DNA of 64,000 bases from Paracoccaceae bacterium (GTDB lineage: Bacteria; Pseudomonadota; Alphaproteobacteria; Rhodobacterales; Rhodobacteraceae). Under the pieces are notes generated by a model. That model did not search any database, was not told the origin of the DNA, and worked only from the letters and a program-made list of their open reading frames with translations. The stretch spans positions 248,001-312,000 of the forward strand of contig QWDA01000001.1 of NCBI GenBank assembly GCA_003605175.1. Direction: 5' to 3'. The position numbers were made by a program, and so were the translations under genes. Every line of letters begins with the position of its first letter. The stretch's first letter is position 1. This document shows positions 1 to 64,000 of the stretch, piece after piece.

Positions 1-92
1 AGAAGCAGGCTCGGCCAAGAGAGCAGCGCCGCGCGGAGGGGGCTGTCCAGGCGGTCGGGGATGTGGCGGGCAGTCAGGCTCGTGTCCTTCAT
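1..92 (-). CDS. rhaQ: Rhamnose ABC transporter permease, second subunit (partial)
   Basis: Only the first 30 or so codons lie in the window; the gene runs off the left edge. Translation from the ATG at 92 begins MKDTSLTARHIPDRL, a plausible cytoplasmic lead before the first membrane helix of a sugar ABC permease. Its ATG overlaps the stop of the preceding permease (ATGA), as between the other genes of this operon. Rhizobial rha operons carry two permease genes, rhaP and rhaQ, after the ATPase gene. The assignment therefore rests on position and the start overlap, not on domain evidence. Confidence 0.6.
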   Translation of the reverse strand, partial: MKDTSLTARHIPDRLDSPLRAALLSWPSLL

Positions 93-1069
93 TGGGCGGG
101 CTCCGCGGTGCGGAGGATCAGGCGGCCGCCGCGCCGGTCGCTCCTTGCGTTGAGGATCACGGCGAGGATGATCGCCGCGCCCGAGATCGCCATCTGCCAG
201 AAGGGCGAGATGTTGATGACCGGAAGCGCGGAGTTGACCACGCCGAGGAACAGCGCGCCGAGGAGCGCACCCGCAACGGTGCCGACGCCGCCGGCGATGG
301 AGATTCCGCCGATCACGCAGGCGGCGACGATGGTGAGCTCGTAGCCGCGCGCCACTTCCACCGAGCCGATGACATAGCGCGAGACCCAGAGATAGCCGCA
401 GAAGCCCGACAGCGCGCCGGAGAGGCAGAAGGCGGTGAACTGGGTGCGGCCCACGTCGATCCCGGCATAGACCGAGGCGGTGGGGTTGACGCCGACGGCG
501 TAGAACGACCGGCCGAGCGCGGTGCGGGTCATCAGGAGGAAGAAGCCGGCGGCGATGACGATCGCGTACCAGCTCAGGACCGGGAGGCCGAGGAAGGGCA
601 GGCGGGTGTACTGGATGAAGTCGGGCGACATCTGGTCGGCATTCACCCATTGCCCGCCGGCGATGAGGAAGATCGCGCCGCGGTAGATCGTGAGCGTGCC
701 GAGCGTGACCACGATGGCCGGAATGCCCAATCGCCAGACCAGCGCGCCGTTCAGCGCGCCGAGGCAGAGGCCGACAAGCGCGGCCATCGCCATCAGGAGC
801 GGCACCGGGATCGCGGGATGGGCGGCGTTGACGAGCGCGACGATCATGCCGGTGAGCGCGAGGTTCGAGGCCATGGAGAGGTCGATGCAGCGGGTCAGGA
901 TCACCGTCATCTGGCCGAGCGCGAGGATCATCAGGATCGCGGTGTTGTTGAAGATGCCGAGGAGGTTCTCGGCGCCGGCGAAGCCCGGCGCACGGGTGGC
1001 GGTGGCAAGCGCGATGGCGGCGACGGTGAGGGCGAGCCACAGCTCGCGGGATCGGACGAGGCCCATCAT
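89..1069 (-). CDS. rhaP: L-rhamnose ABC transporter permease
   Basis: This is an inner-membrane permease of the branched-chain/ribose type (BPD_transp_2 family), about 326 residues, with eight or more hydrophobic stretches. It includes the conserved segment GQMTVILTRCIDLSMAS after the second helix and a GGISIAGGVGTV motif near the C-terminus, which is the EAA-like loop that docks the ATPase. I chose the ATG at 1069 because it forms an ATGA overlap with the rhaT stop; the open frame extends upstream, but only inside rhaT. With RhaQ it forms the channel that passes rhamnose from RhaS to the cytoplasm. Confidence 0.88.
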   Translation of the reverse strand: MMGLVRSRELWLALTVAAIALATATRAPGFAGAENLLGIFNNTAILMILALGQMTVILTRCIDLSMASNLALTGMIVALVNAAHPAIPVPLLMAMAALVGLCLGALNGALVWRLGIPAIVVTLGTLTIYRGAIFLIAGGQWVNADQMSPDFIQYTRLPFLGLPVLSWYAIVIAAGFFLLMTRTALGRSFYAVGVNPTASVYAGIDVGRTQFTAFCLSGALSGFCGYLWVSRYVIGSVEVARGYELTIVAACVIGGISIAGGVGTVAGALLGALFLGVVNSALPVINISPFWQMAISGAAIILAVILNARSDRRGGRLILRTAEPAQ

Positions 1070-2574
1070 GCCGCGGTCTCCGCGATATCGGCCGCCATCC
1101 GCACGAGGGTTTCGGCGTCGAGCCTGCCATCGTTGGCGTAGGTGCCCGCGATCCGGCCCTCGCGCATGATCACGATCCGATCGCTCATGCCCATCACCTC
1201 GGGAAGCTCGGAGGAGACCATGATGACGCTCAGCCCCTGGGCCACGAGTTCGCCCATGAACGCATGGACGGCGGCCTTGGATCCGATGTCGATGCCCTTG
1301 GTCGGTTCGTCGAGGATGATGACCCGGGGTCTTGTAGCGAGCCATTTGGCGATCACCACCTTCTGCTGGTTGCCGCCGGAGAGCGTGCCCGCGCTCTGGC
1401 TGAGCGAGGCGGCGCGCAGGTCGAGCCGTTCGGAATAGTCGCGGCTGAGCGCGAATTCCTCCGCAAGGCGCAGGAAGCCGTGGCGCGAGGTCTTGCCGAG
1501 CGAGGGGAGCGAGATGTTCTGGAAGATCGGCAATTCGGTGACGACGCCCTGCTTGCCGCGTTCCTCGGGCACGTAGACGATGCCGGCGGCCACCGCGTCG
1601 GCGGGCGAGCGCGGCGCGACCGGCTGGCCGTCGAGCGTGATCGTGCCGCCCGAGGGCTGGGTGATGCCGAAGATCGCCTGCATCACCTCGCTGCGGCCGG
1701 CGCCGACGAGGCCGTAGAAGCCGAGGATCTCGCCCTCGTTCAGCTCGAAGGAGATGTCGGCGAATTCGGTCGGGTGGCTCAGCCCCGAAACCCGGAGGAC
1801 CGGCGCGCCGATGGCGATCTCCTGCTTGGGAAAGACCTGATCGACCGAGCGGCCGACCATCATGCGGACGATCTCGTCCTGGCCGGTTTCGCCGACCATC
1901 CCCTTGCCCACCATCTCGCCATCGCGGAACACGGTGAAGCGGTCGGCGATGCGATAGATCTCGTCGAACTTGTGCGAGATGAACAGAATTGCGCGACCGT
2001 CGCGGCGAAGCATGTCGATCAGCGCGAACAGCTCCTCGATCTCGCGATGCGAGAGCGCGGCGGTGGGTTCGTCCATGATGACGATATCCGCCTTGATCGA
2101 CAGCGCCCGGGCGACGGCGACGAGGTGCTTGTTGGCGATGCCGAGCTCTTTCAGCCGCGCGGAGGGGGAGATGTGGCTTGCGCCCATCCCGGTGAGCAGC
2201 CGTTGTGCCTCGGCGCGCATCCCGCGCCAGTCGATGGTGCCGAAGCGGGTTCTGGGGGCGTGGCCGAGAAAGATGTTCTCGGCGACGCTCAGCTCGTCGA
2301 ACAGCACGGTTTCCTGGTGGATGGCGGTGATGCCCTTCTCGAAGGCCGCATGGGCCGAGGGCAGCGTGACGGGCGTGCCGGCCACCGCGATCTGGCCCTC
2401 GTCGGGCTGGTAGATCCCGGTCATCACCTTGACGAGGGTCGACTTGCCGGCGCCGTTCTCGCCGATCAGCGCGGTCACCTCGCCCGGGTAGAGCTCGAGG
2501 CTCACGCCGTTCAGGGCCTTCACGCCGGGGAAGGATTTCGAGATGCCCGTCAGTGCGAGCGTCGGTTCGGTCAT
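1066..2574 (-). CDS. rhaT: L-rhamnose ABC transporter ATP-binding protein
   Basis: This is a duplicated sugar ABC ATPase of the RbsA/XylG type, 502 residues. The first domain has Walker A GENGAGKST at residues 38-46 and Walker B IVIMDEPTAAL. The second has a degenerate Walker A (GLVGAGRSE, about residue 290), signature LSGGNQQK (about 396) and Walker B IILDEPTKGID. A catalytically weak second P-loop is normal for this family. It powers uptake through RhaP/RhaQ. The ATG at 2574 starts the conserved MTEPTLALTGISKSF; the in-frame extension upstream is unlike the family. The gap to rhaS is 136 bases and the next gene overlaps by 4. The name follows the rhizobial convention, not the unrelated E. 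coli RhaT symporter. Confidence 0.92.
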   Translation of the reverse strand: MTEPTLALTGISKSFPGVKALNGVSLELYPGEVTALIGENGAGKSTLVKVMTGIYQPDEGQIAVAGTPVTLPSAHAAFEKGITAIHQETVLFDELSVAENIFLGHAPRTRFGTIDWRGMRAEAQRLLTGMGASHISPSARLKELGIANKHLVAVARALSIKADIVIMDEPTAALSHREIEELFALIDMLRRDGRAILFISHKFDEIYRIADRFTVFRDGEMVGKGMVGETGQDEIVRMMVGRSVDQVFPKQEIAIGAPVLRVSGLSHPTEFADISFELNEGEILGFYGLVGAGRSEVMQAIFGITQPSGGTITLDGQPVAPRSPADAVAAGIVYVPEERGKQGVVTELPIFQNISLPSLGKTSRHGFLRLAEEFALSRDYSERLDLRAASLSQSAGTLSGGNQQKVVIAKWLATRPRVIILDEPTKGIDIGSKAAVHAFMGELVAQGLSVIMVSSELPEVMGMSDRIVIMREGRIAGTYANDGRLDAETLVRMAADIAETAA

Positions 2575-2710
2575 GGGGCGGCCTCTCCCTGCAAGGCGCT
2601 TTACGGGGAGCCTGCGCCCGGCTGCGCTTTCATGGCAAGGCTGGCGGTCGGCACGGAATGCGAAGACTGTGGGCCGGCGACGCATCGGGGCGCGCCGCCG
2701 GTCCGGATTC

Positions 2711-3703
2711 TCAGTAGATCTTCGAGAATTCCTCGATGTTCGAGGCGTCGAACTGGTAGGGCGGGGCCATCGCGGCCGCGTTGGTTTCGTCGAGCGTGAT
2801 CTCGCCCACATGGCCGATGGAGAGCGTGGCACCTGGCTTGGCTTCCGCGCCGCCGATCAGCTGGTGCGAGAGGTAGACCGCCGAATAGCCCAGGTCGATC
2901 GGGTTCCACAGCGCCACCGCCTGCGAGGCGCCGTTGTCGATGAACTGCTTGAACTCCGAGGGCAGGGCGAGGCCGGTGACGTTGATCTTGCCGGTCAGCC
3001 CCTCGTCGGTCACGACCTGCGCGGCGGCGACCACGCCGACGGTGGTCGGCGCGATGATCGCCTTGAGGTTCGGGTAGCTGGCGATCAGGCCCTTGGCCTC
3101 GTCGGTGCTCTTTACCGAGTCGTCGTCGCCATAGACCACGGCCACGAGGTTGATGTCCGGGAACTCCGTCGGCAGCGCCGCCTTCGCCGCTTCGATCCAG
3201 GCGTTCTGGTTCGTCGCCGTCGAGGAGGCCGAGAGGATCGCCACGTCACCGCCTTCGGGCAGGTAGTCGGCAGCGAGCTTGATGATGGTGGTACCGATCA
3301 GATCGGTGTCGGAGGGGTTCAGGTGCAGCATCCGGCCCTCCGGCGCGACGCCCGAATCCCAGGAGATCACCTTGATTCCGCGATCCATCGCCTTCTTCAG
3401 GACGGGAACCAGCGCGTCGGGGTCGTTGGCCGAGATCGCGATCGCGTCGACCTGCTGCGCGATCAGCGAGTTGACGATCTCGATCTGCCCTTCGGCGGTG
3501 GCCGAAGTCGGGCCGGTATAGATCACCTCGATATCGCCGATCTCCTCGGCCGCCTGCTGCGCGCCCTTGGCCGCGGCGTCGAAGAAGCCGTTGCCGAGCG
3601 ATTTCACCACGAGCGCGATCCGTTCCGCCGCGCTCGCGGGGACGGCTGCGAAGGCCAGTGCGGAGAGCGCGGCGGCTCCCACCAGTTTCGATGCGAATCT
3701 CAT
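2711..3703 (-). CDS. rhaS: Periplasmic rhamnose-binding protein
   Basis: This is a 330-residue periplasmic binding protein of the ribose/LacI-like type (Peripla_BP_4). A signal peptide covers residues 1-25 (MRFASKLVGAAALSALAFA, cleaved after ASA). The mature protein begins with the typical first strand ERIALVVKSLGNGFFDA and carries the sugar-pocket segment VDAIAISANDPDALVP. It delivers L-rhamnose to RhaT/P/Q. It lies directly downstream of rhaR and upstream of rhaT, matching the rhizobial rhaRSTPQ order. Specificity for rhamnose is inferred from the linked rhaD and rhaI genes. Confidence 0.9.
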   Translation of the reverse strand: MRFASKLVGAAALSALAFAAVPASAAERIALVVKSLGNGFFDAAAKGAQQAAEEIGDIEVIYTGPTSATAEGQIEIVNSLIAQQVDAIAISANDPDALVPVLKKAMDRGIKVISWDSGVAPEGRMLHLNPSDTDLIGTTIIKLAADYLPEGGDVAILSASSTATNQNAWIEAAKAALPTEFPDINLVAVVYGDDDSVKSTDEAKGLIASYPNLKAIIAPTTVGVVAAAQVVTDEGLTGKINVTGLALPSEFKQFIDNGASQAVALWNPIDLGYSAVYLSHQLIGGAEAKPGATLSIGHVGEITLDETNAAAMAPPYQFDASNIEEFSKIY

Positions 3704-3755
3704 TTGTCGTTTCCTCCCTTGTGTTTCGGTCTTTTCGTCTTGCGCCGGCGCCGTT

Positions 3756-4565
3756 TCAGGCGACCGACGCGGAACCCCGCTTCGCCTCCGCCTTGCCCTC
3801 CGCGATGACGAGGCGGACGCCCGCGGCCTCCAGCATCGCCCGGTCTGCCTGACGCAGGCCGGGATCGGTGATCACCGTGCTGACCCGGCCCAGTTCGCAG
3901 AGGATCATGCTGGTGCGCTCGCGGAACTTCGAGCTGTCGGCCAGCACGATCAGCTCGTCGGCCTGGTCGATCAGCGCGAGCTCGGACTGGACGATCAGCG
4001 GGTCGGCCTCCATCAGCCCGTGCGGGCCGATGCCCTGGCAGCCGATGAACATCTTGCGCGCGTAGAAGTGGCTGGCGACCACGCCGCCGAAGGGCGACAG
4101 CACCACGTTCTGTTCGCGGTAGATCGTGCCGCCCGGAATCACCACGCTGTTGCGCGAATTGTGGATCAGGTACTCGGCCATCGGGAAGGAGTTGGTGAAC
4201 ACCGACAGCCGTTTCGAGACGAGATGCGGCCCCATCTGATAGGTGGTCGTGCCGCCGTTGATGATGATCTGCTCGCCGTCCGAGCACATTTCGGCGGCGG
4301 CCCGCGCGATGGCGCGCTTGGCGCCGAGATTGCGCGATTCGTTGACCGAGAAGGGGCGGCCCAGAAGCGCGCTCTGTTCGGGCGGGTTCACCGCCTCGGC
4401 GCCGCCGCGCACCCGCCGCAGCACGCCCCGGACATGGAGCGCCGCGATGTCGCGGCGGATCGTCGCCTCGGAGGCGCCGGTGATCTCGACAAGGTCGGCG
4501 ACGCTGGCCACGGGCCGCGCCTGAACGGTCGCGAGAATGATCTTCTGACGTTCGTTCTCGTGCAA
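3756..4565 (-). CDS. rhaR: DeoR-family regulator of rhamnose genes
   Basis: This 269-residue DeoR-type repressor has an N-terminal winged helix-turn-helix at about residues 18-52 (LVEITGASEATIRRDIAAL) and a C-terminal sugar-phosphate sensing domain with GGTTTYQMGP and GGTIYREQNVV. The start appears to be TTG at 4565, supported by a strong ribosome site (GGGGGAGG) a few bases upstream; no ATG in this frame fits as well. It is first in the leftward rha operon and divergent from rhaD. It probably controls both directions through the repeated GTCAAT sites in the 180-base gap and responds to a phosphorylated rhamnose intermediate (inference). Confidence 0.87.
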   Translation of the reverse strand: MHENERQKIILATVQARPVASVADLVEITGASEATIRRDIAALHVRGVLRRVRGGAEAVNPPEQSALLGRPFSVNESRNLGAKRAIARAAAEMCSDGEQIIINGGTTTYQMGPHLVSKRLSVFTNSFPMAEYLIHNSRNSVVIPGGTIYREQNVVLSPFGGVVASHFYARKMFIGCQGIGPHGLMEADPLIVQSELALIDQADELIVLADSSKFRERTSMILCELGRVSTVITDPGLRQADRAMLEAAGVRLVIAEGKAEAKRGSASVA

Positions 4566-4607
4566 GACGGCCTCCCCCTGATCTTCGAGTCAGTTCCACC
4601 AACTTCG

Positions 4608-4684
4608 GTCAATGTCAATCATGATTTGTCAATGTTCGGTCAATTTCGCGCGTGAACCGGCAATCGTGATTGCTTTTGATTGAC
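4608..4684. promoter_or_regulatory. Divergent rha control region with repeated GTCAAT
   Basis: The 180-base gap between rhaR and rhaD holds four direct GTCAAT hexamers, at 4608-4613, 4614-4619, 4628-4633 and 4639-4644, and one inverted ATTGAC at 4679-4684. The first and fourth sit in a longer shared word, TTCGGTCAAT. This is the most AT-rich stretch nearby. DeoR proteins usually bind repeated short direct or inverted sites, so these are candidate RhaR operators for both promoters. I could not fix the promoter hexamers. Confidence 0.5.
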
Positions 4685-4745
4685 AATGCCGGCAAACCAT
4701 GGGCCTGTCCGGAAACGCAAGCGTTACGGGAAAGCCGGGGGGATC

Positions 4746-6839
4746 ATGTCCAAATCAGCTGGAATCGCGAACCTTTGGGACGAGGGCAAGGCCGCGGCGA
4801 TGACCGAGGCGGATCGGCTGGTCTACCGGTCGAACCTGCTTGGTGCGGACAAGCGGGTGACGAATTACGGCGGTGGCAACACCTCGTCGAAGATCACGGA
4901 GACCGATCCGCTGACCGGCGAGGAGGTGGAGGTGCTCTGGGTCAAGGGCTCGGGCGGCGATGTGGGCACGATCGGGCTCGACGGGTTCGCGACGCTCTAC
5001 ATGGACAGGCTCCGGGCGCTGAAGGGGCTCTATCGCGGGGTCGAACACGAGGACGAGATGGTGGGCTACCTGCCGCATTGCACATTCGGCCTGAACCCGC
5101 GCGCGGCCTCGATCGACACACCCCTGCACGCCTATGTGCCGCGGCGCTTCGTCGACCACATGCATCCCGACGCGGTGATCGCCATCGCGGCGTCGGAGGA
5201 TTCGCGGGCGCTGACCGAGGAGATCTTCGGCGGCCGTATCGGCTGGCTGCCATGGAAGCGGCCCGGGTTCGAACTGGGGCTCTGGCTGGAGAAGTTCTGC
5301 CTGGAGAACCCGGAAGCGGAGGGCGTGGTGCTGGAAGGGCACGGGCTCTTCACCTGGGGCGACACGCCGAAAGGGTGCTACGAGACGACGCTGGCGGCGA
5401 TCAACCGGGCCATGGCGTGGCTGGACGGGCGCTCGGCCGGCGCCGGGGCCTTCGGGGGCGCGGCGGTGGCGGCGCTCGACGCCGAGGCGCGGCGTGGCGT
5501 GGCCGCGCGGCTGATGCCGGCGATTCGCGGGCTGATCTCGGCCGCGAGCCCGAAGGTCGGGCATTTCGACGACAGCGCGGCGGTGCTGGATTTCGTTTGT
5601 TCGAACGATCTGCGCCCGCTCGCCGCCCTGGGCACGTCCTGTCCCGACCATTTCCTGCGCACCAAGATCCGGCCGCTGGTGGTCGATTTCGACCCGGCGA
5701 ACCCGGATGTGGAGGCCCTGCTTGGCGGGCTGGCGCAGGCCATCGCCGCCTATCGCGAGGACTACGCGGCCTATTACGCGCGGTGCCGGCACGAGGACAG
5801 CCCGGCGATCCGCGACCCGAACGCGGTGGTCTATCTGGTGCCGGGCGTCGGCATGATCACCTTCGCCAAGGACAAGGCGACGGCGCGGATCTCGAGCGAG
5901 TTCTACATCAACGCGATCAACGTGATGCGCGGCGCCTCGAGCGTGTCGACCTATCAGGGCCTCTCGGAGCAGGAAGCCTTCGATATCGAGTACTGGCTTC
6001 TGGAGGAGGCCAAGCTGCAGCGGATGCCGAAGCCGAAGGCGCTGGCGGGCCGGATCGCGCTGGTCACCGGCGGCGCGGGCGGAATCGGCAAGGCGACCGC
6101 GGCGCGGCTCCTGCGCGAGGGCGCCTGCGTGGTGCTGGCGGATATCGACGCTGCGGCGCTTGTGGCGGCGAAGGATGAACTGGCGGCGGCGTTCGGCGGC
6201 GATGCCGTCCGGAGCGCGACCGTCGATGTGACCCGCGAAGAGGACGTGAGCGCCGGGATGGCGGTGGCGGCATTGGAATATGGCGGGCTCGACATCCTGG
6301 TGTCGAATGCGGGCCTCGCCTCCTCGGCCTCGGTCGAGGAGACCAGCCTCGCGCTCTGGAACCGCAACATGGATATCCTCTCGACCGGGTATTTCCTGGT
6401 GAGCCGCGAGGCGTTCAGGCTGTTCCGAACCCAGAAGATCGGCGGCAGCGTGGTGTTCGTCGCCTCGAAGAACGGGCTCGCGGCCTCGCCGAATGCCTCG
6501 GCCTATTGCACGGCGAAGGCCGCCGAGATCCATCTTGCGCGCTGCCTAGCGCTGGAGGGGGCGGAGGCGCAGATCAGGGTGAACGTGGTCAATCCCGACG
6601 CGGTACTGCGCGGCTCGAAGATCTGGACCGGCGAGTGGAAGGAACAGCGCGCGGCGGCCTACAGCATGTCGACGGATGAGTTGGAGGAGCATTACCGCAA
6701 GCGCTCGATGCTGAAGCGCTCGGTCTTCCCCGAGGACGTGGCCGAGGCGATCTATTTCCTGGCCTCAGACGCTTCGGCGAAATCGACCGGCAATATCGTG
6801 AATGTCGATGCCGGGAACGCGCAGGCATTCACGCGCTGA
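4746..6839 (+). CDS. rhaD: Bifunctional rhamnulose-1-phosphate aldolase / lactaldehyde dehydrogenase
   Basis: This is a two-domain fusion of 697 residues. The N-terminal class II aldolase/adducin domain (about 20-400) shows YGGGNTSSK and a His cluster (VDHMHPDA) for the metal. It splits rhamnulose-1-phosphate into DHAP and L-lactaldehyde. The C-terminal short-chain dehydrogenase (about 434-697) has the Rossmann motif TGGAGGIG and catalytic YCTAK (about 585), and by family knowledge oxidises lactaldehyde to lactate. The ATG at 4746 follows a G-rich ribosome site (GGGGGGATC). The open frame starts 22 codons earlier, but that extension lies in the regulatory region. The gene is first in the rightward operon, 20 bases before rhaI. 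Confidence 0.93.
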   Translation: MSKSAGIANLWDEGKAAAMTEADRLVYRSNLLGADKRVTNYGGGNTSSKITETDPLTGEEVEVLWVKGSGGDVGTIGLDGFATLYMDRLRALKGLYRGVEHEDEMVGYLPHCTFGLNPRAASIDTPLHAYVPRRFVDHMHPDAVIAIAASEDSRALTEEIFGGRIGWLPWKRPGFELGLWLEKFCLENPEAEGVVLEGHGLFTWGDTPKGCYETTLAAINRAMAWLDGRSAGAGAFGGAAVAALDAEARRGVAARLMPAIRGLISAASPKVGHFDDSAAVLDFVCSNDLRPLAALGTSCPDHFLRTKIRPLVVDFDPANPDVEALLGGLAQAIAAYREDYAAYYARCRHEDSPAIRDPNAVVYLVPGVGMITFAKDKATARISSEFYINAINVMRGASSVSTYQGLSEQEAFDIEYWLLEEAKLQRMPKPKALAGRIALVTGGAGGIGKATAARLLREGACVVLADIDAAALVAAKDELAAAFGGDAVRSATVDVTREEDVSAGMAVAALEYGGLDILVSNAGLASSASVEETSLALWNRNMDILSTGYFLVSREAFRLFRTQKIGGSVVFVASKNGLAASPNASAYCTAKAAEIHLARCLALEGAEAQIRVNVVNPDAVLRGSKIWTGEWKEQRAAAYSMSTDELEEHYRKRSMLKRSVFPEDVAEAIYFLASDASAKSTGNIVNVDAGNAQAFTR

Positions 6840-6859
6840 GCGCATCTGGGGAGGAGACG

Positions 6860-8140
6860 ATGGCGAAGATCGCTGAGGATGTCATCGCGGCGGAGAACGC
6901 GCGCGCGGGGGCGGCGCTTGAGGCGGATTACGCGGCGCTGGGCGAGCAGCTCGCGCGGCGGGGTGTCGATATCGACGCGGTGAAGCGGAAGGTCGCGGGC
7001 TATGGCGTGGCGATCCCGTCCTGGGGCGTCGGCACCGGCGGCACCCGCTTCGCGCGGTTTCCCGGGCCCGGCGAGCCGCGCGACATCTTCGACAAGCTCG
7101 ACGATTGTGCGGTGATCCACCGGCTGACCGGCGCGACTCCCACGGTGTCGCTGCATATCCCCTGGGACATGGCGCCGGCGGAAGACCTGAATTCCAAGGC
7201 CGAGGAACTGGGGCTCGGCTTCGACGCGATGAATTCGAACACGTTCCAGGACCAGCCGGGGCAGGCGCGGAGCTACAAGTTCGGCTCGCTCAGCCATAGC
7301 GACCCGGCGACGCGGGCGCAGGCGGTGGAGCACAATCTCGAATGCATCGCGCTCGGCCGCGAGATCGGCTCGAAGGCGCTGACGGTCTGGGTCGGCGACG
7401 GTTCCAACTTTCCGGGCCAGGCGAATTTCACGCGGCAGTTCGAGCGCTATCTTGAGGCGGCCAAGGCGATCTATGCCGCGCTGCCCGGGGATTGGCGGCT
7501 CTTCACCGAGCACAAGATGTACGAGCCGGCCTTCTATTCGACCGTGGTGCAGGATTGGGGGACCAACTACCTGATCGCGCAGGAACTGGGCGACAAGGCG
7601 TTCTGCCTCGTCGATCTCGGCCATCACGCGCCGAACGTGAATATCGAGATGATCGTCGCGCGGCTGATCCGGTTCGGCAAGCTCGGCGGGTTCCATTTCA
7701 ACGACAGCAAGTATGGCGATGACGATCTGGATACCGGGTCGATCGACCCCTACCGGCTGTTCCTCGTCTTCAATGAGCTGGTGGAGGCCGAGGGGGTGCC
7801 CGGGTTCGACCCGGCGCACATGCTCGACCAGAGCCACAACGTGACCGACCCGATCGAGAGCCTGATGGTCAGCGCGATGGAGGTGCAGCGCGCCTATGCG
7901 CAGGCGCTACTGGTCGACCGGGCCGCGCTCGCCGGCTTTCAGGACGCCAATGACGCGCTGATGGCGAGCGCGACGCTCAAGGCCGCGTTCCGGACGGATG
8001 TGGAACCGATCCTGGCGATGGCGCGGCGCGAGAAGGGCGCCGCGGCGGACCCGGTGGCGGCCTACCGCGCTTCGGGCTATCGGGCGCGGGTGGCCGCCGA
8101 GCGGCCGGCGGCCTCCGGCAGCGGCGGCGGCATCGTCTGA
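6860..8140 (+). CDS. rhaI: L-rhamnose isomerase, rhizobial type
   Basis: This is a 426-residue xylose-isomerase-like TIM-barrel enzyme that converts L-rhamnose to L-rhamnulose. It belongs to the rhizobial rhamnose-catabolism isomerase family, which is distinct from E. coli RhaA. Visible barrel and metal-site segments include LFTEHKMYEPAFYST, LVDLGHHAPNVNIE and GFHFNDSKYGDDDLDTGS, with Glu, His and Asp in the expected positions. The ATG at 6860 follows GGGGAGGAGA. The rhamnulokinase needed between RhaI and RhaD is expected beyond the left edge with rhaQ. Confidence 0.92.
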   Translation: MAKIAEDVIAAENARAGAALEADYAALGEQLARRGVDIDAVKRKVAGYGVAIPSWGVGTGGTRFARFPGPGEPRDIFDKLDDCAVIHRLTGATPTVSLHIPWDMAPAEDLNSKAEELGLGFDAMNSNTFQDQPGQARSYKFGSLSHSDPATRAQAVEHNLECIALGREIGSKALTVWVGDGSNFPGQANFTRQFERYLEAAKAIYAALPGDWRLFTEHKMYEPAFYSTVVQDWGTNYLIAQELGDKAFCLVDLGHHAPNVNIEMIVARLIRFGKLGGFHFNDSKYGDDDLDTGSIDPYRLFLVFNELVEAEGVPGFDPAHMLDQSHNVTDPIESLMVSAMEVQRAYAQALLVDRAALAGFQDANDALMASATLKAAFRTDVEPILAMARREKGAAADPVAAYRASGYRARVAAERPAASGSGGGIV

Positions 8141-8143
8141 TCC

Positions 8144-8166
8144 CGGGGCAGGCGCTCGCCCGGGCA
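8144..8166. repeat. Intergenic palindromic repeat, copy 1
   Basis: The core GGGCAGGCGCTCGCCC recurs in five other intergenic places in this window (33768, 33892, 34060, 39169, 39311). Here it lies between convergent genes, and the flanking CCCGG/CCGGG extends the dyad, so it could also stop transcription from either side. No T-run follows. Confidence 0.5.
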
Positions 8167-8194
8167 GCTTCCGGCGCGGCTCCGGGCTGCAATC

Positions 8195-9331
8195 CTAGTC
8201 CAGTGTCCGCCGGAACCGCAGCAGCGCGACCGCGGCGAGGACCAGGACGAAGGCGGAAAGCGCCAGGAACGAGCCCGCCACGGTGCCGGCGTCGGCACCC
8301 TTCAGCATGACCGAGCGAATGAGCCGCAGGAAATGGGTGAGCGGAAAGATCTCGCCCAAGGCCTGTGCCCAGCCGGGCATGCCGCGATAGGGGAACATGA
8401 AGCCCGACAGCATCAGCGAGGGCAGGAAGAAAAAGAAGGTGAGCTGCATCGCCTGCATCTGGGTTCTGGCCACGGTGGAGATCAGGTAGCCGAGGAGCAC
8501 CAGCGAGAGGACGAAGATGAAGATCCCGGCCAGGATCACGCCGAGCGCGCCGACGAAGGGGACCGCGAACAGCCCCCGCGCGGCCAGGAGCACCACGGCG
8601 ACCTGCACCGCGCCGACGACGAAATAGGGCAGCACCTTGCCCAGCATAATCTCGAGCGGCGTCGCGGGCATCGAGAGGAGGTTCTCCATGGTGCCGCGCT
8701 CGATCTCGCGGGTGAGCGCCATGGCGGTCATCATCACCATGGTGAGCTGGAGGATCACGCCCAGGAGGCCGGGGACGATGTTGTACTGGGTGATGCCCTC
8801 GGGATTGTAGCGGCGGTGGACCACGACGGCGAGTTGGCTTTCGGCCTGTAGCGCCGCCTCGGCCTCGGCGCCGGTCTCGCGCAGGAGCGCCTCGGCGGCG
8901 ACGGTGCCCAGCGTCGAAATCGCGCCGGAGGCGACGGAAGGGTCGGTGGCGTCGGCCTCGATCAGGATCTGCGGATGGTCGCCGCGTTCGACCCGGCGGC
9001 CGAAATCCGAAGGAACGGTTACCACGAAGGCCACGTCGCCGCGCGCGATCATCGCCTCGGCCTCGGCGGCGGAGGTGACGGGGGCGACGAAGCGGTAATA
9101 GCCGGTGAGCTCCAGTGCGGTGACCATGGCGCGGGTGAAGCGGTCCTGCGTCGGCGCGACGAGGGCGGCGGGGAGCTCCTTCGGGTCGGTATTGATCGCG
9201 AAGCCGAACAGCAGGAGCTGGAGGAGCGGCACGCCCAGCATCATCGCGAAGGTCACCCGGTCGCGCCGCATCTGGATCGATTCCTTCCTGAGGAGCGTCG
9301 CGAGCCGGCCGAGGGAGAGGAAGGTTTTCAT
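8195..9331 (-). CDS. ABC-2 type exporter permease (YbhS/YbhR-like)
   Basis: This 378-residue membrane protein of the ABC-2 permease family has an N-terminal helix after a basic lead (LLRKESIQMRRDR), a large extracytoplasmic domain (about 50-180) and five or so C-terminal helices. It carries the typical segment EIERGTMENLLSMPATPLE. It forms the channel of a drug exporter with the ATPase (4-base ATGA overlap) and the HlyD-like protein upstream. E. coli ybhG-F-S-R has two permease genes; only one is seen here, so a homodimer is likely. The start at 9331 begins MKTFLSLGRLATLL. Confidence 0.88.
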   Translation of the reverse strand: MKTFLSLGRLATLLRKESIQMRRDRVTFAMMLGVPLLQLLLFGFAINTDPKELPAALVAPTQDRFTRAMVTALELTGYYRFVAPVTSAAEAEAMIARGDVAFVVTVPSDFGRRVERGDHPQILIEADATDPSVASGAISTLGTVAAEALLRETGAEAEAALQAESQLAVVVHRRYNPEGITQYNIVPGLLGVILQLTMVMMTAMALTREIERGTMENLLSMPATPLEIMLGKVLPYFVVGAVQVAVVLLAARGLFAVPFVGALGVILAGIFIFVLSLVLLGYLISTVARTQMQAMQLTFFFFLPSLMLSGFMFPYRGMPGWAQALGEIFPLTHFLRLIRSVMLKGADAGTVAGSFLALSAFVLVLAAVALLRFRRTLD

Positions 9332-10254
9332 GCCATGTTGTCCTCCGACGCGCCCATCAGCTTGATGAACACGTCCTCGAGCGAGGTCTCGGCCTCGGAG
9401 AGCCGGGTCCCGGTGGTTCGCGCCACGGTTTCGGCCGAGGCGCGGAGCGCCGCGCCGTCCTGGCCCACGATATGGAGCGTGTTGCCGAAGGGCGCGACCT
9501 GCTCGACGCCTCGCATGCCGTGCAGTTGCCGGGCGGCTTCTGCGGTGCCGTCGCCCGAGAGCGTCACCGTCACCAGCCCGGCATCGCCCACCACCTCGGC
9601 CACGGTGCCCGAGGCCACGAGTTGCCCGTAGGCGATGTAATGGATCCGGTGACAGCGCTCGGCCTCGTCCATGTAATGGGTCGAGACCAGCACGGTCAGC
9701 CCGTCCGCCGCGAGCCGGTGGATCTCGTCCCAGAACTCGCGCCTTGCCTTGGGGTCGACCCCGGCGGTGGGTTCGTCGAGGAGCAGGAGTGCGGGCTTGT
9801 GCATGATGCAGGCGGCGAGCGCGAGGCGCTGTTTCCAGCCGCCCGAGAGCGATCCGGCGAGCTGGTGGCGGCGGCTGGTCAGGCCCAGGTCGGCGAGCGT
9901 GTCGGAAACCACCCGCCGCTCCGGTCGGAGCCGGTAGAGCCCGGCCACGAAGCGCAGGTTCTCCTCGATCGTCAGGTCCTCGTAGAACGAGAAGCGCTGG
10001 GTCATGTAGCCCACGTTGCGCTTGATCGCGCCGCCTTCGCGACGGATGTCGTGGCCGAGCACGCGGCCCTCGCCCGAATCGGGGGTGAGAAGGCCGCACA
10101 TCAGCCGGATCGTGGTGGTCTTGCCCGAGCCGTTGGGGCCGAGGAAGCCTGCGATCTCGCCCTTGCGGACCGAGAGCGAGACGTCGTCCACCACCTTGCG
10201 GCCCGAGAAGGCCTTGGTGAGCCCCCTGACCTCGATGGCGTTCTCCGGGCTCAT
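9328..10254 (-). CDS. ABC exporter ATP-binding protein (YbhF-like)
   Basis: This is a single ABC ATPase of 308 residues, with Walker A GPNGSGKTT near residue 40, signature LSGGWKQRLALA, Walker B LLLLDEPTAGVDP and the H-loop STHYMDEAERC. The C-terminal extension (about 220-308) is typical of ABC-2 exporters. E. coli YbhF is a tandem duplicate about twice this length; here only one unit exists. The start at 10254 overlaps the stop of the HlyD-like gene, and its own stop overlaps the permease start, so the three are co-translated. Confidence 0.9.
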   Translation of the reverse strand: MSPENAIEVRGLTKAFSGRKVVDDVSLSVRKGEIAGFLGPNGSGKTTTIRLMCGLLTPDSGEGRVLGHDIRREGGAIKRNVGYMTQRFSFYEDLTIEENLRFVAGLYRLRPERRVVSDTLADLGLTSRRHQLAGSLSGGWKQRLALAACIMHKPALLLLDEPTAGVDPKARREFWDEIHRLAADGLTVLVSTHYMDEAERCHRIHYIAYGQLVASGTVAEVVGDAGLVTVTLSGDGTAEAARQLHGMRGVEQVAPFGNTLHIVGQDGAALRASAETVARTTGTRLSEAETSLEDVFIKLMGASEDNMA

Positions 10255-11195
10255 TGGGGCAGCGCCACGTCGACGATCTGGCCGGGCTTCAGCGCCGCGC
10301 CAGGGAAGGGTGTGGCTTCGACCAGATAGACGAGCTTCTGCCGGTTCTCGAGCGAGTAGATCACCGGCGGCGTGAATTCGGGGCCATCGGAGATATAGGT
10401 GATGCGCGCCCGGAGTCCGGTTTCGCAGCCGTCGCAATGGACCTCGAGCACGGTGTCGACGGCGATCCGCGCGAGCGAGGGTTCGGGCACGTAGAGCCGG
10501 AGCTTGACCGCGCCCGCGCCGAGGAAGGAGAGGACCGGGGCAGAGGGGCCGGCGATCTCGCCCTCGACGCGGATCACGTCGGAGATCCGGCCCGGGCCGG
10601 GCGCTGCGAGGCTGCGCTGGTCGAGGTTCCACCTGGCGAGGTCCTGCGCGGCCTCGGCGCCCTCGACGGCGGCCTCGGCGGCGGCGATCTGGTTCGGGCG
10701 GGCGGGGAGCCGCGCGACGGCGAGATTGGCCTCGATCTCGGCCACCTTGGCGCGGGCGACCTCGGCCTCGGTCACCGCGTCGTCGCGCTGGGACGCCGTG
10801 GCGGCGCCCCGTTCGGCGAGGCCCACATAGCGCGCGGCGTTGCGGTCGGCCTCGGCGGCGCGGGCGCGGGCGGAGGCGAGCTCGGCCTCGATCACCCGGA
10901 TCTCCTCCGCGCGCTTGCCTTCGGCGAGGTTAGCCCGCTCGCTCCGCGCCGCCGCCAGCGCAGCCTCGGCCTGGGAGAGCGCGATGCGGGCATCGCGGGC
11001 CTCCATGGAGACGAGCACGTCGCCTTCCTGCACCGCGTCGCCGCGGGCCACGTGGATGGTGCCGATCTGCGCCACGGCGACCGGTGCGATCAGGGTGTAG
11101 TCGCCCTCGACGTAGCCGGTGGCGAAGGGCGGGGGCGCGGCGCAGGCGCTCGCGAGCGCGGCGGCGAAGGGCAGGGAGCAGAGGAAGGCGGTCAT
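10251..11195 (-). CDS. HlyD-family periplasmic adaptor (YbhG-like)
   Basis: This membrane-fusion protein of 314 residues has an N-terminal signal or lipoprotein-like segment (MTAFLCSLPFAAALASACA), a lipoyl/biotinyl half-motif (IGTIHVARGDAVQEGDVLV), a long alpha-helical hairpin rich in Ala and Glu (about 70-190) and a beta-barrel end with LKPGQIVDVAL. It links the inner-membrane exporter to an outer-membrane channel. The Cys at residue 18 could be lipidated (SACA), though this is not a perfect lipobox. It sits between the cecR-like gene and the ATPase with 4-base overlaps on both sides. Confidence 0.87.
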   Translation of the reverse strand: MTAFLCSLPFAAALASACAAPPPFATGYVEGDYTLIAPVAVAQIGTIHVARGDAVQEGDVLVSMEARDARIALSQAEAALAAARSERANLAEGKRAEEIRVIEAELASARARAAEADRNAARYVGLAERGAATASQRDDAVTEAEVARAKVAEIEANLAVARLPARPNQIAAAEAAVEGAEAAQDLARWNLDQRSLAAPGPGRISDVIRVEGEIAGPSAPVLSFLGAGAVKLRLYVPEPSLARIAVDTVLEVHCDGCETGLRARITYISDGPEFTPPVIYSLENRQKLVYLVEATPFPGAALKPGQIVDVALPQ

Positions 11196-11839
11196 GGGAC
11201 CCGGCTCCTTTCGATTGCTGCATGGAGATTGGCGGCGACGGTGTCGGCGATGGCCCCGGCCTCGGCGGCGCCGATCCGGCCCCAGCCCATGCGGCGGGTC
11301 ACGACAGGCAGGCCGACGCGGAAATAGACCAGTTGGCCGATGGCGGCGAAGACCGCGAGGCGGGTGGATTCGCTTTCGGGAGCCTGGCCGGTGGCAAGCG
11401 CCCAAAGGCGACAGAATTCGCGATGTTTCGGTTCGATAACAGAGGCATAGAGCGTAGTCATCGCCTCATCCGGACCGCTGCCGAGCAGCCGGAGGATGAA
11501 GGGCGCGACATCGGTTGCGGCGGGAGAGGTGAGGAGGAAACCGGCGAGGGCGCGGAGGGTGGAGTCGAGGATGGCGCGGGCTTCGTCGGGGGTGGGGTCC
11601 GGCGGGACGGAGGGGGTGGCGACGGCGGAGAGCCGGCGGGCGACTTCGGCGGCGCAGGCGGTGTGGAGCCCGTCCTTGCTGCCGAAATGATAGGCGATGG
11701 AGGCGACGTTGGTGTCGGCCAGTGCCGCGATCTCGCGCGTCGAGGTGCCGGAAAAACCTTGCTTTCCAAAGAGCTTGAGGCCCGCTTCGATGAGCGCGGC
11801 GCCGGTGCCTTCGGGGGGGCGGGGGGCGGATTCGATCAT
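11192..11839 (-). CDS. cecR: TetR-family regulator, CecR-like
   Basis: This is a 215-residue TetR/AcrR-type repressor. The N-terminal helix-turn-helix (about 18-60) reads FSGTSTREIAALADTNVASI followed by YHFGSKDGL. The C-terminal part resembles the DUF1956 ligand domain of CecR (YbiH). In E. coli, cecR is the first gene of cecR-ybhGFSR, an exporter linked to cephalosporin and chloramphenicol sensitivity; the same order is seen here. The ATG at 11839 begins MIESAPRPPEG. It is probably autoregulated through the palindromes just upstream. The symbol is assigned by architecture and gene order. Confidence 0.8.
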   Translation of the reverse strand: MIESAPRPPEGTGAALIEAGLKLFGKQGFSGTSTREIAALADTNVASIAYHFGSKDGLHTACAAEVARRLSAVATPSVPPDPTPDEARAILDSTLRALAGFLLTSPAATDVAPFILRLLGSGPDEAMTTLYASVIEPKHREFCRLWALATGQAPESESTRLAVFAAIGQLVYFRVGLPVVTRRMGWGRIGAAEAGAIADTVAANLHAAIERSRVP

Positions 11840-11849
11840 GGATGCAGTA

Positions 11850-11874
11850 TTGATCAATCGTTTGATTAAATCAA
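11850..11874. promoter_or_regulatory. Palindromic operator candidate upstream of cecR
   Basis: Two perfect dyads lie 11-35 bases upstream of the cecR start: TTGATCAA (11850-11857) and TTGATTAAATCAA (11862-11874). They share the half-site TTGAT. The stretch is AT-rich in a very GC-rich region and overlaps where the promoter should be. TetR-type repressors commonly bind such sites next to their own gene, so autoregulation is the simplest reading. Confidence 0.5.
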
Positions 11875-11904
11875 GCTGCCCCTCGCGGCGGAGGTGCGCC
11901 GGAC

Positions 11905-11964
11905 CCGGAATCCGGCGCGCACAACCTGTACACAACCTGTACACAACCCGTACACCGGCGGAGC
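11905..11964. repeat. 60-bp repeat block with three 11-bp direct repeats (copy A)
   Basis: Three tandem units of ACAACCYGTAC run at 11921-11931, 11932-11942 and 11943-11953. They are bracketed by the palindrome CCGGAATCCGG and by ACCGGCGGAGC. A nearly identical 60-bp block occurs at 30938-30997, differing only at Y positions and one flanking base. Both copies lie 60-66 bases upstream of a leftward start codon. The 11-bp period is one helical turn, as in arrays of protein-binding sites. Confidence 0.75.
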
Positions 11965-12393
11965 ACCGTGGATGGGACCGGGGGCAGGCGGAAAGACGGG
12001 GCCGTATCCGGGGCGAGCGGCGGTGCGGGGGGCAGCCCGAGCCGCGCTGGCCCCTGGCCGGGCCACGGCGATCCGGCGGCGGTTGCGCGATGGAAGGGTG
12101 GCGCGCCACGCCGGGGCGCCTCTCGCGCCGCACGGCATCGAGCCCCGCTTTGCGGGACGGCCGGCCGGAACGGCGAAGGAGGCGGGAGAAGGGGGGGCGA
12201 AAAGCGGCTGGCGCCCGACGGGACTGTCGAACGCCAGCACTTCTTCCACGGGACATGGGAAGAATACTCAGTACAAGAATGCATGGATCGGAAAATGCTT
12301 GGGCGCCAAATACTCTGGCAACTAAGCGTCCACCACACGCCTACTCAACGACGTTCATTCTGTCGCAGAGATGGACGCGAGGGAATTCGTATG

Positions 12394-12407
12394 ATTGCCT
12401 AGGCAAT
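12394..12407. promoter_or_regulatory. Perfect 14-base palindrome upstream of the sensor kinase
   Basis: ATTGCCTAGGCAAT is an uninterrupted dyad about 145 bases upstream of the kinase start. It is too short-looped to be a hairpin terminator, so a dimeric DNA-binding protein site is more likely. With the inverted repeat at 12241-12264 it marks the probable control region of the two-component operon. Confidence 0.4.
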
Positions 12408-12552
12408 ACTGCCCATGCCGGCGATCGGAAGATTGCCCTAACCTGCGGAAGCCGATGCATTTCCTCTGGGAGTCCGAGCCGTATCCCGCGACCTGCCACC
12501 GCGCCGGCGCCCGAATTCTCGGGACGTGCGGCCGCTTTTCGGGAGCGGTCGG

Positions 12553-14880
12553 ATGAAGGTGTCGCTCGGCGCCATTCTCGCGATCGGGCTGGCCGGGCTC
12601 CAGCTTCTGGCGATCCTGCTTGTCGTGTTCACCTCCTATGTCAGCTCGGAGCGCGTGCTGATCGGTCATGCCCGTGCGCTTCTGAGCGATGTCGGCACCA
12701 ACACGATCGAGCATTCGAAAAGCTTCCTGCAGCCCGCCCATGGCGCCGCCGAACTGGCCGCGAGCCTCGCCCAGAACGACGTGATCGCGAGCGACGATCC
12801 CCAGCTTCTGGAGCAGCTTCTGTTCCAGCAGCTCCGCCTTTCCTCGCAATTCGCGGGCATCTTCTACGGCAGCCGGGACGGCCATTTCGTCTATGTGATG
12901 CGCAGCGACGGTCCGGGGCCGTTCCGGTCGAAATTCATCACCGTGGACGGCGCGCAGCGCGAGACCGAGCTGATCTGGCGTGGACAGGATTTCGCGGTGG
13001 TCGAGCGCCGGGCGGACCCCGAAGACACCTACGACCCGCGAACCCGGCCCTGGTACGGCAAGGCGGCCAAGGAGCGCGGCACGATCTGGACCGATCCCTA
13101 TATCTTCTTCTCGTCGCAGCGTCCGGGCATCACCCTCGCCGCGCCGGTGTTCGGCGAAAGGGGCGAAATCCGCGGGGTGATCGGTGTCGATATCGAGATC
13201 AGCGAGATTTCCGACTTCCTCGCGCGGCTCAGCATCGGCTCGAACGGCAAGGCGCTGATCATCCACCGGAACGGCGATGTGATCGCGCATCCCGAGCAGG
13301 GCTTCCTGACCGCGCTGAACGACGATGGCAGCCCGCGTTTCGCGAAGATCTGGGAGCTGGACGACCCGATCGCGCGGGCGGCGTTCAGCCCGCTCTACCG
13401 GGCCGGCGAACTCGAGACCCCGAAGGAGGTGTCGTCGCAATTCGAGTTCGGCGGCAGGAGCTATGTGTCGGTGGTCAAGCCGGTGATCAGCGACCAGCTG
13501 CCCTGGACCATCGCGGTCTATGCGCCCGAGGACGATTTCACCGCCGAGATCGTGGCGAACCGGCGGACCAATATCTGGTTCGCCTTCCTGGTGGCGGGGC
13601 TGACGGCGATCATCGGGCTGGTGATGGCGGAGTACATCTCGCGGCCGGTGCGGGCCTTCGCGGTGCGTTCGGCGCTGATCGCGCAGGGCGAGCTGGACCC
13701 GTCCGAGCCGCTGCCGGCCACCTATGACGAGCTCGAACGCGCCAATGCGACTCTGACCCAGCAGATCGCGGCGCGGAAGCGGACCGAGCTGGAATACGGC
13801 CAGACCTTCGACCGGGCGTCGCGGGCGATGGCCCAGGTCGCGCCGGCGGACGGCCGGCTCCTGCGGGTCAATCCCAGGTTCTGCGAGCTGACCGGCTATG
13901 CGCCGGAGGAACTTGTGGAACTGAGCTTCTCGGATCTGGCGCAGGAAGGCGATCCGGACCCGTTCCCGCGCGGCGACATGCGGACGGACGAGGATCTGCC
14001 GGTCAATCTCGAGATGCGCTGCGTCCGCAAGGATGGAAGCGTGATCTGGATCAAGATCAACGCCTTCATGATCCGCGACGAGCGCGGCGAGGCGCGCTAT
14101 GCGGTGGCGATGGTCGATGACATCACCGAACGGAAGGCGGCCGAGCGGCAGATCGCGCAGCTGAACCGCGACCTGTCGCACCTGGCGCGGGGGCACATGA
14201 TGGGGCAGATGGCCTCGGGGCTGGCGCATGAGCTGAACCAGCCGCTTGCGGCGATCGCGCAGAACGCCGATGCTGCGCTGCTGGCGGCGGAGCAGGCCGG
14301 CAACGACACGGAGTTGAGGACGATCCTGACGGAAATCGAGGAACAGGCGCTTCGGGCGGGGGAGATCATCCGCGCGCTGCGAAGCTTCCTGCGCAAGGAC
14401 GAGGCGGCGCGGACGGTGTTCGACCTGGCCGAGCTGGTGGATCAGGCGCAGCTCCTGGTTCAGGCGGAGGCGACGGAGGCGGCCGTGACGATCGAGATCG
14501 ACCCGGGCGAGCGGCCGCGGGTCGAGGGGAACCGGACGCAGATCGCGCAGGTGCTGGTGAACCTGTTGCGGAACGCGGTGGAGGCGATGGCGCAGAACGA
14601 GGGCCGGGAGCGGCGGGTCACGGTGCAGGTGGCGCGCGAGGCGCGGGAAGTGGTGGTTTCGGTTTCGGATACCGGGCCGGGGATCGATCCGGCGATCACG
14701 CTGTTCGCCGAGTTCGAGACGACGAAGCCCACCGGCATGGGGCTTGGCCTGTCGATCTGCCGCTCGATCGTCGAGGCGAATGGCGGCGCCTTGTGGCTCG
14801 ATCCGGATTACGCGGCGGGCGCGCGGTTCTGCTTCACGCTGCCGGTCCGCGATGCGGCGCAGGTGGCGGGGGCGGCATGA
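12553..14880 (+). CDS. Sensor histidine kinase (Cache-PAS-HisKA-HATPase)
   Basis: This is a 775-residue membrane kinase. A first transmembrane helix (about 5-25) is followed by a periplasmic double-Cache-like domain (about 35-330, with DPRTRPWYGKA, a segment typical of dCache), a second helix (about 339-361), a PAS domain (about 415-525), phospho-acceptor His559 in GLAHELNQPLAA, an N-box (NLLRNAVEAM), and DTGPGID and GMGLGLSI ATP-lid motifs. The His box is of the FixL type. I prefer the ATG at 12553, preceded by GGGAGCGG, over a GTG 27 bases upstream. The ligand is unknown; dCache domains often bind small organic molecules. The next gene overlaps by 4 bases and is the likely partner. Confidence 0.87.
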   Translation: MKVSLGAILAIGLAGLQLLAILLVVFTSYVSSERVLIGHARALLSDVGTNTIEHSKSFLQPAHGAAELAASLAQNDVIASDDPQLLEQLLFQQLRLSSQFAGIFYGSRDGHFVYVMRSDGPGPFRSKFITVDGAQRETELIWRGQDFAVVERRADPEDTYDPRTRPWYGKAAKERGTIWTDPYIFFSSQRPGITLAAPVFGERGEIRGVIGVDIEISEISDFLARLSIGSNGKALIIHRNGDVIAHPEQGFLTALNDDGSPRFAKIWELDDPIARAAFSPLYRAGELETPKEVSSQFEFGGRSYVSVVKPVISDQLPWTIAVYAPEDDFTAEIVANRRTNIWFAFLVAGLTAIIGLVMAEYISRPVRAFAVRSALIAQGELDPSEPLPATYDELERANATLTQQIAARKRTELEYGQTFDRASRAMAQVAPADGRLLRVNPRFCELTGYAPEELVELSFSDLAQEGDPDPFPRGDMRTDEDLPVNLEMRCVRKDGSVIWIKINAFMIRDERGEARYAVAMVDDITERKAAERQIAQLNRDLSHLARGHMMGQMASGLAHELNQPLAAIAQNADAALLAAEQAGNDTELRTILTEIEEQALRAGEIIRALRSFLRKDEAARTVFDLAELVDQAQLLVQAEATEAAVTIEIDPGERPRVEGNRTQIAQVLVNLLRNAVEAMAQNEGRERRVTVQVAREAREVVVSVSDTGPGIDPAITLFAEFETTKPTGMGLGLSICRSIVEANGGALWLDPDYAAGARFCFTLPVRDAAQVAGAA

Positions 14881-15497
14881 GCGGGCCTGGGCTCGCCCCC
14901 CCGGTCTTCGTGGTGGACGATGACCCCGACATCCGCAGCTCGCTCACCCGGGCGCTCCGGATGCGCGGCTTCGCGGCGGAGGCCTTCGCCTCGGCGCAGG
15001 CGTTTCTCGACGGCTATGACGGCCGGGCGGCCTGCGTGGTGCTCGATTTCGGGATGCCCGGGATGAACGGGCTGGAATTGCAGGCGCTGATCAACCGGGA
15101 GGGGTTTCCGCTCGCGGTGATCTTCATCACCGGCCATGGCGGGGTGCCGGAATCGGTGCAGGCGATGAAGGGCGGCGCGGTGGATTTCCTGGAGAAGCCG
15201 TTCCGCCAGTCGGTGTTGGTGGAGCGGATCGGCGCGGCCTGGGAGGTCGCCTCGGCAAGGGCGGTCGCCGAGGGCCGGAGCCGCGACGTGGCGGCGCGGT
15301 TCGAGCGGCTGACCGCGCGCGAGCGTGAGATCGTCGACTGGATCGTCGCGCATCCCGGCACGGTGTCGAGCAAGGAGGTGGGCCGGTCCCTGGGCATCAG
15401 CCCGCGCACCGTCGACCACCACCGGGCGCGGATCCTCGAGAAGCTGGAGATCCGCTCGGTCGCCGAGCTGGTGGATCTGGCGCGGGTTCTGGACTGA
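14877..15497 (+). CDS. FixJ/NarL-type response regulator
   Basis: This 206-residue regulator has a receiver domain with acidic pocket VVDDDPD (12-18) and phospho-acceptor Asp57 in VVLDFGMPGMNG, conserved Thr in FITGHGG and Lys in LEKPF. The C-terminal LuxR-type helix-turn-helix (about 145-205) has LTAREREIVDWIVAH and SSKEVGRSLGISPRTVDHHR. The receiver resembles FixJ/TodT rather than NarL. Translation is coupled to the kinase (ATGA). Its target genes are not evident in the window. Confidence 0.9.
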   Translation: MSGPGLAPPVFVVDDDPDIRSSLTRALRMRGFAAEAFASAQAFLDGYDGRAACVVLDFGMPGMNGLELQALINREGFPLAVIFITGHGGVPESVQAMKGGAVDFLEKPFRQSVLVERIGAAWEVASARAVAEGRSRDVAARFERLTAREREIVDWIVAHPGTVSSKEVGRSLGISPRTVDHHRARILEKLEIRSVAELVDLARVLD

Positions 15498-15606
15498 GCC
15501 GGGAGGGGCGGTGAGGCGGCCGGACTGACGCCGTTCCATCGCAACAGGTGAGCGGCGCCCGCCCGGCTTCGCTCGGTCCGATGGATCGTTCGGCGGCTTG
15601 CGATGG

Positions 15607-17844
15607 CTATCCCGCCACTTCCGCGCCGGGGCCGCCGAAGAAGAAGCCTTCCTCTCCGGCATGGTCGAGCGCGGCGTCGGGGATGCAGTCGGGCCCGGCG
15701 AGGAACACCTTGGCGCCGAAATGGGCGTGCATCCGGGAGAGCCGGCTGAGCCTCTCGCCGGTGATCTCGGCGTAGAAGGCGGCGTAGCGCTCGGTGGCGC
15801 GCAGCGCGTCGATCTTGGCGCGGTGGGCGGCGGTGGCGGCAAGGTGCGCGGCGGCGATCTCGGGGTCGGCCATCAGCCGGGCGAGTTCCGCGCGCAGCGC
15901 CGGGAGGCGGCGCTGGATCGAGCGGTCCTCCTCGGCATTGTTGTTCATGCGGAACCAGTAGGCGAGGCCCTGGTCGCGGTCGACATGGTTCACCCGGCCG
16001 CGGTCGCGCTTGACGAGGAAGCTCTCGGCCGAGCGCAGCGCGTAATGGTTCAGCGTCACCAGCTCGTAGCCATAGGTGTCGGTGGTCGAGCGCCAGGCGT
16101 TGCGGTACTCCTTCTCCGGCATCGGCTTGCCCGAGCCGTTGACCCAGTTGAGCTGGTCGACGAGCTGCGGGCGCAACCCCTTGGGGCGGTGGACGCCGAG
16201 CTTCTTGAAGATGCCGGTATTGCGGACCGCGGATTTGAAGCCCCAGGCCTGGTGCGGCTTGCGCGCGTATTCCGGGGCGCAGCGGGTGAACTGCTCGGTG
16301 ATGAGGCGGTCTTCGTAGCCGTGGATGTCGGCATTGCCGAAGAGCCGCCAGGTCATCGAGATCATGTTCGCCCCGGGCACCGCGGTGTAGAGATCGGCGA
16401 GGGTTCCTTCGCCGGCGTGGATGTTGATGAACTCGTCCACATCCATGCAGATCACCCAGTCGAGCGCGCGGACCCCTGGGTCCTCGTCGGCATCCTGGAG
16501 CGCGGCGTGCTGCGGCTTGAGGCCGGTCTCGCGGAACGGGTTCTCGCGGTGGCGCACGAGGCCCTTGCGTTCGAGGAGGTCGAGGAGCGTGTCGGTGCCG
16601 TCGGTGCAATCGTTGGTGTAGATCAGGAAATCCTCGATCCCGAGCGCGCGGTGATGGGCCAGCCATTCGAGGATGAACGGGCCTTCGTTCTTCATCGTGG
16701 TGACGATGCCGGTGCGGTTCGTCGGCTTGGCGGCGGCGGGGGCGAGCTCCTCGGGCGGCGGACGGCGGGCCTCGGTGCCGTCGAACTCGGCCTCCATCAG
16801 CGCGATCAGCGCCGGGTCCTCGACGAGCGAGGATTTCGGCACGATCTCCGAGACCTTCCCGGTCGGGTGGCGGAGCGCCATGCAGCGCCAGTAGGGGAAG
16901 CTCGGCAGCGGGCCGGGGTGGCTGCCGCGGATGCGGATCATGCGCCAGGTGGCGTCCTCGGGCGCGCGCGCCGGGTCGGTGCACCAGCGCGGATTAGCTG
17001 GGTCGCCGTCGAACCGGGTGCAGACATGGTCGCCGAAGCGGGGCGCGGCGCCGGGTTTCACCGCCCAGGGATAGACGCGGTGGCCGAGGAGCTGGACGGC
17101 GCCCGAGGGCGCCTCCCGCGCGCGGTCGAAGATCGTGCCGGTCTCGAGCGGCTGGACGAGGTCGGAAAGGTCGACATTCATCACTGCCCGCGCGGTGCCG
17201 AGCCAGAGCGTGCGGAGCGCCTCGTAGAGCACATGCTCGCCGAAGGGGGCGGCCCAGGGGTCGGGGTCGGGCACCTCCATCCGGTCCTTGCCTGGCGCGT
17301 CGGGGGCGAGATAGGGCAGCGCCTCGTCGCCGGCGCCCGGATGGCCGGTGGGGGTGTCAAGGGTGACAATGAGGAGGCGGGCGATGCCGGGGACCGGGCC
17401 GGCCGCGGCGAGCGCGTCGGGAAGCGCGCTTGGGCCGGGGCTGCGGCGGTCGAGGATCAGCGCGGCTTCGAGCCCGTGATGGCGCGCGTGATAGGCGAGC
17501 CATTGGCGGATCGTTTCGGCATCCTCGAGGCCGCGGAGGGCGAGGGCGGTGTCGAGGCCGCGAAAGAGGTCGGGCTCGGGCGGGGCGAGGCGGGCGCCCG
17601 GGGCGCCTTGGAGGGGCAGCGCGATGCGGCCTTCAGTGTCGGGCCGGGCGGTACCGGTGACGCGGGCCCCGCTGCCGATGCCGGTTACCGTGAGGTCGGT
17701 GAAGCTTTCGTGGCCGGCGATGGCATCGGCGGCGAGGCCGGACTTGAAGAAGCAGGCGACCTCGCCCGCGCCGGTCTGCGTCGCGGCGAGGAGCACGCCA
17801 TGGGGCGTCTCGGTGGTCTCGATCGAGCGGGAGAGGATCTCCAC
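15607..17844 (-). CDS. Glycosyltransferase family 2-like protein with N-terminal extension
   Basis: This is a large protein of about 745 residues. The C-terminal half carries a glycosyltransferase of the Glyco_tranf_2_4/GT92-like type: GIVTTMKNEGPFILEWLAHH, then the metal/nucleotide DxD in ICMDVDEFI, and WRLFGNADIHGYED. The N-terminal half (about 1-370) is not recognised and contains Arg, Pro and Asp-rich segments. The frame opens with an ATG at 17916, but the first 24 codons there are low-complexity, so a GTG at 17844 (protein VEILSRSIETTE) is preferred; this is uncertain. It probably adds sugars to a surface polysaccharide. It is not in an obvious operon. Confidence 0.8.
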   Translation of the reverse strand: MEILSRSIETTETPHGVLLAATQTGAGEVACFFKSGLAADAIAGHESFTDLTVTGIGSGARVTGTARPDTEGRIALPLQGAPGARLAPPEPDLFRGLDTALALRGLEDAETIRQWLAYHARHHGLEAALILDRRSPGPSALPDALAAAGPVPGIARLLIVTLDTPTGHPGAGDEALPYLAPDAPGKDRMEVPDPDPWAAPFGEHVLYEALRTLWLGTARAVMNVDLSDLVQPLETGTIFDRAREAPSGAVQLLGHRVYPWAVKPGAAPRFGDHVCTRFDGDPANPRWCTDPARAPEDATWRMIRIRGSHPGPLPSFPYWRCMALRHPTGKVSEIVPKSSLVEDPALIALMEAEFDGTEARRPPPEELAPAAAKPTNRTGIVTTMKNEGPFILEWLAHHRALGIEDFLIYTNDCTDGTDTLLDLLERKGLVRHRENPFRETGLKPQHAALQDADEDPGVRALDWVICMDVDEFINIHAGEGTLADLYTAVPGANMISMTWRLFGNADIHGYEDRLITEQFTRCAPEYARKPHQAWGFKSAVRNTGIFKKLGVHRPKGLRPQLVDQLNWVNGSGKPMPEKEYRNAWRSTTDTYGYELVTLNHYALRSAESFLVKRDRGRVNHVDRDQGLAYWFRMNNNAEEDRSIQRRLPALRAELARLMADPEIAAAHLAATAAHRAKIDALRATERYAAFYAEITGERLSRLSRMHAHFGAKVFLAGPDCIPDAALDHAGEEGFFFGGPGAEVAG

Positions 17845-18010
17845 CTGGGCTTGCCTCCTCGTGCCTTGCCTTCCTGTCTCACGGATCGCCCGGCCGCTTC
17901 CAGAGCGGGAGCGCATTTTCCCGGGCGCTGTCGCAGGGCTGCCCGATCGGCATTGAGATCCCGCTAATTCCGCCGGGCCGGACCTTGCGGCCGGGCGCCC
18001 GCCGCACGAA

Positions 18011-18028
18011 GGGCCGCTTCAGCGGCCC
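18011..18028. terminator. Hairpin downstream of the DUF1289 gene
   Basis: GGGCCGC-TTCA-GCGGCCC forms a 7-bp stem with a 4-base loop about 40 bases after the leftward DUF1289 gene stops. There is no clear T-run, so a Rho-independent function is only possible. Confidence 0.4.
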
Positions 18029-18067
18029 GGAGGGCCAGAAGATGTGCGCCGAAGGCGCTCCTTTGGA

Positions 18068-18307
18068 TCAGGCCGGGCCCTTGCGCTTCAGCCGGGCGGC
18101 GCGGCCGCCCCGGCGGGCCTTCGGCGCGGGGGTCCTTGTCGGCAGTTCGGCCAGGATCGCGCGGCGCGCCTCGGGCGAGAGCCGCGACCAGGCGGCGATC
18201 TCGTCGATGGTGCGGGCGCAGCCGGTGCAGAGCCGGGTCTCGGGATGGATCAGGCAGATCCGCACGCAGGGGCTCTCCACCTCGTCGCGGCTCCATTCCT
18301 CGCTCAT
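18068..18307 (-). CDS. DUF1289 small Cys-rich protein
   Basis: This 79-residue protein carries the DUF1289 signature: [24 protein letters not shown], with four Cys spaced as in a small metal-binding knot, and a basic tail ([15 protein letters not shown]). The family is widespread in proteobacteria and its function is unknown. The start overlaps the ruvX stop by 4 bases (ATGA), so it is translated with ruvX and ccmI. Confidence 0.85.
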
Positions 18308-18780
18308 GCCGCGCTCCCCAGGTGCCGCAGCCGGTCGAGCGCGCCCTGCAGGATGTAGCCGGCCGCCACGTGGTCGATCAGCTCGCGCCGCCGCGCCCGC
18401 GAGGTGTCGGCCTCGAGCAGCGCGCGCTCGGCGGCCACGGTGGAGAGCCGCTCGTCCCAGAACGTGATCGGCGCCTCGGTGAGGCCCGCGAGGTTGCGGG
18501 CGAAGGCGCGGGTCGCCTGGCAGCGCGGGCCCTCGCTGCCGTCCATGTTACGCGGCAGGCCGAGCACGAAGCCCGCGATCTCGCGATGGGCGGCGATCTC
18601 GAGCAGCCGGCGTGCATCGGCGGTGAACTTGGTCTTGCGGATCGTCTCCAGCGGCGTGGCGATGGCGCGCGAGGTGTCGGAAACCGCGACGCCGATGGTC
18701 TTCTCGCCGAGATCGAGCCCGGCGATGGCGCGGCGCGGCGGCAGGAGCCCGGCGAAGGTCTCGAGCGTTTCGGCGATCAT
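18304..18780 (-). CDS. ruvX: Putative pre-16S rRNA nuclease / Holliday junction resolvase-like RuvX (YqgF)
   Basis: This 158-residue RNase H-fold protein shows the YqgF motifs: [16 protein letters not shown] (first acidic residue), [15 protein letters not shown], and [14 protein letters not shown] (DER motif), with the final Asp in [12 protein letters not shown]. Family members mature the 16S rRNA 5' end. The start at 18780 makes an ATGA overlap with ccmI. A longer in-frame start would lie inside ccmI and is not supported. Confidence 0.92.
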
Positions 18781-20117
18781 TCCGTCACTCCCGCGTCGCG
18801 GGCGGCGTCGCGGATGGGCGCGCGCGCGGCCTCTTCGGGGAAGACCTGTTGCGCCTCGGCCCAGATCGCCGCGGCGCGGTCGGTTTCGCCAAGGACGCCA
18901 TAGGCGCGGATCAGCCGAGCCCATTCCTCGGGGCTGCCGCCCTCCTTGGCGAGCCGGTCGGCGAGCCCGGCGACCATGGTTCGGATCATCTCCGTCCGTT
19001 CTTCGGGCGTCATCTCGCTTGCGGCGTCGAGATCGGCGGCAGAGGGGCCGGGGGCGTCGGTGGCCGGCGGCGGCGTGTAGCGGACGCCGGCCAGTTCGGC
19101 GAGCGCGCCGATATCGGCGCGGATCGGCGGGATCCAGGGTGCGTTGGCCGGACCCTCGTCGAGGAGCCGGCTCCAGAGCCGGAACGCCACGTCGTAGCGG
19201 CCGATCTGCACCGCGAGGCGGCCCGAGAAATAGCGCGCCGCCGGGTCTTCGGGGTCGCGGGCGAGCGCCTCGCGGAGCGCCGTCTCGGCCTCCGGCGAGA
19301 CATAGCCGTTCGCGGCCGTGATGCAGAGCTCGGCGAGCGCGGTGAATTCCCCGGCGCCGGCCGTGTCGCCGAGGATCGCAATCACCTGCGACTGTGCCTT
19401 CCGGGCCGCCGCGTAGTTGCCGAGCTTGGCCTCCTCGCGGGCAAGGAGCCGGTGGCCCTGGAGGTCGTCCGGGCGCTCGGCCACCTTCGCGCGAAGCTGG
19501 TCGATCAGCGCCAGGTAGTCCGGGTCGGCCTCGGCGGCGGGCGGCGTTCCGGCCAGCGCCTCGGCCTCCTCCTGGCCGATCCGGCTGCGACGGACCTCCT
19601 CGGAGCGGGCATAGCGCGCCTCGAGCGGCTGGTCGGGATAGCCCGGGGCGCCGAGACCGTCAAAGATCGGCGACAGTGAAACCCGGTTGCCCCGAATCTT
19701 CAGCGTGAACGTGGTTCTTGCGCGCGCCTCGGCGATCTCCTGTAGCGTCCATCCGCAATAGGACAGGATCGTCGCGGTGCCGAGATAGGAGGCGAAGCTG
19801 CCGCCGAGCACTGCGAGCGCAACCAGAACCGTCGCGATCCCGCTCGCGAGCCGGGGGGCTGCGGCAGTGGCCGCCGCGGCCCGGTCGGCCTTGTCGGCGT
19901 CGAGCAGCCGGCGCGACACCTCGGTACGGATCGCCCCGGCCTCGGTTTCGCTCACCACGCCGCGGGCGAGGTCGCGCTCCACCTCGCGAAGCTGGTCGCG
20001 ATAGACCTTCACGTCGAATCGGCGCGCCTCGCCGGCCCCGCGTCCGCGCCAGAGCGCGGCGGTGAGGATCAGCGCGGCCAGCGCCGCGAGGCCGGAAGAG
20101 ATCGCCCAGAAGATCAT
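18777..20117 (-). CDS. ccmI: Cytochrome c biogenesis protein CcmI
   Basis: This 446-residue protein has an N-terminal helix ([22 protein letters not shown]), a cytoplasmic coiled segment ([20 protein letters not shown]), a second helix (about 93-115) and a long periplasmic TPR-rich C-terminal region. CcmI delivers apocytochrome c to the heme ligation complex. The CcmI-1 hallmark [13 protein letters not shown] is clear. The ATG at 20117 directly precedes the first helix. It is divergent from soxB, with 176 bases between, and the stop overlaps ruvX. Confidence 0.9.
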
Positions 20118-20293
20118 GCCAGCCCCATCTAAGCCCTGCGGCGGGCCGGTGAAAGCCGGAACCGGCGTCGCATCGGGGCGCGATGTCGCAGATCGGGCGG
20201 AAACTGCCGCTCGCGGCTTGGCCTTCGGCGGCGTCGGGGTCAAAAAGCAGGGGTGCCGGAATCCGTCCGGTCCCAACGATCACGGGGAGCTCC

Positions 20294-21541
20294 ATGCAGC
20301 GCTATTCCGTCTTTGCCGTCGCCCGCGAGGCGCTTCGCTTCCACAAGGGCTGGGAGCGGGCCTGGGCCTCGCCCGAGCCGAAGAAGAAATACGACGTGAT
20401 CATCATCGGTGCCGGCGGGCACGGGCTGGCGACCGCCTATTACCTCGGGATGAACCACGGGATCCGCAATGTCGCGGTGATCGAAAAGGGCTGGCTCGGT
20501 GGCGGCAATACCGGCCGGAACACCACGATCATCCGTTCCAACTACCTGCAGGATCCCTCGGCGGCGATCTACGAGAAGGCGCGCTCGCTCTACGAGACAA
20601 TGAGCCAGGATCTGAACTACAACGTGATGTTCAGCCCGCGCGGCGTGATGATGCTGGCCCAGACCGAGCACGAGGTGCGGGGCTACAAGCGCACGGCGCA
20701 TGCCAACAGCCTGCAGGGCGTCTCGACCGAGTTCATCACGCCCGAGCGCGTGAAGGAGCTCTGCCCGATCATGGAGATCCGCGGCCCCCGCTATCCGGTC
20801 CTCGGCGCGCTCTGGCAGGCGCGCGGCGGCACCGCGCGGCACGACGCGGTGGCCTGGGGCTATGCGCGGGCCTGTTCGGCGATGGGCATGGACATCATCC
20901 AGAAATGCGAGGTCACGGGCATCCGGACCGAGGGCGGCCAGGTGAAGGGCGTCTCGACCTCGAAGGGCGAGATCGATTGCGACAAGCTCGCCATCGTGGT
21001 GGCCGGGCATTCGGGCCAGGTGGCCGAGATGGCCGGATTCCGGCTGCCGATCGAGTCGCTGGCGCTGCAGGCGCTGGTCTCCGAGCCGATCAAGCCCTGC
21101 ATGGACGTGGTCGTGATGGCGAACACCGTGCATGGCTACATGTCGCAGTCCGACAAGGGCGAGATGGTGATCGGCGGCGGCACCGACGGGTTCAACAACT
21201 ACACCCAGCGCGGCAGCTTCCATCACATCGAGGAGACGGTGCGGGCGCTGGTGGAGACCTTCCCGATCATTTCGCGGCTCAAGATGCTGCGGCAATGGGG
21301 CGGGATCGTCGACATGACCGGCGACCGCTCGCCGATCCTGTCGAAGACACCGGTGCACAACATCTTCATCAACTGCGGCTGGGGCACCGGCGGGTTCAAG
21401 GCGATCCCCGGCTCGGGCTGGGCGATGGCGGAGCTGGTGGCGAAGGGCGAGCCGGGGCCGCTGGCCGCCGAGTTCGGACTGAACCGGTTCCGCGAGGGCC
21501 GCTTCATCGACGAATCGGTGGCAGCGGGGGTGGCGCATTGA
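20294..21541 (+). CDS. soxB: Sarcosine oxidase beta subunit
   Basis: This is a 415-residue flavoprotein of the DAO family. The dinucleotide fold is at 33-60 (YDVIIIGAGGHGLATAYYLG), followed by GGGNTGRNTTIIRSNY, which in this subunit carries the covalent-flavin region, and the C-terminal FINCGWGTGGFKAIPGSG. It oxidatively demethylates sarcosine in the alpha-beta-gamma-delta heterotetramer. The ATG at 20294 follows GGGGAGCTCC. Unlike most loci, soxD does not follow immediately: 616 bases separate them and contain a small membrane-protein gene. Confidence 0.94.
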   Translation: MQRYSVFAVAREALRFHKGWERAWASPEPKKKYDVIIIGAGGHGLATAYYLGMNHGIRNVAVIEKGWLGGGNTGRNTTIIRSNYLQDPSAAIYEKARSLYETMSQDLNYNVMFSPRGVMMLAQTEHEVRGYKRTAHANSLQGVSTEFITPERVKELCPIMEIRGPRYPVLGALWQARGGTARHDAVAWGYARACSAMGMDIIQKCEVTGIRTEGGQVKGVSTSKGEIDCDKLAIVVAGHSGQVAEMAGFRLPIESLALQALVSEPIKPCMDVVVMANTVHGYMSQSDKGEMVIGGGTDGFNNYTQRGSFHHIEETVRALVETFPIISRLKMLRQWGGIVDMTGDRSPILSKTPVHNIFINCGWGTGGFKAIPGSGWAMAELVAKGEPGPLAAEFGLNRFREGRFIDESVAAGVAH

Positions 21542-21815
21542 TGTCGCTCGGAGCGCTTCCTGCCGGGTCCGGGCCGATGGAACGGGCCCGCGACCATCTG
21601 GACGATGGCCGGCGGTCCGGGCGCGGCGCGCTTTCCCGTGCCGAAAGCGCGGCGCCTTTTCGCCGATCACTCGTTCGCCCCGCGGCTTCGGCGGAATCCG
21701 GCGTGCAGGAGCGGCCCGATCCGGCCAAGCCAAGCCGAAAAAGCCGACTGCAAAGAAATCCGTTGCCTGCAACCTCCCGTTGCGCCCCGATGGGCGCAGA
21801 GAAAGGAGGCTCGCC

Positions 21816-22037
21816 ATGGACGACCACTTTACCAGGGAAAGCCACGGCAGTTACGGTACGCGCGCGCCGATGGACTACGGCAGCGGCGGCTCCGGTGGAG
21901 CGCTTCTGTTCATCGTGGTCCTGCTCGGAGCCGTCGTGCTCGGCTCGTTCTTCCTCGGTGCCCGCGACGCGCCGGCGCCCGATGGCGCCATGCCCACCAC
22001 ACCTGCCGCGCCAATGGCACCTGCCCCGGCGGAGTGA
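21816..22037 (+). CDS. Small single-pass membrane protein, unknown function
   Basis: This 73-residue protein has a Gly/Ser-rich N-terminus (MDDHFTRESHGSYG), one strong membrane helix at about 29-48 (ALLFIVVLLGAVVLGSFFLG) and a Pro/Ala-rich tail. The ATG at 21816 is supported by an excellent ribosome site, AAAGGAGG, which argues that it is really translated. It is not a sarcosine oxidase subunit. It sits between soxB and soxD and is followed by a strong hairpin, so it may be an insertion into the sox operon. I do not recognise a family. Confidence 0.65.
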   Translation: MDDHFTRESHGSYGTRAPMDYGSGGSGGALLFIVVLLGAVVLGSFFLGARDAPAPDGAMPTTPAAPMAPAPAE

Positions 22038-22071
22038 CGCTGGCCACCACCCGACACTCCTGACCGGAAGG

Positions 22072-22101
22072 CCCGGCGGACGCTTCCCTGCGTCTGCCGG
22101 G
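22072..22101 (+). terminator. Strong hairpin between the small membrane gene and soxD
   Basis: CCCGGCGGACGC pairs with GCGTCTGCCGGG (12 bp, one G-T wobble) around a 6-base loop, 34 bases after the small gene's stop. TTCC follows rather than a T-run. It could stop or weaken transcription between soxB and soxD. Confidence 0.55.
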
Positions 22102-22157
22102 TTCCGTGCGTCCGGGGGTCTTCCCGACATCCTGAAACCTACGACGAGGGGTCGCCC

Positions 22158-22487
22158 ATGCTGATCCTCCACTGTCCCTATTGCGGCGTGGATGCCGACG
22201 AGACCGAACTGGCCGCGGGCGGGGAGGCGCATCTGAAGCGCTTCGGCCCCGGGTCTTCGGACGAGGAGTTCGAGGGCTACCTGTTCGGGCGCGAGAACCC
22301 GCGCGGCGTGCATCTCGAGCGCTGGCGGCATGCGCATGGCTGCGGCAAGTGGTTCCATGCCGCGCGCTGCACGGCGACGCTCGAGGTGTTCGGCACCTAC
22401 AGTGCGCAGGTCACCGAGCCGCCCGCGGAGATCCGCGAGGCGATCACGGCGAAACGGCCCGGCTGGTCGTGGAGGGAGTTTTCATGA
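22158..22487 (+). CDS. soxD: Sarcosine oxidase delta subunit
   Basis: This 109-residue subunit binds zinc: CPYCG at residues 6-10 and the distal HGCGKWFHAARC supply the Cys and His ligands of the SoxD family. It stabilises the heterotetramer. The ATG at 22158 is followed by MLILHCPYCGVD, a typical start. The stop TGA overlaps the soxA ATG (ATGA). Confidence 0.93.
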   Translation: MLILHCPYCGVDADETELAAGGEAHLKRFGPGSSDEEFEGYLFGRENPRGVHLERWRHAHGCGKWFHAARCTATLEVFGTYSAQVTEPPAEIREAITAKRPGWSWREFS

Positions 22488-25400
22488 GTACGCGTCTGGC
22501 GAAGGGCGGGCGGTTGATCGACCGCGCGCTGCCGATGGATTTCACCTTCAACGGCAAGCACATGACGGGCTTTGCCGGCGATACGCTGGCTTCGGCGCTC
22601 CTGGCCAACGGGCAGATGCTGGTGGGCCGGTCGTTCAAGTATCACCGGCCGCGCGGCATCGTCGCCTCGGGCGCCGAGGAGCCGAACGCGCTGGTCAATC
22701 TGGGCGAGGGCGCGCGGGCCGAGCCGAACCAGCGGGTCACCACGACCGAGCTGTTCGACGGGTTGTCCTGCACCTCGCAGAACCACTGGCCGAGCCTCGA
22801 ATTCGACATCGGCGCGGTGAACGCCAAGCTCTCGCGGTTCCTGCCGGCGGGCTTCTACTACAAGATGTTCAAATGGCCGCGGCCGTTCTGGAAGCATGTC
22901 TACGAGCCGTTCATTCGCCAGTCGGCGGGGCTCGGAAGGCCGCCGGCGGCGCGCGATGAGGATACCTACGAGCATTTCTACGCGACGGTGGATGTCGTGG
23001 TGGCCGGCGGCGGGATCGCGGGGTTGCAGGCGGCGCTCGAGGCCGGGCGGTCCGGCGCGCGGGTGCTTCTGGTCGAGCAGACCGCCCAATGGGGCGGCCG
23101 CGCGGTCGTCGACGGTGCCGAGATCGACGGGAAGCCGGCCGAAGATTGGGTCAAGGATGCGGTCCATGCCCTTGAAAAGATGGAGAATGTCCATCTTCGC
23201 GCGCGCACGATGGCGTCCGGCGTGTATGACCATGGCTATGTGCTCTGCTACGAGCGGGTGAGCGACCACCTGCCGGGCGAGGACGCGCCGCGGCACCGGC
23301 TCTGGCGGGTGCGGGCAGGTCAGGTGGTGACGGCCACGGGCGCGATCGAGCGGCCGCTGTCGTTTGCCGGCAACGACCTGCCGGGCGTGATGCTCGCGGG
23401 CGCGGTGCGCGACTACGTGGTGAATTTCGGCGTGTCGGCGGGCGACCGGACGGTCGTGGTGACCAACAATGACGACGCCTACCGCACCGCGCTGGCGCTG
23501 CACGAGGCCGGGCTGACCGTGAAGGCGGTGATCGACGCGCGGCCCGAGGCCAACGGGCCCCTGCCCACCGCGGTGCGGGCGGCGGGGATCCGGGTCGAGA
23601 CCGGAACCGGCATCGCCAAGGTGAAGGGATCGGCCAAGGTCGACGGTGTGATGCTCTGCGCCCAGGGCGGCGAGGGCGCGGTGACCGAGGAGCTGGCCTG
23701 CGACGTGGTGGCAATGTCGGGCGGTTGGTCGCCGGTGGTGCATCTCTGGTCCCATTGCGGCGGCAAGCTGATCTGGGATGCCGAGGCGGCGCATTTCCGG
23801 CCCGATCCGGCGAAGGCGCCTACCGGCGCGGATGGCGCGGCCTTCGTTCACACGGCCGGGTCGGCCTCGGGCGCGCTGGCGACCGCGGCGGTCCTGGAGG
23901 ATGCGTTCGGCGCGGGCCGGGCGGCCTGCGAGGCGGCGGGGTTCAAGCCGAAGCGCGGCAAACCCGTGCAGGCCGAGCCGGAAGAGGCCGGGGCGATCCT
24001 GCCGGTCTGGGTCATGCCGCAGGGCGCGGGCGATTCGCTGCGCTCGAAGATGTGGCTCGACTACCAGAACGACGTGAAGGTTTCCGACGTGCGGCTGGCC
24101 GCGCAGGAGGGCTTCGAGAGCGTCGAGCACACCAAGCGCTATACCACGCTCGGCATGGCGACGGATCAGGGAAAGCTGTCCAACATCAATGGCTTGGCGG
24201 TGCTTTCTCAGGCTTTGGGTGCGGATATTCCGGCGGTGGGCACCACCACGTTCCGGCCACCCTATACGCCGATCTCCATGGGCGCGATCAGCGGCGAGGC
24301 GCGCGGGAAGATCTTCCAGCCGATCCGGCGGACGCCGATCCATGACTGGCACGAGAAGCGCGGCGCCCATTGGGAGCCCGTGGGCCAGTGGCGCCGGCCC
24401 TATGCCTTCCCGCAGGACGGCGAAAGCGTGCATGACGCCGTCTCGCGCGAGGTGAAGACAACCCGGGAAGCCGTTGGTTTGCTTGACGCTTCGACGCTGG
24501 GCAAGATCCTGGTGAAGGGGCCGGACGCGGGCAAGTTCCTCGACATGCTCTACACCAACATGATGTCGACCCTTGGCGTCGGAAAGTGCCGCTATGGGCT
24601 GATGTGCACCGAGAACGGGTTCCTGACCGATGACGGCGTCGTCGCGCGGCTCTCCGAGGATGAATGGCTGTGCCACACCACGACGGGCGGCGCGGAGCGG
24701 ATCCATGGGCACATGGAGGAATGGCTCCAGACCGAGTGGTGGGACTGGAAGGTCTATACCGCGAACCTGACCGAACAATATGCGCAGATCGCGGTGGTCG
24801 GCCCCGATGCGCGCAACGTGCTGGACGTGCTTGGCGGGATGGATCTTTCCGCCGAGGCGCTGCCTTTCATGCAATGGGCCGACGGCGAGATTGCGGGAAT
24901 TCCCGCGCGGGTGTTCCGGATCTCGTTCTCGGGCGAGCTGAGCTATGAGGTGGCGGTGCCGGCGGGCCGGGGGCTCGAGCTCTGGGAAGCGCTGATGAAG
25001 GCCGGCGCGCCGTTCGGCATCACGACCTACGGCACCGAGGGCCTGCACGTGATGCGGGCCGAGAAGGGCTTCATCATGATCGGCGACGAAACCGACGGCA
25101 CGGTGATCCCGCAGGATCTCGGCCTCGGCTGGGCGATCTCGAAGAAGAAGGAAGACTATCTGGGCAAACGGGCGCAGGCCCGGGCGCACATGACCGATCC
25201 GAAGCGCTGGAAGCTCGTGGGGCTCGAGACGCTGGACGGGTCGGTGCTGCCGGATGGCGCCTATGCGATCGCCGCCGGGCTGAACGGCAACGGGCAGGGG
25301 AACACGCAGGGCCGCGTGACCTCGACCTATCATTCGCCGACGCTCGGCCGCGGCATCGCCATGGGGCTGGTTCTGAACGGGCCGGACCGGATGGGCGAGG

Positions 25401-25495
25401 TGATTTCCTTCACCAATCCCGGCGGCACGCCCGTCGAGGCACGTATCGTATCGCCGGTGTTCTACGACCCGGAGGGGGAGAAGCAGAATGTCTGA
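22484..25495 (+). CDS. soxA: Sarcosine oxidase alpha subunit
   Basis: This multidomain subunit is 1003 residues, the expected length. It has an N-terminal 2Fe-2S-ferredoxin-like segment lacking the cluster Cys set (FTFNGKHMTGFAGDTLASAL), an NAD-binding flavoprotein core (VVVAGGGIAGLQAALEAGRSG, about 167) and a C-terminal GcvT-like folate domain (about 610-1003). The last takes the sarcosine methyl carbon to tetrahydrofolate to make 5,10-methylene-THF. Its stop overlaps the soxG start by 8 bases, indicating translational coupling. Confidence 0.94.
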   Translation: MSTRLAKGGRLIDRALPMDFTFNGKHMTGFAGDTLASALLANGQMLVGRSFKYHRPRGIVASGAEEPNALVNLGEGARAEPNQRVTTTELFDGLSCTSQNHWPSLEFDIGAVNAKLSRFLPAGFYYKMFKWPRPFWKHVYEPFIRQSAGLGRPPAARDEDTYEHFYATVDVVVAGGGIAGLQAALEAGRSGARVLLVEQTAQWGGRAVVDGAEIDGKPAEDWVKDAVHALEKMENVHLRARTMASGVYDHGYVLCYERVSDHLPGEDAPRHRLWRVRAGQVVTATGAIERPLSFAGNDLPGVMLAGAVRDYVVNFGVSAGDRTVVVTNNDDAYRTALALHEAGLTVKAVIDARPEANGPLPTAVRAAGIRVETGTGIAKVKGSAKVDGVMLCAQGGEGAVTEELACDVVAMSGGWSPVVHLWSHCGGKLIWDAEAAHFRPDPAKAPTGADGAAFVHTAGSASGALATAAVLEDAFGAGRAACEAAGFKPKRGKPVQAEPEEAGAILPVWVMPQGAGDSLRSKMWLDYQNDVKVSDVRLAAQEGFESVEHTKRYTTLGMATDQGKLSNINGLAVLSQALGADIPAVGTTTFRPPYTPISMGAISGEARGKIFQPIRRTPIHDWHEKRGAHWEPVGQWRRPYAFPQDGESVHDAVSREVKTTREAVGLLDASTLGKILVKGPDAGKFLDMLYTNMMSTLGVGKCRYGLMCTENGFLTDDGVVARLSEDEWLCHTTTGGAERIHGHMEEWLQTEWWDWKVYTANLTEQYAQIAVVGPDARNVLDVLGGMDLSAEALPFMQWADGEIAGIPARVFRISFSGELSYEVAVPAGRGLELWEALMKAGAPFGITTYGTEGLHVMRAEKGFIMIGDETDGTVIPQDLGLGWAISKKKEDYLGKRAQARAHMTDPKRWKLVGLETLDGSVLPDGAYAIAAGLNGNGQGNTQGRVTSTYHSPTLGRGIAMGLVLNGPDRMGEVISFTNPGGTPVEARIVSPVFYDPEGEKQNV

Positions 25496-26054
25496 GGCCG
25501 TGAGCGCCCTGGCCGGGGCACGATTCGAAGGCGCCGCCGTGGTGGCCGATACCGGGCCGCGCGGGATGATCACCGTACGGGGCGACCTGTCGGATGCCAA
25601 GCTGGTGAAGGCGGTGACCGGCGCGGCCGGGGTCGCGATGCCGGGGCAGCGCGAGGCGCGGGTCGAGGGGGCCAAGGGGCTTCTGTGGATGTCGCCCGAC
25701 GAGCTGATGGTGCTGCTGCCCTATGAAGAGGCGCCGGCGGCGGCGGAGAAGATCGCCAAGGCGCTCGCGGGCAGCCATCACCTTGTCGCGAATGTCTCGG
25801 ATGCCCGCGCGGTCTTCGCGGTCACCGGGGCCGCGGCGCGCGAGGTGCTGGCCAAGCTGACGCCGGCCGACCTGCATGTCTCCGCCTTCGGGCCGGGGCA
25901 GGTCCGGCGGAGCCGGTTCGCCCAGGTGGCGGCGGCGTTCTGGATGACGAACGAGACCGATTTCGAGCTCTTCTGCTTCCGCTCGCAGGCGGTCTACATG
26001 TTCGACCTCCTGTCCGCGGCGGCGCGGAAGGGGGCCGGGGTCGGCTATTTCTGA
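25488..26054 (+). CDS. soxG: Sarcosine oxidase gamma subunit
   Basis: This is a 188-residue SoxG-family protein with MSPDELMVLLPYEEA and NVSDARAVFAVTGAAAREVL, segments shared with the aminomethyltransferase-like fold. It completes the soxB-D-A-G set. It overlaps soxA by 8 bases and is followed within 10 bases by a Rho-independent-type terminator, so it ends the operon. Confidence 0.92.
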   Translation: MSEAVSALAGARFEGAAVVADTGPRGMITVRGDLSDAKLVKAVTGAAGVAMPGQREARVEGAKGLLWMSPDELMVLLPYEEAPAAAEKIAKALAGSHHLVANVSDARAVFAVTGAAAREVLAKLTPADLHVSAFGPGQVRRSRFAQVAAAFWMTNETDFELFCFRSQAVYMFDLLSAAARKGAGVGYF

Positions 26055-26062
26055 TATGTCCT

Positions 26063-26104
26063 CCCGTCGGCGGTGGCTCGGGCCGCGCCGACGGGATCTT
26101 GTTT
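26063..26104 (+). terminator. Terminator after soxG; rest of the 378-base gap has no gene
   Basis: CCCGTCGGCG and CGCCGACGGG form a perfect 10-bp stem around a 13-base loop, followed by ATCTTGTTTC. This is a good intrinsic terminator for the sox operon. I see no gene, clear promoter or repeat in the remaining bases 26106-26432. Confidence 0.8.
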
Positions 26105-26432
26105 CTCAGGCTGCCGCGCGGGCGCGTCGCCTGTTTCCGAACAGACCCGGCATCGCCACGTCGCGGGCTGGCGCCCGCCCGGTCTGCGCTTCATCGAGCT
26201 GATTTCGACCACAGGCGGGGTTCGGGCGAGTCCGGCGGCCGGCGTGGCGTGCCGGCGGCGGATCTTCACCTCTCGTTAAGCAAGTTCTGATGGTCTGGCG
26301 GTATCGCCACGGCATCCGCAGTTTCGCGTGTGCGCCGGGCCCGTTGGGGCCGGTGCCGGGATGCTGCTCGTCCACCGTTCGGCCCGGATTTCGGACCCCG
26401 GGACCGGCCCGAACCCGCCCGGGGATCCTTCC

Positions 26433-26891
26433 ATGCGCCTTGCCCTTGCCGCCTGCCTCCTTCTTGCCGCCGCAGCGCCCGCCGTGCCCGCCGGGGCGGT
26501 CGAGATCCTGCGCTGCGACCTTGGCGAAACGCGGCATGGCTGGGTGGCGCGGTCGATGGTGCTCGCCCACGAGCCGGGCGCGGCGGAGGCGATCGTCGCC
26601 GACGACCTGGGGCTGTTCTTCACCGGCAAGCCCTCCACGGCGCGGGTGACGGCGGAAAGCGCCAGGCGGCTGCGCTTCACCTGGTCGATCCCCAAGGTGG
26701 AGGACGGCCATGGCAACATGGTGCCGGCGATGATCTATCGCGCGGCGCTGAGCCGTGGCGGCAGCGATCTCCGGGTCTGGGCCGAGCCGCTGGGCTACCA
26801 GGTGCGGTTCTCGGGCCGGGGCAGCTGCCGGCCGGTGCCGGAGGCGGAGCGGCGGTCGATGGAGGCGCTGGTGCGGAAGGGCACCGGCTGA
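26433..26891 (+). CDS. Secreted hypothetical protein
   Basis: This 152-residue protein has a clear signal peptide (MRLALAACLLLAAAAPAVPAGA, about 22 residues). Two Cys in the mature part (LRCDLG and GRGSCRP) could form a disulfide in the periplasm. The rest looks like a small beta-rich domain (SARRLRFTWSIPKVEDGHGN). No catalytic motif or family was recognised. Its ATG at 26433 lies 98 bases before the sodB start region, in the same direction. Confidence 0.7.
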   Translation: MRLALAACLLLAAAAPAVPAGAVEILRCDLGETRHGWVARSMVLAHEPGAAEAIVADDLGLFFTGKPSTARVTAESARRLRFTWSIPKVEDGHGNMVPAMIYRAALSRGGSDLRVWAEPLGYQVRFSGRGSCRPVPEAERRSMEALVRKGTG

Positions 26892-26988
26892 GGGCCGCGC
26901 GCGCACCGGGAAGGGGGTTGACGCTCCGCCGGGTGCGGCACAGGTATGCCCCATCGGATGGATACGCGCCAAACACGAGGGGGTCCCC

Positions 26989-27582
26989 ATGGCTTTCGAA
27001 CTTCCCGATCTTCCCTATGCCCATGATGCGCTCGCGCCTTACGGCATGTCGAAGGAAACGCTCGAGTTTCACCACGACCTGCACCACAAGGCCTATGTCG
27101 ACAACGGCAACAAGCTGATTGCCGGCACCGAATGGGAGGGCAAGAGCCTCGAGGCGATCATCACCGGCACCTATGACAAGGGCGCGGTGGCGCAGTCGGG
27201 CATCTTCAACAACATCAGCCAGCTCTGGAATCACAACCAGTTCTGGGAGATGATGGGCCCGACAGGCATGCCGGGCGAGCTGGAAAAGGCGCTGACCGAG
27301 GCGTTCGGCTCGGTGGACGAGTTCAAGGCGCAATTCTCGGCGGCCGGTGCCGGCCAGTTCGGCTCGGGCTGGGCCTGGCTGGTGAAGGACACAGACGGGT
27401 CGCTCAAGGTCACGAAGACCGAGAACGGGGTGAACCCGCTCTGCTTCGGACAGACCGCGCTTCTGGGCTGCGATGTGTGGGAGCATTCCTACTATATCGA
27501 CTACCGCAACAAGCGCCCTGCCTATCTCACCAACTTCCTCGACAACCTGGTGAACTGGGAAAACGTGGCGAGCCGGATGTAA
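26989..27582 (+). CDS. sodB: Superoxide dismutase [Fe]
   Basis: This is a 197-residue Fe-type superoxide dismutase. Metal ligands are visible in LEFHHDLHHKAY, NISQLWNHNQFW and the C-terminal DVWEHSYYIDYRN. The Gln in NNISQLWNH marks Fe rather than Mn enzymes. It has no signal peptide and is cytosolic. The ATG at 26989 gives the conserved MAFELPDLPYAHDALAPY. It is a single gene, followed by a GC-rich hairpin. Confidence 0.96.
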   Translation: MAFELPDLPYAHDALAPYGMSKETLEFHHDLHHKAYVDNGNKLIAGTEWEGKSLEAIITGTYDKGAVAQSGIFNNISQLWNHNQFWEMMGPTGMPGELEKALTEAFGSVDEFKAQFSAAGAGQFGSGWAWLVKDTDGSLKVTKTENGVNPLCFGQTALLGCDVWEHSYYIDYRNKRPAYLTNFLDNLVNWENVASRM

Positions 27583-27611
27583 GGGGTTTCGCCGCCTGAC
27601 GGCGGCGACCG

Positions 27612-27634
27612 GCGCGGGGGCTCCGCCCCCGCGC
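27612..27634. terminator. GC-rich hairpin between convergent sodB and the yejA-like gene
   Basis: GCGCGGGGGC-TCC-GCCCCCGCGC is a perfect 10-bp stem, 29 bases after sodB and 54 bases from the end of the convergent gene. It is followed by CCGGAGTATTTCGGCCAAG, a word I associate with many Rhodobacterales intergenic regions. It probably serves both genes. Confidence 0.6.
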
Positions 27635-27688
27635 CCCCGGAGTATTTCGGCCAAGAAGAATGCGGGACGCGCGGTTGGTTCGCTGATT

Positions 27689-29518
27689 TCAGCGCAGCGC
27701 GCCCGCCGCTTTCAGGGCGTCGAGCCTCGCCTGGTCGATCCACCAGAAATCCACGCCCCGGTCATAGGTCGGCTTGATCTCCGGGCGGCCGAAGATGTCC
27801 CAATAGGCCAGCCAGTGGGTGCCCTTGGTCCATTGCGGCACCCAGATCTGTTTCGCGCGCAGCACCCGGTCGAGCGCGTGGACGCGCGCGGTGAGCGTGG
27901 CGCGGTCCTCGGCCGCGATGATCCTGGCGATCAGCGCGTCGACCACCGGGTCCTTGAGGCCCGTCAGGTTGAACGAGCCGGGCTGGTCGGCCGAGGCCGA
28001 GCCGTAGAAGGTGCGCAGCTCGATCGAGGGGCTGAGCGGCAGCGAGAAGCGGCCGATGGTCATGTCGTAGTCGAAGGTCTTTCGCCGCGCCTCGAATTGC
28101 GCCGGGTCGATCAGCGCAAAGCGGGCGTCGATCCCGGCGGCGCGGAGATTGTCGACATAGGGGATGACGATCCGCTCGAAGGCGGGCGAATCGTCGGCGA
28201 TCTCGAGCCGCAGGACCTCGCCTGCCGCATTGCGCCGGAGCCCGTCCGCGCCCACCTCCCAGCCCGCCGCGTCGAGCAGGTCGGAAGCGCGGCGCAGCAT
28301 CTTGCGGTCGAGCTGGCGGGGGCCGCTGGCCGGCGGCACATAGGCCGGCTCGGTGAAGATCTCGGGCGGGAGCCGGTCGCGGAACGCTTCGAGCGTGGCC
28401 AGTTCCTCGCCTTCGGGCAGGCCCTCGGCGGCGAGGTCGGAGCCCTGCCAGAAGCTCTCGGTGCGCTCGTAGAGCCCGTAGAACAGGCTTTCGTTCGACC
28501 ATTCGAAATTAAACATCAGCCCGATGGCCTCGCGGACGCGGATGTCCTGGAATTGCGGCCTGCGCAGGTTGAACCAGAAGCCCTGGGCGCCCGAGGGCCG
28601 CCCGTCGGGGATCACGTCGCGCTTGACCCAGCCCTTGTCGAGCGCCGGGAAATCGTAGCCCGTGGCCCAGAGCGCGGAATAATACTCCTCGTGGAACACA
28701 TAGGCGCCGGCCTTGAATGCCTCGAAGGCGGCGGTGTTGTCGGCGAAGTACTCGTAGCGGATGCAGTCGAAATTGTTGGCGCCCACGTTCACCGGCAGGG
28801 TGGCGCCCCAGTAATCGGGGTTGCGGCAATAGGTGATCGTGCGGCCGGGCTGGACGTCTTTCACCACATAGGGGCCGGAGCCGAGCGGCGGGTCGAGGCT
28901 GGATCGGTCGAAGGGCACCGTGTCGTAGTAGTGCCTGGGCAGGATGTAGAGCTCGCCCACCTGGCCGGGGAGATCGCGGGTCGAGGCGCCTGCCTTGAAC
29001 GTGACCTTGACGCGGTGTTCGTCGAGCACCTCGGCCTTCTCCACATCCTCGACCGCGACCCGGAAGAGCGGGTTCCCCATGGTCTGGAGCGCCTCGATGG
29101 TGAAGACCACGTCGTCCGGGGTCACGGGCGTGCCATCGGCGAAGCGCGCCTCGGGGCGGAGCGTGTAGATCACCCAGCTCCGGTCCTCGGGATATTCGAT
29201 GCTCTCGGCGAGGAGCCCGTAGACCGCGTCGGGCTCGTCATAGGCCCGCGCCATCAGCGTGTCGTAGAGATGGGCGTAGCCCTGCACCGGTTCGCCCTTC
29301 AGGATGAAGGGGTTCAGGCTGTCGAAGGTGGTCGAGGCGCCGGTGCCGCGGAAGCTCATGGTGCCGCCCTTGGGGGCGTCCGGGTTGGCATAGTCGAAAT
29401 GCTTGAAATCGGGCGGGTATTTCAGCTCGCCGAAGGTCGAGAAGCCATGGCTCCTGGTCACCTCCCCGGCCGCGGCGGGAAGGGCGAGGAGGAGGGCGAA
29501 AGCGAGGGCGAGGCGCAT
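27689..29518 (-). CDS. Peptide ABC transporter substrate-binding protein (YejA-like)
   Basis: This 609-residue family 5 solute-binding protein has a signal peptide (MRLALAFALLLALPAAAG) and the YejA-like start of the mature form, THGF-like SHGFSTFGELKYPPDFKHFDY. The family box YGLLAESIEYPEDRSW and the lobe segment GSGPYVVKDVQPGRTI are present. YejA-type proteins bind peptides or microcins. No permease or ATPase genes adjoin, so its transporter partners must lie elsewhere. Confidence 0.88.
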   Translation of the reverse strand: MRLALAFALLLALPAAAGEVTRSHGFSTFGELKYPPDFKHFDYANPDAPKGGTMSFRGTGASTTFDSLNPFILKGEPVQGYAHLYDTLMARAYDEPDAVYGLLAESIEYPEDRSWVIYTLRPEARFADGTPVTPDDVVFTIEALQTMGNPLFRVAVEDVEKAEVLDEHRVKVTFKAGASTRDLPGQVGELYILPRHYYDTVPFDRSSLDPPLGSGPYVVKDVQPGRTITYCRNPDYWGATLPVNVGANNFDCIRYEYFADNTAAFEAFKAGAYVFHEEYYSALWATGYDFPALDKGWVKRDVIPDGRPSGAQGFWFNLRRPQFQDIRVREAIGLMFNFEWSNESLFYGLYERTESFWQGSDLAAEGLPEGEELATLEAFRDRLPPEIFTEPAYVPPASGPRQLDRKMLRRASDLLDAAGWEVGADGLRRNAAGEVLRLEIADDSPAFERIVIPYVDNLRAAGIDARFALIDPAQFEARRKTFDYDMTIGRFSLPLSPSIELRTFYGSASADQPGSFNLTGLKDPVVDALIARIIAAEDRATLTARVHALDRVLRAKQIWVPQWTKGTHWLAYWDIFGRPEIKPTYDRGVDFWWIDQARLDALKAAGALR

Positions 29519-29584
29519 GGGGGGCTCCTGTGGGGCGCGGGGTCGCGCCCCGGAGCTTAGCGTGTTGCCCGGACGGGTAAAGCG

Positions 29585-30877
29585 TCAGGCGAGCGCGCCC
29601 TCGGCCGTGATCCGGGTCTTGCCGCCGAGCCAGGGATGGAGCGCCTCGGGCAGAACGACCGAGCCGTCTTCCTGCTGGCCGTTCTCCAGCACCGCGATCA
29701 GGCAGCGGCCGACGGCGAGGCCGGAGCCGTTCAGCGTGTGGACGAACTCGGGTTTCGCCCCCGGCTCGGGCCGGTAGCGGGCGTTCATGCGCCGCGCCTG
29801 GAAATCGCCGCAGACCGAGCAGGAGGAGATCTCGCGATAGGTGTTCTGGCCGGGCAGCCAGACCTCGATGTCGTGGGTGCGGCGCGCGCCGAAGCCCATG
29901 TCGCCGGTGCAGAGCACGACGGTGCGGTAGGGCAGGCCGAGGCGTTCGAGGATGTTCTCGGCGCAGCGGGTCATCCGGTCGAGCTCCGCGCGGGAGGCGT
30001 CGGGTGTGGTGATCGACACCATCTCCACCTTCTCGAACTGGTGCTGGCGCAGCATGCCGGCGGTGTCCTTGCCGGCGCTGCCCGCCTCCGAGCGGAAGCA
30101 GAGCGAATGCGCGGTGTAGCGGCGCGGCAGGTAGTCGGCCGCGAGGATATGGCCGGCGACGATATTGGTGAGCGGCACTTCCGAGGTCGGGATCAGCCAC
30201 CAGCCATTGGTGGTCTGGTAGCTGTCCTCGGCGAACTTGGGCAACTGCCCGGTGCCCAGCATGGTCTCGTCGCGGACGAGCACCGGCGGGTTCACCTCGG
30301 TGAGGCCGTTCTCGGCGGTGTGGGTGTCGAGCATGAACTGGGCGAGGGCGCGGTGGATGCGGGCGACGGCGCCGGACAGCAGCACGAAACGGGCGCCGGA
30401 AAGCTTCGCGGCCGTCTCGAAATCCATTGCGTTTTCAACGGCCTGGATCTCGTAATGCTCTTTCGGCGCGAAGCCGAATTCGCGCGGGGTGCCCCAGCGG
30501 CGGAGCTCCACGTTGTCGGTCTCGTCGGCCCCGTCGGGCACGTCGTCATGGGGCGCGTTGGGCAGGCCGAGCAGCATCTCGGTGAGCCGCGCATCCTCGG
30601 CCCTGGCCTCTTCCTCGAGCCGGGCGATCTCGTCCTTCTTGGCGGCGACGAGGGCGCGGAGCCGTTCGAATTCGGCGTCGTTCCCGGCGGCCTTGGCGGC
30701 GCCGACCTCCTTCGACGCGGCATTGCGCTCGGCCAGCGCGGCCTCGGCGGCGGCGATCTTCTCGCGGCGGGCAGCGTCGATGGCGAGGACTGCCTCCGAG
30801 ATGCCCGAAAGCCCCCGCCGCGCCATCCGGGCGTCGAAGAGTTCGGGGGTCTCGCGGATCGCGCGGATGTCGTGCAT
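29585..30877 (-). CDS. serS: Seryl-tRNA synthetase
   Basis: This is a 430-residue class II synthetase. The N-terminal coiled-coil arm (about 25-105) grips the long variable arm of tRNA-Ser. Motif 2 ([15 protein letters not shown]) and motif 3 ([16 protein letters not shown]) are intact. The ATG at 30877 gives [18 protein letters not shown], the usual start. Repeat block B lies 61-120 bases upstream of this start. Confidence 0.97.
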
Positions 30878-30937
30878 GGGGGGCCTCGGGTCTGAAATTC
30901 TGGGGCGGGGTATGGCGGATTTCGGGCGGCTTGGGAA

Positions 30938-30997
30938 CCGGAATCCGGGGCGCACAACCCGTACACAACCCGTACACAACCTGTACACCGGCGGAGC
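30938..30997. repeat. 60-bp repeat block with three 11-bp direct repeats (copy B)
   Basis: Units of ACAACCYGTAC are at 30954-30964, 30965-30975 and 30976-30986, with the same brackets as copy A at 11905-11964 (CCGGAATCCGG and ACCGGCGGAGC). It fills most of the 123-base gap between serS and the pentapeptide gene, and its right end touches the stop of the latter. Confidence 0.75.
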
Positions 30998-31000
30998 GGC

Positions 31001-31948
31001 TCAGGGCTCGGGCGGGGTGTAGCCGATCTCCCGCTGCCAGGCGCGCCAGCGGTCGTAGAATTCGCGCCGTTCGAGGTCTTCGCTCGCCCAGTGCTCCAGC
31101 GGCGGCTTGCCGGCTTCGAGACCGTCCGGAAGCTTCACCGAGCCGTCGCCGAAGGCTTCGTGGAAGGCGTCGTTTGTGGTAGCTTCGGTAAGATCAACCT
31201 CTTTCAGCCCTGCACCGCGGAGCGTAGCAGGGCTGAAAGAGGTTGAAGCATCGAGCCGCGCCTCCACGAGGTCCGCCCCCTCGAGCCGCGCCAACCTGAG
31301 GTCCGCCCCCTCGAGCCGCGCCGCCTCGAGGTTCGCCCCCTCGAGCCGCGCCTCCTCGAGGTTCGCCCCCTCGAGCCGCGCCTGTCCGAGGTACGCCCCC
31401 TCGAGCCGCGCCCGCCAGAGGTTCGCCCCCTCGAGCCGCGCCTGCCCGAGGTTCGCCCCTTCGAGCCGCGCCTCCCAGAGGTCCGCCCCCTCGAGCCGCG
31501 CCTCCCAGAGGTCCGCCCCCTTGAGCCGCGCCCACCGGAGGTTCGCCCCCTTGAGCCGCGCCCACTGGAGGTTCGCCCCCTCGAGCCGCGCCGCCTCGAG
31601 GTTCGCCCCCTCGAGCCGCGCCTCCTCGAGGTTCGCCCCCTCGAGCCGCGCCTGTCCGAGGTACGCCCCCTCGAGCCGCGCCTCCTCGAGGTTCGCCCCC
31701 TCGAGCCGCGCCTCCTCGAGGTACGCCCCCTCGAGCCGCGCCCGCCAGAGGTTCGCCCCCTCGAGCCGGGACTCCTGCAGGAGCGCGCCTTGGAGGAAGG
31801 CCTGCGGAAGTTCCGCGCCTTGCAGGTTGAGGCGCCGCAGATCCAGACCTTTGGTTTCCTCTTCCGTCGTCGATTTGCCGATCAACGCCAGGGCGGCCTG
31901 AGCCGAGGGATCGGGTACGAGGCTTCTTGCCCAGTCGCGAACGCTCAT
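31001..31948 (-). CDS. Pentapeptide-repeat protein
   Basis: This 315-residue protein has about 40 pentapeptides (A(N/D)LxxARLEG pattern) filling residues about 45-245, predicted to form a right-handed beta-helix. A short N-terminal cap (MSVRDWARSLVPDPSAQ) and a non-repeat C-terminal tail of about 60 residues rich in Trp, Glu and Arg (FYDRWRAWQREIGY) flank it. Its start overlaps the stop of the upstream membrane-protein gene (ATGA), so the two likely act together. Some pentapeptide proteins mimic DNA and bind gyrase; nothing here shows that function. Confidence 0.85.
   Translation of the reverse strand: MSVRDWARSLVPDPSAQAALALIGKSTTEEETKGLDLRRLNLQGAELPQAFLQGALLQESRLEGANLWRARLEGAYLEEARLEGANLEEARLEGAYLGQARLEGANLEEARLEGANLEAARLEGANLQWARLKGANLRWARLKGADLWEARLEGADLWEARLEGANLGQARLEGANLWRARLEGAYLGQARLEGANLEEARLEGANLEAARLEGADLRLARLEGADLVEARLDASTSFSPATLRGAGLKEVDLTEATTNDAFHEAFGDGSVKLPDGLEAGKPPLEHWASEDLERREFYDRWRAWQREIGYTPPEP
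31261..31770. repeat. 30-bp tandem repeats inside the pentapeptide gene
   Basis: About 17 units of 30 bp, each containing CCCCTCGAGCCGCGCC, run in phase with the reading frame, two pentapeptides per unit. Synonymous positions are nearly uniform between units, pointing to recent duplication or gene conversion of the array rather than old divergence. Confidence 0.85.
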
Positions 31949-32721
31949 TTCTGTTCCTTGTCGTCAGGGTAGTTGCGTGCGGTCGAGGAGGGCGCATTTG
32001 CCCGGGCAAAATTGGCGAGGTGTTCGTTGATCGCCCGGCGTCTGTCAGGATGTTCCCGCGCGATGGCGTCGAACTGGCCGATGGCGGAAAGCCGGGTCTC
32101 CTGGTCGGGCTCCTCCCATTCGAAACTCTTCCATTCGGCGGCTTCGATGCCCGTCAGCGATGCGCGGTCCGCTGAGGCGTCATCGTGCCATTCCAGAAAC
32201 GCATCCTTTCCGTTCTCGGCGTCGAAGAACAGGGTTCGGCCGATCCGGTGGGCGGGGCGGCGGGCGCTCAGGAGCTGAAGCGCGCTCTGGATGCGCTGGT
32301 TGACGAGGACGAGGTCTTCGTGGGCGCGTTGCTTCTCCGCCGCGCGGGTCTGACGTTCGGTGGTGAAGAGCCGGATGAAGGCGAAGAGGAGTGTGAAGAG
32401 CGCGCCGATGGCGGCGAACATGGCGAGGACGATGGAGGCGTGCCAGCGGATGTCGGCGGGACTGTCGGTCTTCTCCGGGAAGGCGAGAAACAGGAGCACG
32501 AGTTCCCAGACGGCTGCGGCGAGCAGGGCGATCCCGAATGGCAGGAGGCAGAAACCGAACCAGCCGATGGCGTTCAGGAGCCGGTTTTCGGAGAGCGGCG
32601 CGGGTGGCTTCAGTTTGTTCTCCGGTTTCGGAAAGTTCTGGAGGACGAGGAATACCGCGCCCATGAGGAGGGCGGCGGCGAAGAGGGGGTTGGTGACGAT
32701 GGAGAGGTAGGCGTCGAGCAT
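31945..32721 (-). CDS. Membrane protein, partner of the pentapeptide protein
   Basis: This 258-residue protein has three or four N-terminal helices (about 10-30, 50-80, 95-118: FGFCLLPFGIALLAAAVW and IVLAMFAAIGALFTLLFAFI), then a soluble charged domain with a coiled-coil start (RQTRAAEKQRAHEDLVLVNQ). The ATG at 32721 is preceded by CAGGACC. A TTG 54 bases upstream would add an unlike lead. The architecture resembles the membrane half of longer membrane-pentapeptide proteins, here encoded separately and overlapping by 4 bases. Function unknown. Confidence 0.7.
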   Translation of the reverse strand: MLDAYLSIVTNPLFAAALLMGAVFLVLQNFPKPENKLKPPAPLSENRLLNAIGWFGFCLLPFGIALLAAAVWELVLLFLAFPEKTDSPADIRWHASIVLAMFAAIGALFTLLFAFIRLFTTERQTRAAEKQRAHEDLVLVNQRIQSALQLLSARRPAHRIGRTLFFDAENGKDAFLEWHDDASADRASLTGIEAAEWKSFEWEEPDQETRLSAIGQFDAIAREHPDRRRAINEHLANFARANAPSSTARNYPDDKEQK

Positions 32722-32918
32722 GGGTTGGTCCTGAAATGCGAGGGGAAGTATTGCGGCTCGGGGGAGCTCTGCCAATGGCTTCCTGTGCGCCCGCGCCCCC
32801 GTGTCGGGGCTGTAAACAGTTTGTTGATCGGCCTTGGAGGGTCGGGATCGGGCCCCGGCGTGGTAGGATGCGGAGGTTCGGAATTACCAAGTATTTTTTG
32901 CTGATAGGGGGTATTGGC

Positions 32919-33683
32919 ATGGCGTCCGAGGTCGGGAGAACCCTGAACAATCTTCAGGATGTGTCGCAGATCGTTTCCATTTCGGTGCTGGCGGCCGCGG
33001 CGGCGGGGTCTGTCGGGGCGAGTGTGCTGGCGGCGTTCGGGGTGCTGCCCTGGCTGAGCCTGACCGTGATGTATGGCGAGAGGGTAATCGAGGCTGGGCC
33101 GGCGGTGCAGGGGGGCGGGGCGGTGCTCCTGGCGCTTCTGACCACGTTCTTTCCCTCGGCGCGGCGGGTGCTCAAGGTCGAGGCGATGCGGCGGGATTTC
33201 ACGCTCGGGATGGACGATGTGACCCGGGCCTATTGGGCGGCCCATGCGGCGGACCGGGCCGGGGCGTTCCGGCTCGCGCGGGAGTTCGACGCGGTGCGGG
33301 AGCGGCTGTTGTTCCTGCGCGATCATCCGGATCTGGCGGATCTGGAGCCGGCGGTTCTGGAAGTGGCGGCGCAGATGAGCGCGGAGTCGCGGGAGCTGGC
33401 GCGGGTCTATTCGGACGAGGCGGTGAACCGGGCGCGGGAGCTTCTGGAGCACCGGCGGGCGGATGCCGAGGAGATGTCGGAGCGGATCGCGCGGGCCCAT
33501 GCGGCGGTGCTGGAGATGCGGCGGCTGCTGGAGGATGTGGAGGTCGAGGAGGAGGTGGTCCGGTCGCGGCTGTCGCGGCTGCGCGAGGAGCTGGACGAGT
33601 TGATGCCGGCGATCCAGGCGGCGCCGGAGGCGGAGATCCCGGTTTTGCGGCGGTCGCTGATCGGGGTGGTTCCGGGGGAGTGA
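32919..33683 (+). CDS. Membrane-anchored coiled-coil protein, unknown function
   Basis: This is a 254-residue protein. Two hydrophobic segments near the N-terminus (about 15-45 and 60-75) are followed by a long Arg/Glu-rich helical region (about 85-235: VNRARELLEHRRADAEEMSE) with heptad character. The ATG at 32919 follows TAGGGGGT and an AT-rich stretch (GTATTTTTTGCTGATAG) that may hold the promoter. It is divergent from the membrane/pentapeptide pair. Similar proteins in related genomes are often labelled DNA repair protein without evidence; I assign no function. Confidence 0.65.
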   Translation: MASEVGRTLNNLQDVSQIVSISVLAAAAAGSVGASVLAAFGVLPWLSLTVMYGERVIEAGPAVQGGGAVLLALLTTFFPSARRVLKVEAMRRDFTLGMDDVTRAYWAAHAADRAGAFRLAREFDAVRERLLFLRDHPDLADLEPAVLEVAAQMSAESRELARVYSDEAVNRARELLEHRRADAEEMSERIARAHAAVLEMRRLLEDVEVEEEVVRSRLSRLREELDELMPAIQAAPEAEIPVLRRSLIGVVPGE

Positions 33684-34085
33684 GCGCCGGTCCGGCCCTG
33701 GCCGGCGAAACGTCCGGGGGACGTTTCGAGGGACGAACGGGCGGAGCCCAGCCGCCGTGCCACGGTGCGCAAGCCGGGCGCGCGCCTGCCCGTGGGATGG
33801 CGCAAAAACGGTTGAGCGGGGCGATTTATCTTACCAGGTCCGCCGTACAGACGTTCGGCGCGGAACGTCTCCAGAGCGCCAGCCCGCCGGGACGGGCAGG
33901 CGCTCGCCCGGCGGCCCTTCGGGCCTTGATTCCGGGCGGGGGCAGAAGCCCGCCCTAGCGTCGCCGGCCAGGGCCGGACCGGCCCGGGCTCCGCCCGTTC
34001 GTCCCTCGAAAGGTCCCCCGGACGTTTCGCCGGCTGCGCCGGTCCGGGGGCTCACTCCCACGGGCAGGCGCTCGCCCGGCTTGCG
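33684..34085. repeat. Repeat-filled gap: 47-bp inverted repeat plus palindromic repeats
   Basis: This gap (33684-34124) has no supported gene. A 47-bp arm at 33702-33748 is matched in inverted orientation at 33987-34033 with one mismatch. A second pair of about 21 bp (33687-33707 and 33962-33982) is also inverted but in a different order, so the right side looks rearranged. Palindromic repeat copies (core GGGCAGGCGCTCGCCC or its variant) sit at 33768-33794, 33892-33911 and 34060-34085. It may be a degraded or non-autonomous mobile element; no transposase is visible. Confidence 0.65.
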
Positions 34086-34124
34086 CTCAGACCGATGCGG
34101 AACCGGGCGGCCTGATATTCTCTC

Positions 34125-34541
34125 TCAGCCCCAATGGGTGTTGGCGCCGCGCAGGCGCGGTTCGAGCCAGTTCATGTCGAGTTCGCGCCGCGTATAGGCG
34201 AGGCCGGCGCCGGGGGGCGGCCAGAGGCGGGCGCCCTTGGCCTGGTTGCAGCCGCGGGCGCCGGCCTCGTAGGACTTGCAGAGGATCACCGCGTTGATCG
34301 CGGTATTGGCGGCGTTGGAAGAGCCGCGCATCTGGCGGTCGGGCACCAGGTGGTCGACGTCGAAATACATCCGGTCGGTATGGCAGAACTTGCAGTTCTC
34401 GCACCAGTAGATCAGGCCGGCCTCCTTCTGGGGCATGTACTGCTCCTCGATGGCGATACCGTCGATCACGCCGATATTGGCGCGCGCGTTCCAGAGGAAG
34501 GCGTCGTCGCGGGTGGTGCGGGAGAAGTTCTGGCGTGACAT
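34125..34541 (-). CDS. Small HNH endonuclease-like protein
   Basis: This 138-residue protein has an HNH-type fold: CENCKFCHTDRMYFDVDHLVP supplies the paired Cys and the central Asp-His of the motif, and AVILCKSYEAGARGCNQAKG supplies the distal Cys pair and the Asn region. The start at 34541 (MSRQNFSRTTRDDAF) is chosen because upstream in-frame sequence is unlike protein. It is stand-alone, next to the repeat-filled gap. It could be a nuclease of a mobile or defence element or a diverged structural relative; cleavage is not shown. Confidence 0.7.
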   Translation of the reverse strand: MSRQNFSRTTRDDAFLWNARANIGVIDGIAIEEQYMPQKEAGLIYWCENCKFCHTDRMYFDVDHLVPDRQMRGSSNAANTAINAVILCKSYEAGARGCNQAKGARLWPPPGAGLAYTRRELDMNWLEPRLRGANTHWG

Positions 34542-34667
34542 GGCCTGGAGGGTACTCCGGGACAGGGCGGGTGTCACCGCCCCTTGCTTGCCAAGCCCGG
34601 ACCCCACAGATAGAAGGCGAGCCAATCCGACGGGGGCATGCGCGCCCCGATGCACGGAGTAGAAGAG

Positions 34668-34931
34668 ATGTTCGCAACGCCTGCCTATGCGCAAGCGGCT
34701 GGGGGAGGGAGTGTCATCGCCAGTTTCGTGCCGTTTCTGATCCTCGGTATTCCTTTCGCCATCGGAAACTATTTCCTGGCGAAGCGGATCGAGGGCGCGA
34801 CCCCGGCGATCTGGGTCGTCATGAGCCTGATCCCGGTGGTGAACTACTTCTTCTTCTTTTACGTCGCGTACCGGGTTGTCTTTCAGGTCCTGGACCACCT
34901 GAAGGACCTGAAGCAAACATCCGCATTCTAG
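34668..34931 (+). CDS. Small two-helix membrane protein resembling the YajC N-terminus
   Basis: This protein is 87 residues from the ATG at 34668 (AGAAGAG precedes it; ATGs at 34638 and 34650 are alternatives). It has TPAYAQAAGGGS, then two helices (VIASFVPFLILGIPFAIGNY and IWVVMSLIPVVNYFFFFYVA). The word TPAYAQAAGGGS is identical in the YajC encoded just downstream, suggesting partial duplication or domain sharing. It may be a SecDF-associated small protein; function unknown. Confidence 0.65.
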   Translation: MFATPAYAQAAGGGSVIASFVPFLILGIPFAIGNYFLAKRIEGATPAIWVVMSLIPVVNYFFFFYVAYRVVFQVLDHLKDLKQTSAF

Positions 34932-34977
34932 GGAAGAGATCGACGACGTGGACAAGACAAGCTCGAAAGGCGCGGTG

Positions 34978-35346
34978 ATGTATCGCAATCTGGCCCTCCC
35001 GGTGACGGCGAGTGCCCTCGTGGCTGCGGCGGGCGTGACACCGGCCTATGCGCAAGCTGCCGGAGGCGGCTCGGCCGCCTTTCAGTTCCTGCCGCTGATC
35101 CTGATCTTCGCGATCATGTACTTCCTGATCATTCGCCCGCAGCAGAAGAAGGCGAAGGACCATGCGGCCATGGTCGATGCGCTCCGGCGGGGCGATCAGG
35201 TGGTCACCCAGGGCGGGCTGATCGGCAAGGTCTCCAAGGTGATGGACGAGGGCCGGATCGAGGTCGAGATCGCGCAGGGCGTCAAGGTGCAGGTCGTCAA
35301 GGCGACGATCGCGCAGGTGCTGAGCAAGACCGAACCGGCGTCGTAG
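34978..35346 (+). CDS. yajC: Preprotein translocase subunit YajC
   Basis: This protein is about 122 residues from the ATG at 34978 (GAAAGG upstream); a GTG at 34948 is possible. After a leader (YRNLALPVTASALVAAAG) comes the YajC helix QFLPLILIFAIMYFLIIRPQQKKAKDH and the DUF219-like GDQVVTQGGLIGKV. YajC associates with SecDF in the holotranslocon. It is the first gene of yajC-secD-secF, 9 bases before secD. Confidence 0.93.
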   Translation: MYRNLALPVTASALVAAAGVTPAYAQAAGGGSAAFQFLPLILIFAIMYFLIIRPQQKKAKDHAAMVDALRRGDQVVTQGGLIGKVSKVMDEGRIEVEIAQGVKVQVVKATIAQVLSKTEPAS

Positions 35347-35355
35347 GGCAAGTAC

Positions 35356-37011
35356 ATGCTTCAGATCGAAGGCTGGAAGCGGGTCCTGATCTGGGCCGTC
35401 TGCGCGCTGGGCGTGCTCTTCTCGATGCCGAACCTGTTCTACGCCAAGGTCGAGCGGCACAATGACGCGGTGGCGGCGATCGAGGCCGGGGGCTCGACGC
35501 CCGAGCTCGAGGCCGACCGGGCCGGCTGGCCGGAGTTCCTGCCGTCGAACCTGGTGAACCTCGGGCTCGACCTTCGGGGCGGCGCGCAGCTTCTGGCGCG
35601 GGTCGAGGTCGAGAGCGTCTATGCGGCGCGGATGGACGCGCTCTGGCCGGAGGTGCGCGACGCGCTGCGCGACGTGCGCGACGAGGTGGGCACGATCCGC
35701 CGGCAGGTGACGACCGACGGTTCGCTGAAGGTGCAGATCTCCAACCCCGAGGGCATGGCGAAGGCGGTCGAGGTGGTGCGCGGGCTGGCGCAGCCGGTGG
35801 TGTCGCTGACCGGCGTCGGCCAGACCGATATCGAGGTGACGGGCACGGGCGCCGAGCTGGTGGTCTCGCTGAGCGAGGCCGAGAAACAGGCCTCCGACGA
35901 CCGCACGGTGCAGCAATCGATCGAGATCATCCGCCGCCGGATCGACGAGGTGGGCACGCGCGAACCCTCGATCCAGCGGCAGGGAGACGACCGGATCCTG
36001 ATCCAGGTGCCGGGGATCGGCTCGGCCGAGGAGCTGAAGGGCATCATCGGCACCACAGCGAAGCTGACCTTCCACCCGGTGGTGTCGCGGCTGGCGGCCG
36101 ACAAGCCGGACACCGCGACCACGGTCACGCTGCCCGAACTGGACGAGCCCGGCGTGTTCTACGAGCTGGAACGCACGCCGGTGGTGACCGGCGAGGAGCT
36201 GACCGACGCGCAGCCCTCCTTCGACCAGAACGGTCAGCCGGCGGTGTCGTTCCGGTTCAACCCTTCGGGGGCGCGCAAGTTCGGCGACTACACGGCGCAG
36301 AATATCGGCTCGCTCTTTGCCATCGTGCTGGACGAGGAGGTGATCTCGGCGCCGCGGATCCAGGCCCATATCGCCGGCGGGTCGGGGATCATCACCGGGA
36401 ATTTCACCATCGAGTCGTCGAACAAGCTGGCGATCCTTCTGCGCGCCGGCGCCTTGCCGGCGAAGATGACCTTCCTCGAGGAGCGGACCATCGGGCCCGA
36501 GCTCGGGCAGGACAGTATCGAGGCGGGCCGGATCGCCTGCATCGTCGCCTTCGCGGCGGTGCTGGTCTTCATGGTGGCGACCTACGGGTTGTTCGGCGTG
36601 TTCGCGAATATCGCACTCCTGTTCAACGTGGCGCTGATCTTCTCGGTGCTGTCCTTCGGGGCGACGCTGACGCTTCCGGGAATCGCCGGGATCGTCCTGA
36701 CCATCGGCATGGCGGTGGACGCGAACGTACTGGTCTTCGAGCGGATCCGCGAGGAGCTGAAGACCGCGAAGGGCCCGTCGCGGGCGATCGAGCTCGGCTA
36801 CGAGCGGTCGCTTTCGGCGATCGTCGACGCGAACGTGACCACCTTCATCACCGCGGCGATCCTGTTCGCGGTGGGCTCGGGCCCGGTACAGGGCTTTGCC
36901 GTGACGCTGGGGATCGGCATCCTCACCTCGGTCTTCACCGCCTTCTTCGTCACCCGCATTCTCATCGTGACCTGGTTCGAACGCCGGCGTCCCCGGACAA
37001 TCGAGGTCTGA
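35356..37011 (+). CDS. secD: Protein translocase subunit SecD
   Basis: This 551-residue protein has a first helix at 9-29, then the conserved P1 start VNLGLDLRGGAQLLARVEV and periplasmic head (about 40-370), then five C-terminal helices with the channel motif TIGMAVDANVLVFERIREE. The Asp and Arg of this box are the proton-pathway residues in the family. SecDF uses the proton gradient to pull exported proteins across the membrane. It is followed after 3 bases by secF. Confidence 0.97.
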   Translation: MLQIEGWKRVLIWAVCALGVLFSMPNLFYAKVERHNDAVAAIEAGGSTPELEADRAGWPEFLPSNLVNLGLDLRGGAQLLARVEVESVYAARMDALWPEVRDALRDVRDEVGTIRRQVTTDGSLKVQISNPEGMAKAVEVVRGLAQPVVSLTGVGQTDIEVTGTGAELVVSLSEAEKQASDDRTVQQSIEIIRRRIDEVGTREPSIQRQGDDRILIQVPGIGSAEELKGIIGTTAKLTFHPVVSRLAADKPDTATTVTLPELDEPGVFYELERTPVVTGEELTDAQPSFDQNGQPAVSFRFNPSGARKFGDYTAQNIGSLFAIVLDEEVISAPRIQAHIAGGSGIITGNFTIESSNKLAILLRAGALPAKMTFLEERTIGPELGQDSIEAGRIACIVAFAAVLVFMVATYGLFGVFANIALLFNVALIFSVLSFGATLTLPGIAGIVLTIGMAVDANVLVFERIREELKTAKGPSRAIELGYERSLSAIVDANVTTFITAAILFAVGSGPVQGFAVTLGIGILTSVFTAFFVTRILIVTWFERRRPRTIEV

Positions 37012-37014
37012 CCC

Positions 37015-37983
37015 ATGCGCCTGCGCCTTGTTCCGCAAGAGACCAGGATCGATTTCTTCCGCTACGCGCCCTACACGTTCGGCGCCTCGGTCATCGCGGT
37101 GATCGCCGCGCTGCTGATCTGGGCGCTGGTGGGGCTGAATTTCGGGATCGACTTCCTGGGCGGCACCACGATCCGAACCCAGTCGCCCAACGCGGTGGAT
37201 GTGGGCGCCTACCGGCAGGCGATCCAGCCGCTGGGCCTGGGCGACGTGACGATCACCCAGATCTTCGACCCGTCCTTCGCGGCCGACCACAATGTCGCCA
37301 GCCTGAAGATCCAGGCGCAGCCGGGCGAGGAATCGGCCGCGAGCGGGATGATCACCAAGGTCGAGGCGGCGCTGGCCGGGGTAGACCCGGACATCCGGTT
37401 CACCTCGGTGGAATCGGTCGGGCCCGAGGTCTCGGGCGAGCTGATCCGGACGGCCTTCCTGGCGGTCGGCCTCGCGGTCTGCGCGATCCTGTTCTACATC
37501 TGGCTGCGCTTCGAGTGGCAGTTCGCGGTGGGCGCCGTGGCGGCCTTGATCCATGACGTGGTGCTGACCATCGGGGTGTTCTCGATCACCCAGATCCGCT
37601 TCGACCTGGCGGTGATCGCGGCGATCCTGACCATCGTCGGCTATTCGATCAACGATACCGTGGTGATCTTCGACCGGCTGCGGGAGAACCTGCGCAAGTA
37701 CAAGAAGATGGAGCTGCGCGAGGTGATGAACCTCTCGGTGAACGAGACGCTGTCGCGGACGGTGATGACCTCGGGCACGACGCTGATCGCGCTGATCGCC
37801 CTTCTGGTCCTGGGCGGCGACGTGATCCGCGGCTTCGTCTTCGCGATCACCTGGGGCGTGGTGGTGGGCACCTATTCCTCGGTCTATGTGGCGAAGAACG
37901 TGGTGCTCTATCTGGGCGTCGACCGCGAGGGGAAGAAGCCCTCGGGCGGCGCCGGCACCCAGTTCGCCGATATCGACGCATGA
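37015..37983 (+). CDS. secF: Protein translocase subunit SecF
   Basis: This 322-residue protein has the SecF box FGIDFLGGTTIRTQ after helix 1, five more helices and the motif TIVGYSINDTVVIFDRLREN. It pairs with SecD. The stop overlaps the ATG of the next gene (ATGA), linking the TauE/SafE permease to the sec operon at the translation level. Confidence 0.97.
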   Translation: MRLRLVPQETRIDFFRYAPYTFGASVIAVIAALLIWALVGLNFGIDFLGGTTIRTQSPNAVDVGAYRQAIQPLGLGDVTITQIFDPSFAADHNVASLKIQAQPGEESAASGMITKVEAALAGVDPDIRFTSVESVGPEVSGELIRTAFLAVGLAVCAILFYIWLRFEWQFAVGAVAALIHDVVLTIGVFSITQIRFDLAVIAAILTIVGYSINDTVVIFDRLRENLRKYKKMELREVMNLSVNETLSRTVMTSGTTLIALIALLVLGGDVIRGFVFAITWGVVVGTYSSVYVAKNVVLYLGVDREGKKPSGGAGTQFADIDA

Positions 37984-38723
37984 CGCTTGCGGGCCTCGCG
38001 GGGCCCGATATCGCATGGCTCGCCGCGGCCGCACTTGTCGCCGGAACGGTCCGCGGCTTTTCCGGCTTCGGGACGGCGATGGTCTATCTGCCGGTGGCGG
38101 GGCAGGTGCTGCCGCCTTTCGTGGCGATCGCGACGCTTCTGATGATGGACCTTCTCGGGCCGCTGCCGAACCTGCGGCGGGGTTGGGGCGAGATGCACCG
38201 GCCGGATCTCCTGCGGCTTTGCGCCGGGCTCCTTGCGCTGTTGCCGGTGGGAATCTGGGTGCTGTCGCGCGCGGACCCGGACCTGTTCCGCTACGCGGTG
38301 TCGCTGGTCTCGTTGCTGCTTCTGGCGGCACTGCTCTCCGGCCTGCGCTATCGCGGTGCGCTGGTGCCGCCGCTGGTCTACGCGACGGGCGGGGTCTCGG
38401 GCTTCCTGATGGGGGTTTCCGGGTTGCCTGGGCCGCCGGTGGTGCTGTTCTACATGGCAAGTCCGCTGCCGGCTGCGGCGATCCGGGCGACCGTGCTGGT
38501 CTATCTCTTCCTCACCGATCTGGCGATGCTGCCGATGCTGGCGCTGTTCGGACAGCTTTCGGGCGGGGCGCTTCTGGCGGGGCTGGCATTGGCGGCGCCG
38601 AACCTTCTGGGCAATGTGCTGGGGGCACGGCTCTTCCGGCCCGAGCGCGAGCGGGTCTACCGGGTAGTGGCCTATGGCGTGATCGCGCTCTCGGCCGTGG
38701 CGGGGTTGCCGGTTTGGGACTAG
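37980..38723 (+). CDS. TauE/SafE-family membrane transporter
   Basis: This 247-residue membrane protein has about eight helices and the internal repeat typical of TauE/SafE: TVRGFSGFGTAMVYLP in the first half and GVSGFLMGVSGLPGPPVV in the second. Members move sulfite, sulfoacetate or other organic anions. The substrate cannot be read from sequence or context. It overlaps secF by 4 bases. Confidence 0.85.
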   Translation: MTLAGLAGPDIAWLAAAALVAGTVRGFSGFGTAMVYLPVAGQVLPPFVAIATLLMMDLLGPLPNLRRGWGEMHRPDLLRLCAGLLALLPVGIWVLSRADPDLFRYAVSLVSLLLLAALLSGLRYRGALVPPLVYATGGVSGFLMGVSGLPGPPVVLFYMASPLPAAAIRATVLVYLFLTDLAMLPMLALFGQLSGGALLAGLALAAPNLLGNVLGARLFRPERERVYRVVAYGVIALSAVAGLPVWD

Positions 38724-38764
38724 CCGCAGTTCCGCTCGCCCGGATCCTCGGCTAGGGTAGGGCC

Positions 38765-39118
38765 ATGCGGTTGAACGAGATCAGGTTTGGCGACGCGCTG
38801 CCGGTGGACGGCTACGGGCCCGGGTTCTTCCGGGTTGGCGGCGTGGTGCATGAGGGCGCGGTGGCTGTGCTGCCCGGCGGCGTGCGCGCCTGGGGCGGCT
38901 ATGGCGATACCGAGGCGCTTGTCGCGGCGGCGGGGGCGCTCGACGTGCTGTTCGTCGGCACCGGGGCCGAAACGGCGCATCTGCCGGCGGCGTTCCGGGC
39001 GGCGCTGGAGGCGGCGGGTCTGGGGGTCGAGGCGATGGCCTCGCCGGCGGCCTGCCGGACCTACAACGTGCTTCTGTCCGAGGGGCGCCGGGTGGGGCTG
39101 GCGTTGTTGCCGGTTTAG
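38765..39118 (+). CDS. Mth938-like domain protein
   Basis: This 117-residue protein of the DUF498/Mth938 fold has the hallmarks DVLFVGTGAETAHLP and TYNVLLSEGRRVGLALLPV. The human relative NDUFAF3 is a complex I assembly factor. In alphaproteobacteria this gene regularly follows secDF, as here. It ends the operon; palindromic repeats follow. Confidence 0.88.
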   Translation: MRLNEIRFGDALPVDGYGPGFFRVGGVVHEGAVAVLPGGVRAWGGYGDTEALVAAAGALDVLFVGTGAETAHLPAAFRAALEAAGLGVEAMASPAACRTYNVLLSEGRRVGLALLPV

Positions 39119-39168
39119 GGCCTTCCAGCGTTCGTGCAATGCACCCCGCCGGAATGGCGCCGAAGGCG

Positions 39169-39338
39169 ACGGGCGAGCGCCTGCCCGTGTCACGCCGGAG
39201 GCGTGCCTCCGGCACGACCGGGCTGGCGCTCTGGTGACGTTTGCGCGGACCTTCGAGGTCGGAGGTGGGTGGCGCCATAAAGCGAGTTGAAAACCGCTGC
39301 AGCGCCACCCCACGGGCAGGCGCTCGCCCCGGCTTGCG
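39169..39338. repeat. Two palindromic repeat copies between the Mth938 gene and the molybdoenzyme
   Basis: Copies of the palindrome family lie at 39169-39190 (inverted form, GGGCGAGCGCCTGCCC) and 39311-39338 (direct form followed by GGCTTGCG). They sit between convergent genes in a 221-base gap with no coding evidence and could act as bidirectional transcription stops. Confidence 0.55.
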
Positions 39339-39339
39339 T

Positions 39340-41586
39340 CTAGAGCTTCGCCACCTCCACCAGCGCGGTATGGGCGCTGGAGCCCTGGGCGAGGCGCGAT
39401 GTGCCCACGTCGCGGGTGAGCACGTTGGGGTTGCCGTCGGGGTCGATATTGCCGCCCGGATCGCCGTACCAGGCGCCGGTGGGCAGCGCGACCACGCCGG
39501 GGCGGATGCCGTCCGAGAGCGCCGCGCGGGCGCGGCAGGCGCCGCGGGCGTTGTGGACGCGGAGGAGATCGCCGGTGGCGATGCCGCGCGGGGCGGCGTC
39601 GTCGGGGTGGATCACCAGCGTTGCCGGGCGGACGCCGGGCAGGTCGGCAAGCGCGCTTTCGAGCTGGCTGTGGAGCTTGTCGCCGGGCTGGGGCGAGACC
39701 AGGTGCAGGGGCGCCGCTTCGGTGGCGGCGCCGAGCCATTCGGCGGGGGGCAGCCAGACCGGGTGGCCCGGACAATCGTCATAGCCGAAGCCGGCGACGG
39801 TCTCGGAGAAGATCTCGATCCGGCCGGAGGGGGTGCCGAGCGGCGCGGCGTCCGGGTCTTCGCGGAACGGTGCGAAGAGCGTGCGGTTCGGCCCGTCGCG
39901 GCGGATCGGGAGCTTCACCCAGTTGCGGCCGCGGAGCTCGTCCAGATCGGGGACCTCGATGCCCTCTTCGGCGGCGAGCCTGCGGTACTCCGCGTAGAGC
40001 TCGGGGATCCACTCGGCCGAGGTCTTGCCGCCGGTGAACACCTCGCCCGCGCCGAGACGCGCGGCGAGCCCGGCGAAGATGTCGTAATCGTCGCGCGCCT
40101 CGCCCTGGGGCGGGATCAGCGCGGGCATGTGGAAGAGGTAATCGTCGAGATTGGAGCGGCCGATATCCTCGCGCTCGTAGGGTGTGGTCGCCGGGAACAC
40201 GATGTCGGCGCGTTTCGCGGTGGCGGTCCACCAGGGCTCGTTGACGAGGATCGTCTCGGGCTTCTGCCAGGCCTCGTGCAGCGCGTTGAGGTCCTGGTGG
40301 TGGTGATAGGGGTTGCCACCCGCCCAGCAGATCAGGCGGATATCGGGATAGGGCTCGCGCCGCCCGTTGAAATCGTAGAGCGCGCCCGGGTTGCGGAGCA
40401 TGTCGCCGATCCGCGCGACGGGGATCACCTTGCGCACCGGGTTGTCGAGCTGCGGGAAGGTCATGCCGCGGAGGCCGAGGAAGCTTTTCCCGACCCCGCC
40501 GATCGCGCCGTAGCCATAGCCGATGCCGCCGCCGGGCAGGCCGATCTGGCCGAGCATCGCCGCAAGGGTGGCGGACATCCAGTAGGGCTGCTCGCCATGT
40601 TCGGCGCGTTGCAGCGACCAGGCGACGGTGATCAGCGTGCGTGTCGCGGCCATGCGGCGGGCGAGGGAGCGGATGGTTTCCGGATCGGTGCCGCAGATCG
40701 GCGCGGCCCAGTCGGGGCTTTTCGGGATCCCGTCGGTCTCGCCCATCAGGTAGCGGCGGAAGCGGTCGAAGCCCACGGTGCAGCGAGCGAGGAAGGCGTG
40801 GTCGGTCAGGCCCTCGGTCTCGAGCACATGGGCGAGCGCGAGCATCAGCGCGGTGTCGGTGGCGGGCTTGAGGGGGAGCCAGGCGCAGTTCTCGGGCGCG
40901 TCGCTGCGTTGCGGGCCGATATTGAGGCAGTGCATGTCCTTTTCGGCGAAGCGGTCGAACCAGGTGCGGGTGTCGTGCTCGGTGATGCCGCCCATGGAGA
41001 CCTGGGCGTTCTTCGGGTTGATGCCGCCGAACATGACGAGGGTTTCGGTGTGCTCGGCGAGCGTGTGCCAGCCGTCCTGGTGCTCGTAGAGCATGGTCAG
41101 GAAGTTCACGCCGAAGACATGGGGCATGATCGATTGCGCGCAGCCGGTGGAGTAGCTGCCGAAGGAGGCGACATAGCCGCCGATGGAATTGAGGAAGCGG
41201 TGGACCTGGCTCTGGGCGTGGTGGAAACGGCCGGCGGAGGACCAGCCGTAGGAACCGCCGAAGATCGCCTCGTTGCCGTGGGTCCGCCTGATCCGGGCGA
41301 TTTCCTCGGCCGCGATGTCGAGCGCCTCGTCCCAGGGGAGGGCGATGAACTCGTCGCTGCCGCGGCCCTGGCGGTCGCGGCGCTCGAGCCAGCCCCTGCG
41401 GATCGACGGCCGGGCGACGCGGCTCCGGTGATGGATGGCGGCGGGCAGGATATCGGGGATCGCGGAGGGATGCGGGTCGGGCGCGAAGGGGCGGGCGGCG
41501 GTGATGCGGCCGCCCTCCACGTCAACCTCGAAGGCGCCCCAATGGCTGGAGGTGACTTTGGTCTCTTTCAGGGGGCCGTCGGCCAT
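39340..41586 (-). CDS. Molybdopterin-dependent S/N-oxide reductase (BisC/TorA-like)
   Basis: This is a 748-residue enzyme of the DMSO-reductase family. The molybdenum-ligand Ser is in GSYSTGCAQSIMPHVFG, matching DMSO reductase, TorA and BisC. No N-terminal 4Fe-4S Cys motif or Tat signal is seen, so it is a cytosolic single-subunit reductase like BisC (biotin or methionine sulfoxide). Cofactor-binding segments include FGGINPKNAQVSMGGI and VWLPPAEWLG, and the C-terminal cap has LHLVSPQPGDKLHSQLES. No electron-donor gene adjoins. The substrate is not determined. Confidence 0.88.
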   Translation of the reverse strand: MADGPLKETKVTSSHWGAFEVDVEGGRITAARPFAPDPHPSAIPDILPAAIHHRSRVARPSIRRGWLERRDRQGRGSDEFIALPWDEALDIAAEEIARIRRTHGNEAIFGGSYGWSSAGRFHHAQSQVHRFLNSIGGYVASFGSYSTGCAQSIMPHVFGVNFLTMLYEHQDGWHTLAEHTETLVMFGGINPKNAQVSMGGITEHDTRTWFDRFAEKDMHCLNIGPQRSDAPENCAWLPLKPATDTALMLALAHVLETEGLTDHAFLARCTVGFDRFRRYLMGETDGIPKSPDWAAPICGTDPETIRSLARRMAATRTLITVAWSLQRAEHGEQPYWMSATLAAMLGQIGLPGGGIGYGYGAIGGVGKSFLGLRGMTFPQLDNPVRKVIPVARIGDMLRNPGALYDFNGRREPYPDIRLICWAGGNPYHHHQDLNALHEAWQKPETILVNEPWWTATAKRADIVFPATTPYEREDIGRSNLDDYLFHMPALIPPQGEARDDYDIFAGLAARLGAGEVFTGGKTSAEWIPELYAEYRRLAAEEGIEVPDLDELRGRNWVKLPIRRDGPNRTLFAPFREDPDAAPLGTPSGRIEIFSETVAGFGYDDCPGHPVWLPPAEWLGAATEAAPLHLVSPQPGDKLHSQLESALADLPGVRPATLVIHPDDAAPRGIATGDLLRVHNARGACRARAALSDGIRPGVVALPTGAWYGDPGGNIDPDGNPNVLTRDVGTSRLAQGSSAHTALVEVAKL

Positions 41587-41652
41587 GCCGGTTCTCCTCG
41601 CCTGCGTTCGGGGCGAGGCTATGCCTGTTCGGGCGCGGGCGCAAAGGGCGGG

Positions 41653-42123
41653 TCAGGCCTGGAGCGCGAGCCAGAGGGTGAGCGCGATGCCCGCGACGGC
41701 GATGGAGAGACCCATCGGGAAGGCGCGGGGCGTGTCGATGGCGAGCCAGCCGGTGGGCGTGGCGCGGTCGGTCGCCAGCCGGGCGAGGCCGATCGCCACG
41801 ACCCCGGCGACCAGCGCGGCGGAGAAGAGGCCGGCGAAGAGCTGCCAATGCAGGGCGGGCACGAAGAGCACCATGGCGGGCAGCATCTTGATGTCGCCGC
41901 CGCCCATCAGGCGGAGCGCGAAGAGCGGCAGCAGGAGGAGGAAGGCCAGGCCGGCGGCGGCGAGGCGGGCGAGGATCTCGTCCTGCGGCAGGGTGAGGCA
42001 CGTGGCGGCGAAGAGGGCGAGCGCGGCGAGCACGAGCGCGTTCGGGATCCGGAGCCGCGAGAGATCGGTGAAGGCGACGGCGAGGAGGATCGGGCAGAGC
42101 GCGAGGAGTGGCAGGAGTGTCAT
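41653..42123 (-). CDS. cpaA: Prepilin peptidase (CpaA/TadV)
   Basis: This 156-residue membrane aspartyl peptidase has only the core TadV/CpaA type, without the methylase domain. The catalytic Asps are in VAFTDLSRLRIPN and GGGDIKMLPA. It cleaves the Flp prepilin encoded at the other end of this locus. Its start overlaps the luxR-type gene stop (ATGA). Confidence 0.9.
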   Translation of the reverse strand: MTLLPLLALCPILLAVAFTDLSRLRIPNALVLAALALFAATCLTLPQDEILARLAAAGLAFLLLLPLFALRLMGGGDIKMLPAMVLFVPALHWQLFAGLFSAALVAGVVAIGLARLATDRATPTGWLAIDTPRAFPMGLSIAVAGIALTLWLALQA

Positions 42124-42935
42124 GCGGTGGAGATCCTTCGCGGGGCGTCGGCCCGGGCCCTGGTGGCGAGCAGCCGGTAGACCAGCTCGGCTTTGCCCTC
42201 GGCGCCGGTCTTGACGTAGATGCTGCGCAGATGGGAGCGCAGGGTGGAGGCGGTGATCGAGAGCTCCTCGAGGACGCCTTCGTTCGAGAGGCCCCGGCTG
42301 AGGAGCAGGCAGACCCGGTATTCGGCGCGGCTCAGCTTCGCGGGGTTGCCGAAGCCGAGGATGTCGGCGGGGCGGGCGGGGCCGTCGGCGCTGCGGTCGC
42401 TGGCGAGCAGTCGCTCGAGGAACAGGCCCGGGTCGCGGTTGCGCCAGGCGTGGCAGAGGGTTTCGGCGATGAACTGGAGCCGGTCCTGCCGGGCGGCATC
42501 GACCGGGTCGGTGAAATGCATCTCGAGATAGTCCTCGCCGGCGTCGATGGCGCCGAGCGGGATCACGATCAGCTCGCGGAGGCTGCGGCGCTCCTGGAAC
42601 CGGACGAGCGCCGGGTCGGGATCGGAGAGCATGGTCGAGGACCAGATCGTCGCCGGCCGGGCGGTGCCGCGATAGTCGCCCAGCACGCAATGGGCATAGG
42701 CGCGGGAGAGCGCGGGCAGGAGCGCGGCTTCGGGCTTCTGGTCGTGCGGCACGATGCGGGTGCTGGAACGACGCCGGTCGTAGCGGGAAACCGCCGCCGC
42801 CTCGGCCCCGAATGCGATGCAGAGCGCTTCGAGAGCCCGCTTCAGGGCAGCACTGCCCTGGATCACCTCGTACCACGCCGCTATTGCCGACATCAAACGC
42901 AAGTCGTCGCGTTCGCAAACCACACCGCTACGCAT
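42120..42935 (-). CDS. LuxR-family transcriptional regulator
   Basis: This is a 271-residue regulator. The C-terminal GerE/LuxR helix-turn-helix (about 200-260) reads LSRAEYRVCLLLSRGLSNEG and TLRSHLRSIYVKTG. The N-terminal 190 residues form an unassigned sensor domain, GAF-like in length, without clear acyl-homoserine-lactone residues. The ATG at 42935 is backed by AAAGGGGGG. It is cotranscribed with cpaA, so it probably controls pilus genes; a palindrome-rich gap precedes it. Confidence 0.82.
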   Translation of the reverse strand: MRSGVVCERDDLRLMSAIAAWYEVIQGSAALKRALEALCIAFGAEAAAVSRYDRRRSSTRIVPHDQKPEAALLPALSRAYAHCVLGDYRGTARPATIWSSTMLSDPDPALVRFQERRSLRELIVIPLGAIDAGEDYLEMHFTDPVDAARQDRLQFIAETLCHAWRNRDPGLFLERLLASDRSADGPARPADILGFGNPAKLSRAEYRVCLLLSRGLSNEGVLEELSITASTLRSHLRSIYVKTGAEGKAELVYRLLATRARADAPRRISTA

Positions 42936-43055
42936 AGCGGACCCCCCTTTCAATTCACACACATGTGCCCAAAGGCACCCACTCGAAAAACACACCGCCC
43001 CGGCGGAAACTTGCCGATTGGTCTATCCGCTGATCTTCCGGGGCGATTCTGAATG

Positions 43056-43096
43056 CACCTGCAGGTGGAAAGGGGGGTTTTCCAACCTGGGTTGGA
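43056..43096. promoter_or_regulatory. Palindromes upstream of the luxR-type gene
   Basis: In the 242-base gap between tadC and the luxR-type gene, CACCTGCAGGTG (43056-43067) is a perfect 12-base palindrome. TCCAACC and GGTTGGA (43081-43096) form a dyad with a 2-base spacer. They are too tight for hairpins and fit operator sites for a dimeric regulator, possibly the LuxR-type protein itself. Confidence 0.4.
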
Positions 43097-43177
43097 TGGC
43101 CGACTTAACGAAGTTGCAAAGGTTTTTCCGGGGAGTCGGCACTGGCATGTTAGCGCCTTCCGATTCGGAGACAATTG

Positions 43178-44182
43178 TCATTGCGCGCCGGTGTAGTTGA
43201 AGTAGCGGATCACCGTCGGGCCCACGGTCATCAGGACAAGGGCGGGGAGCATGAAGCTCGCCAGCACGATCGACATCTTCACCGGTAGCTTGTTCGCCAT
43301 CTCCTGCGCGGCCATCTCGCGGTAGAGCCGCATTTCGCGGGCATAGGTGGTGAGCGCCTCGGTCATCGGCGTGCCGAACTGCAGCGATTGCTGCACCACC
43401 TTGGCGAAGGACTGCACCGTGTCGACGCCGGTGCGCTCGGCCATCTCGCGCATCGCCACATCGCGGGGCCGGCCGGCCTGGATCTGCTGCTGGACGGTGA
43501 GGAACTCGACCGAGATCTCGGGGCTGGCGACGGCGAGCTCGTTGGCGACCCGGGTCATCGCCGCATCGAGGCCGAGCCCGGCCTCGACCGAGATCTGCAA
43601 CAGGTCGAGCGCGTTCGGAAAGCTCTCGGTGATCCGGAGCCGCGCCTCCCTGGCCCGCCGGCTGACATACCAGGACGGCCCGATATAGCCGAGGAAGGTG
43701 AGCACCGAGAGGATCTGGAACACGCCCATGTTCGAAAGCCCGCCCAGCCATTCGCCGATGCCATAGGGCAGCACGACGCCGGGCAGGCCGGCGGCGGTCA
43801 TCAGGAGGATGAACAGGAGCGGCAGGGCGAGCCCGGTCAGGACCCGGATCAGGGTGAAGTCGCGCACTGCGCCGTTCGAGCGGTAGCCGGCCTGGATCAG
43901 CATCAGCCGGAGCGCGTTCAGCTCGCCTTCCTTCTTCGGGATGAAGGTCTGCAACACGCCCTTCGGCGTCTGGATGCTTTCCTTGAGGATGCCCATGTCG
44001 CGCCGCGCCTGGCGGCGGGCGTCGCGGCTCGCGGCCATCCGCTCGGCGGCCGGATCCACATAGGTGAGCGCCGAGGTCACGCCGTAGAAGGCGAGCGCCA
44101 CGCCGAGCCCGATGCAGAGCAGGAAGAGCGTGCGGGTGTCGAGACCGAGTTCGGCGGCGGCGGTTTGGAAAAGGTCGATCAT
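43178..44182 (-). CDS. tadC: Tad pilus inner-membrane platform protein TadC
   Basis: This 334-residue GspF-type protein has an N-terminal helix (LLCIGLGVALAFYGVTSAL), a T2SSF domain with SVEAGLGLDAAMTRVANEL and FAKVVQQSLQFGTPMTEAL, and C-terminal helices. With TadB it forms the assembly platform on which TadA acts. It follows tadB after 12 bases. Confidence 0.92.
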   Translation of the reverse strand: MIDLFQTAAAELGLDTRTLFLLCIGLGVALAFYGVTSALTYVDPAAERMAASRDARRQARRDMGILKESIQTPKGVLQTFIPKKEGELNALRLMLIQAGYRSNGAVRDFTLIRVLTGLALPLLFILLMTAAGLPGVVLPYGIGEWLGGLSNMGVFQILSVLTFLGYIGPSWYVSRRAREARLRITESFPNALDLLQISVEAGLGLDAAMTRVANELAVASPEISVEFLTVQQQIQAGRPRDVAMREMAERTGVDTVQSFAKVVQQSLQFGTPMTEALTTYAREMRLYREMAAQEMANKLPVKMSIVLASFMLPALVLMTVGPTVIRYFNYTGAQ

Positions 44183-44194
44183 GGTCGCCTCCGT

Positions 44195-45184
44195 TCAGAT
44201 CCGGAAATTCACGAGATGCCGGAGCAGCAGGTAGTTCAGGATGACGCAGGCCACGACCGTGCCGGCGAAATAGGGGAACAGCGGGTCGTCCATGATGCCG
44301 CCGTAATAGTTCGGTTCGGTCGCCGTGCTGAACAGGAAGATCCCCACCGGCAGGGCCGAGAGGAACTGCCCGGTCATGCGGCCCTCCGACGAGATCGACT
44401 TGATCCGCCGGCGCATGGCGATGCGGTTGCGGACGGTGTCGCTGAGCATCCGCGTCACCCGGGCGAGGTCGCCGCCGGTACCGTGCTGGATGCCGATCGA
44501 GGCGGCGAGGTAATGGACGTCCTCGAGGTCGATCCGGTCGGCGAATTCCTGCACCGCGTCGGTGAGTTCGTCGCCGAAGCTCACCTGGTCGTAGATGATG
44601 CCGAACTCGGTGCCGATCGGGTCGGCCATCTCGGCTGCGACGGAGCCGATCGAGGTGTTGAGCGGGTGGCCCACGGTGAGGCCGCGCGACATCAGGTCGA
44701 GCGCATCGGGAAGCTGCGAGACGAGCCTGGTCATCCGCGCGGTCTTCTGGCGCTGGACAAAGGCGAGCGGCGGGCCGAAGCCGACAAGCGGCGCGAGGCA
44801 GAAGGCCGGCAGGGGCGGCATGAAGTTGAGCGCGACGAGGAGCGCGGTGAGCGTTGCCGCGCCGCAGAGCGCGACGAAGCGCTGCGGGCGGATCAGCATG
44901 CCGGCCTTCGAGAGGTCTTTCGGCAGGGTCGCGAGGAAGGGCAGGCCGAAGAAGGCGCGGTCCTTGACCTCCGGTTTCAGGATCGCGAGCAGTTCCGGCG
45001 TGGACTTGCCCTGGGCGATCATCCGCAGCCGGCGGCTCTGCGCCTCGGTATGTTTCTCGCCGCGGGCGAAGAGCTGCATCAGGCCGGTGACGAAGAGGAG
45101 GATGCCGAGGAAGGTGCCGGCATAGACCACGTAGCCGCCGAGCGAGCTGTCGGCGCCGGTGAGGTTGAGGAGCGTCTCGATCAT
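44195..45184 (-). CDS. tadB: Tad pilus inner-membrane platform protein TadB
   Basis: This 329-residue GspF-family protein has an N-terminal helix, a basic cytoplasmic stretch, and the T2SSF core LPDALDLMSRGLTVGHPL and FGDELTDAVQEFADRI, followed by membrane helices. It starts with an ATGA overlap on the tadA stop. Confidence 0.92.
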   Translation of the reverse strand: MIETLLNLTGADSSLGGYVVYAGTFLGILLFVTGLMQLFARGEKHTEAQSRRLRMIAQGKSTPELLAILKPEVKDRAFFGLPFLATLPKDLSKAGMLIRPQRFVALCGAATLTALLVALNFMPPLPAFCLAPLVGFGPPLAFVQRQKTARMTRLVSQLPDALDLMSRGLTVGHPLNTSIGSVAAEMADPIGTEFGIIYDQVSFGDELTDAVQEFADRIDLEDVHYLAASIGIQHGTGGDLARVTRMLSDTVRNRIAMRRRIKSISSEGRMTGQFLSALPVGIFLFSTATEPNYYGGIMDDPLFPYFAGTVVACVILNYLLLRHLVNFRI

Positions 45185-46584
45185 GCGGCGCCCCCGGTGT
45201 TGACGAAGGCATCCTCGTCGATATGGACCCCGGCGGCGAGCAGCGCGTCGTAGCAGCGCGGTCGGATGCCGGTGGCGACGAAATCGCCGATCACGCGGCC
45301 GTCGGAGGTCTTGCCGGTTTTGCGGAACACGAAGATGTCCTGCATGGTGATGATCTGGCCTTCCATCCCGGTGATCTCCGAGATGCTCATCACCCGCCGC
45401 GTGCCGTCGGCGAGGCGGGCGAGCTGGACCACCACATGCAGGCCCGAGGCGATCTGCGCGCGGATCGCCTGGAGCGGGAAATCGACGCCCATCATGGTGA
45501 CCATCTGCTCGATCCGGCCGAGCGCGTCGCGGGCGGTGTTGGCGTGGACCGTGGTCATCGAGCCGTCATGGCCGGTGTTCATGGCCTGGAGCATGTCGAA
45601 GGTCTCGGCGCCCCTGACCTCGCCGACGATGATCCGGTCGGGCCGCATCCGGAGCGCGTTGCGGACGAGATCGCGCTGGTGCACGGCGCCGGTGCCCGAG
45701 GGGCTGGGCGGCCGGGTTTCGAGGCGCACGACGTGGGATTGCTGCATCTGCAGTTCGGCGGCGTCCTCGATGGTGACGATGCGCTCGTGATCGCCGATGA
45801 AGGAGGACATGGCGTTGAGCATGGTGGTCTTGCCCGAGCCGGTGCCGCCGGAGATCAGCACGTTCATCCGGGCCTGGACCAGCCCGCGCAGGAGCCGCGC
45901 CGCCTTCTGATCGAGCGAGCCGCGATCGACGAGGCGCTCCATCGTGTAGGGCTGCTTGGCGAATTTCCGGATCGAGACCGAGGGGCCGTCGATGGCGCAG
46001 GGGCGGATGATCGCGTTGACCCGGCTGCCGTCCTCGAGACGGGCATCGACCCAGGGCTGGCTCTCGTCGACCCGGCGGCCGATGCGGGAGACGATCTTGT
46101 CGATGATCCGCAACAGGTGGCGCTCGTCGCGGAACCGCGTGGGCGCGCGTTCGAGCACGCCGGAGCGCTCGACATAGACGTTCTCGTGGCCGTTCACGAG
46201 GATGTCGTTGATCGTCGGGTCGGCGAGCAGCGGCTCGAGCGGGCCGAAGCCCATCACCTCGTCGATCAGTTCGTCGACGAGGGTGCGGAATTCCTCGGCG
46301 CGCATCGGCGTGCCGTTGCCGGCGAGGGTCTCGTTGACGAGGCTGGCGATCTCGCGGCGCAGTTCCTCGCGCTCGACCTTGTCGACCACCGAGAGGTTCA
46401 GCCGGTCGAGCAGCGCCTCGTGGAGCTGGCTCTTGAGTTCGAGCCGCCGGACCAGCGCGACCTCCTCGGGCGAGGGAGCGTCGGGCGCGAGCTCCGCCGC
46501 GCGGGCGGTGCCGCCCGCATCTGCGTGGAGGGCGACGACCTTGGAGGTCTCGGAGTTCCGGTCCTTGCTGAATGTCTTGAACAT
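45181..46584 (-). CDS. cpaF: Tad pilus assembly ATPase TadA/CpaF
   Basis: This is a 467-residue secretion ATPase of the VirB11/GspE superfamily. It has an N-terminal helical domain (about 40-150), Walker [15 protein letters not shown], an Asp box, the His box, and Walker B-like [19 protein letters not shown]. It powers Flp pilus extension, and in some species retraction. It lies 11 bases downstream of the cpaE gene. Confidence 0.95.
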
Positions 46585-46595
46585 CGTCCCCAGCC

Positions 46596-47816
46596 CTATC
46601 TTGAAGTGTCGACCAGACCGGCGGTATCGCGGGCCTTGATTTCCTTGATGAGACCGCGGGCGATCCCGTCGATGCCGCGCGAGAGCGACGAGCGCCCGGC
46701 CGCCGCGGCGAGCGGCTTGCCGGAATCGGCGGCGGTGCGGCAGGCCTTGGCGTCGAGCGGCAGCCAGTGGCGGAACGGGCGCTCCAGCACGCGCTCGGCC
46801 TCGGTGTGGTGGCGCTTGGCGATCAGCGGCCGGGTCTCTCGCGAGACCACGATCTCGATGTCGAGATTGAGCGCCTCCTCGGTGAAGAGCTGCACCAGCC
46901 GGCGGGCCTGGCGGATGCAGGGCACGGTCGTGTCGGAGAGCAGGAGCATCCGGTCGGTGCGGTCGATCACGGCGGGCATCCAGCCGGCAAGGCCGCGCGG
47001 CAGGTCGACCACGACGAAGTCGAACTCGGCGCGGAGATTGTCGATGATCGCGGCGGCCTGTTCGGGGTCGAGCGCGTCGAGCGGGCAGAGCGTGTCGGGC
47101 GCGGTCAGGACATGCAGGCCGGAGCCGTGCTCCACCAGCGCCTGGTCGAGATAGGTCGCGTCGGGCACCACGTCGCCCGCGGCGAGGCGGTAGAGGGCGG
47201 AGGTGGGCTCGATGTCGAGGAAGCTCGCGACGGCGCCGAACTGCAGGTCGAAATCGACGAGCGCGACGCGGTAGTTGCGTTTCTTCGAGATCAGCCCGTG
47301 CGGGTCCATCAGCCGGTGCGCGAGATTGACGGCGAGTGTGGTGGCGCCCAGCCCGCCGCGCGCCTGGGCGACCGAGATCACCCGGCCGAGCCGCGTTTCG
47401 GGTCTGCGGAGGGCGGGGACGGGGTATTCCGGTTCGCGGGTCCAGTGGTCGATCCGCTCGGAAAGCTCGGCGAGCGGCGCGGGGTAGGGGATCACCTCGG
47501 AGACCCCGGCGGCGGTGAGGCCGCGGATCGCGGCGAGCGAGAGATCCTCGTCGGCGAAGGCGAGGATCGCGCGCTTGGCGCCGACGGTCCGGCGCAGCGC
47601 CCTGACCGCGCCGATCTCGCTTTCGGGGTTGCGGCCGGCCTTGAAGAGGATGACGTCGCCGGCCTCGGCCAGCGGCACGGCGCTGCCGTTCATCTGCGAC
47701 ATCAGCCGTTCGTGCACGTCGAGGTCGAGCGCGCGTTTCTGGCGGATGCAGTCGCGCAGGGTCGCGGTCAGCGCGGCGTCGTCGGAGAACATCACGAGGC
47801 GTCGGTTGGTGGACAT
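46596..47816 (-). CDS. cpaE: Pilus assembly/localisation ATPase CpaE/TadZ
   Basis: This 406-residue protein has a degenerate receiver-like N-terminal domain (1-125) and a ParA/MinD-type ATPase domain. The P-loop is atypical (QARGGLGATTLAVNLAH): the usual Lys of KGGxGKT is replaced, as in other TadZ/CpaE proteins. The motif VALVDFDLQFGAVASFLDI matches the Walker A' region. It places the Tad machine at a pole or site. It is first of the cpaE-tadA-tadB-tadC run. Confidence 0.9.
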   Translation of the reverse strand: MSTNRRLVMFSDDAALTATLRDCIRQKRALDLDVHERLMSQMNGSAVPLAEAGDVILFKAGRNPESEIGAVRALRRTVGAKRAILAFADEDLSLAAIRGLTAAGVSEVIPYPAPLAELSERIDHWTREPEYPVPALRRPETRLGRVISVAQARGGLGATTLAVNLAHRLMDPHGLISKKRNYRVALVDFDLQFGAVASFLDIEPTSALYRLAAGDVVPDATYLDQALVEHGSGLHVLTAPDTLCPLDALDPEQAAAIIDNLRAEFDFVVVDLPRGLAGWMPAVIDRTDRMLLLSDTTVPCIRQARRLVQLFTEEALNLDIEIVVSRETRPLIAKRHHTEAERVLERPFRHWLPLDAKACRTAADSGKPLAAAAGRSSLSRGIDGIARGLIKEIKARDTAGLVDTSR

Positions 47817-47834
47817 GTCCCTTTGCTCCTTGCG

Positions 47835-48506
47835 TCAGCCATCTTCGCCCGAGGCGAGGTCTTCGCCGGGAACGGTCGCGCTCAGGCTCGGGAAGGGCGG
47901 CGACTGGTCGAAATTGGGATCGGCACCACCGCTCAGCATGGTGAGCTGGCCGATCGGCGAGATGAAGTTGAACTCGAGATTCTCGATCTCGACGGTCACG
48001 TTGGGCACATAGGGGCCGCCGAGGAAATTGAGGCCCGGGTCGAAGGCGTAGCTGATCCGGATATTGTCGCGCGCCGCGCCCGGCGGCAGCGAGCCCCGGA
48101 CCATGCGCCAGAGCTCGTCCACCGTGTCGGAATCGCCCGGCGCGGTGTCGAGCGTGCAGCTATAGGTGGTCGCGGCGCAGATACTGCCGCCGGTGGGGTT
48201 GCCGTCCGCGTCGAAAAGCGCGCCGCCGCAGGAAGTGCCGAACTCGGGCGGGACCGCATCCGCGGGCGTGCTGCCGCGGGTGTTGAAGGTGGCGGGCGTG
48301 GCCGAGCAGACCACCGGGCGGACCGCGGCGATGCGGGCGGCCGAGCCGATCGCCTTTTCCGAGGCGACGTAGTGGAAATAGAACCGCGCGTAGTCGATGG
48401 TGCCGAAGAGCACGAGCAGGAACAGCGAGACCGCCATCGCCAGCTCGACGAGCGTGGTGCCGTCCTCGGCGCCGCGGAAGCGGCGATATGCGCGCGGGAG
48501 GCTCAT
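47835..48506 (-). CDS. TadE-like minor pseudopilin
   Basis: This 223-residue protein has the TadE N-terminal box GTTLVELAMAVSLFLLVLFGTIDYARFY, here a prepilin-like helix with the conserved Glu (VELA), and a periplasmic domain with several Cys (about 70-125). It is cut by the prepilin peptidase and joins the pilus as a minor subunit. The start overlaps the preceding tadE-type gene by 4 bases. Confidence 0.85.
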   Translation of the reverse strand: MSLPRAYRRFRGAEDGTTLVELAMAVSLFLLVLFGTIDYARFYFHYVASEKAIGSAARIAAVRPVVCSATPATFNTRGSTPADAVPPEFGTSCGGALFDADGNPTGGSICAATTYSCTLDTAPGDSDTVDELWRMVRGSLPPGAARDNIRISYAFDPGLNFLGGPYVPNVTVEIENLEFNFISPIGQLTMLSGGADPNFDQSPPFPSLSATVPGEDLASGEDG

Positions 48507-49009
48507 GAGCCGAACACCCGGCTTTCGTCGGTGACCGAGGTGGTGATCGTCCCGAGCCCCGTGCCGGTCGCGAAGCGTGCGAAGCCCGAGAACGGGAACT
48601 GGATCTGCAGCGTGGCCCGGACCGAGACCACCGGGGCGGGCGAGATCCGGTAATCGCCCGCATTGCCGACGCAGCGGCGCGAGGCGGTGACCCCGGTGAC
48701 CGAGATCATCGGCGGGAACACCGCGGCGGCATTGGCGTTGCGCTCGACGATGGTCTTGAGCTGGTTGTCGGTGATGTAGCTCGAGAGTGCGGTGCCGGTG
48801 GAGCAGATGTTGTTCGGCACGGTGCGGCCGGCATAGCGGGTGGCGTCGCGGACGCCCTCGATCACCGACTGGTAGGACCAGAACATGCGGCCCCCCTCGA
48901 CGGTGATCGCGAAGACGAGGAACATCAGGGGCAGGCCGAGCGCCAGCTCGACGAGGGCGAGGCCGGACTCGTCGCGGGCGAAGCGGCGGAGGCGGGCTGT
49001 GACGGTCAT
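48503..49009 (-). CDS. TadE/TadF-like minor pseudopilin
   Basis: This 168-residue protein has a basic lead, then GLALVELALGLPLMFLVFAI, a TadE-type helix. Two Cys lie in the periplasmic part. The ATG at 49009 follows a strong GGGAGGGAGAG. It is the second of two tandem tadE-type genes, paralogous in the N-terminal helix to the following one. Confidence 0.85.
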   Translation of the reverse strand: MTVTARLRRFARDESGLALVELALGLPLMFLVFAITVEGGRMFWSYQSVIEGVRDATRYAGRTVPNNICSTGTALSSYITDNQLKTIVERNANAAAVFPPMISVTGVTASRRCVGNAGDYRISPAPVVSVRATLQIQFPFSGFARFATGTGLGTITTSVTDESRVFGS

Positions 49010-49023
49010 TCTCTCCCTCCCCT

Positions 49024-50568
49024 TCACCGGTAGAGCTGCACGACATCGCGGAACACGCCGCCGGGGGAACCCGCGCCGCCGCCGGCGCCACCTGCCGAGC
49101 CCAGGACCTCGGCGCGGATCGAGAGCGTGGGCGGGCTGCTGGCGTTCGAGCTGACCGGTTCGGTCAGGAACATCTTGACGAATTCCTGCACCGGCACGCC
49201 CTCTTCGCGGCCATTGATCGCGGTGCCGCCATTGTCGGGGTCGCAGTTGATCGCGGCGACGTAGATGACGCGGCGGGCGGCGTTCGATGTGGGCGCGGGC
49301 GCACAGCTCGGGCCGACCTTTTCGGACAGGAGCCGGTCGATCAGCGGCGAGCCGGTGGGCGGCGCGGCGGGGTTCGCGGCAAGCGCGGCGGCCTGCTTGT
49401 TGGCGAGCGCGATCTCGGCCAGGTACATCTCCCAGCGGGTGCCCGTGAATTCCGAGGCGATGGTGAAATCGACATCGTTGCGCGGGTCGACGCCGTTGTG
49501 GTTCGTCGAGAGATAGGCCGTGTCGCTCCAGGTGCCGTCGCCGTAGCGGGTGCAGGTGCCGGCGGCGAAGCAGCTGTCATTGGGCAGGCGGAGCGTGTCG
49601 GTCGTGGCTTCGGAATTGTTGTTGATGCAGGTGCCGCCGCCCTTGGGCTTGATCCCCTTCACCACGTTGGGCGCGGGCGCGAAATCGGCATTGTTGCTGC
49701 GGCTCTTCATGTTGCCGGTCCAGATGTCGAACCGCACGTTGAAGGCGCCGTCCTCGATGCCGACCTTCTGGCCCGGCTCGGTATCTACGCCGTTCTGGGC
49801 GAAGCACTGGCTGACATTGCCGACCGCGCCGATCACGCAGCGGATCTTCTGGCCGCCCTTGAGCCCGGCGCAGGGGCCCTTCGGATCGACCAGCACGTCG
49901 TCGGGATCGAGGAAGCCGAAGTCGCCGGGGCCCCAGGCGGCGCTGTTGCCGCCGGCGCGCAGGAGGATCTGGCTGCCGACATGGTTGTTGGCCTGCCAGA
50001 TGCCCTCGGATCCGGAGGGCGGCGGCACGCAGAACATCAACGGCGTGATGTCGCAGGCGTATTGGGTCATGCCGGCGATGGCCTCGGCGGAGACATCGTC
50101 GTCGAGCTGGGCCTGGCCGCTCATCAGCGCGAAGGCGCGGGCGAAGACGAAGCCGGCGCCGATCTCCGTGACCTGCACGCGGGCGTAGCGGGCGCGTTTC
50201 GGGTCGGTCGTGGTCGCGGTCGGCGCGGTCGTGTCGTCGCCGGGGAGCGCGGAGTAGAAGGTCAGGGTGTAGTCGCCGGTGGTGAAGGTATGGGCCGAAC
50301 CGGCGGCGGCGTCGCCATAGGTGCGGGTGTCGGAGATCATCGCGGCGGCGGCGTTCGTCGCCCGGGTGATCGCGTCGGGCCTGCCGTCGAGCTCGGCGGC
50401 GGCGGCCAGCGCCACGTTGTCGGCATAGGATTGCATCTCGGACTGGGTGACGGCGATGCGGCCCACGTCGAAGGTCATCGCGAGGAGGCCGCAGAACAGC
50501 GCGAGGAGAAGGGCGATCATCACCAGCGTGGTGCCCTCCTCGTTCCGGCCGATCCCTCGTTGTGCCAT
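49024..50568 (-). CDS. TadG-like pilus assembly protein
   Basis: This 514-residue protein has an N-terminal TadE-like helix (TTLVMIALLLALFCGLLAMTFDVGRIAV) followed by a large periplasmic region with the putative Flp-pilus TadG/TadE-N organisation and Cys-rich segments (NNNSEATTDTLRL nearby). It has no obvious vWA MIDAS motif. The ATG at 50568 follows AGGGGGTGGGG. It lies between cpaB and the tadE pair. It likely anchors the pilus or its tip. Confidence 0.82.
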   Translation of the reverse strand: MAQRGIGRNEEGTTLVMIALLLALFCGLLAMTFDVGRIAVTQSEMQSYADNVALAAAAELDGRPDAITRATNAAAAMISDTRTYGDAAAGSAHTFTTGDYTLTFYSALPGDDTTAPTATTTDPKRARYARVQVTEIGAGFVFARAFALMSGQAQLDDDVSAEAIAGMTQYACDITPLMFCVPPPSGSEGIWQANNHVGSQILLRAGGNSAAWGPGDFGFLDPDDVLVDPKGPCAGLKGGQKIRCVIGAVGNVSQCFAQNGVDTEPGQKVGIEDGAFNVRFDIWTGNMKSRSNNADFAPAPNVVKGIKPKGGGTCINNNSEATTDTLRLPNDSCFAAGTCTRYGDGTWSDTAYLSTNHNGVDPRNDVDFTIASEFTGTRWEMYLAEIALANKQAAALAANPAAPPTGSPLIDRLLSEKVGPSCAPAPTSNAARRVIYVAAINCDPDNGGTAINGREEGVPVQEFVKMFLTEPVSSNASSPPTLSIRAEVLGSAGGAGGGAGSPGGVFRDVVQLYR

Positions 50569-50592
50569 GGTCCCCACCCCCTGCGGCCCGGC

Positions 50593-51393
50593 TCAGCGCA
50601 CGGTGTCTTCGGTGATCGAGACGCCGCGACGGACGATGATCGTCGGTTTCGGCGCGTCGGCCGGCAGCGGCGATTTCTCCTGCATGATGTCGCGCAGCCG
50701 GATCGATTCCAGCGGCTGGTCGTTCGAGGCCTCGACCGAGCGCAGCGTCAGGCTGAGCCGTCCGGCGCTCTGGGCGAGCGAAAGGCGCTGGGCCTCCTCG
50801 GGCGAGACGTCGACGGTGACGGTGCGCGCGATGGTGGGCGAGTCGTTGTTCTCGTCGGCGGTCTGGTCGACGCCGATCACCCGGACATTCTGCAGGATCG
50901 TCACGGCGCGGAGATCCTCGTCGCGGCCGCGGGTCAGCACGATGTCGACGAAATCGCCCGGCGTGACGAAGCCGCCCACCGAGGTCTGCGCGTCCACCGT
51001 GATCGCGATGGCGCGGCGCGCGGCGTCGAGCGTCTGGGTGATGGTGACCTTCTCGCCGAACTTCGAGACCTTCGAGGCGAGCACCACGTCGCCCTTGGAA
51101 AAGGCGCGCTTGGCGCGGCGGGCCTCCTGGCCGTTGCCGGGAAGGAGCAGCGCGTAGCCTTCGAAGGCGCCGGCGGGCACCGCGCCGCGGGGCCAGTCGA
51201 TGGTCGTGAGCATATGCGCCTCGATCGGCTGGCCGAAGGCGATGTCGGCACCGGCCACGACCACCGGCACGGTGACCGCTTCGGCGGCTTCGGCGCCGAG
51301 GCCGCCGGTATCGAGGTAGTCGCGGGCGAGGTACATCGAGCCGCCGGCAACGGCGACTCCGGTGATCGCGGTCAGAAGGGATGCCAGTCGCAT
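50593..51393 (-). CDS. cpaB: Flp pilus assembly protein CpaB
   Basis: This 266-residue protein has an N-terminal signal/anchor (MRLASLLTAITGVAVAGGSM), a SAF domain (about 45-110, VVVAGADIAFGQPIEAHML and GTP-like PGDFVDIVLTR) and the CpaB C-terminal domain. It stabilises the outer-membrane secretin. The secretin gene, which normally follows cpaB, is absent; tadG follows instead. Confidence 0.9.
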   Translation of the reverse strand: MRLASLLTAITGVAVAGGSMYLARDYLDTGGLGAEAAEAVTVPVVVAGADIAFGQPIEAHMLTTIDWPRGAVPAGAFEGYALLLPGNGQEARRAKRAFSKGDVVLASKVSKFGEKVTITQTLDAARRAIAITVDAQTSVGGFVTPGDFVDIVLTRGRDEDLRAVTILQNVRVIGVDQTADENNDSPTIARTVTVDVSPEEAQRLSLAQSAGRLSLTLRSVEASNDQPLESIRLRDIMQEKSPLPADAPKPTIIVRRGVSITEDTVR

Positions 51394-51534
51394 GGACGAT
51401 GTCCTCCGGGTGTTTCGGGTCGCGCCTTGCTCGGGCCATCTGGGCCGGGCGCGCGCGGTCAGTCGGAAGGGGTGGTCCGTGCGACGGCCGCGCCGCACGG
51501 ACCCTTACGCGGGCGGCGCAAGGCCGCCGGTCGG

Positions 51535-51738
51535 TCAATCGCAGGGCGCGCCAGTGACAGCCGTGCCGTCGGCGTTCGGCATGCAGACGCCGGCACCGGT
51601 CATGGCGTCGGTGATGCCGCCCGCGAGACCGCCCAGCGCGACGGTGCCCACACCGACGGCGAGCGCGAGGCCGATGCCGTATTCGGGAAGGGTCAGACCG
51701 CTGTCGTCCTTGAGCAGGCGCGTGAAGAAGGATTTCAT
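51535..51738 (-). CDS. flp: Flp major pilin
   Basis: This 67-residue prepilin has a short basic leader (MKSFFTRLLKDDSG) ending in Gly before the LTLPEYGIGLALAVGVGT helix. G-LTLPEY matches the Flp cleavage box GxxxxEY. The two Cys in the C-terminal part may form a disulfide. It is preceded by a 5' leader with two hairpins and is first in the leftward tad operon. Cleavage is expected from CpaA encoded at 41653. Confidence 0.92.
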   Translation of the reverse strand: MKSFFTRLLKDDSGLTLPEYGIGLALAVGVGTVALGGLAGGITDAMTGAGVCMPNADGTAVTGAPCD

Positions 51739-51758
51739 TGAATTACTCCCAAACTCGT

Positions 51759-51801
51759 GACCGCAAATTGCGGTCGGGTGTTGCCGCCCGGGTTGGGCGG
51801 C
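51759..51801 (-). promoter_or_regulatory. Two hairpins in the flp leader
   Basis: GACCGCA-AAT-TGCGGTC (51759-51775) and GCCGCCC-GGGTT-GGGCGGC (51783-51801) form perfect 7-bp stems just upstream of the flp ribosome site. They could protect the abundant pilin mRNA from decay or serve as operator dyads. The promoter should lie just above 51810. Confidence 0.5.
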
Positions 51802-51977
51802 GGTGTCGAGTTCCCCCACCAGTGGAGAACGCACCCAGCGTAACGAGGAGGGGTCGCCTTCCGCATCGTCCGGATCAGCGAAAAACACACGCTAAGGTTG
51901 TGTTTCTGTCCGGAAGCGGGCCGAATTGTGTCGGAGGCGTGGCGAGTCGGGGCGGTTTGCGAATCGGTTGCCGGGGG

Positions 51978-53030
51978 TCAGAGCGGCCCGCCCGTGCGGC
52001 GCCAGGCGGCGGGGCTGAGCCCGGTGATGCGCTTGAAGGCGCGGCTGAAGGCGGCCTCGGAGCCGTAGCCGGCATCGGCGGCGATGGCGGCGATCTTGTC
52101 CTTACCGTCGGCGAGCCTTCGGGCGGCGCGCTGCATCCGCCAGCGGGCGAGATAATGCATCGGCGCGAGGCCCACATGGGCGGTGAAGCGCTCGGCGAGC
52201 AGCGTGCGCGAGGCGCCGATCTCAGCGCCGAGGCTCGCGAGCGTCCAGTCGCGGGCCGGGTCGGCATGGAGCGCGGCGAGCGCGCGGCCGGCCACCGGGT
52301 CGCCCAGCCCGGCGAGCCAGCCCATGGCGGCACCCTCGGCGGCGATGTGGCGGCGGATCGCCTCGATGAACAGAAGCTCGGCGAGGCCGAGCCGCACCGA
52401 GGCGCCGCCGGCACCGCCCTGCCGCGCCTCCGCGAGGGTCAGCTCGATCAGCGTCGGGATCAGGCCGCTGCCGCTCCCGGGGGCGACGATCAGCATCGGC
52501 GGCAGGCTGGCGAGCAGCGGGTTGAACGGCCCTGCGTCGCAGCCGAGAAAGCCGCAGATCACCTTGGTCGGCGGCGGGGCGCCGCCGCCTTCGGGGATCA
52601 CGAAAGGGAGCGTGCCGGCGGCGAGGCCGCGGAAGAAATCGAGGGTTTCCTCGGGGCCGAACTCGGGCGGCGTGTCGGGCGCAGAGCCCATGCGGTAGCC
52701 GTCGCCCTGGGGAAAGATCACGATGTCGCCGGCCCGGTAGCGGCGCGGCGCGCCGCCCGGGACGGAGGCGGTTCCGGCGCCTTCGAGGATCACGTGGAAC
52801 GACATCATGTGGCGCGCACCGGGTTTCAGGAGCGCGCGGTAGCGGTCGGCATGGGGGATCTCGACGCAATAGGGATGGCTGGCGTCGATCACGAAGAAGG
52901 TGGCCGCGGTCAGGCGCACGGCGCGGAGCACGTCGGAAAGCGGGTCGGTTTCCAGCATGGCGCCGGGCGAGGGCGCGGGTCCGGACGCCGGGGCAACAAA
53001 CGCGGATGGCCGATCATGGTCGCCTGTCAT
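51978..53030 (-). CDS. AraC-family regulator with cupin-6 domain
   Basis: This is a 350-residue regulator. The N-terminal cupin-like AraC_binding-type domain (about 25-200) has YRAGDIVIFPQGDGYRM and a His in FFVIDASHPYCVEIPHAD. Two helix-turn-helix units at the C-terminus (about 260-345) include LASLGAEIGASRTLLAERF and IAAIAADAGYGSEAAFSRAF. It is divergent from the DUF1330 gene across 85 bases, so that gene is its probable target. Confidence 0.88.
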   Translation of the reverse strand: MTGDHDRPSAFVAPASGPAPSPGAMLETDPLSDVLRAVRLTAATFFVIDASHPYCVEIPHADRYRALLKPGARHMMSFHVILEGAGTASVPGGAPRRYRAGDIVIFPQGDGYRMGSAPDTPPEFGPEETLDFFRGLAAGTLPFVIPEGGGAPPPTKVICGFLGCDAGPFNPLLASLPPMLIVAPGSGSGLIPTLIELTLAEARQGGAGGASVRLGLAELLFIEAIRRHIAAEGAAMGWLAGLGDPVAGRALAALHADPARDWTLASLGAEIGASRTLLAERFTAHVGLAPMHYLARWRMQRAARRLADGKDKIAAIAADAGYGSEAAFSRAFKRITGLSPAAWRRTGGPL

Positions 53031-53115
53031 GGCGCCATGCTAGCGTCCGGGCCGGGCCGAGGCGAGCGGGAGCTTGGCTTCGGCGCATGGTTTTGAAAAG
53101 AGGGGGTTTTCCCGG

Positions 53116-53433
53116 ATGACTGCGTTTTTTCTCTTCGATGTGCGCGAGGTGACCGACCCCGACAAGCTGGGCGCCTACCGTGCCGGCGTGCTGGCGACGG
53201 TGACGGCCCATGGCGGGCGCTACCGGATCCTGGGCGGGCCGGCGGAAGTGCTGGAAGGTTCCGGGTTCATGGAAACGCCGGTGCTGATCGAATTCCCCGA
53301 CCGGGCGGCGGCGGAGCGCTGGTACGGTTCGGATCTCTACCGGCCGCTGCGGGATCTGCGGCAGGCGGGGGCGGCGTGCCGGGCGATGCTGATCGAGGGT
53401 TGCGACGAGCGGCCGGCGGCCTTGGCCGGGTGA
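53116..53433 (+). CDS. DUF1330 protein
   Basis: This 105-residue protein of the dimeric ferredoxin-like DUF1330 family has LGAYRAGVLATVTAHGGRYRIL and the C-terminal core VLIEFPDRAAAERWYGSDLY. The family has no settled function; members may bind small aromatic or quinone-like ligands. It is divergent from the AraC gene and ends 3 bases from the convergent rtcR stop. Confidence 0.85.
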   Translation: MTAFFLFDVREVTDPDKLGAYRAGVLATVTAHGGRYRILGGPAEVLEGSGFMETPVLIEFPDRAAAERWYGSDLYRPLRDLRQAGAACRAMLIEGCDERPAALAG

Positions 53434-53436
53434 CGT

Positions 53437-55008
53437 TTACGCGCCGGTGACGGTGGACCAGTCGAGGCCGAAGCGGGCGAGGTACTTGCGCAGGCGGTCG
53501 GCGTCGTTCTGGCTGGTGCGGCGGGCGCGGGAGACCGCGAAGAGGCTGCGGCCCGCGGCGCTGAGCGAGGCGGCGTGGCGGCAGGTGCGGATCGTCTCGG
53601 CGAGCTGCACGCGGTCGAACGGGTCGATCTCGGCGGCCGCCTCGCCCAGCACGTCGCGGAGGAGGCGCGCGTCGTCGTCGGAGGCGGCGCCCTGCCACAT
53701 GGCGCGCAGGGTCTCGATCTCGGCCTCGACGATGGCGCGGGTGATGCGGCCGCGCGGCGCGAGGGTGCAGAGCCGCTGCACCGAGCCGCCAAGGTCGCGG
53801 AAATTGCCGGGCCACTGGGTGCCCGGGTCGCGGGCGAAGCGCAGAAAGGCCTCGGCGGCGTCGGCGTTGAAGCCGATCCGCGCGCCGAGCAGCTTTTCCG
53901 AGCGGTCGAGCTCGTGGAACAGGTTCGGCTCGATGTCCTCGGGCCGTTCGCGCAGGCCGGGAAGGGCGAAGCTCCAGAGGTTCAGGCGCGACAGGAGGTC
54001 GGGGCGGAAGGTGCCGGCGGCGGTCATCGCGACGAGGTCGCGATTGGCGGCGGCGATGACCTGAAAGCGGCTGGTGACCTCGTGGTCGGAGCCGAGAGGG
54101 TAGTAGCGCCCGGTCTCGATGGCGTGGAGCAGGATCGCCTGTTCTTCCAGCCCCAGTTCGTCGATCTCGTCGAGGAACAGGACCCCGCCATCGGCCTCGC
54201 GCAGGAGCCCGCTGCGCTCGGAGCCGGGCAGGCCCGTGTGGCTGCGGCGCTGGCCGAAGAGGGTGGGGAGCGCGGCACCGCCCCGGAGCGTGGCGCAGTT
54301 GATCTGCACCAGCCGCCCCTTCACCCGCCGCCGTTGCAGCTTCAGCTCGTAGATCCGCTGCGCCAGTTCGGTCTTGCCGGTCCCGCTGGCGCCGAGCAGC
54401 AGGATCGGCGCGTCGGAGGCGGAGGCGACCAGTTCGATCCGGTCGATCAGCGCGTTATAGGCGGCGTTGCGGGTGGCGATCCCGCCCTTGAGCAGGTCGC
54501 TGTATTCCCGAGCCAGCACGTCGAAGCGCTGTTGCAGCGCGTTGTAGCGGCTGAGGTCGAGGTCGATCACGTCCATCGTCGGCCCGGTCTCGTCGCTGCG
54601 CGGCGGGCCGGTCTGGATGAGGCGCGCGGGAACGTGGCGGCTCTCGGTCAGCAGGAACCAGCAGATCTGCGCCACATGGGTGCCGGTGGTGAGGTGGACG
54701 TGGTAGCGCTCGCGATCCTCGTCGAAGCCGTAGCCCCGGGCGAAGTCGAAGAGCTTGCCGTAGACTTCCTGGAAATCCCAGGGGTTGGCGAGGTCGAGCC
54801 GGACGAGGCGCACCTCCGCCTCGGGACGAAGCTCGGCGATTTCCCGGGTGACGTGCTGGGCGAGGCGGGCATGGCGCTGGTCGTAGAGAAGCTCCAGCCG
54901 GTCCACCGGGAAACCCTCATGGGCGAAGAGCGAGACGGTGGGTTTCCAGCGCCGTTTCCGGCCCATGTCGAGTTGAGTGCCGAGGAAGCCGATGACGACG
55001 TTGCGCAA
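53437..55008 (-). CDS. rtcR: RNA-repair operon regulator RtcR
   Basis: This is a 523-residue activator. The N-terminal CARF-like sensor (about 1-180) starts RNVVIGFLGTQLDMG and has HVHLTTGTHVAQICWFLLTE. The AAA+ domain has Walker A GASGTGKTE (about 205-213) and Walker B GGVLFLDEIDEL. The C-terminal helix-turn-helix has NDADRLRKYLARFGL, a close match to E. coli RtcR. The sigma54-contact loop, usually GAFTGA, reads SHTGLP here (256-261). The start is TTG at 55008. It is divergent from rsr. In other species RtcR senses an RNA-damage ligand through the CARF domain and switches on RNA repair genes. Confidence 0.92.
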   Translation of the reverse strand: MRNVVIGFLGTQLDMGRKRRWKPTVSLFAHEGFPVDRLELLYDQRHARLAQHVTREIAELRPEAEVRLVRLDLANPWDFQEVYGKLFDFARGYGFDEDRERYHVHLTTGTHVAQICWFLLTESRHVPARLIQTGPPRSDETGPTMDVIDLDLSRYNALQQRFDVLAREYSDLLKGGIATRNAAYNALIDRIELVASASDAPILLLGASGTGKTELAQRIYELKLQRRRVKGRLVQINCATLRGGAALPTLFGQRRSHTGLPGSERSGLLREADGGVLFLDEIDELGLEEQAILLHAIETGRYYPLGSDHEVTSRFQVIAAANRDLVAMTAAGTFRPDLLSRLNLWSFALPGLRERPEDIEPNLFHELDRSEKLLGARIGFNADAAEAFLRFARDPGTQWPGNFRDLGGSVQRLCTLAPRGRITRAIVEAEIETLRAMWQGAASDDDARLLRDVLGEAAAEIDPFDRVQLAETIRTCRHAASLSAAGRSLFAVSRARRTSQNDADRLRKYLARFGLDWSTVTGA

Positions 55009-55185
55009 GGTTTCGTATCCATTTTGATAATAGGCGATACACAGATATCGTTAACACTGTTCCCGGTTCGGCAACAGGGGGATTTTCTCGTTATTAATCA
55101 ACAGCTTGTTCTGTTTTTCACTTTTTCGGGTCCGGACCCGCGAATCCCGTCACAAAGCCGGTGTTCGAAAGAAGGAACGAGAGCA
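55009..55185. promoter_or_regulatory. rtcR-rsr divergent control region
   Basis: This 177-base stretch is clearly AT-richer than its surroundings. It must hold the promoters of rtcR and the rsr-Y RNA-rtcB unit. I looked for a sigma54 -24/-12 site (TGGCAC, five bases, TTGC) on both strands and did not find a convincing one. ATATCGTTAAC and GTTATTAATCAAC are candidate AT-rich elements. rsr is preceded by GAAGGAACGAGAG. Confidence 0.45.
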
Positions 55186-56739
55186 ATGGCAAACAAATCC
55201 GTGTTTGCATCGATCAGGGGCCGGCTGCTTCCGCGGGCCGATGCGACGAACGCCCACGGGGCGCCGGCCTACGCCTATGACGATGCCCATGCGCTCGCCC
55301 AGCTTGCCGTGACCGGCACGTTCGGCGGGAGCTTCTACCAGGCGGCCGAGGAGGAGCTGGAGCTCGTCCTGATGGTGGCCGATGCCGTGGAGGCCGATTT
55401 CCTCGCGAAGGCGGCGATCTACGCGCGGCAGAAGGGGTACATGAAGGACATGCCGGCAGTCTTGCTGGCGGTGCTCGCGCGGCGCGATCCGGTGCTGTTC
55501 CGGCGCGCTTTCGGGCGGGTCGTCGACAATGGCAAGATGCTTCGGACCTTCGTGCAGATCGTCCGTTCGGGGCAGACCGGGCGCAAGTCGCTCGGCTCGG
55601 CGCCGAAGGCGATGGTGGCCGACTGGCTGAACCGGGCGTCCGACCGGGCGATCGTGAACGCCTGTGTGGGCAACGATCCGTCGCTCGCCGACGTGATCCG
55701 GATGGTGCACCCGAAACCGGCCTCGCCGGAGCGGGAGGCGCTGTTCGCCTGGATCGTCGGGCGGCCGTGTGACGTGGCGCTCCTGCCGCAGGCCTTGCGC
55801 GACTGGCTGGTCTTCAAGGAGACCGGCAAGGGCGCGGTGCCGGAGGTGCCGTTCCAGATGCTGACGCAGCTGGAGCTCAGCACGCGGCACTGGGCGCGGA
55901 TCGCGCGGAACGGGTCGTGGCAGATGGTGCGGCAGAACCTGAACACCTTCCGTCGGCACGGCGTGTTCGGCGTGGCGAAGGAGGTGGCGCTGGTTGCGGA
56001 GAAGCTGCGCGATGCGGAGCGGATCCGGGCGGCGAAGGCCTTCCCGTACCAGCTCATGGTTGCGGCCCAGAACCTCGACCCGGAGATGCCGGGCGAGATC
56101 CGCGAGGCACTGCACGACGCGATGGAGATCGCGGTCGCGAACGTGCCGAAGGTCGCGGGCCGGGTCGTGGTGGCGCCGGACGTGTCGGGCTCGATGACCT
56201 GGCCGGTCACGGGCTACGGGCGCGGCAAGGTGTCGGCGGTCCGTCACGTGGACGTGGCGGCGCTCGTCGCGGCGGCGATGCTTCGGCAGAACCGCGGCGC
56301 GCGGGTGATGCCGTTCGACTTCGACGTGCGGGACGTTCGGCTGGAACCGCGCGACACGATCCTGACCAATGCCGGGAAACTGGCATCGCTGGCAGGGGGC
56401 GGCACGACGGTGTCGGCGCCGCTCGCCCGGCTGAACCGCGAAGGCGCGGCGCCGGACCTGGTGGTGATCGTGTCGGACAACCAGTCCTGGGGCGACGCCC
56501 GGGGCGGTCCGGCAACGGCGCTGATGCGCGAATGGGAGCGGCTGAAAGGCCGCAACCCGGGCGCGCGGCTGGTCTGCCTGGACATCGCGCCCTACGGCAC
56601 GAGCCAGGCGAAGGGCCGGGAAGACGTGCTGCTTGTCGGCGGCTTCTCGGATGCCGTGTTCGGCCAGATCGCCGATTTCGCGGAAGGTCGCTCGGGTGCC
56701 GGGCACTGGATGCGGGAGATCGAGGCGATCGAGTTTTGA
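55186..56739 (+). CDS. rsr: TROVE-domain Ro60 orthologue (Rsr)
   Basis: This is a 517-residue Ro/TROVE protein. HEAT-like repeats of the TROVE ring fill about 15-320 (GGSFYQAAEEELELVLMVAD at its start, then FLAKAAIYARQKGYMKDMPA). The C-terminal vWA domain has an intact MIDAS motif D332-x-S334-x-S336 in VAPDVSGSMT, and VIVSDNQSW. Ro60 rings bind Y RNAs on the outside and misfolded RNA ends in the centre. It is directly followed by five Y-RNA-like genes, as expected for partner RNAs. Confidence 0.95.
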   Translation: MANKSVFASIRGRLLPRADATNAHGAPAYAYDDAHALAQLAVTGTFGGSFYQAAEEELELVLMVADAVEADFLAKAAIYARQKGYMKDMPAVLLAVLARRDPVLFRRAFGRVVDNGKMLRTFVQIVRSGQTGRKSLGSAPKAMVADWLNRASDRAIVNACVGNDPSLADVIRMVHPKPASPEREALFAWIVGRPCDVALLPQALRDWLVFKETGKGAVPEVPFQMLTQLELSTRHWARIARNGSWQMVRQNLNTFRRHGVFGVAKEVALVAEKLRDAERIRAAKAFPYQLMVAAQNLDPEMPGEIREALHDAMEIAVANVPKVAGRVVVAPDVSGSMTWPVTGYGRGKVSAVRHVDVAALVAAAMLRQNRGARVMPFDFDVRDVRLEPRDTILTNAGKLASLAGGGTTVSAPLARLNREGAAPDLVVIVSDNQSWGDARGGPATALMREWERLKGRNPGARLVCLDIAPYGTSQAKGREDVLLVGGFSDAVFGQIADFAEGRSGAGHWMREIEAIEF

Positions 56740-56746
56740 GAGATGC

Positions 56747-56770
56747 GGGCGGGCCACGGGTGGCCCGTCC
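56747..56770 (+). terminator. Hairpin just after rsr
   Basis: GGGCGGGCCA and TGGCCCGTCC form a 10-bp stem (one G-U) around a CGGG loop, 8 bases after the rsr stop and before the first Y RNA. It has no T-run. It may attenuate transcription, mark an RNA-processing site, or protect the rsr message end. Confidence 0.5.
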
Positions 56771-56796
56771 GGACTGAACGGAACGAAAGGAAATAT

Positions 56797-56909
56797 CTCG
56801 GCGAATGCCGGTGGAACTACAGGTCATCCGAAAGGACGGGGTTCGTGTCCCCAACCGTCGCATGAGGCGAAAGCCGCGGCGGAAGTTTCACCACCGACTT
56901 GTCGTCGAG
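56797..56909 (+). ncRNA. Y-RNA-like gene 1
   Basis: The 5' CUCGGCGA pairs with the 3' UCGUCGAG over 8 bp, then CGGUGG with CCACCG, leaving the bulged AUGC/ACUUG between. This matches the Ro-binding stem of bacterial Y RNAs (GNCGAAUG with UUGNCG). Inside is a T-arm-like hairpin, GGGG-UUCGUGU-CCCC (56838-56852), but no clear D arm. The shared box GGAACUACA follows the stem, as in all five copies. Length is about 113 bases. Confidence 0.82.
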
Positions 56910-56928
56910 ACCGAAATGAAAGGAAACT

Positions 56929-57054
56929 CCCGGCGAATGCCGGCGGAACTACATCCTAATCTTCGTGTCGCGGGTTCGAGCCCCGCCGTGCCCACGGGCG
57001 CGTAGCTCAGTCGGTAGAGCAGAAGCAGCGTTTCGCCAAACCCTTGTCGCCGGG
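56929..57054 (+). ncRNA. Y-RNA-like gene 2 with permuted tRNA mimic
   Basis: The outer stem is CCCGGCGA/UCGCCGGG; the inner stem is GGCGGAAC/GUUUCGCC. The enclosed part reads, in order, a T arm (GCGGG-UUCGAGC-CCCGC), the 3' acceptor strand CGUGCCC, a 2-base turn, the 5' acceptor strand GGGCGCG (7 bp), UA, then a D arm (GCUC-AGUCGGUA-GAGC). That is a tRNA with its halves swapped, the Ro-binding stem replacing the anticodon arm, as known for YrlA-type Y RNAs. The 3' end lies 11 bases before the phosphoesterase ATG. Confidence 0.9.
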
Positions 57055-57065
57055 GCTCTAGAACG

Positions 57066-57539
57066 ATGACGGACTTCGTAACAGGCTGCACCCATTTCGG
57101 GCACGCCAACATCATCAATCTCGCGAACCGCCCGTTCGCCTCGGTCGACGAGATGGACGCGGTCCTGATCGAGAACTGGAACGCGGTCGTGCGCGCGAAC
57201 GACACCGTCTACCATCTTGGCGATTTCGCCTGGCGGGACGGCGATGGAGAGGCATATGCCGCCCGGCTGAACGGACGGATCGTTCGATTGCAGGGCAATC
57301 ACGACCCCAGGGGCTGGGGCGTCGATTATCTCCGCGTGCGCCACGACAAGATGCGCGCGGTCCTGTTCCACTATCCGATCGAGGAGTGGGACGGGTGGTA
57401 TCGCGGCGCGGTGCACCTGCACTGCCACACCCACAAACCCGAGTTCGTCTCGGGGGAGCGGCGCGGCAATGTCGGCGTAGATGCGACCGATTTCACACCG
57501 ATGCGCCTTTCGGAGACGATTGGGAGACTGACGAACTGA
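57066..57539 (+). CDS. Calcineurin-like metallophosphoesterase within the Y RNA array
   Basis: This 157-residue phosphoesterase shows the family blocks GCTHFGH (7-13), TVYHLGDF (Asp53), LQGNHD (75-80), LFHYPIEEW and HLHCHTHK. The first block normally reads DxH; here Cys8 takes the Asp position. It has no ribosome site of note: the Y RNA 2 stem ends 11 bases before the ATG. It sits between Y RNA genes 2 and 3 and upstream of rtcB. A role in trimming 2',3'-cyclic phosphate or 3'-phosphate RNA ends, which would tune RtcB substrates, is an inference. Confidence 0.85.
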   Translation: MTDFVTGCTHFGHANIINLANRPFASVDEMDAVLIENWNAVVRANDTVYHLGDFAWRDGDGEAYAARLNGRIVRLQGNHDPRGWGVDYLRVRHDKMRAVLFHYPIEEWDGWYRGAVHLHCHTHKPEFVSGERRGNVGVDATDFTPMRLSETIGRLTN

Positions 57540-57550
57540 AAAGGATAGGG

Positions 57551-57687
57551 CGTCTGGCGAATGCCGGTGGAATTACAGGTTTGCAACACCCGAGGTTGCG
57601 GGTTCGAATCCCGTCGCGCCGACCAATGACGGCGCGTAGCTCAACGGATAGAGCGCGTAGCATTTCACCCCCACTTGTCGCCAGACG
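57551..57687 (+). ncRNA. Y-RNA-like gene 3 with permuted tRNA mimic and internal ACCA
   Basis: The outer stem CGUCUGGCGA/UCGCCAGACG is 10 perfect pairs; the inner stem is GGUGGAA/UUUCACC. Inside are a T arm (GCGGG-UUCGAAU-CCCGU), the acceptor strand CGCGCCG directly followed by ACCA, then AUGA, the 5' acceptor strand CGGCGCG (7 perfect pairs), UA and a D arm (GCUC-AACGGAUA-GAGC). The ACCA at the tRNA 3'-end position is encoded inside the RNA. Length is 137 bases. Confidence 0.9.
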
Positions 57688-57706
57688 CCCGGAAGGCAAG
57701 GACAAC

Positions 57707-57839
57707 GATCCCGGCGAATGCCCGAGGAACTACATGCGCACCTTCCCGGTGCTCCGTGGGGTTCGACTCCCCACCTTGCAGGCGCCCTCTGGCATGGGCG
57801 GGACCCGGGGTCGTTTCTCGTAACCTTGTCGCCGGGATC
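57707..57839 (+). ncRNA. Y-RNA-like gene 4, diverged tRNA module
   Basis: The outer stem GAUCCCGGCGA/UCGCCGGGAUC is 11 perfect pairs; the inner stem is CGAGGAAC/GUUUCUCG (8 pairs). The T arm GUGGGG-UUCGACU-CCCCAC has a standard 7-base loop. The acceptor-like pairing CGCCC/GGGCG is short, and GACC-CGG-GGUC stands where the D arm should be. Length is 133 bases. It keeps the Ro-binding signature but has drifted from tRNA. Confidence 0.85.
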
Positions 57840-57850
57840 GTCCTGAACAT

Positions 57851-57920
57851 TCGGCTGGAGCCCAGTCGGCAGAGCGCCCGACCAACCGAGTTGTCGCGGG
57901 TTCGAGCCCTGCCAGCCGTA
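57851..57920 (+). pseudogene. Degenerate linear tRNA-like element
   Basis: Unlike the Y RNAs, this 70-base element is in normal tRNA order: acceptor CGGCUG/CAGCCG, D arm with loop AGUCGGCA and one stem mismatch, then a T arm GCGGG-UUCGAGC-CCUGC. The anticodon arm is missing: bases 57880-57895 instead fold as GAC-AAC/GUUGUC with a 3-base loop. No CCA follows. No Ro-type stem flanks it. It is either a tRNA relic, perhaps a source of the Y modules, or a decoy RNA. Confidence 0.6.
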
Positions 57921-57939
57921 CCGGAAAGGTAAAGGAAGA

Positions 57940-58023
57940 CCCGGCGAATGCCGGCGGACGTACAGGGGCCGTGTCGGGCTTCGGCTGCGCGGCGAGATGG
58001 TTCGCCCCATTCTTGTCGCCGGG
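57940..58023 (+). ncRNA. Y-RNA-like gene 5, short form
   Basis: The outer stem CCCGGCGA/UCGCCGGG and inner stem GGCGGAC/GUUCGCC carry the same bulge (AUGCC against UUCUUG) as the other four. The interior is a simple hairpin region (GCCG...CGGC) without T or D arms. Length is 84 bases. It resembles minimal Y RNAs and lies 21 bases before the rtcB start. Confidence 0.8.
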
Positions 58024-58044
58024 AGACAATAGTGAGTGGAAACG

Positions 58045-59448
58045 ATGAGTGAAGAGAACCAACTGGACCCCGTCACCGGGGCGCATCTGAAGGAATGGGG
58101 CCATCGGCCCGGGCCGCAGTTTCCGGCGCTTCTGGCGCGGGCGAATGCGTTGCGGGCGGAGGGTTTCGGGCTGGTGAAGATCCGCCAGGTGCTGGAGCCC
58201 GAGATCCCGCCGCCGCCGGTGACGCAATCCCTGCGTCCGGCGGGGGAGCTGGCGTTCCACGCCAATATCGACGCCGAGGCGCCGGACGAGACCCTCAATG
58301 TCGAGAAGGTCCGCGAGACGATGGCTCAACTGATGCGCGTGCCGACCATCGAGGCCGGCGCGATCATGCCCGATGCCTGCCCGGCCGGCCCGGTGGGGAC
58401 GATCCCGGTGGGCGGCGTGGCGGCGGCGCGGAACGCGATCCATCCGGGGATGCATTCGGCCGATATCTGCTGCTCGGTGATGATCTCCGACCTGGGCGAC
58501 GTGGACCCGAAGGCGGTGCTCGACGCGGCGCAGGGGGTGACGCATTTCGGGCCCGGCGGGCGGCCGAAAGGAGCGGTCTGGGGCGCGCCGGTGGAGATCG
58601 CCGCGGCGATGCGCGAGAACCCGTTCACCGCGGGCGAGAAGACCACGCGCATGGTGGACAGCCATTTCGGTACCCAGGGCGACGGCAACCATTTCCTGTT
58701 CGTCGGCCGGTCGCGGGCGACGGGGCGGGTGGCGATGGTCACCCATCACGGTTCGCGCGGGCCGGGTGCGATGGTCTACAAGGCCGGGATGGCGGTGGCC
58801 GAGCGGGTGCGGGCGGAGATCTCGCCCGAGACGCCGAAGCAGAACGCCTGGATTCCGGCCGACACCGAGGAGGGGCGGGATTACTGGGCGGCGTTGCAGC
58901 TGATCCGCGCCTGGACCAAGGCGAACCATGAGGCGATCCATGACCGCGCGGCGGCGGCCGCCGGAGCCGAGGTCGCGGACCGGTTCTGGAACGAGCACAA
59001 CTTCGTCTTCGAGCGCGACGGGCTCTACTATCACGGCAAGGGCGCGACCCCGGCCTGGGGGAGCTATGCCGCCGATGCGACGGGGCTCACGCTGATCCCG
59101 CTCAACATGGCGCAGCCGGTGCTGGTGGTGAAGGGCAAGGACGCGAAATCGGCGCTCGGATTCAGCCCGCACGGGGCGGGGCGCAACTTCTCGCGCTCGG
59201 AACACAAGCGGCGGATGGGCGGCATGACGCCCGACCAGGCGCTGAAGGCCGAGACCGAGGGGCTCGACGTGCGGTTCCATGCCGGGAGCGTGGACGCCTC
59301 CGAGCTGCCGTCGAGCTACAAGAACGCGGATGCCGTGGTGGCGCAGATCGGCGCCTACGGGCTCGCCGAGATCGTCGACTATATCGACCCTTACGGCTGC
59401 ATCATGGCGGGCGATATCCCGCCCTTCTGGCAGAAGAAGAAGCGGTAG
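58045..59448 (+). CDS. rtcB: RNA-splicing ligase RtcB
   Basis: This is a 467-residue RtcB that joins 2',3'-cyclic phosphate or 3'-phosphate RNA ends to 5'-OH ends using GTP. Metal-site residues are in SADICCSVM (Asp140, Cys143; the family usually has DIGCGM), GDGNHFLFV and THHGSRGPG. The guanylylated His is His376 in SPHGAGRNFSRSE. The ATG at 58045 is preferred over a GTG 9 bases earlier. Y RNA 5 ends 21 bases upstream. rtcA, the usual partner, is not in the window. Confidence 0.94.
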   Translation: MSEENQLDPVTGAHLKEWGHRPGPQFPALLARANALRAEGFGLVKIRQVLEPEIPPPPVTQSLRPAGELAFHANIDAEAPDETLNVEKVRETMAQLMRVPTIEAGAIMPDACPAGPVGTIPVGGVAAARNAIHPGMHSADICCSVMISDLGDVDPKAVLDAAQGVTHFGPGGRPKGAVWGAPVEIAAAMRENPFTAGEKTTRMVDSHFGTQGDGNHFLFVGRSRATGRVAMVTHHGSRGPGAMVYKAGMAVAERVRAEISPETPKQNAWIPADTEEGRDYWAALQLIRAWTKANHEAIHDRAAAAAGAEVADRFWNEHNFVFERDGLYYHGKGATPAWGSYAADATGLTLIPLNMAQPVLVVKGKDAKSALGFSPHGAGRNFSRSEHKRRMGGMTPDQALKAETEGLDVRFHAGSVDASELPSSYKNADAVVAQIGAYGLAEIVDYIDPYGCIMAGDIPPFWQKKKR

Positions 59449-59526
59449 ACGGCGGAGATCGCCGCGAACGGGGGGCTTGCCATTCCCGGGCTCGGCCAGA
59501 CCGGTTGCGGTGCGTTCCGGTGCCGG

Positions 59527-61728
59527 TCAGTCCGCGCGCGGAAGGAAGATGCCGTTGATCATCACGCCGTCTTCCGCGAAGTCCACGTCGACCTCCGGCG
59601 CGTTCGCGGGCGCCATTTCCATTTGGCCGGCCAATTGTCCCATTGGCTGGCTGTTCTCGGCGAAGTGGAAATAGGAGCAGAAGAGGCCGCCAGGGCGGAA
59701 CACCCGCAGGGCCCGGCGCAAGGCTCCGGATTCCCGATCGAGCCGCGCCCGCAGGCCGTCCGGCAAGCTGTCCGTCTCCTGCGCCAGCCGCCCCAGGAGC
59801 GCATCGGCATAGCTCATGGCGTCGGAGGTCATCGGCACGCCGCGCGCCGCCGCCTCGACGAGGTATTCGGCGACCGCGACGACCGTGCCGTCGTCGCCGC
59901 TGCCCTGCCGCCAGAGCTGCTCGGCCCAGAGCACCGGGCCGTCGGGAAGATGCGGAAACCAGTCGGCCAGATTGTGCAGCCATTCGCCGATCAGGTCGAG
60001 CCGGTTGGCCCGCAGGAGCACCGTCGCGGCGATGGTCGCCGCCAGCGGCGAGGCCCGCTTGCCCGCCACGAGATCGCGCAGTTCGGCGGCGTCCTCCAGC
60101 CGGTCAAGGGCGCCGCGCCAGTCGGCGGTCTGGTATTTGCGCCAGATCCCGGCCGCGCGGGCCAGCGGCGACATCCGGTCGCCGTCCCAGGGCACCGCGT
60201 CGAGGGACAGGATCCGGGGCTCCGACCCGAGGCTCATGGTGACGTCCAGGTCGAACCCGGTCTTTCCCGAACCGTCGCGGGGCAGGACGACGCCGACACC
60301 GCCCCGGCCGAAATCGCTCAACTGGAGCCAGTGCCCCCGAAGGTCATATTCGTCGATGATCAGCCGGATCCGGTAGGTCGCGTGGCTCTGGCTGTCGGGG
60401 GCGAAGGTCTCGCTGCGGTCCACGCGCAGCACGCGGATGCGGGCGGGATCGACCCAGGTGCCGCCCTCCAGCGCCGCGACCCTCAGGGAGCCGGAAAACA
60501 GCGCGGTCACGCTTTCATGGCCGAAGAGCCGGTGGCCGACGCCGAAATCCTGCGCCCATCCCGCGGCCTGCAGGGCCGGGTCGTCGAGCTCCTGGCGCTC
60601 GCGGATGTCGGGGGTTCCGTCGTCCTGCCCGCCGAGCGCGGCCTTCAGGTAATGCGCCAGCGCGTCGGTGGCATTGGAGGACCGGTAGGCCTCGAACCCC
60701 CCGCCATCGCCCGCCGGTGCGACCTCGAACGCCTCCTCCTCCGCCAGGTCCAGCTCGGTGACCACGCCGTCGACGTCGTGCTCCATCAGGGGCGTCACGT
60801 CCTGCACCGCGTTGGAGCCGCTCTTCCTGATCAGCGCCGGCACCCGGAAGCGGACGAAGGGAAACAGGTTGAGAAAGCGGATGCTGCCCCGGCCCTGGTC
60901 GCCGGGCACCGCGATGTTCGCGGCGCGGAGGCCTTCCAGCAGGGCCTGGCCGAAGATCGTCTCGCCGTCCTGCGCGCGCTTCGGCTGCCAGGCTTGTTTC
61001 GAAGCGGTGGTGGCGTTCAGCACGGCGTCGAAGGCAATTTCCTGGTAGGTCTTCCGGCTCGGTTCCACGTTCAGGATATTGGTGCCGTCGAACTTCTGCT
61101 CCCGGAGCGCCTGGGCATCGTTGCGGCAGGCGTCGAGGAAATAGTACCGCACCCCCACCTTCACCGATTTCATTCCCATGCGGATGTTGAGCGAGCTGAT
61201 CGCGTCGTTGATATCGGCGTATTGATCGTTGCCGAGGTAATCGCTGGGCAGGAGCATCTGGTTCTGCACCGTCGACTGGATGCCATGGCCGCTGAAGAAG
61301 AAGATCGCGCGGGACCGGCTTTGCGCCGCCGGCGGCAGTGCGTCGGGCGCGCTGGCCCAGGCGCGGATCGCCTTGCGGCAATTGTCGAGCGTCGGTTCGA
61401 GGATGTTGTCGCCGACCTCCGGCGCGAAGGATCTTTCGTCCGCCGTGGGCGCGGCGAGGAGCCAGGCGCGCGCGAGCGGCGCGGAGGACATCCGGTATTC
61501 CTTCTCGAGCCAGTGCAGCATGCGCCGCGCGGTGAGGGCGGAGACATAGAGCTGGCCGAGCGAGATCGCCTCGCGCATCCACGGGTCGGTGCCCGCCACC
61601 GGGGCCGCGCCGTCCTTGAGGTGCCGGTAGGCGCTGACGCCGATCAGGACCGCGAAGGTCGCGGGCGAGGTTCCGTCCCAGTCCGAGTCGGCCCAGTAGC
61701 CGGCCGTGTCGGAGGGTTGCAGCGCCAT
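59527..61728 (-). CDS. Caspase-like (C14) peptidase
   Basis: This is a 733-residue protein. The N-terminal caspase-fold domain (about 20-300) has the catalytic His148 in FFFSGHGIQS and Cys201 in YYFLDACRND, the two signature sites of metacaspase-like enzymes. The remaining 430 residues are unassigned and contain a possible beta-rich module (FDLDVTMSLGSEPRILSLDA) and a helical end; they may sense a trigger or hold a substrate. It starts 2 bases after the hydrolase stop, so the two form an operon transcribed toward rtcB. Confidence 0.85.
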   Translation of the reverse strand: MALQPSDTAGYWADSDWDGTSPATFAVLIGVSAYRHLKDGAAPVAGTDPWMREAISLGQLYVSALTARRMLHWLEKEYRMSSAPLARAWLLAAPTADERSFAPEVGDNILEPTLDNCRKAIRAWASAPDALPPAAQSRSRAIFFFSGHGIQSTVQNQMLLPSDYLGNDQYADINDAISSLNIRMGMKSVKVGVRYYFLDACRNDAQALREQKFDGTNILNVEPSRKTYQEIAFDAVLNATTASKQAWQPKRAQDGETIFGQALLEGLRAANIAVPGDQGRGSIRFLNLFPFVRFRVPALIRKSGSNAVQDVTPLMEHDVDGVVTELDLAEEEAFEVAPAGDGGGFEAYRSSNATDALAHYLKAALGGQDDGTPDIRERQELDDPALQAAGWAQDFGVGHRLFGHESVTALFSGSLRVAALEGGTWVDPARIRVLRVDRSETFAPDSQSHATYRIRLIIDEYDLRGHWLQLSDFGRGGVGVVLPRDGSGKTGFDLDVTMSLGSEPRILSLDAVPWDGDRMSPLARAAGIWRKYQTADWRGALDRLEDAAELRDLVAGKRASPLAATIAATVLLRANRLDLIGEWLHNLADWFPHLPDGPVLWAEQLWRQGSGDDGTVVAVAEYLVEAAARGVPMTSDAMSYADALLGRLAQETDSLPDGLRARLDRESGALRRALRVFRPGGLFCSYFHFAENSQPMGQLAGQMEMAPANAPEVDVDFAEDGVMINGIFLPRAD

Positions 61729-61730
61729 GC

Positions 61731-63080
61731 TCAGCCGCCCTGCGCGACGGAAGCGGCGATCTTCCGGGCCATCTTGCGGTAGAAGCTCGGGGTCTGGAGA
61801 TAGGCGCCATGGGCGGAGATCAGCGTGCTGCCCGAGCTGTAGCTTTCGTCGTCGACGCCCCGGACGATGTCATGGGCGGTGAAGCTGAGGACGTCGTTGT
61901 AATCCCACACGTTCCACCAGGCGCCGAGATTGCTGCCGGGGTAGGGCGCCGGCTTGCCGGCCATGTATTGCGGGTCGCTGACATGGAACAGCTTGGCTTC
62001 CTCGAAGAACCCGACCTGGCTGGCGGAGGCGCACCAGAAATCCACCTTGATCGCCGACAGCTCCGGTGTCTGCGGCAGGTAGTGGCTGACCGCGTCGTAC
62101 ATCAACTGCCCGCCCATGGAGTGGCTGATCACGACAAGCGGTTCGCCGCCGCGCGCCGCCTTGACGGCGTGAAGCTCCTCCAGGGCCTCGAGCAACAGCT
62201 TCTGGATCGGGCCGGGGTTGCCGGCAGTGCCGCGCCCGTTCAGGTAGACGAAGACATCGCCCAGGAAGCGCGAGACGACGTCGTTCACCGGGCCGCGTGC
62301 CTCGGCGAGAATGACCGAGGCGAGATAGCCCTTGAGATTGTTCACGCGGGTGGAGGCCTCGCCCACGCGGTCGCGGGTGCGCTCCAGCCAGTCGGAGAGC
62401 CCCATGCCGGCCAGGCCATCGGGCGACACTGCGCCATCCCTGACCGCCGTGATCAGGGAGGTGACCGCCTCCCGGTCCGGGACCGGCTGCGCCAGCAGTT
62501 CCTTGGCCTTGCCGCTGGTCGCCAGCGTGTCGGCAGAGATCGCCAGTGCCGTGGCGCGGGCGATCTCGGCCTCGGAGTGTTCCTCTTCCGCCGCCAGATC
62601 CGCGCCCTGCACGATGGCGGTGAGCACGTCGGAGAGGTCGTCCACGTCCAGGGTCAGCAGCAATTCCCGCATTGCCTTCCAATCCTGGCCGCCCTCCACA
62701 GGCGCGTCATCGCCGGATGTGCCGAGCCCGCCGGCGGCCAGGCCGCCGCCGAGCGCGCCTGCATCGGGCGCCGCCTCCGCAGCGGGGCCGTGCGCGGCGA
62801 GCGCATGTGCGAACCGGTCGGATCCCGGTCCCAGCGCGGCGATGGCCGCGTCGCGGTCGGGCGCCTCATCCACGCCCATGCCGAACAGGCGTGAGCGCGG
62901 CCGGGAAATGCCGCCATAGGCCGGCGTGAAGGCGTACTCCCCCCAGAAGACGTCGCGGATTTCCACGCCGTCGGGATCATCGGAAATTTCCTGGGCCAGA
63001 TAGCGCCGGGCAAATCGCTTGAAGATGTGGAAACCGTCGCGGCTGCGGACATTCACGCCGTGGACGTACAAGATGGGCAT
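61731..63080 (-). CDS. Alpha/beta hydrolase paired with the caspase-like protein
   Basis: This 449-residue protein has a hydrolase first strand (MPILYVHGVNVRSRDGF), the nucleophile elbow VVISHSMGGQL (Ser321) and a likely catalytic His in STLISAHGAYLQ. A long helical insertion (about 100-260) separates the first strand from the elbow; it could be a lid or a cleavable inhibitory segment. Lipase or esterase activity is plausible. It is the first gene of the two-gene operon. Confidence 0.8.
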   Translation of the reverse strand: MPILYVHGVNVRSRDGFHIFKRFARRYLAQEISDDPDGVEIRDVFWGEYAFTPAYGGISRPRSRLFGMGVDEAPDRDAAIAALGPGSDRFAHALAAHGPAAEAAPDAGALGGGLAAGGLGTSGDDAPVEGGQDWKAMRELLLTLDVDDLSDVLTAIVQGADLAAEEEHSEAEIARATALAISADTLATSGKAKELLAQPVPDREAVTSLITAVRDGAVSPDGLAGMGLSDWLERTRDRVGEASTRVNNLKGYLASVILAEARGPVNDVVSRFLGDVFVYLNGRGTAGNPGPIQKLLLEALEELHAVKAARGGEPLVVISHSMGGQLMYDAVSHYLPQTPELSAIKVDFWCASASQVGFFEEAKLFHVSDPQYMAGKPAPYPGSNLGAWWNVWDYNDVLSFTAHDIVRGVDDESYSSGSTLISAHGAYLQTPSFYRKMARKIAASVAQGG

Positions 63081-63273
63081 CTTGTCGGCCTCAATATGCT
63101 ACTAAAATCTATGCGATCAGGCTGCGTAAGCGGGCGCGATCTGTCAAGCTGTTGCTACGGATTGCGCCGGGCGCGCGCGGGAAACGGCGCCAGGGTCTGC
63201 GCCCTCGGCGCGGCCAGCCCGATGTCGCGACCGGCGGTCCGAGCGGGAAACGTCTGAAGAGAGATTGGCTGCC

Positions 63274-63348
63274 TGGCTGGGGTGGTAGGATTCGAACCTA
63301 CGGTACACGGTACCAAAAACCGCTGCCTTACCACTTGGCTACACCCCA
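63274..63348 (-). tRNA. tRNA-Gln (anticodon TTG)
   Basis: On the minus strand the acceptor TGGGGTG/CACCCCA is fully paired, with a D arm GCCAAGTGGTAAGGC, anticodon stem GCGGT/ACCGT around TTTTGGT (anticodon TTG), T arm GTAGG-TTCGAAT-CCTAC, discriminator G and encoded CCA. It is a normal, complete tRNA. Its 3' end faces the caspase/RNA-repair region. Confidence 0.97.
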
Positions 63349-63416
63349 GCGGGCCGGCATCACTTACTGCCATGCGGACGGCCTCGCAAGACGCCGCCCG
63401 CACTTTTTTCGCATTC

Positions 63417-64000
<584 letters not shown>

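Follow-up and report, generated by a model that had tools for sequence, protein, structure and literature searches.

A YrlA-Type Y RNA with the Layout of a Complete Circularly Permuted tRNA and an Encoded CCA in an Alphaproteobacterial RNA-Repair Cluster

Introduction

Bacterial Y RNAs of the YrlA type imitate the D, T, and acceptor arms of tRNA and are modified by DusA and TruB (PMC8394870). According to the literature, the Y stem is the part by which such RNAs bind Rsr, and a role of Y RNA as a tether between Rsr and PNPase has been described (PMC4726728). In Salmonella, RtcR binds tRNA halves, and the tRNA-like domain of YrlA was proposed by the authors as a possible competitive inhibitor of the nuclease (PMC7790460). 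Neither an encoded CCA, nor an anticodon arm, nor tRNA genes in the operon are mentioned for the YrlA system in the titles and abstract openings surveyed, the primary YrlA papers lying outside the scope of the survey. Here we compare with these systems an RNA-repair cluster of a Paracoccaceae bacterium (contig QWDA01000001.1). The window, that is, the whole stretch of DNA analyzed, is 64,000 nucleotides long, and all coordinates refer to it.

Results

The RNA-Repair Cluster

The cluster has the gene order rtcR, rsr, Y RNA 1, Y RNA 2, an ORF, Y RNA 3, and Y RNA 4, followed 3' of Y RNA 4 by a tRNA-like stretch, Y RNA 5, and rtcB. Its features are as follows.

53437..55008, minus strand: rtcR, CARF-domain sigma-54 activator, divergent from rsr (Pfam RtcR, 242.6 bits)
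55186..56739, plus strand: rsr, Ro60 orthologue (Pfam vWA_Ro60, 47.4 bits, and TROVE, 30.6 bits, both over cut-off)
56798..56911, plus strand: Y RNA 1 (RF02553, 28.3 bits, below gathering score)
56930..57056, plus strand: Y RNA 2, YrlA (RF02553, 77.4 bits, threshold 69)
57066..57539, plus strand: 157-aa phosphoesterase-like ORF between Y RNAs 2 and 3 (phrog_547, 135.8 bits)
57551..57687, plus strand: Y RNA 3, YrlA-type, predicted complete circularly permuted tRNA cloverleaf (RF02553, 73.3 bits)
57711..57838, plus strand: Y RNA 4 (RF02553, 34.8 bits, below gathering score)
57851..57920, plus strand: decayed copy resembling tRNA-Asn, between Y RNA 4 and Y RNA 5 (RF00005, 28.8 bits, just under the gathering score of 29)
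57941..58025, plus strand: Y RNA 5 (RF02553, 24.9 bits, below gathering score)
58036..59448, plus strand: rtcB, RNA ligase (Pfam RtcB, 126.9 bits, over cut-off; phrog_1075, 292.9 bits)

The rtcR product scores 685 bits against NF038308, above the cut-off, and in 79 of the 80 related loci the gene immediately upstream of rsr encodes RtcR. The rsr product also matches phrog_850 (RNA-binding protein) and scores just 67 bits against the NCBIfam Rsr model, the cut-off of which (900) is far above; the matches of the rtcB product to the NCBIfam RtcB models likewise lie under their cut-offs. Among the motif matches listed, none with up to three mismatches falls 5' of rsr at positions 55000-55185, where a sigma-54 promoter would be expected, and the whole window contains 88 matches to the motif compared with a shuffle mean of 117. 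Only Y RNAs 2 and 3 of the five pass the Rfam YrlA threshold (69 bits). The acceptor of Y RNA 2 is closed and devoid of CCA, and there is no anticodon arm in the register tested. The phosphoesterase-like ORF, which has no match in Pfam or NCBIfam and is present in 2 of the 80 related loci, is possibly an added RNA-end enzyme.

Two further observations concern the neighborhood and the spread of rsr. A caspase-domain gene (59527-61728; Pfam Peptidase_C14, 34 bits; PADLOC caspase, 35 bits) is convergent with rtcB; the 80 related loci, not all of them long, yielded none. A whole-genome search with the TROVE family, which gave matches in 15 of 390 genomes of the order and in 8 of 299 of the phylum, has no match to the window's own rsr, although hmmscan finds this gene over the cut-off; these tallies therefore undercount rsr.

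Structure of Y RNA 3

The similarity of Y RNA 3 to the YrlA family (RF02553) extends over positions 57554-57687 and exceeds the gathering score of 69; together with the rsr neighbor and the T/acceptor/D-like domain, it places this RNA among the YrlA RNAs. Against model R1, of which the window sequence is itself a part, it scores 131 bits. Its arms follow in the order T arm, 3' acceptor strand, ACCA, AUGA, 5' acceptor strand, and D arm, and its elements, numbered where applicable by tRNA position, are as follows.

57554..57559, plus strand: 5' strand of the basal stem, pairing with 57679-57684 (two-sided changes in 4 of 6 pairs)
57566..57572, plus strand: 5' strand of the upper Y stem, GGUGGAA, pairing with 57663-57669
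57578..57592, plus strand: anticodon arm, with GGU (29-31), loop UUGCAAC, ACC (39-41), and CG (42-43)
57598..57614, plus strand: T arm GCGGG-UUCGAAU-CCCGU, read directly and parsed
57615..57621, plus strand: 3' acceptor strand CGCGCCG (66-72)
57622..57625, plus strand: ACCA (73-76)
57626..57629, plus strand: AUGA, remainder of the acceptor loop
57630..57636, plus strand: 5' acceptor strand CGGCGCG (1-7), forming 7 of 7 acceptor pairs
57639..57654, plus strand: D arm GCUC-AACGGAUA-GAGC
57656..57657, plus strand: nucleotides 27-28, CG, pairing with 42-43 (57591-57592)

A UA dinucleotide separates the 5' acceptor strand from the D arm, and the anticodon-like loop contains U33, the anticodon GCA, and A37. 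The original prediction, made from the sequence of this RNA, had described the same arm order with seven acceptor pairs, a UUCGAAU T loop, and ACCA at the place of a tRNA 3' end, and it proves correct base by base, the T stem being GCGGG/CCCGU. The view taken there, that the RNA mimics a tRNA in circularly permuted order and encodes CCA where the 3' end would be, also stands, and the CCA is kept in a whole class of relatives. A possible cut just before the 5' acceptor strand, as suggested there, is compatible with the sequence data. The account was incomplete, as it had missed the anticodon arm, the neighboring decayed tRNA-Asn copy, and the tRNA genes of related operons.

The 137-nt RNA folds better than its shuffled versions (z = -3.45; none of 200 shuffles as good). 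In the ViennaRNA minimum (-49.4 kcal/mol), the acceptor stem and the anticodon hairpin are kept and the T and D arms are mispaired; the cloverleaf, when enforced, has -42.8 kcal/mol, so that the mispaired T/D fold is preferred by 6.6 kcal/mol. The proposed cloverleaf rests on covariation in relatives and not on the ViennaRNA prediction.

Acceptor Loops in Related Loci

The best 80 of 412 rsr relatives, many of them from metagenome assemblies, and the window constitute 81 rsr loci, in which we scanned for permuted T-acceptor-D domains. There are 121 such domains (110 distinct) in 71 of the 81 loci, and the acceptor loops of the distinct domains are of three kinds: closed (2-4 nt, 44 domains), self-pairing (13), and open (the rest). 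Of the 66 distinct domains whose loop is 5 nt or longer, 32 have CCA at tRNA positions 74-76, and CCA-type domains occur in 36 of the 81 loci; at any other loop offset it is found in 0 to 4 of the 66 domains, and loop composition predicts it at 2.7% per place, the test being one that ignores the kinship of the loci. Of 50 unstructured loops in domains with at least six acceptor pairs, 42 have C74, 41 have C75, and 42 have A76, and the top base at position 77 reaches only 38%. In 498 related domain pairs, identity is 0.74 at positions 74-76 versus 0.28 elsewhere in the loop, again irrespective of kinship. Judged from these sequences, the internal CCA at 74-76 is not due to chance. The bases flanking it also resemble those of a tRNA end: 31 of the 32 CCA-type domains have a purine as N73, and immediately before the 5' acceptor strand the loop ends in U in 21, A in 8, C in 3, and G in none of them, compared with 11 of 34 long CCA-less loops that end in G.

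CCA-type RNAs are missing from 35 of the 71 loci with permuted domains, and their presence requires at least 11 changes on the Rsr tree (constructed without locus L127, which has a stop in the reading); hence this type of RNA is not essential to the system. Culturable relatives that have one include Thalassococcus halodurans DSM 26915 (L061) and Aliiroseovarius halocynthiae MA1-10 (L066). A search of 398 genomes of the phylum with model R1 gave matches at E <= 0.001 in 239, those below about 60 bits looking like tandem tRNA genes. Eleven R1 loci of other genomes (about 60 bits or more) were inspected: five have the CCA type, all in the same class; three outside that class have none, and all three have anticodon arms; in the remaining three the scan finds no domain.

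Anticodon Arm

Upstream of the T arm, at a spacing corresponding to a 5-nt tRNA variable loop, 28 of the 32 CCA-type RNAs can form the 29-31/39-41 pairing around a 7-nt loop, compared with at most 2 of 32 in eight shifted registers. Y RNA 3 shares with permuted tRNA genes the 3'-half-first order joined at the acceptor and, by this register test, a complete cloverleaf when un-permuted. The counts for U33 (27 of 32), purine 37 (29 of 32), and pairing of 27-28, the two bases after position 26, with 42-43 (30 of 32) are by themselves less telling, since shifted registers score up to 22, 25, and 19, respectively. The 29-31/39-41 stem is also found in 9 of 42 closed domains and 11 of 29 other long-loop domains. 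As the register of the anticodon stem is kept, the Y stem interrupts an otherwise complete permuted cloverleaf between nucleotides 28 and 29, and for Y RNA 3 this architecture is close to certain.

When a complete arm is taken to need all three pairs, pyrimidine 33, and purine 37, complete cloverleafs are present in 44 of 103 distinct domains (7 of the 110 with fewer than six acceptor pairs were dropped), namely in 27 of 32 with CCA versus 17 of 71 lacking it (Fisher p = 1.4e-8). For a second set, which covers phages, plasmids, and one other genome and was gathered partly with the CCA pattern, thirty matches of at least 60 bits were taken from the R1 list (the window, L194, L191, L008, and L014 being left out), and five in which the scan finds no domain were dropped, two of which, in L473 and L419, do show NCCA. 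This set was scored more laxly (variable loop of 4-6 nt allowed, purine 37 not required) and has a complete arm in 6 of 8 domains with CCA versus 3 of 17 (p = 0.01); both p values ignore kinship. Otherwise complete anticodon arms of L077, L092, L116, and L511 have C33 in place of U33, and such loops could be nuclease-resistant or nuclease-trapping.

The structure of 34 pairs was drawn from the window sequence and is hence favored over its slid versions; in an alignment of 28 Y RNAs (4 of the 32 CCA-type RNAs were dropped, two longer than 150 nt and two without an end motif), 97.6% of its 899 cells are paired, compared with 40-49% for the slid versions, and two-sided changes occur in 22 of the 34 pairs. 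Acceptor pair 1-72 is countable in 6 of the 28 rows because of gaps, and the D stem is invariant. The lower figure for the anticodon stem (82.8% paired) probably arises because MAFFT shifts its columns in some rows. ARAGORN was rejected as a proof of the cloverleaf: it calls all 32 un-permuted sequences, but it still accepts 26-32 of them when the register is wrong and 16-23 when the halves are swapped.

That the domains are an artefact, tandem tRNA genes or chance hairpins being mistaken for a permuted tRNA, is suggested by 15 of 55 distinct domains among the matches listed from phage contigs and a few plasmids, which overlapped ARAGORN tRNAs and were set aside. In the rsr loci, 36 of 38 CCA domains lie between both Y RNA end motifs, and ARAGORN calls none of the 32 in native order; with the covariation, these data largely refute this explanation, and it is hardly credible.

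Anticodons and tRNA Identity

A complete cloverleaf, an encoded CCA, and a ligase gene in the cluster would also suit a gene that encodes a functional tRNA in permuted form, in which case the Y stem would be excised at 28/29 and the RNA circularized by RtcB, linearized by RNase P and trimming, charged, and used in translation; algal permuted tRNAs mature via a circle (PMC3978253). The identity elements of these RNAs do not match the anticodon beyond chance. N73 agrees with the amino-acid identity of the anticodon in 14 of 27 cases, two isotypes without a reference being scored as disagreement, compared with a shuffled mean of 11.5, and 387 of 2000 shuffles are as high; with agreement at chance level, a decoy fits better than a working tRNA. 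For instance, Y RNA 3 combines A73 with the cysteine anticodon GCA, and tRNA-Cys has U73 in the two genomes examined.

Moreover, anticodons differ between close relatives. Across 73 pairs of RNAs whose bodies are alike (mean identity 0.86), identity at positions 34-36 is only about 0.60, as it is at 32 and 38, and the values for positions 33 and 37 are 0.74 and 0.86. Seven RNAs sharing an ACA/UGU stem show ACG, GUG, UUG (two), CUU, GUU, and CAU. U35 is found in 31 of 44 complete-arm Y RNAs, a count that ignores kinship, and in 5 of 29 and 6 of 25 tRNA species of two genomes, these species being taken from the best-scoring tRNA genes, among which the longer class II is mostly absent. None of the genome's 31 distinct tRNAs seen is notably close to Y RNA 3 as a parent, the best being those for Pro and Met. 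As far as the sequence tells, the class of Y RNA 3 is not a working tRNA, and a permuted tRNA gene is a very improbable explanation.

tRNA Genes between rsr and rtcB

Where RtcB is encoded downstream, which is the case in 65 loci (the other 16 of the 81 were excluded), ARAGORN finds 59 tRNA genes in the 68,146 bases between rsr and rtcB and 12 in the 887,255 bases outside this interval, which is about 60 times less dense. The operon genes occur in 39 of the 65 loci (L050-L113), every one on the operon strand, and belong to Asn(GUU) (21), Gln(UUG) (14), Lys(UUU/CUU) (11), and Pro(UGG/CGG) (12), with one unclear. In genome G594, they are 83% (Asn), 71% (Gln), and 63-65% (Pro) identical to the other tRNAs of the same isotype seen. 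When Y RNAs are compared with the tRNAs of their own operons, the anticodon is the same in only 3 of 23 cases.

The window has no intact tRNA gene between rsr and rtcB. The decayed tRNA-Asn-like copy has the linear order and a degenerate anticodon arm, is not called by ARAGORN, and is 78% identical to the operon tRNA-Asn of a relative versus 67% to the genome's own tRNA-Asn.

A joint reading would make the operon a stocked response to tRNA damage, with decoy Y RNAs (mostly U35) that would draw anticodon nucleases away, spare tRNAs for Asn, Gln, Lys, and Pro from the genes between the Y RNAs in many relatives, a resealing ligase, and a CCA class whose acceptor loop RNase P and trimming would open to expose a true CCA end, as in two-piece tmRNA. 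We put it forward tentatively and consider it rather unlikely as a whole.

Phage Y RNAs

Phage contigs hold both closed and CCA-type Y RNAs; their counts, which cover the matches listed, are a collection and not a rate, one viral search pattern having required CCA itself. Four IMG/VR contigs (L387, L439, L306, and L451; 183-424 kb) encode several Y RNA-like RNAs each, two of them of the CCA type in L387, and others have short closed acceptor loops. Two short records labeled as E. coli and Salmonella phages (L190 and L191) contain rsr, YrlB, and YrlA and are likely host DNA.

The sequence of L172, a Y RNA from a phage, resembles a permuted tRNA-Met down to the CAU anticodon, and the nearest tRNA in the same contig is tRNA-Met. 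This likeness suggests capture of a real tRNA. If the permutation was recent, as we take it to be, ancestral leftovers are plausible, and the ACCA and anticodon loop could be such leftovers in a body that serves as an ordinary tether, merely joining Rsr to PNPase (RYPER). Tethering is the published role in Deinococcus (PMC4726728, PMC8394870), and it could explain a tRNA-like body without a decoy role. However, leftovers should decay evenly, yet 74-76 and the anticodon-stem pairs are kept amid changes in nearby loop bases and in the nucleotides that make up the acceptor pairs; we regard this explanation as unlikely. Permuted RNAs, according to a review, arise from tandem copies losing their outer halves (PMC3978253).

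Discussion

Function of the tRNA Mimic

By sequence and covariation, the body of Y RNA 3 is a complete circularly permuted tRNA with the Y stem between 28 and 29 and with the acceptor end closed by a loop that starts with the tRNA 3' sequence N73-CCA. In the mechanism that we propose, Rsr would hold this whole-tRNA mimic in an RtcR-controlled tRNA-damage operon, and the mimic would show tRNA-binding enzymes a full cloverleaf with an anticodon loop varying by species. Its likeliest use, which we infer from among several, would be that of a decoy or competitor for nucleases cutting tRNA anticodon loops; a full cloverleaf with a changing anticodon loop fits the published competitor idea better than enterobacterial YrlA does. 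For this main reading as a whole, that is, a whole-tRNA mimic with a decoy role and possible opening of the loop, we estimate a probability of about 0.45.

The kept RCCA suggests that the acceptor end matters too in the CCA class. RNase P and 3' trimming could open the acceptor loop and produce a CCA-ended two-chain acceptor, as in permuted tmRNA. An alphaproteobacterial permuted tmRNA is encoded in the same genome (RF01849, 298.8 bits), and its acceptor loop, read by eye, consists of ACCA and 22 nt ending in ACCAU before the 5' strand GGGGCCG; in Y RNA 3 also, NCCA directly follows the 3' acceptor strand of the permuted precursor. For the Orientia tmRNA, northern blots and read coverage support a cut within the acceptor loop (PMC7335160), and CCA is encoded in 32 of the 33 tRNA genes seen in our genome. 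The same arrangement in tmRNA, the Orientia cut, and the CCA-encoding tRNA genes make opening of the Y RNA loop plausible, and we give about even odds that the loop of the CCA class is opened in this way. Some CCA loops have only 5 nt (ACCAU) and may be too tight for RNase P.

The RNA could instead stay at full length, its ACCA loop and anticodon arm imitating tRNA for binding only, so that it acts as a competitor or docking handle for tRNA enzymes, for example, modification enzymes, without cleavage by RNase P. Many relatives indeed have closed or self-pairing loops, some of them with an anticodon arm, and in Salmonella YrlA fragments were not detected during tRNA cleavage (PMC7790460). The Salmonella result concerns another class, since enterobacterial YrlA (L190/L191, analyzed by hand) has a closed acceptor and no anticodon arm that could be placed. 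An uncut mimic leaves unexplained why RCCA is retained at exactly 73-76 while the remaining loop drifts, and we find it doubtful.

Comparison with Known Systems

Y RNA 3 shares with YrlA (RF02553; Salmonella YrlA) the rsr/rtcB context, a Y stem with conserved ends, and the T-acceptor-D order. In the RF02553 consensus and in the YrlA of L190/L191, the acceptor is closed, CCA is missing, and an anticodon arm could not be placed, whereas the CCA class has RCCA and mostly a full anticodon arm. With the two-piece tmRNA (RF01849), it has in common the permuted order and acceptor strands joined by a loop starting with NCCA; the tmRNA carries a tag-coding region and no anticodon, and Y RNA 3 carries a Y stem and an anticodon arm.

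The permuted tRNA genes of red and green algae and of Thermofilum pendens also place the 3' half first, with an intervening sequence at the acceptor, and both T. pendens examples encode CCA, one of them with an intervening sequence of 1 nt (PMC3978253). These genes give working tRNAs via splicing, whereas in the Y RNA class the identity elements do not track the anticodon and the Y stem is located at 28/29.

By its sequence, Y RNA 3 is a CCA-bearing YrlA variant, a complete permuted tRNA mimic in an operon type that often contains tRNA genes. A class with the whole cloverleaf makes the question of tRNA imitation testable, through the anticodons shown, the nucleases met, and loop opening by RNase P, and it represents a second kind of permuted tRNA-like RNA in alphaproteobacteria, beside the permuted tmRNA.
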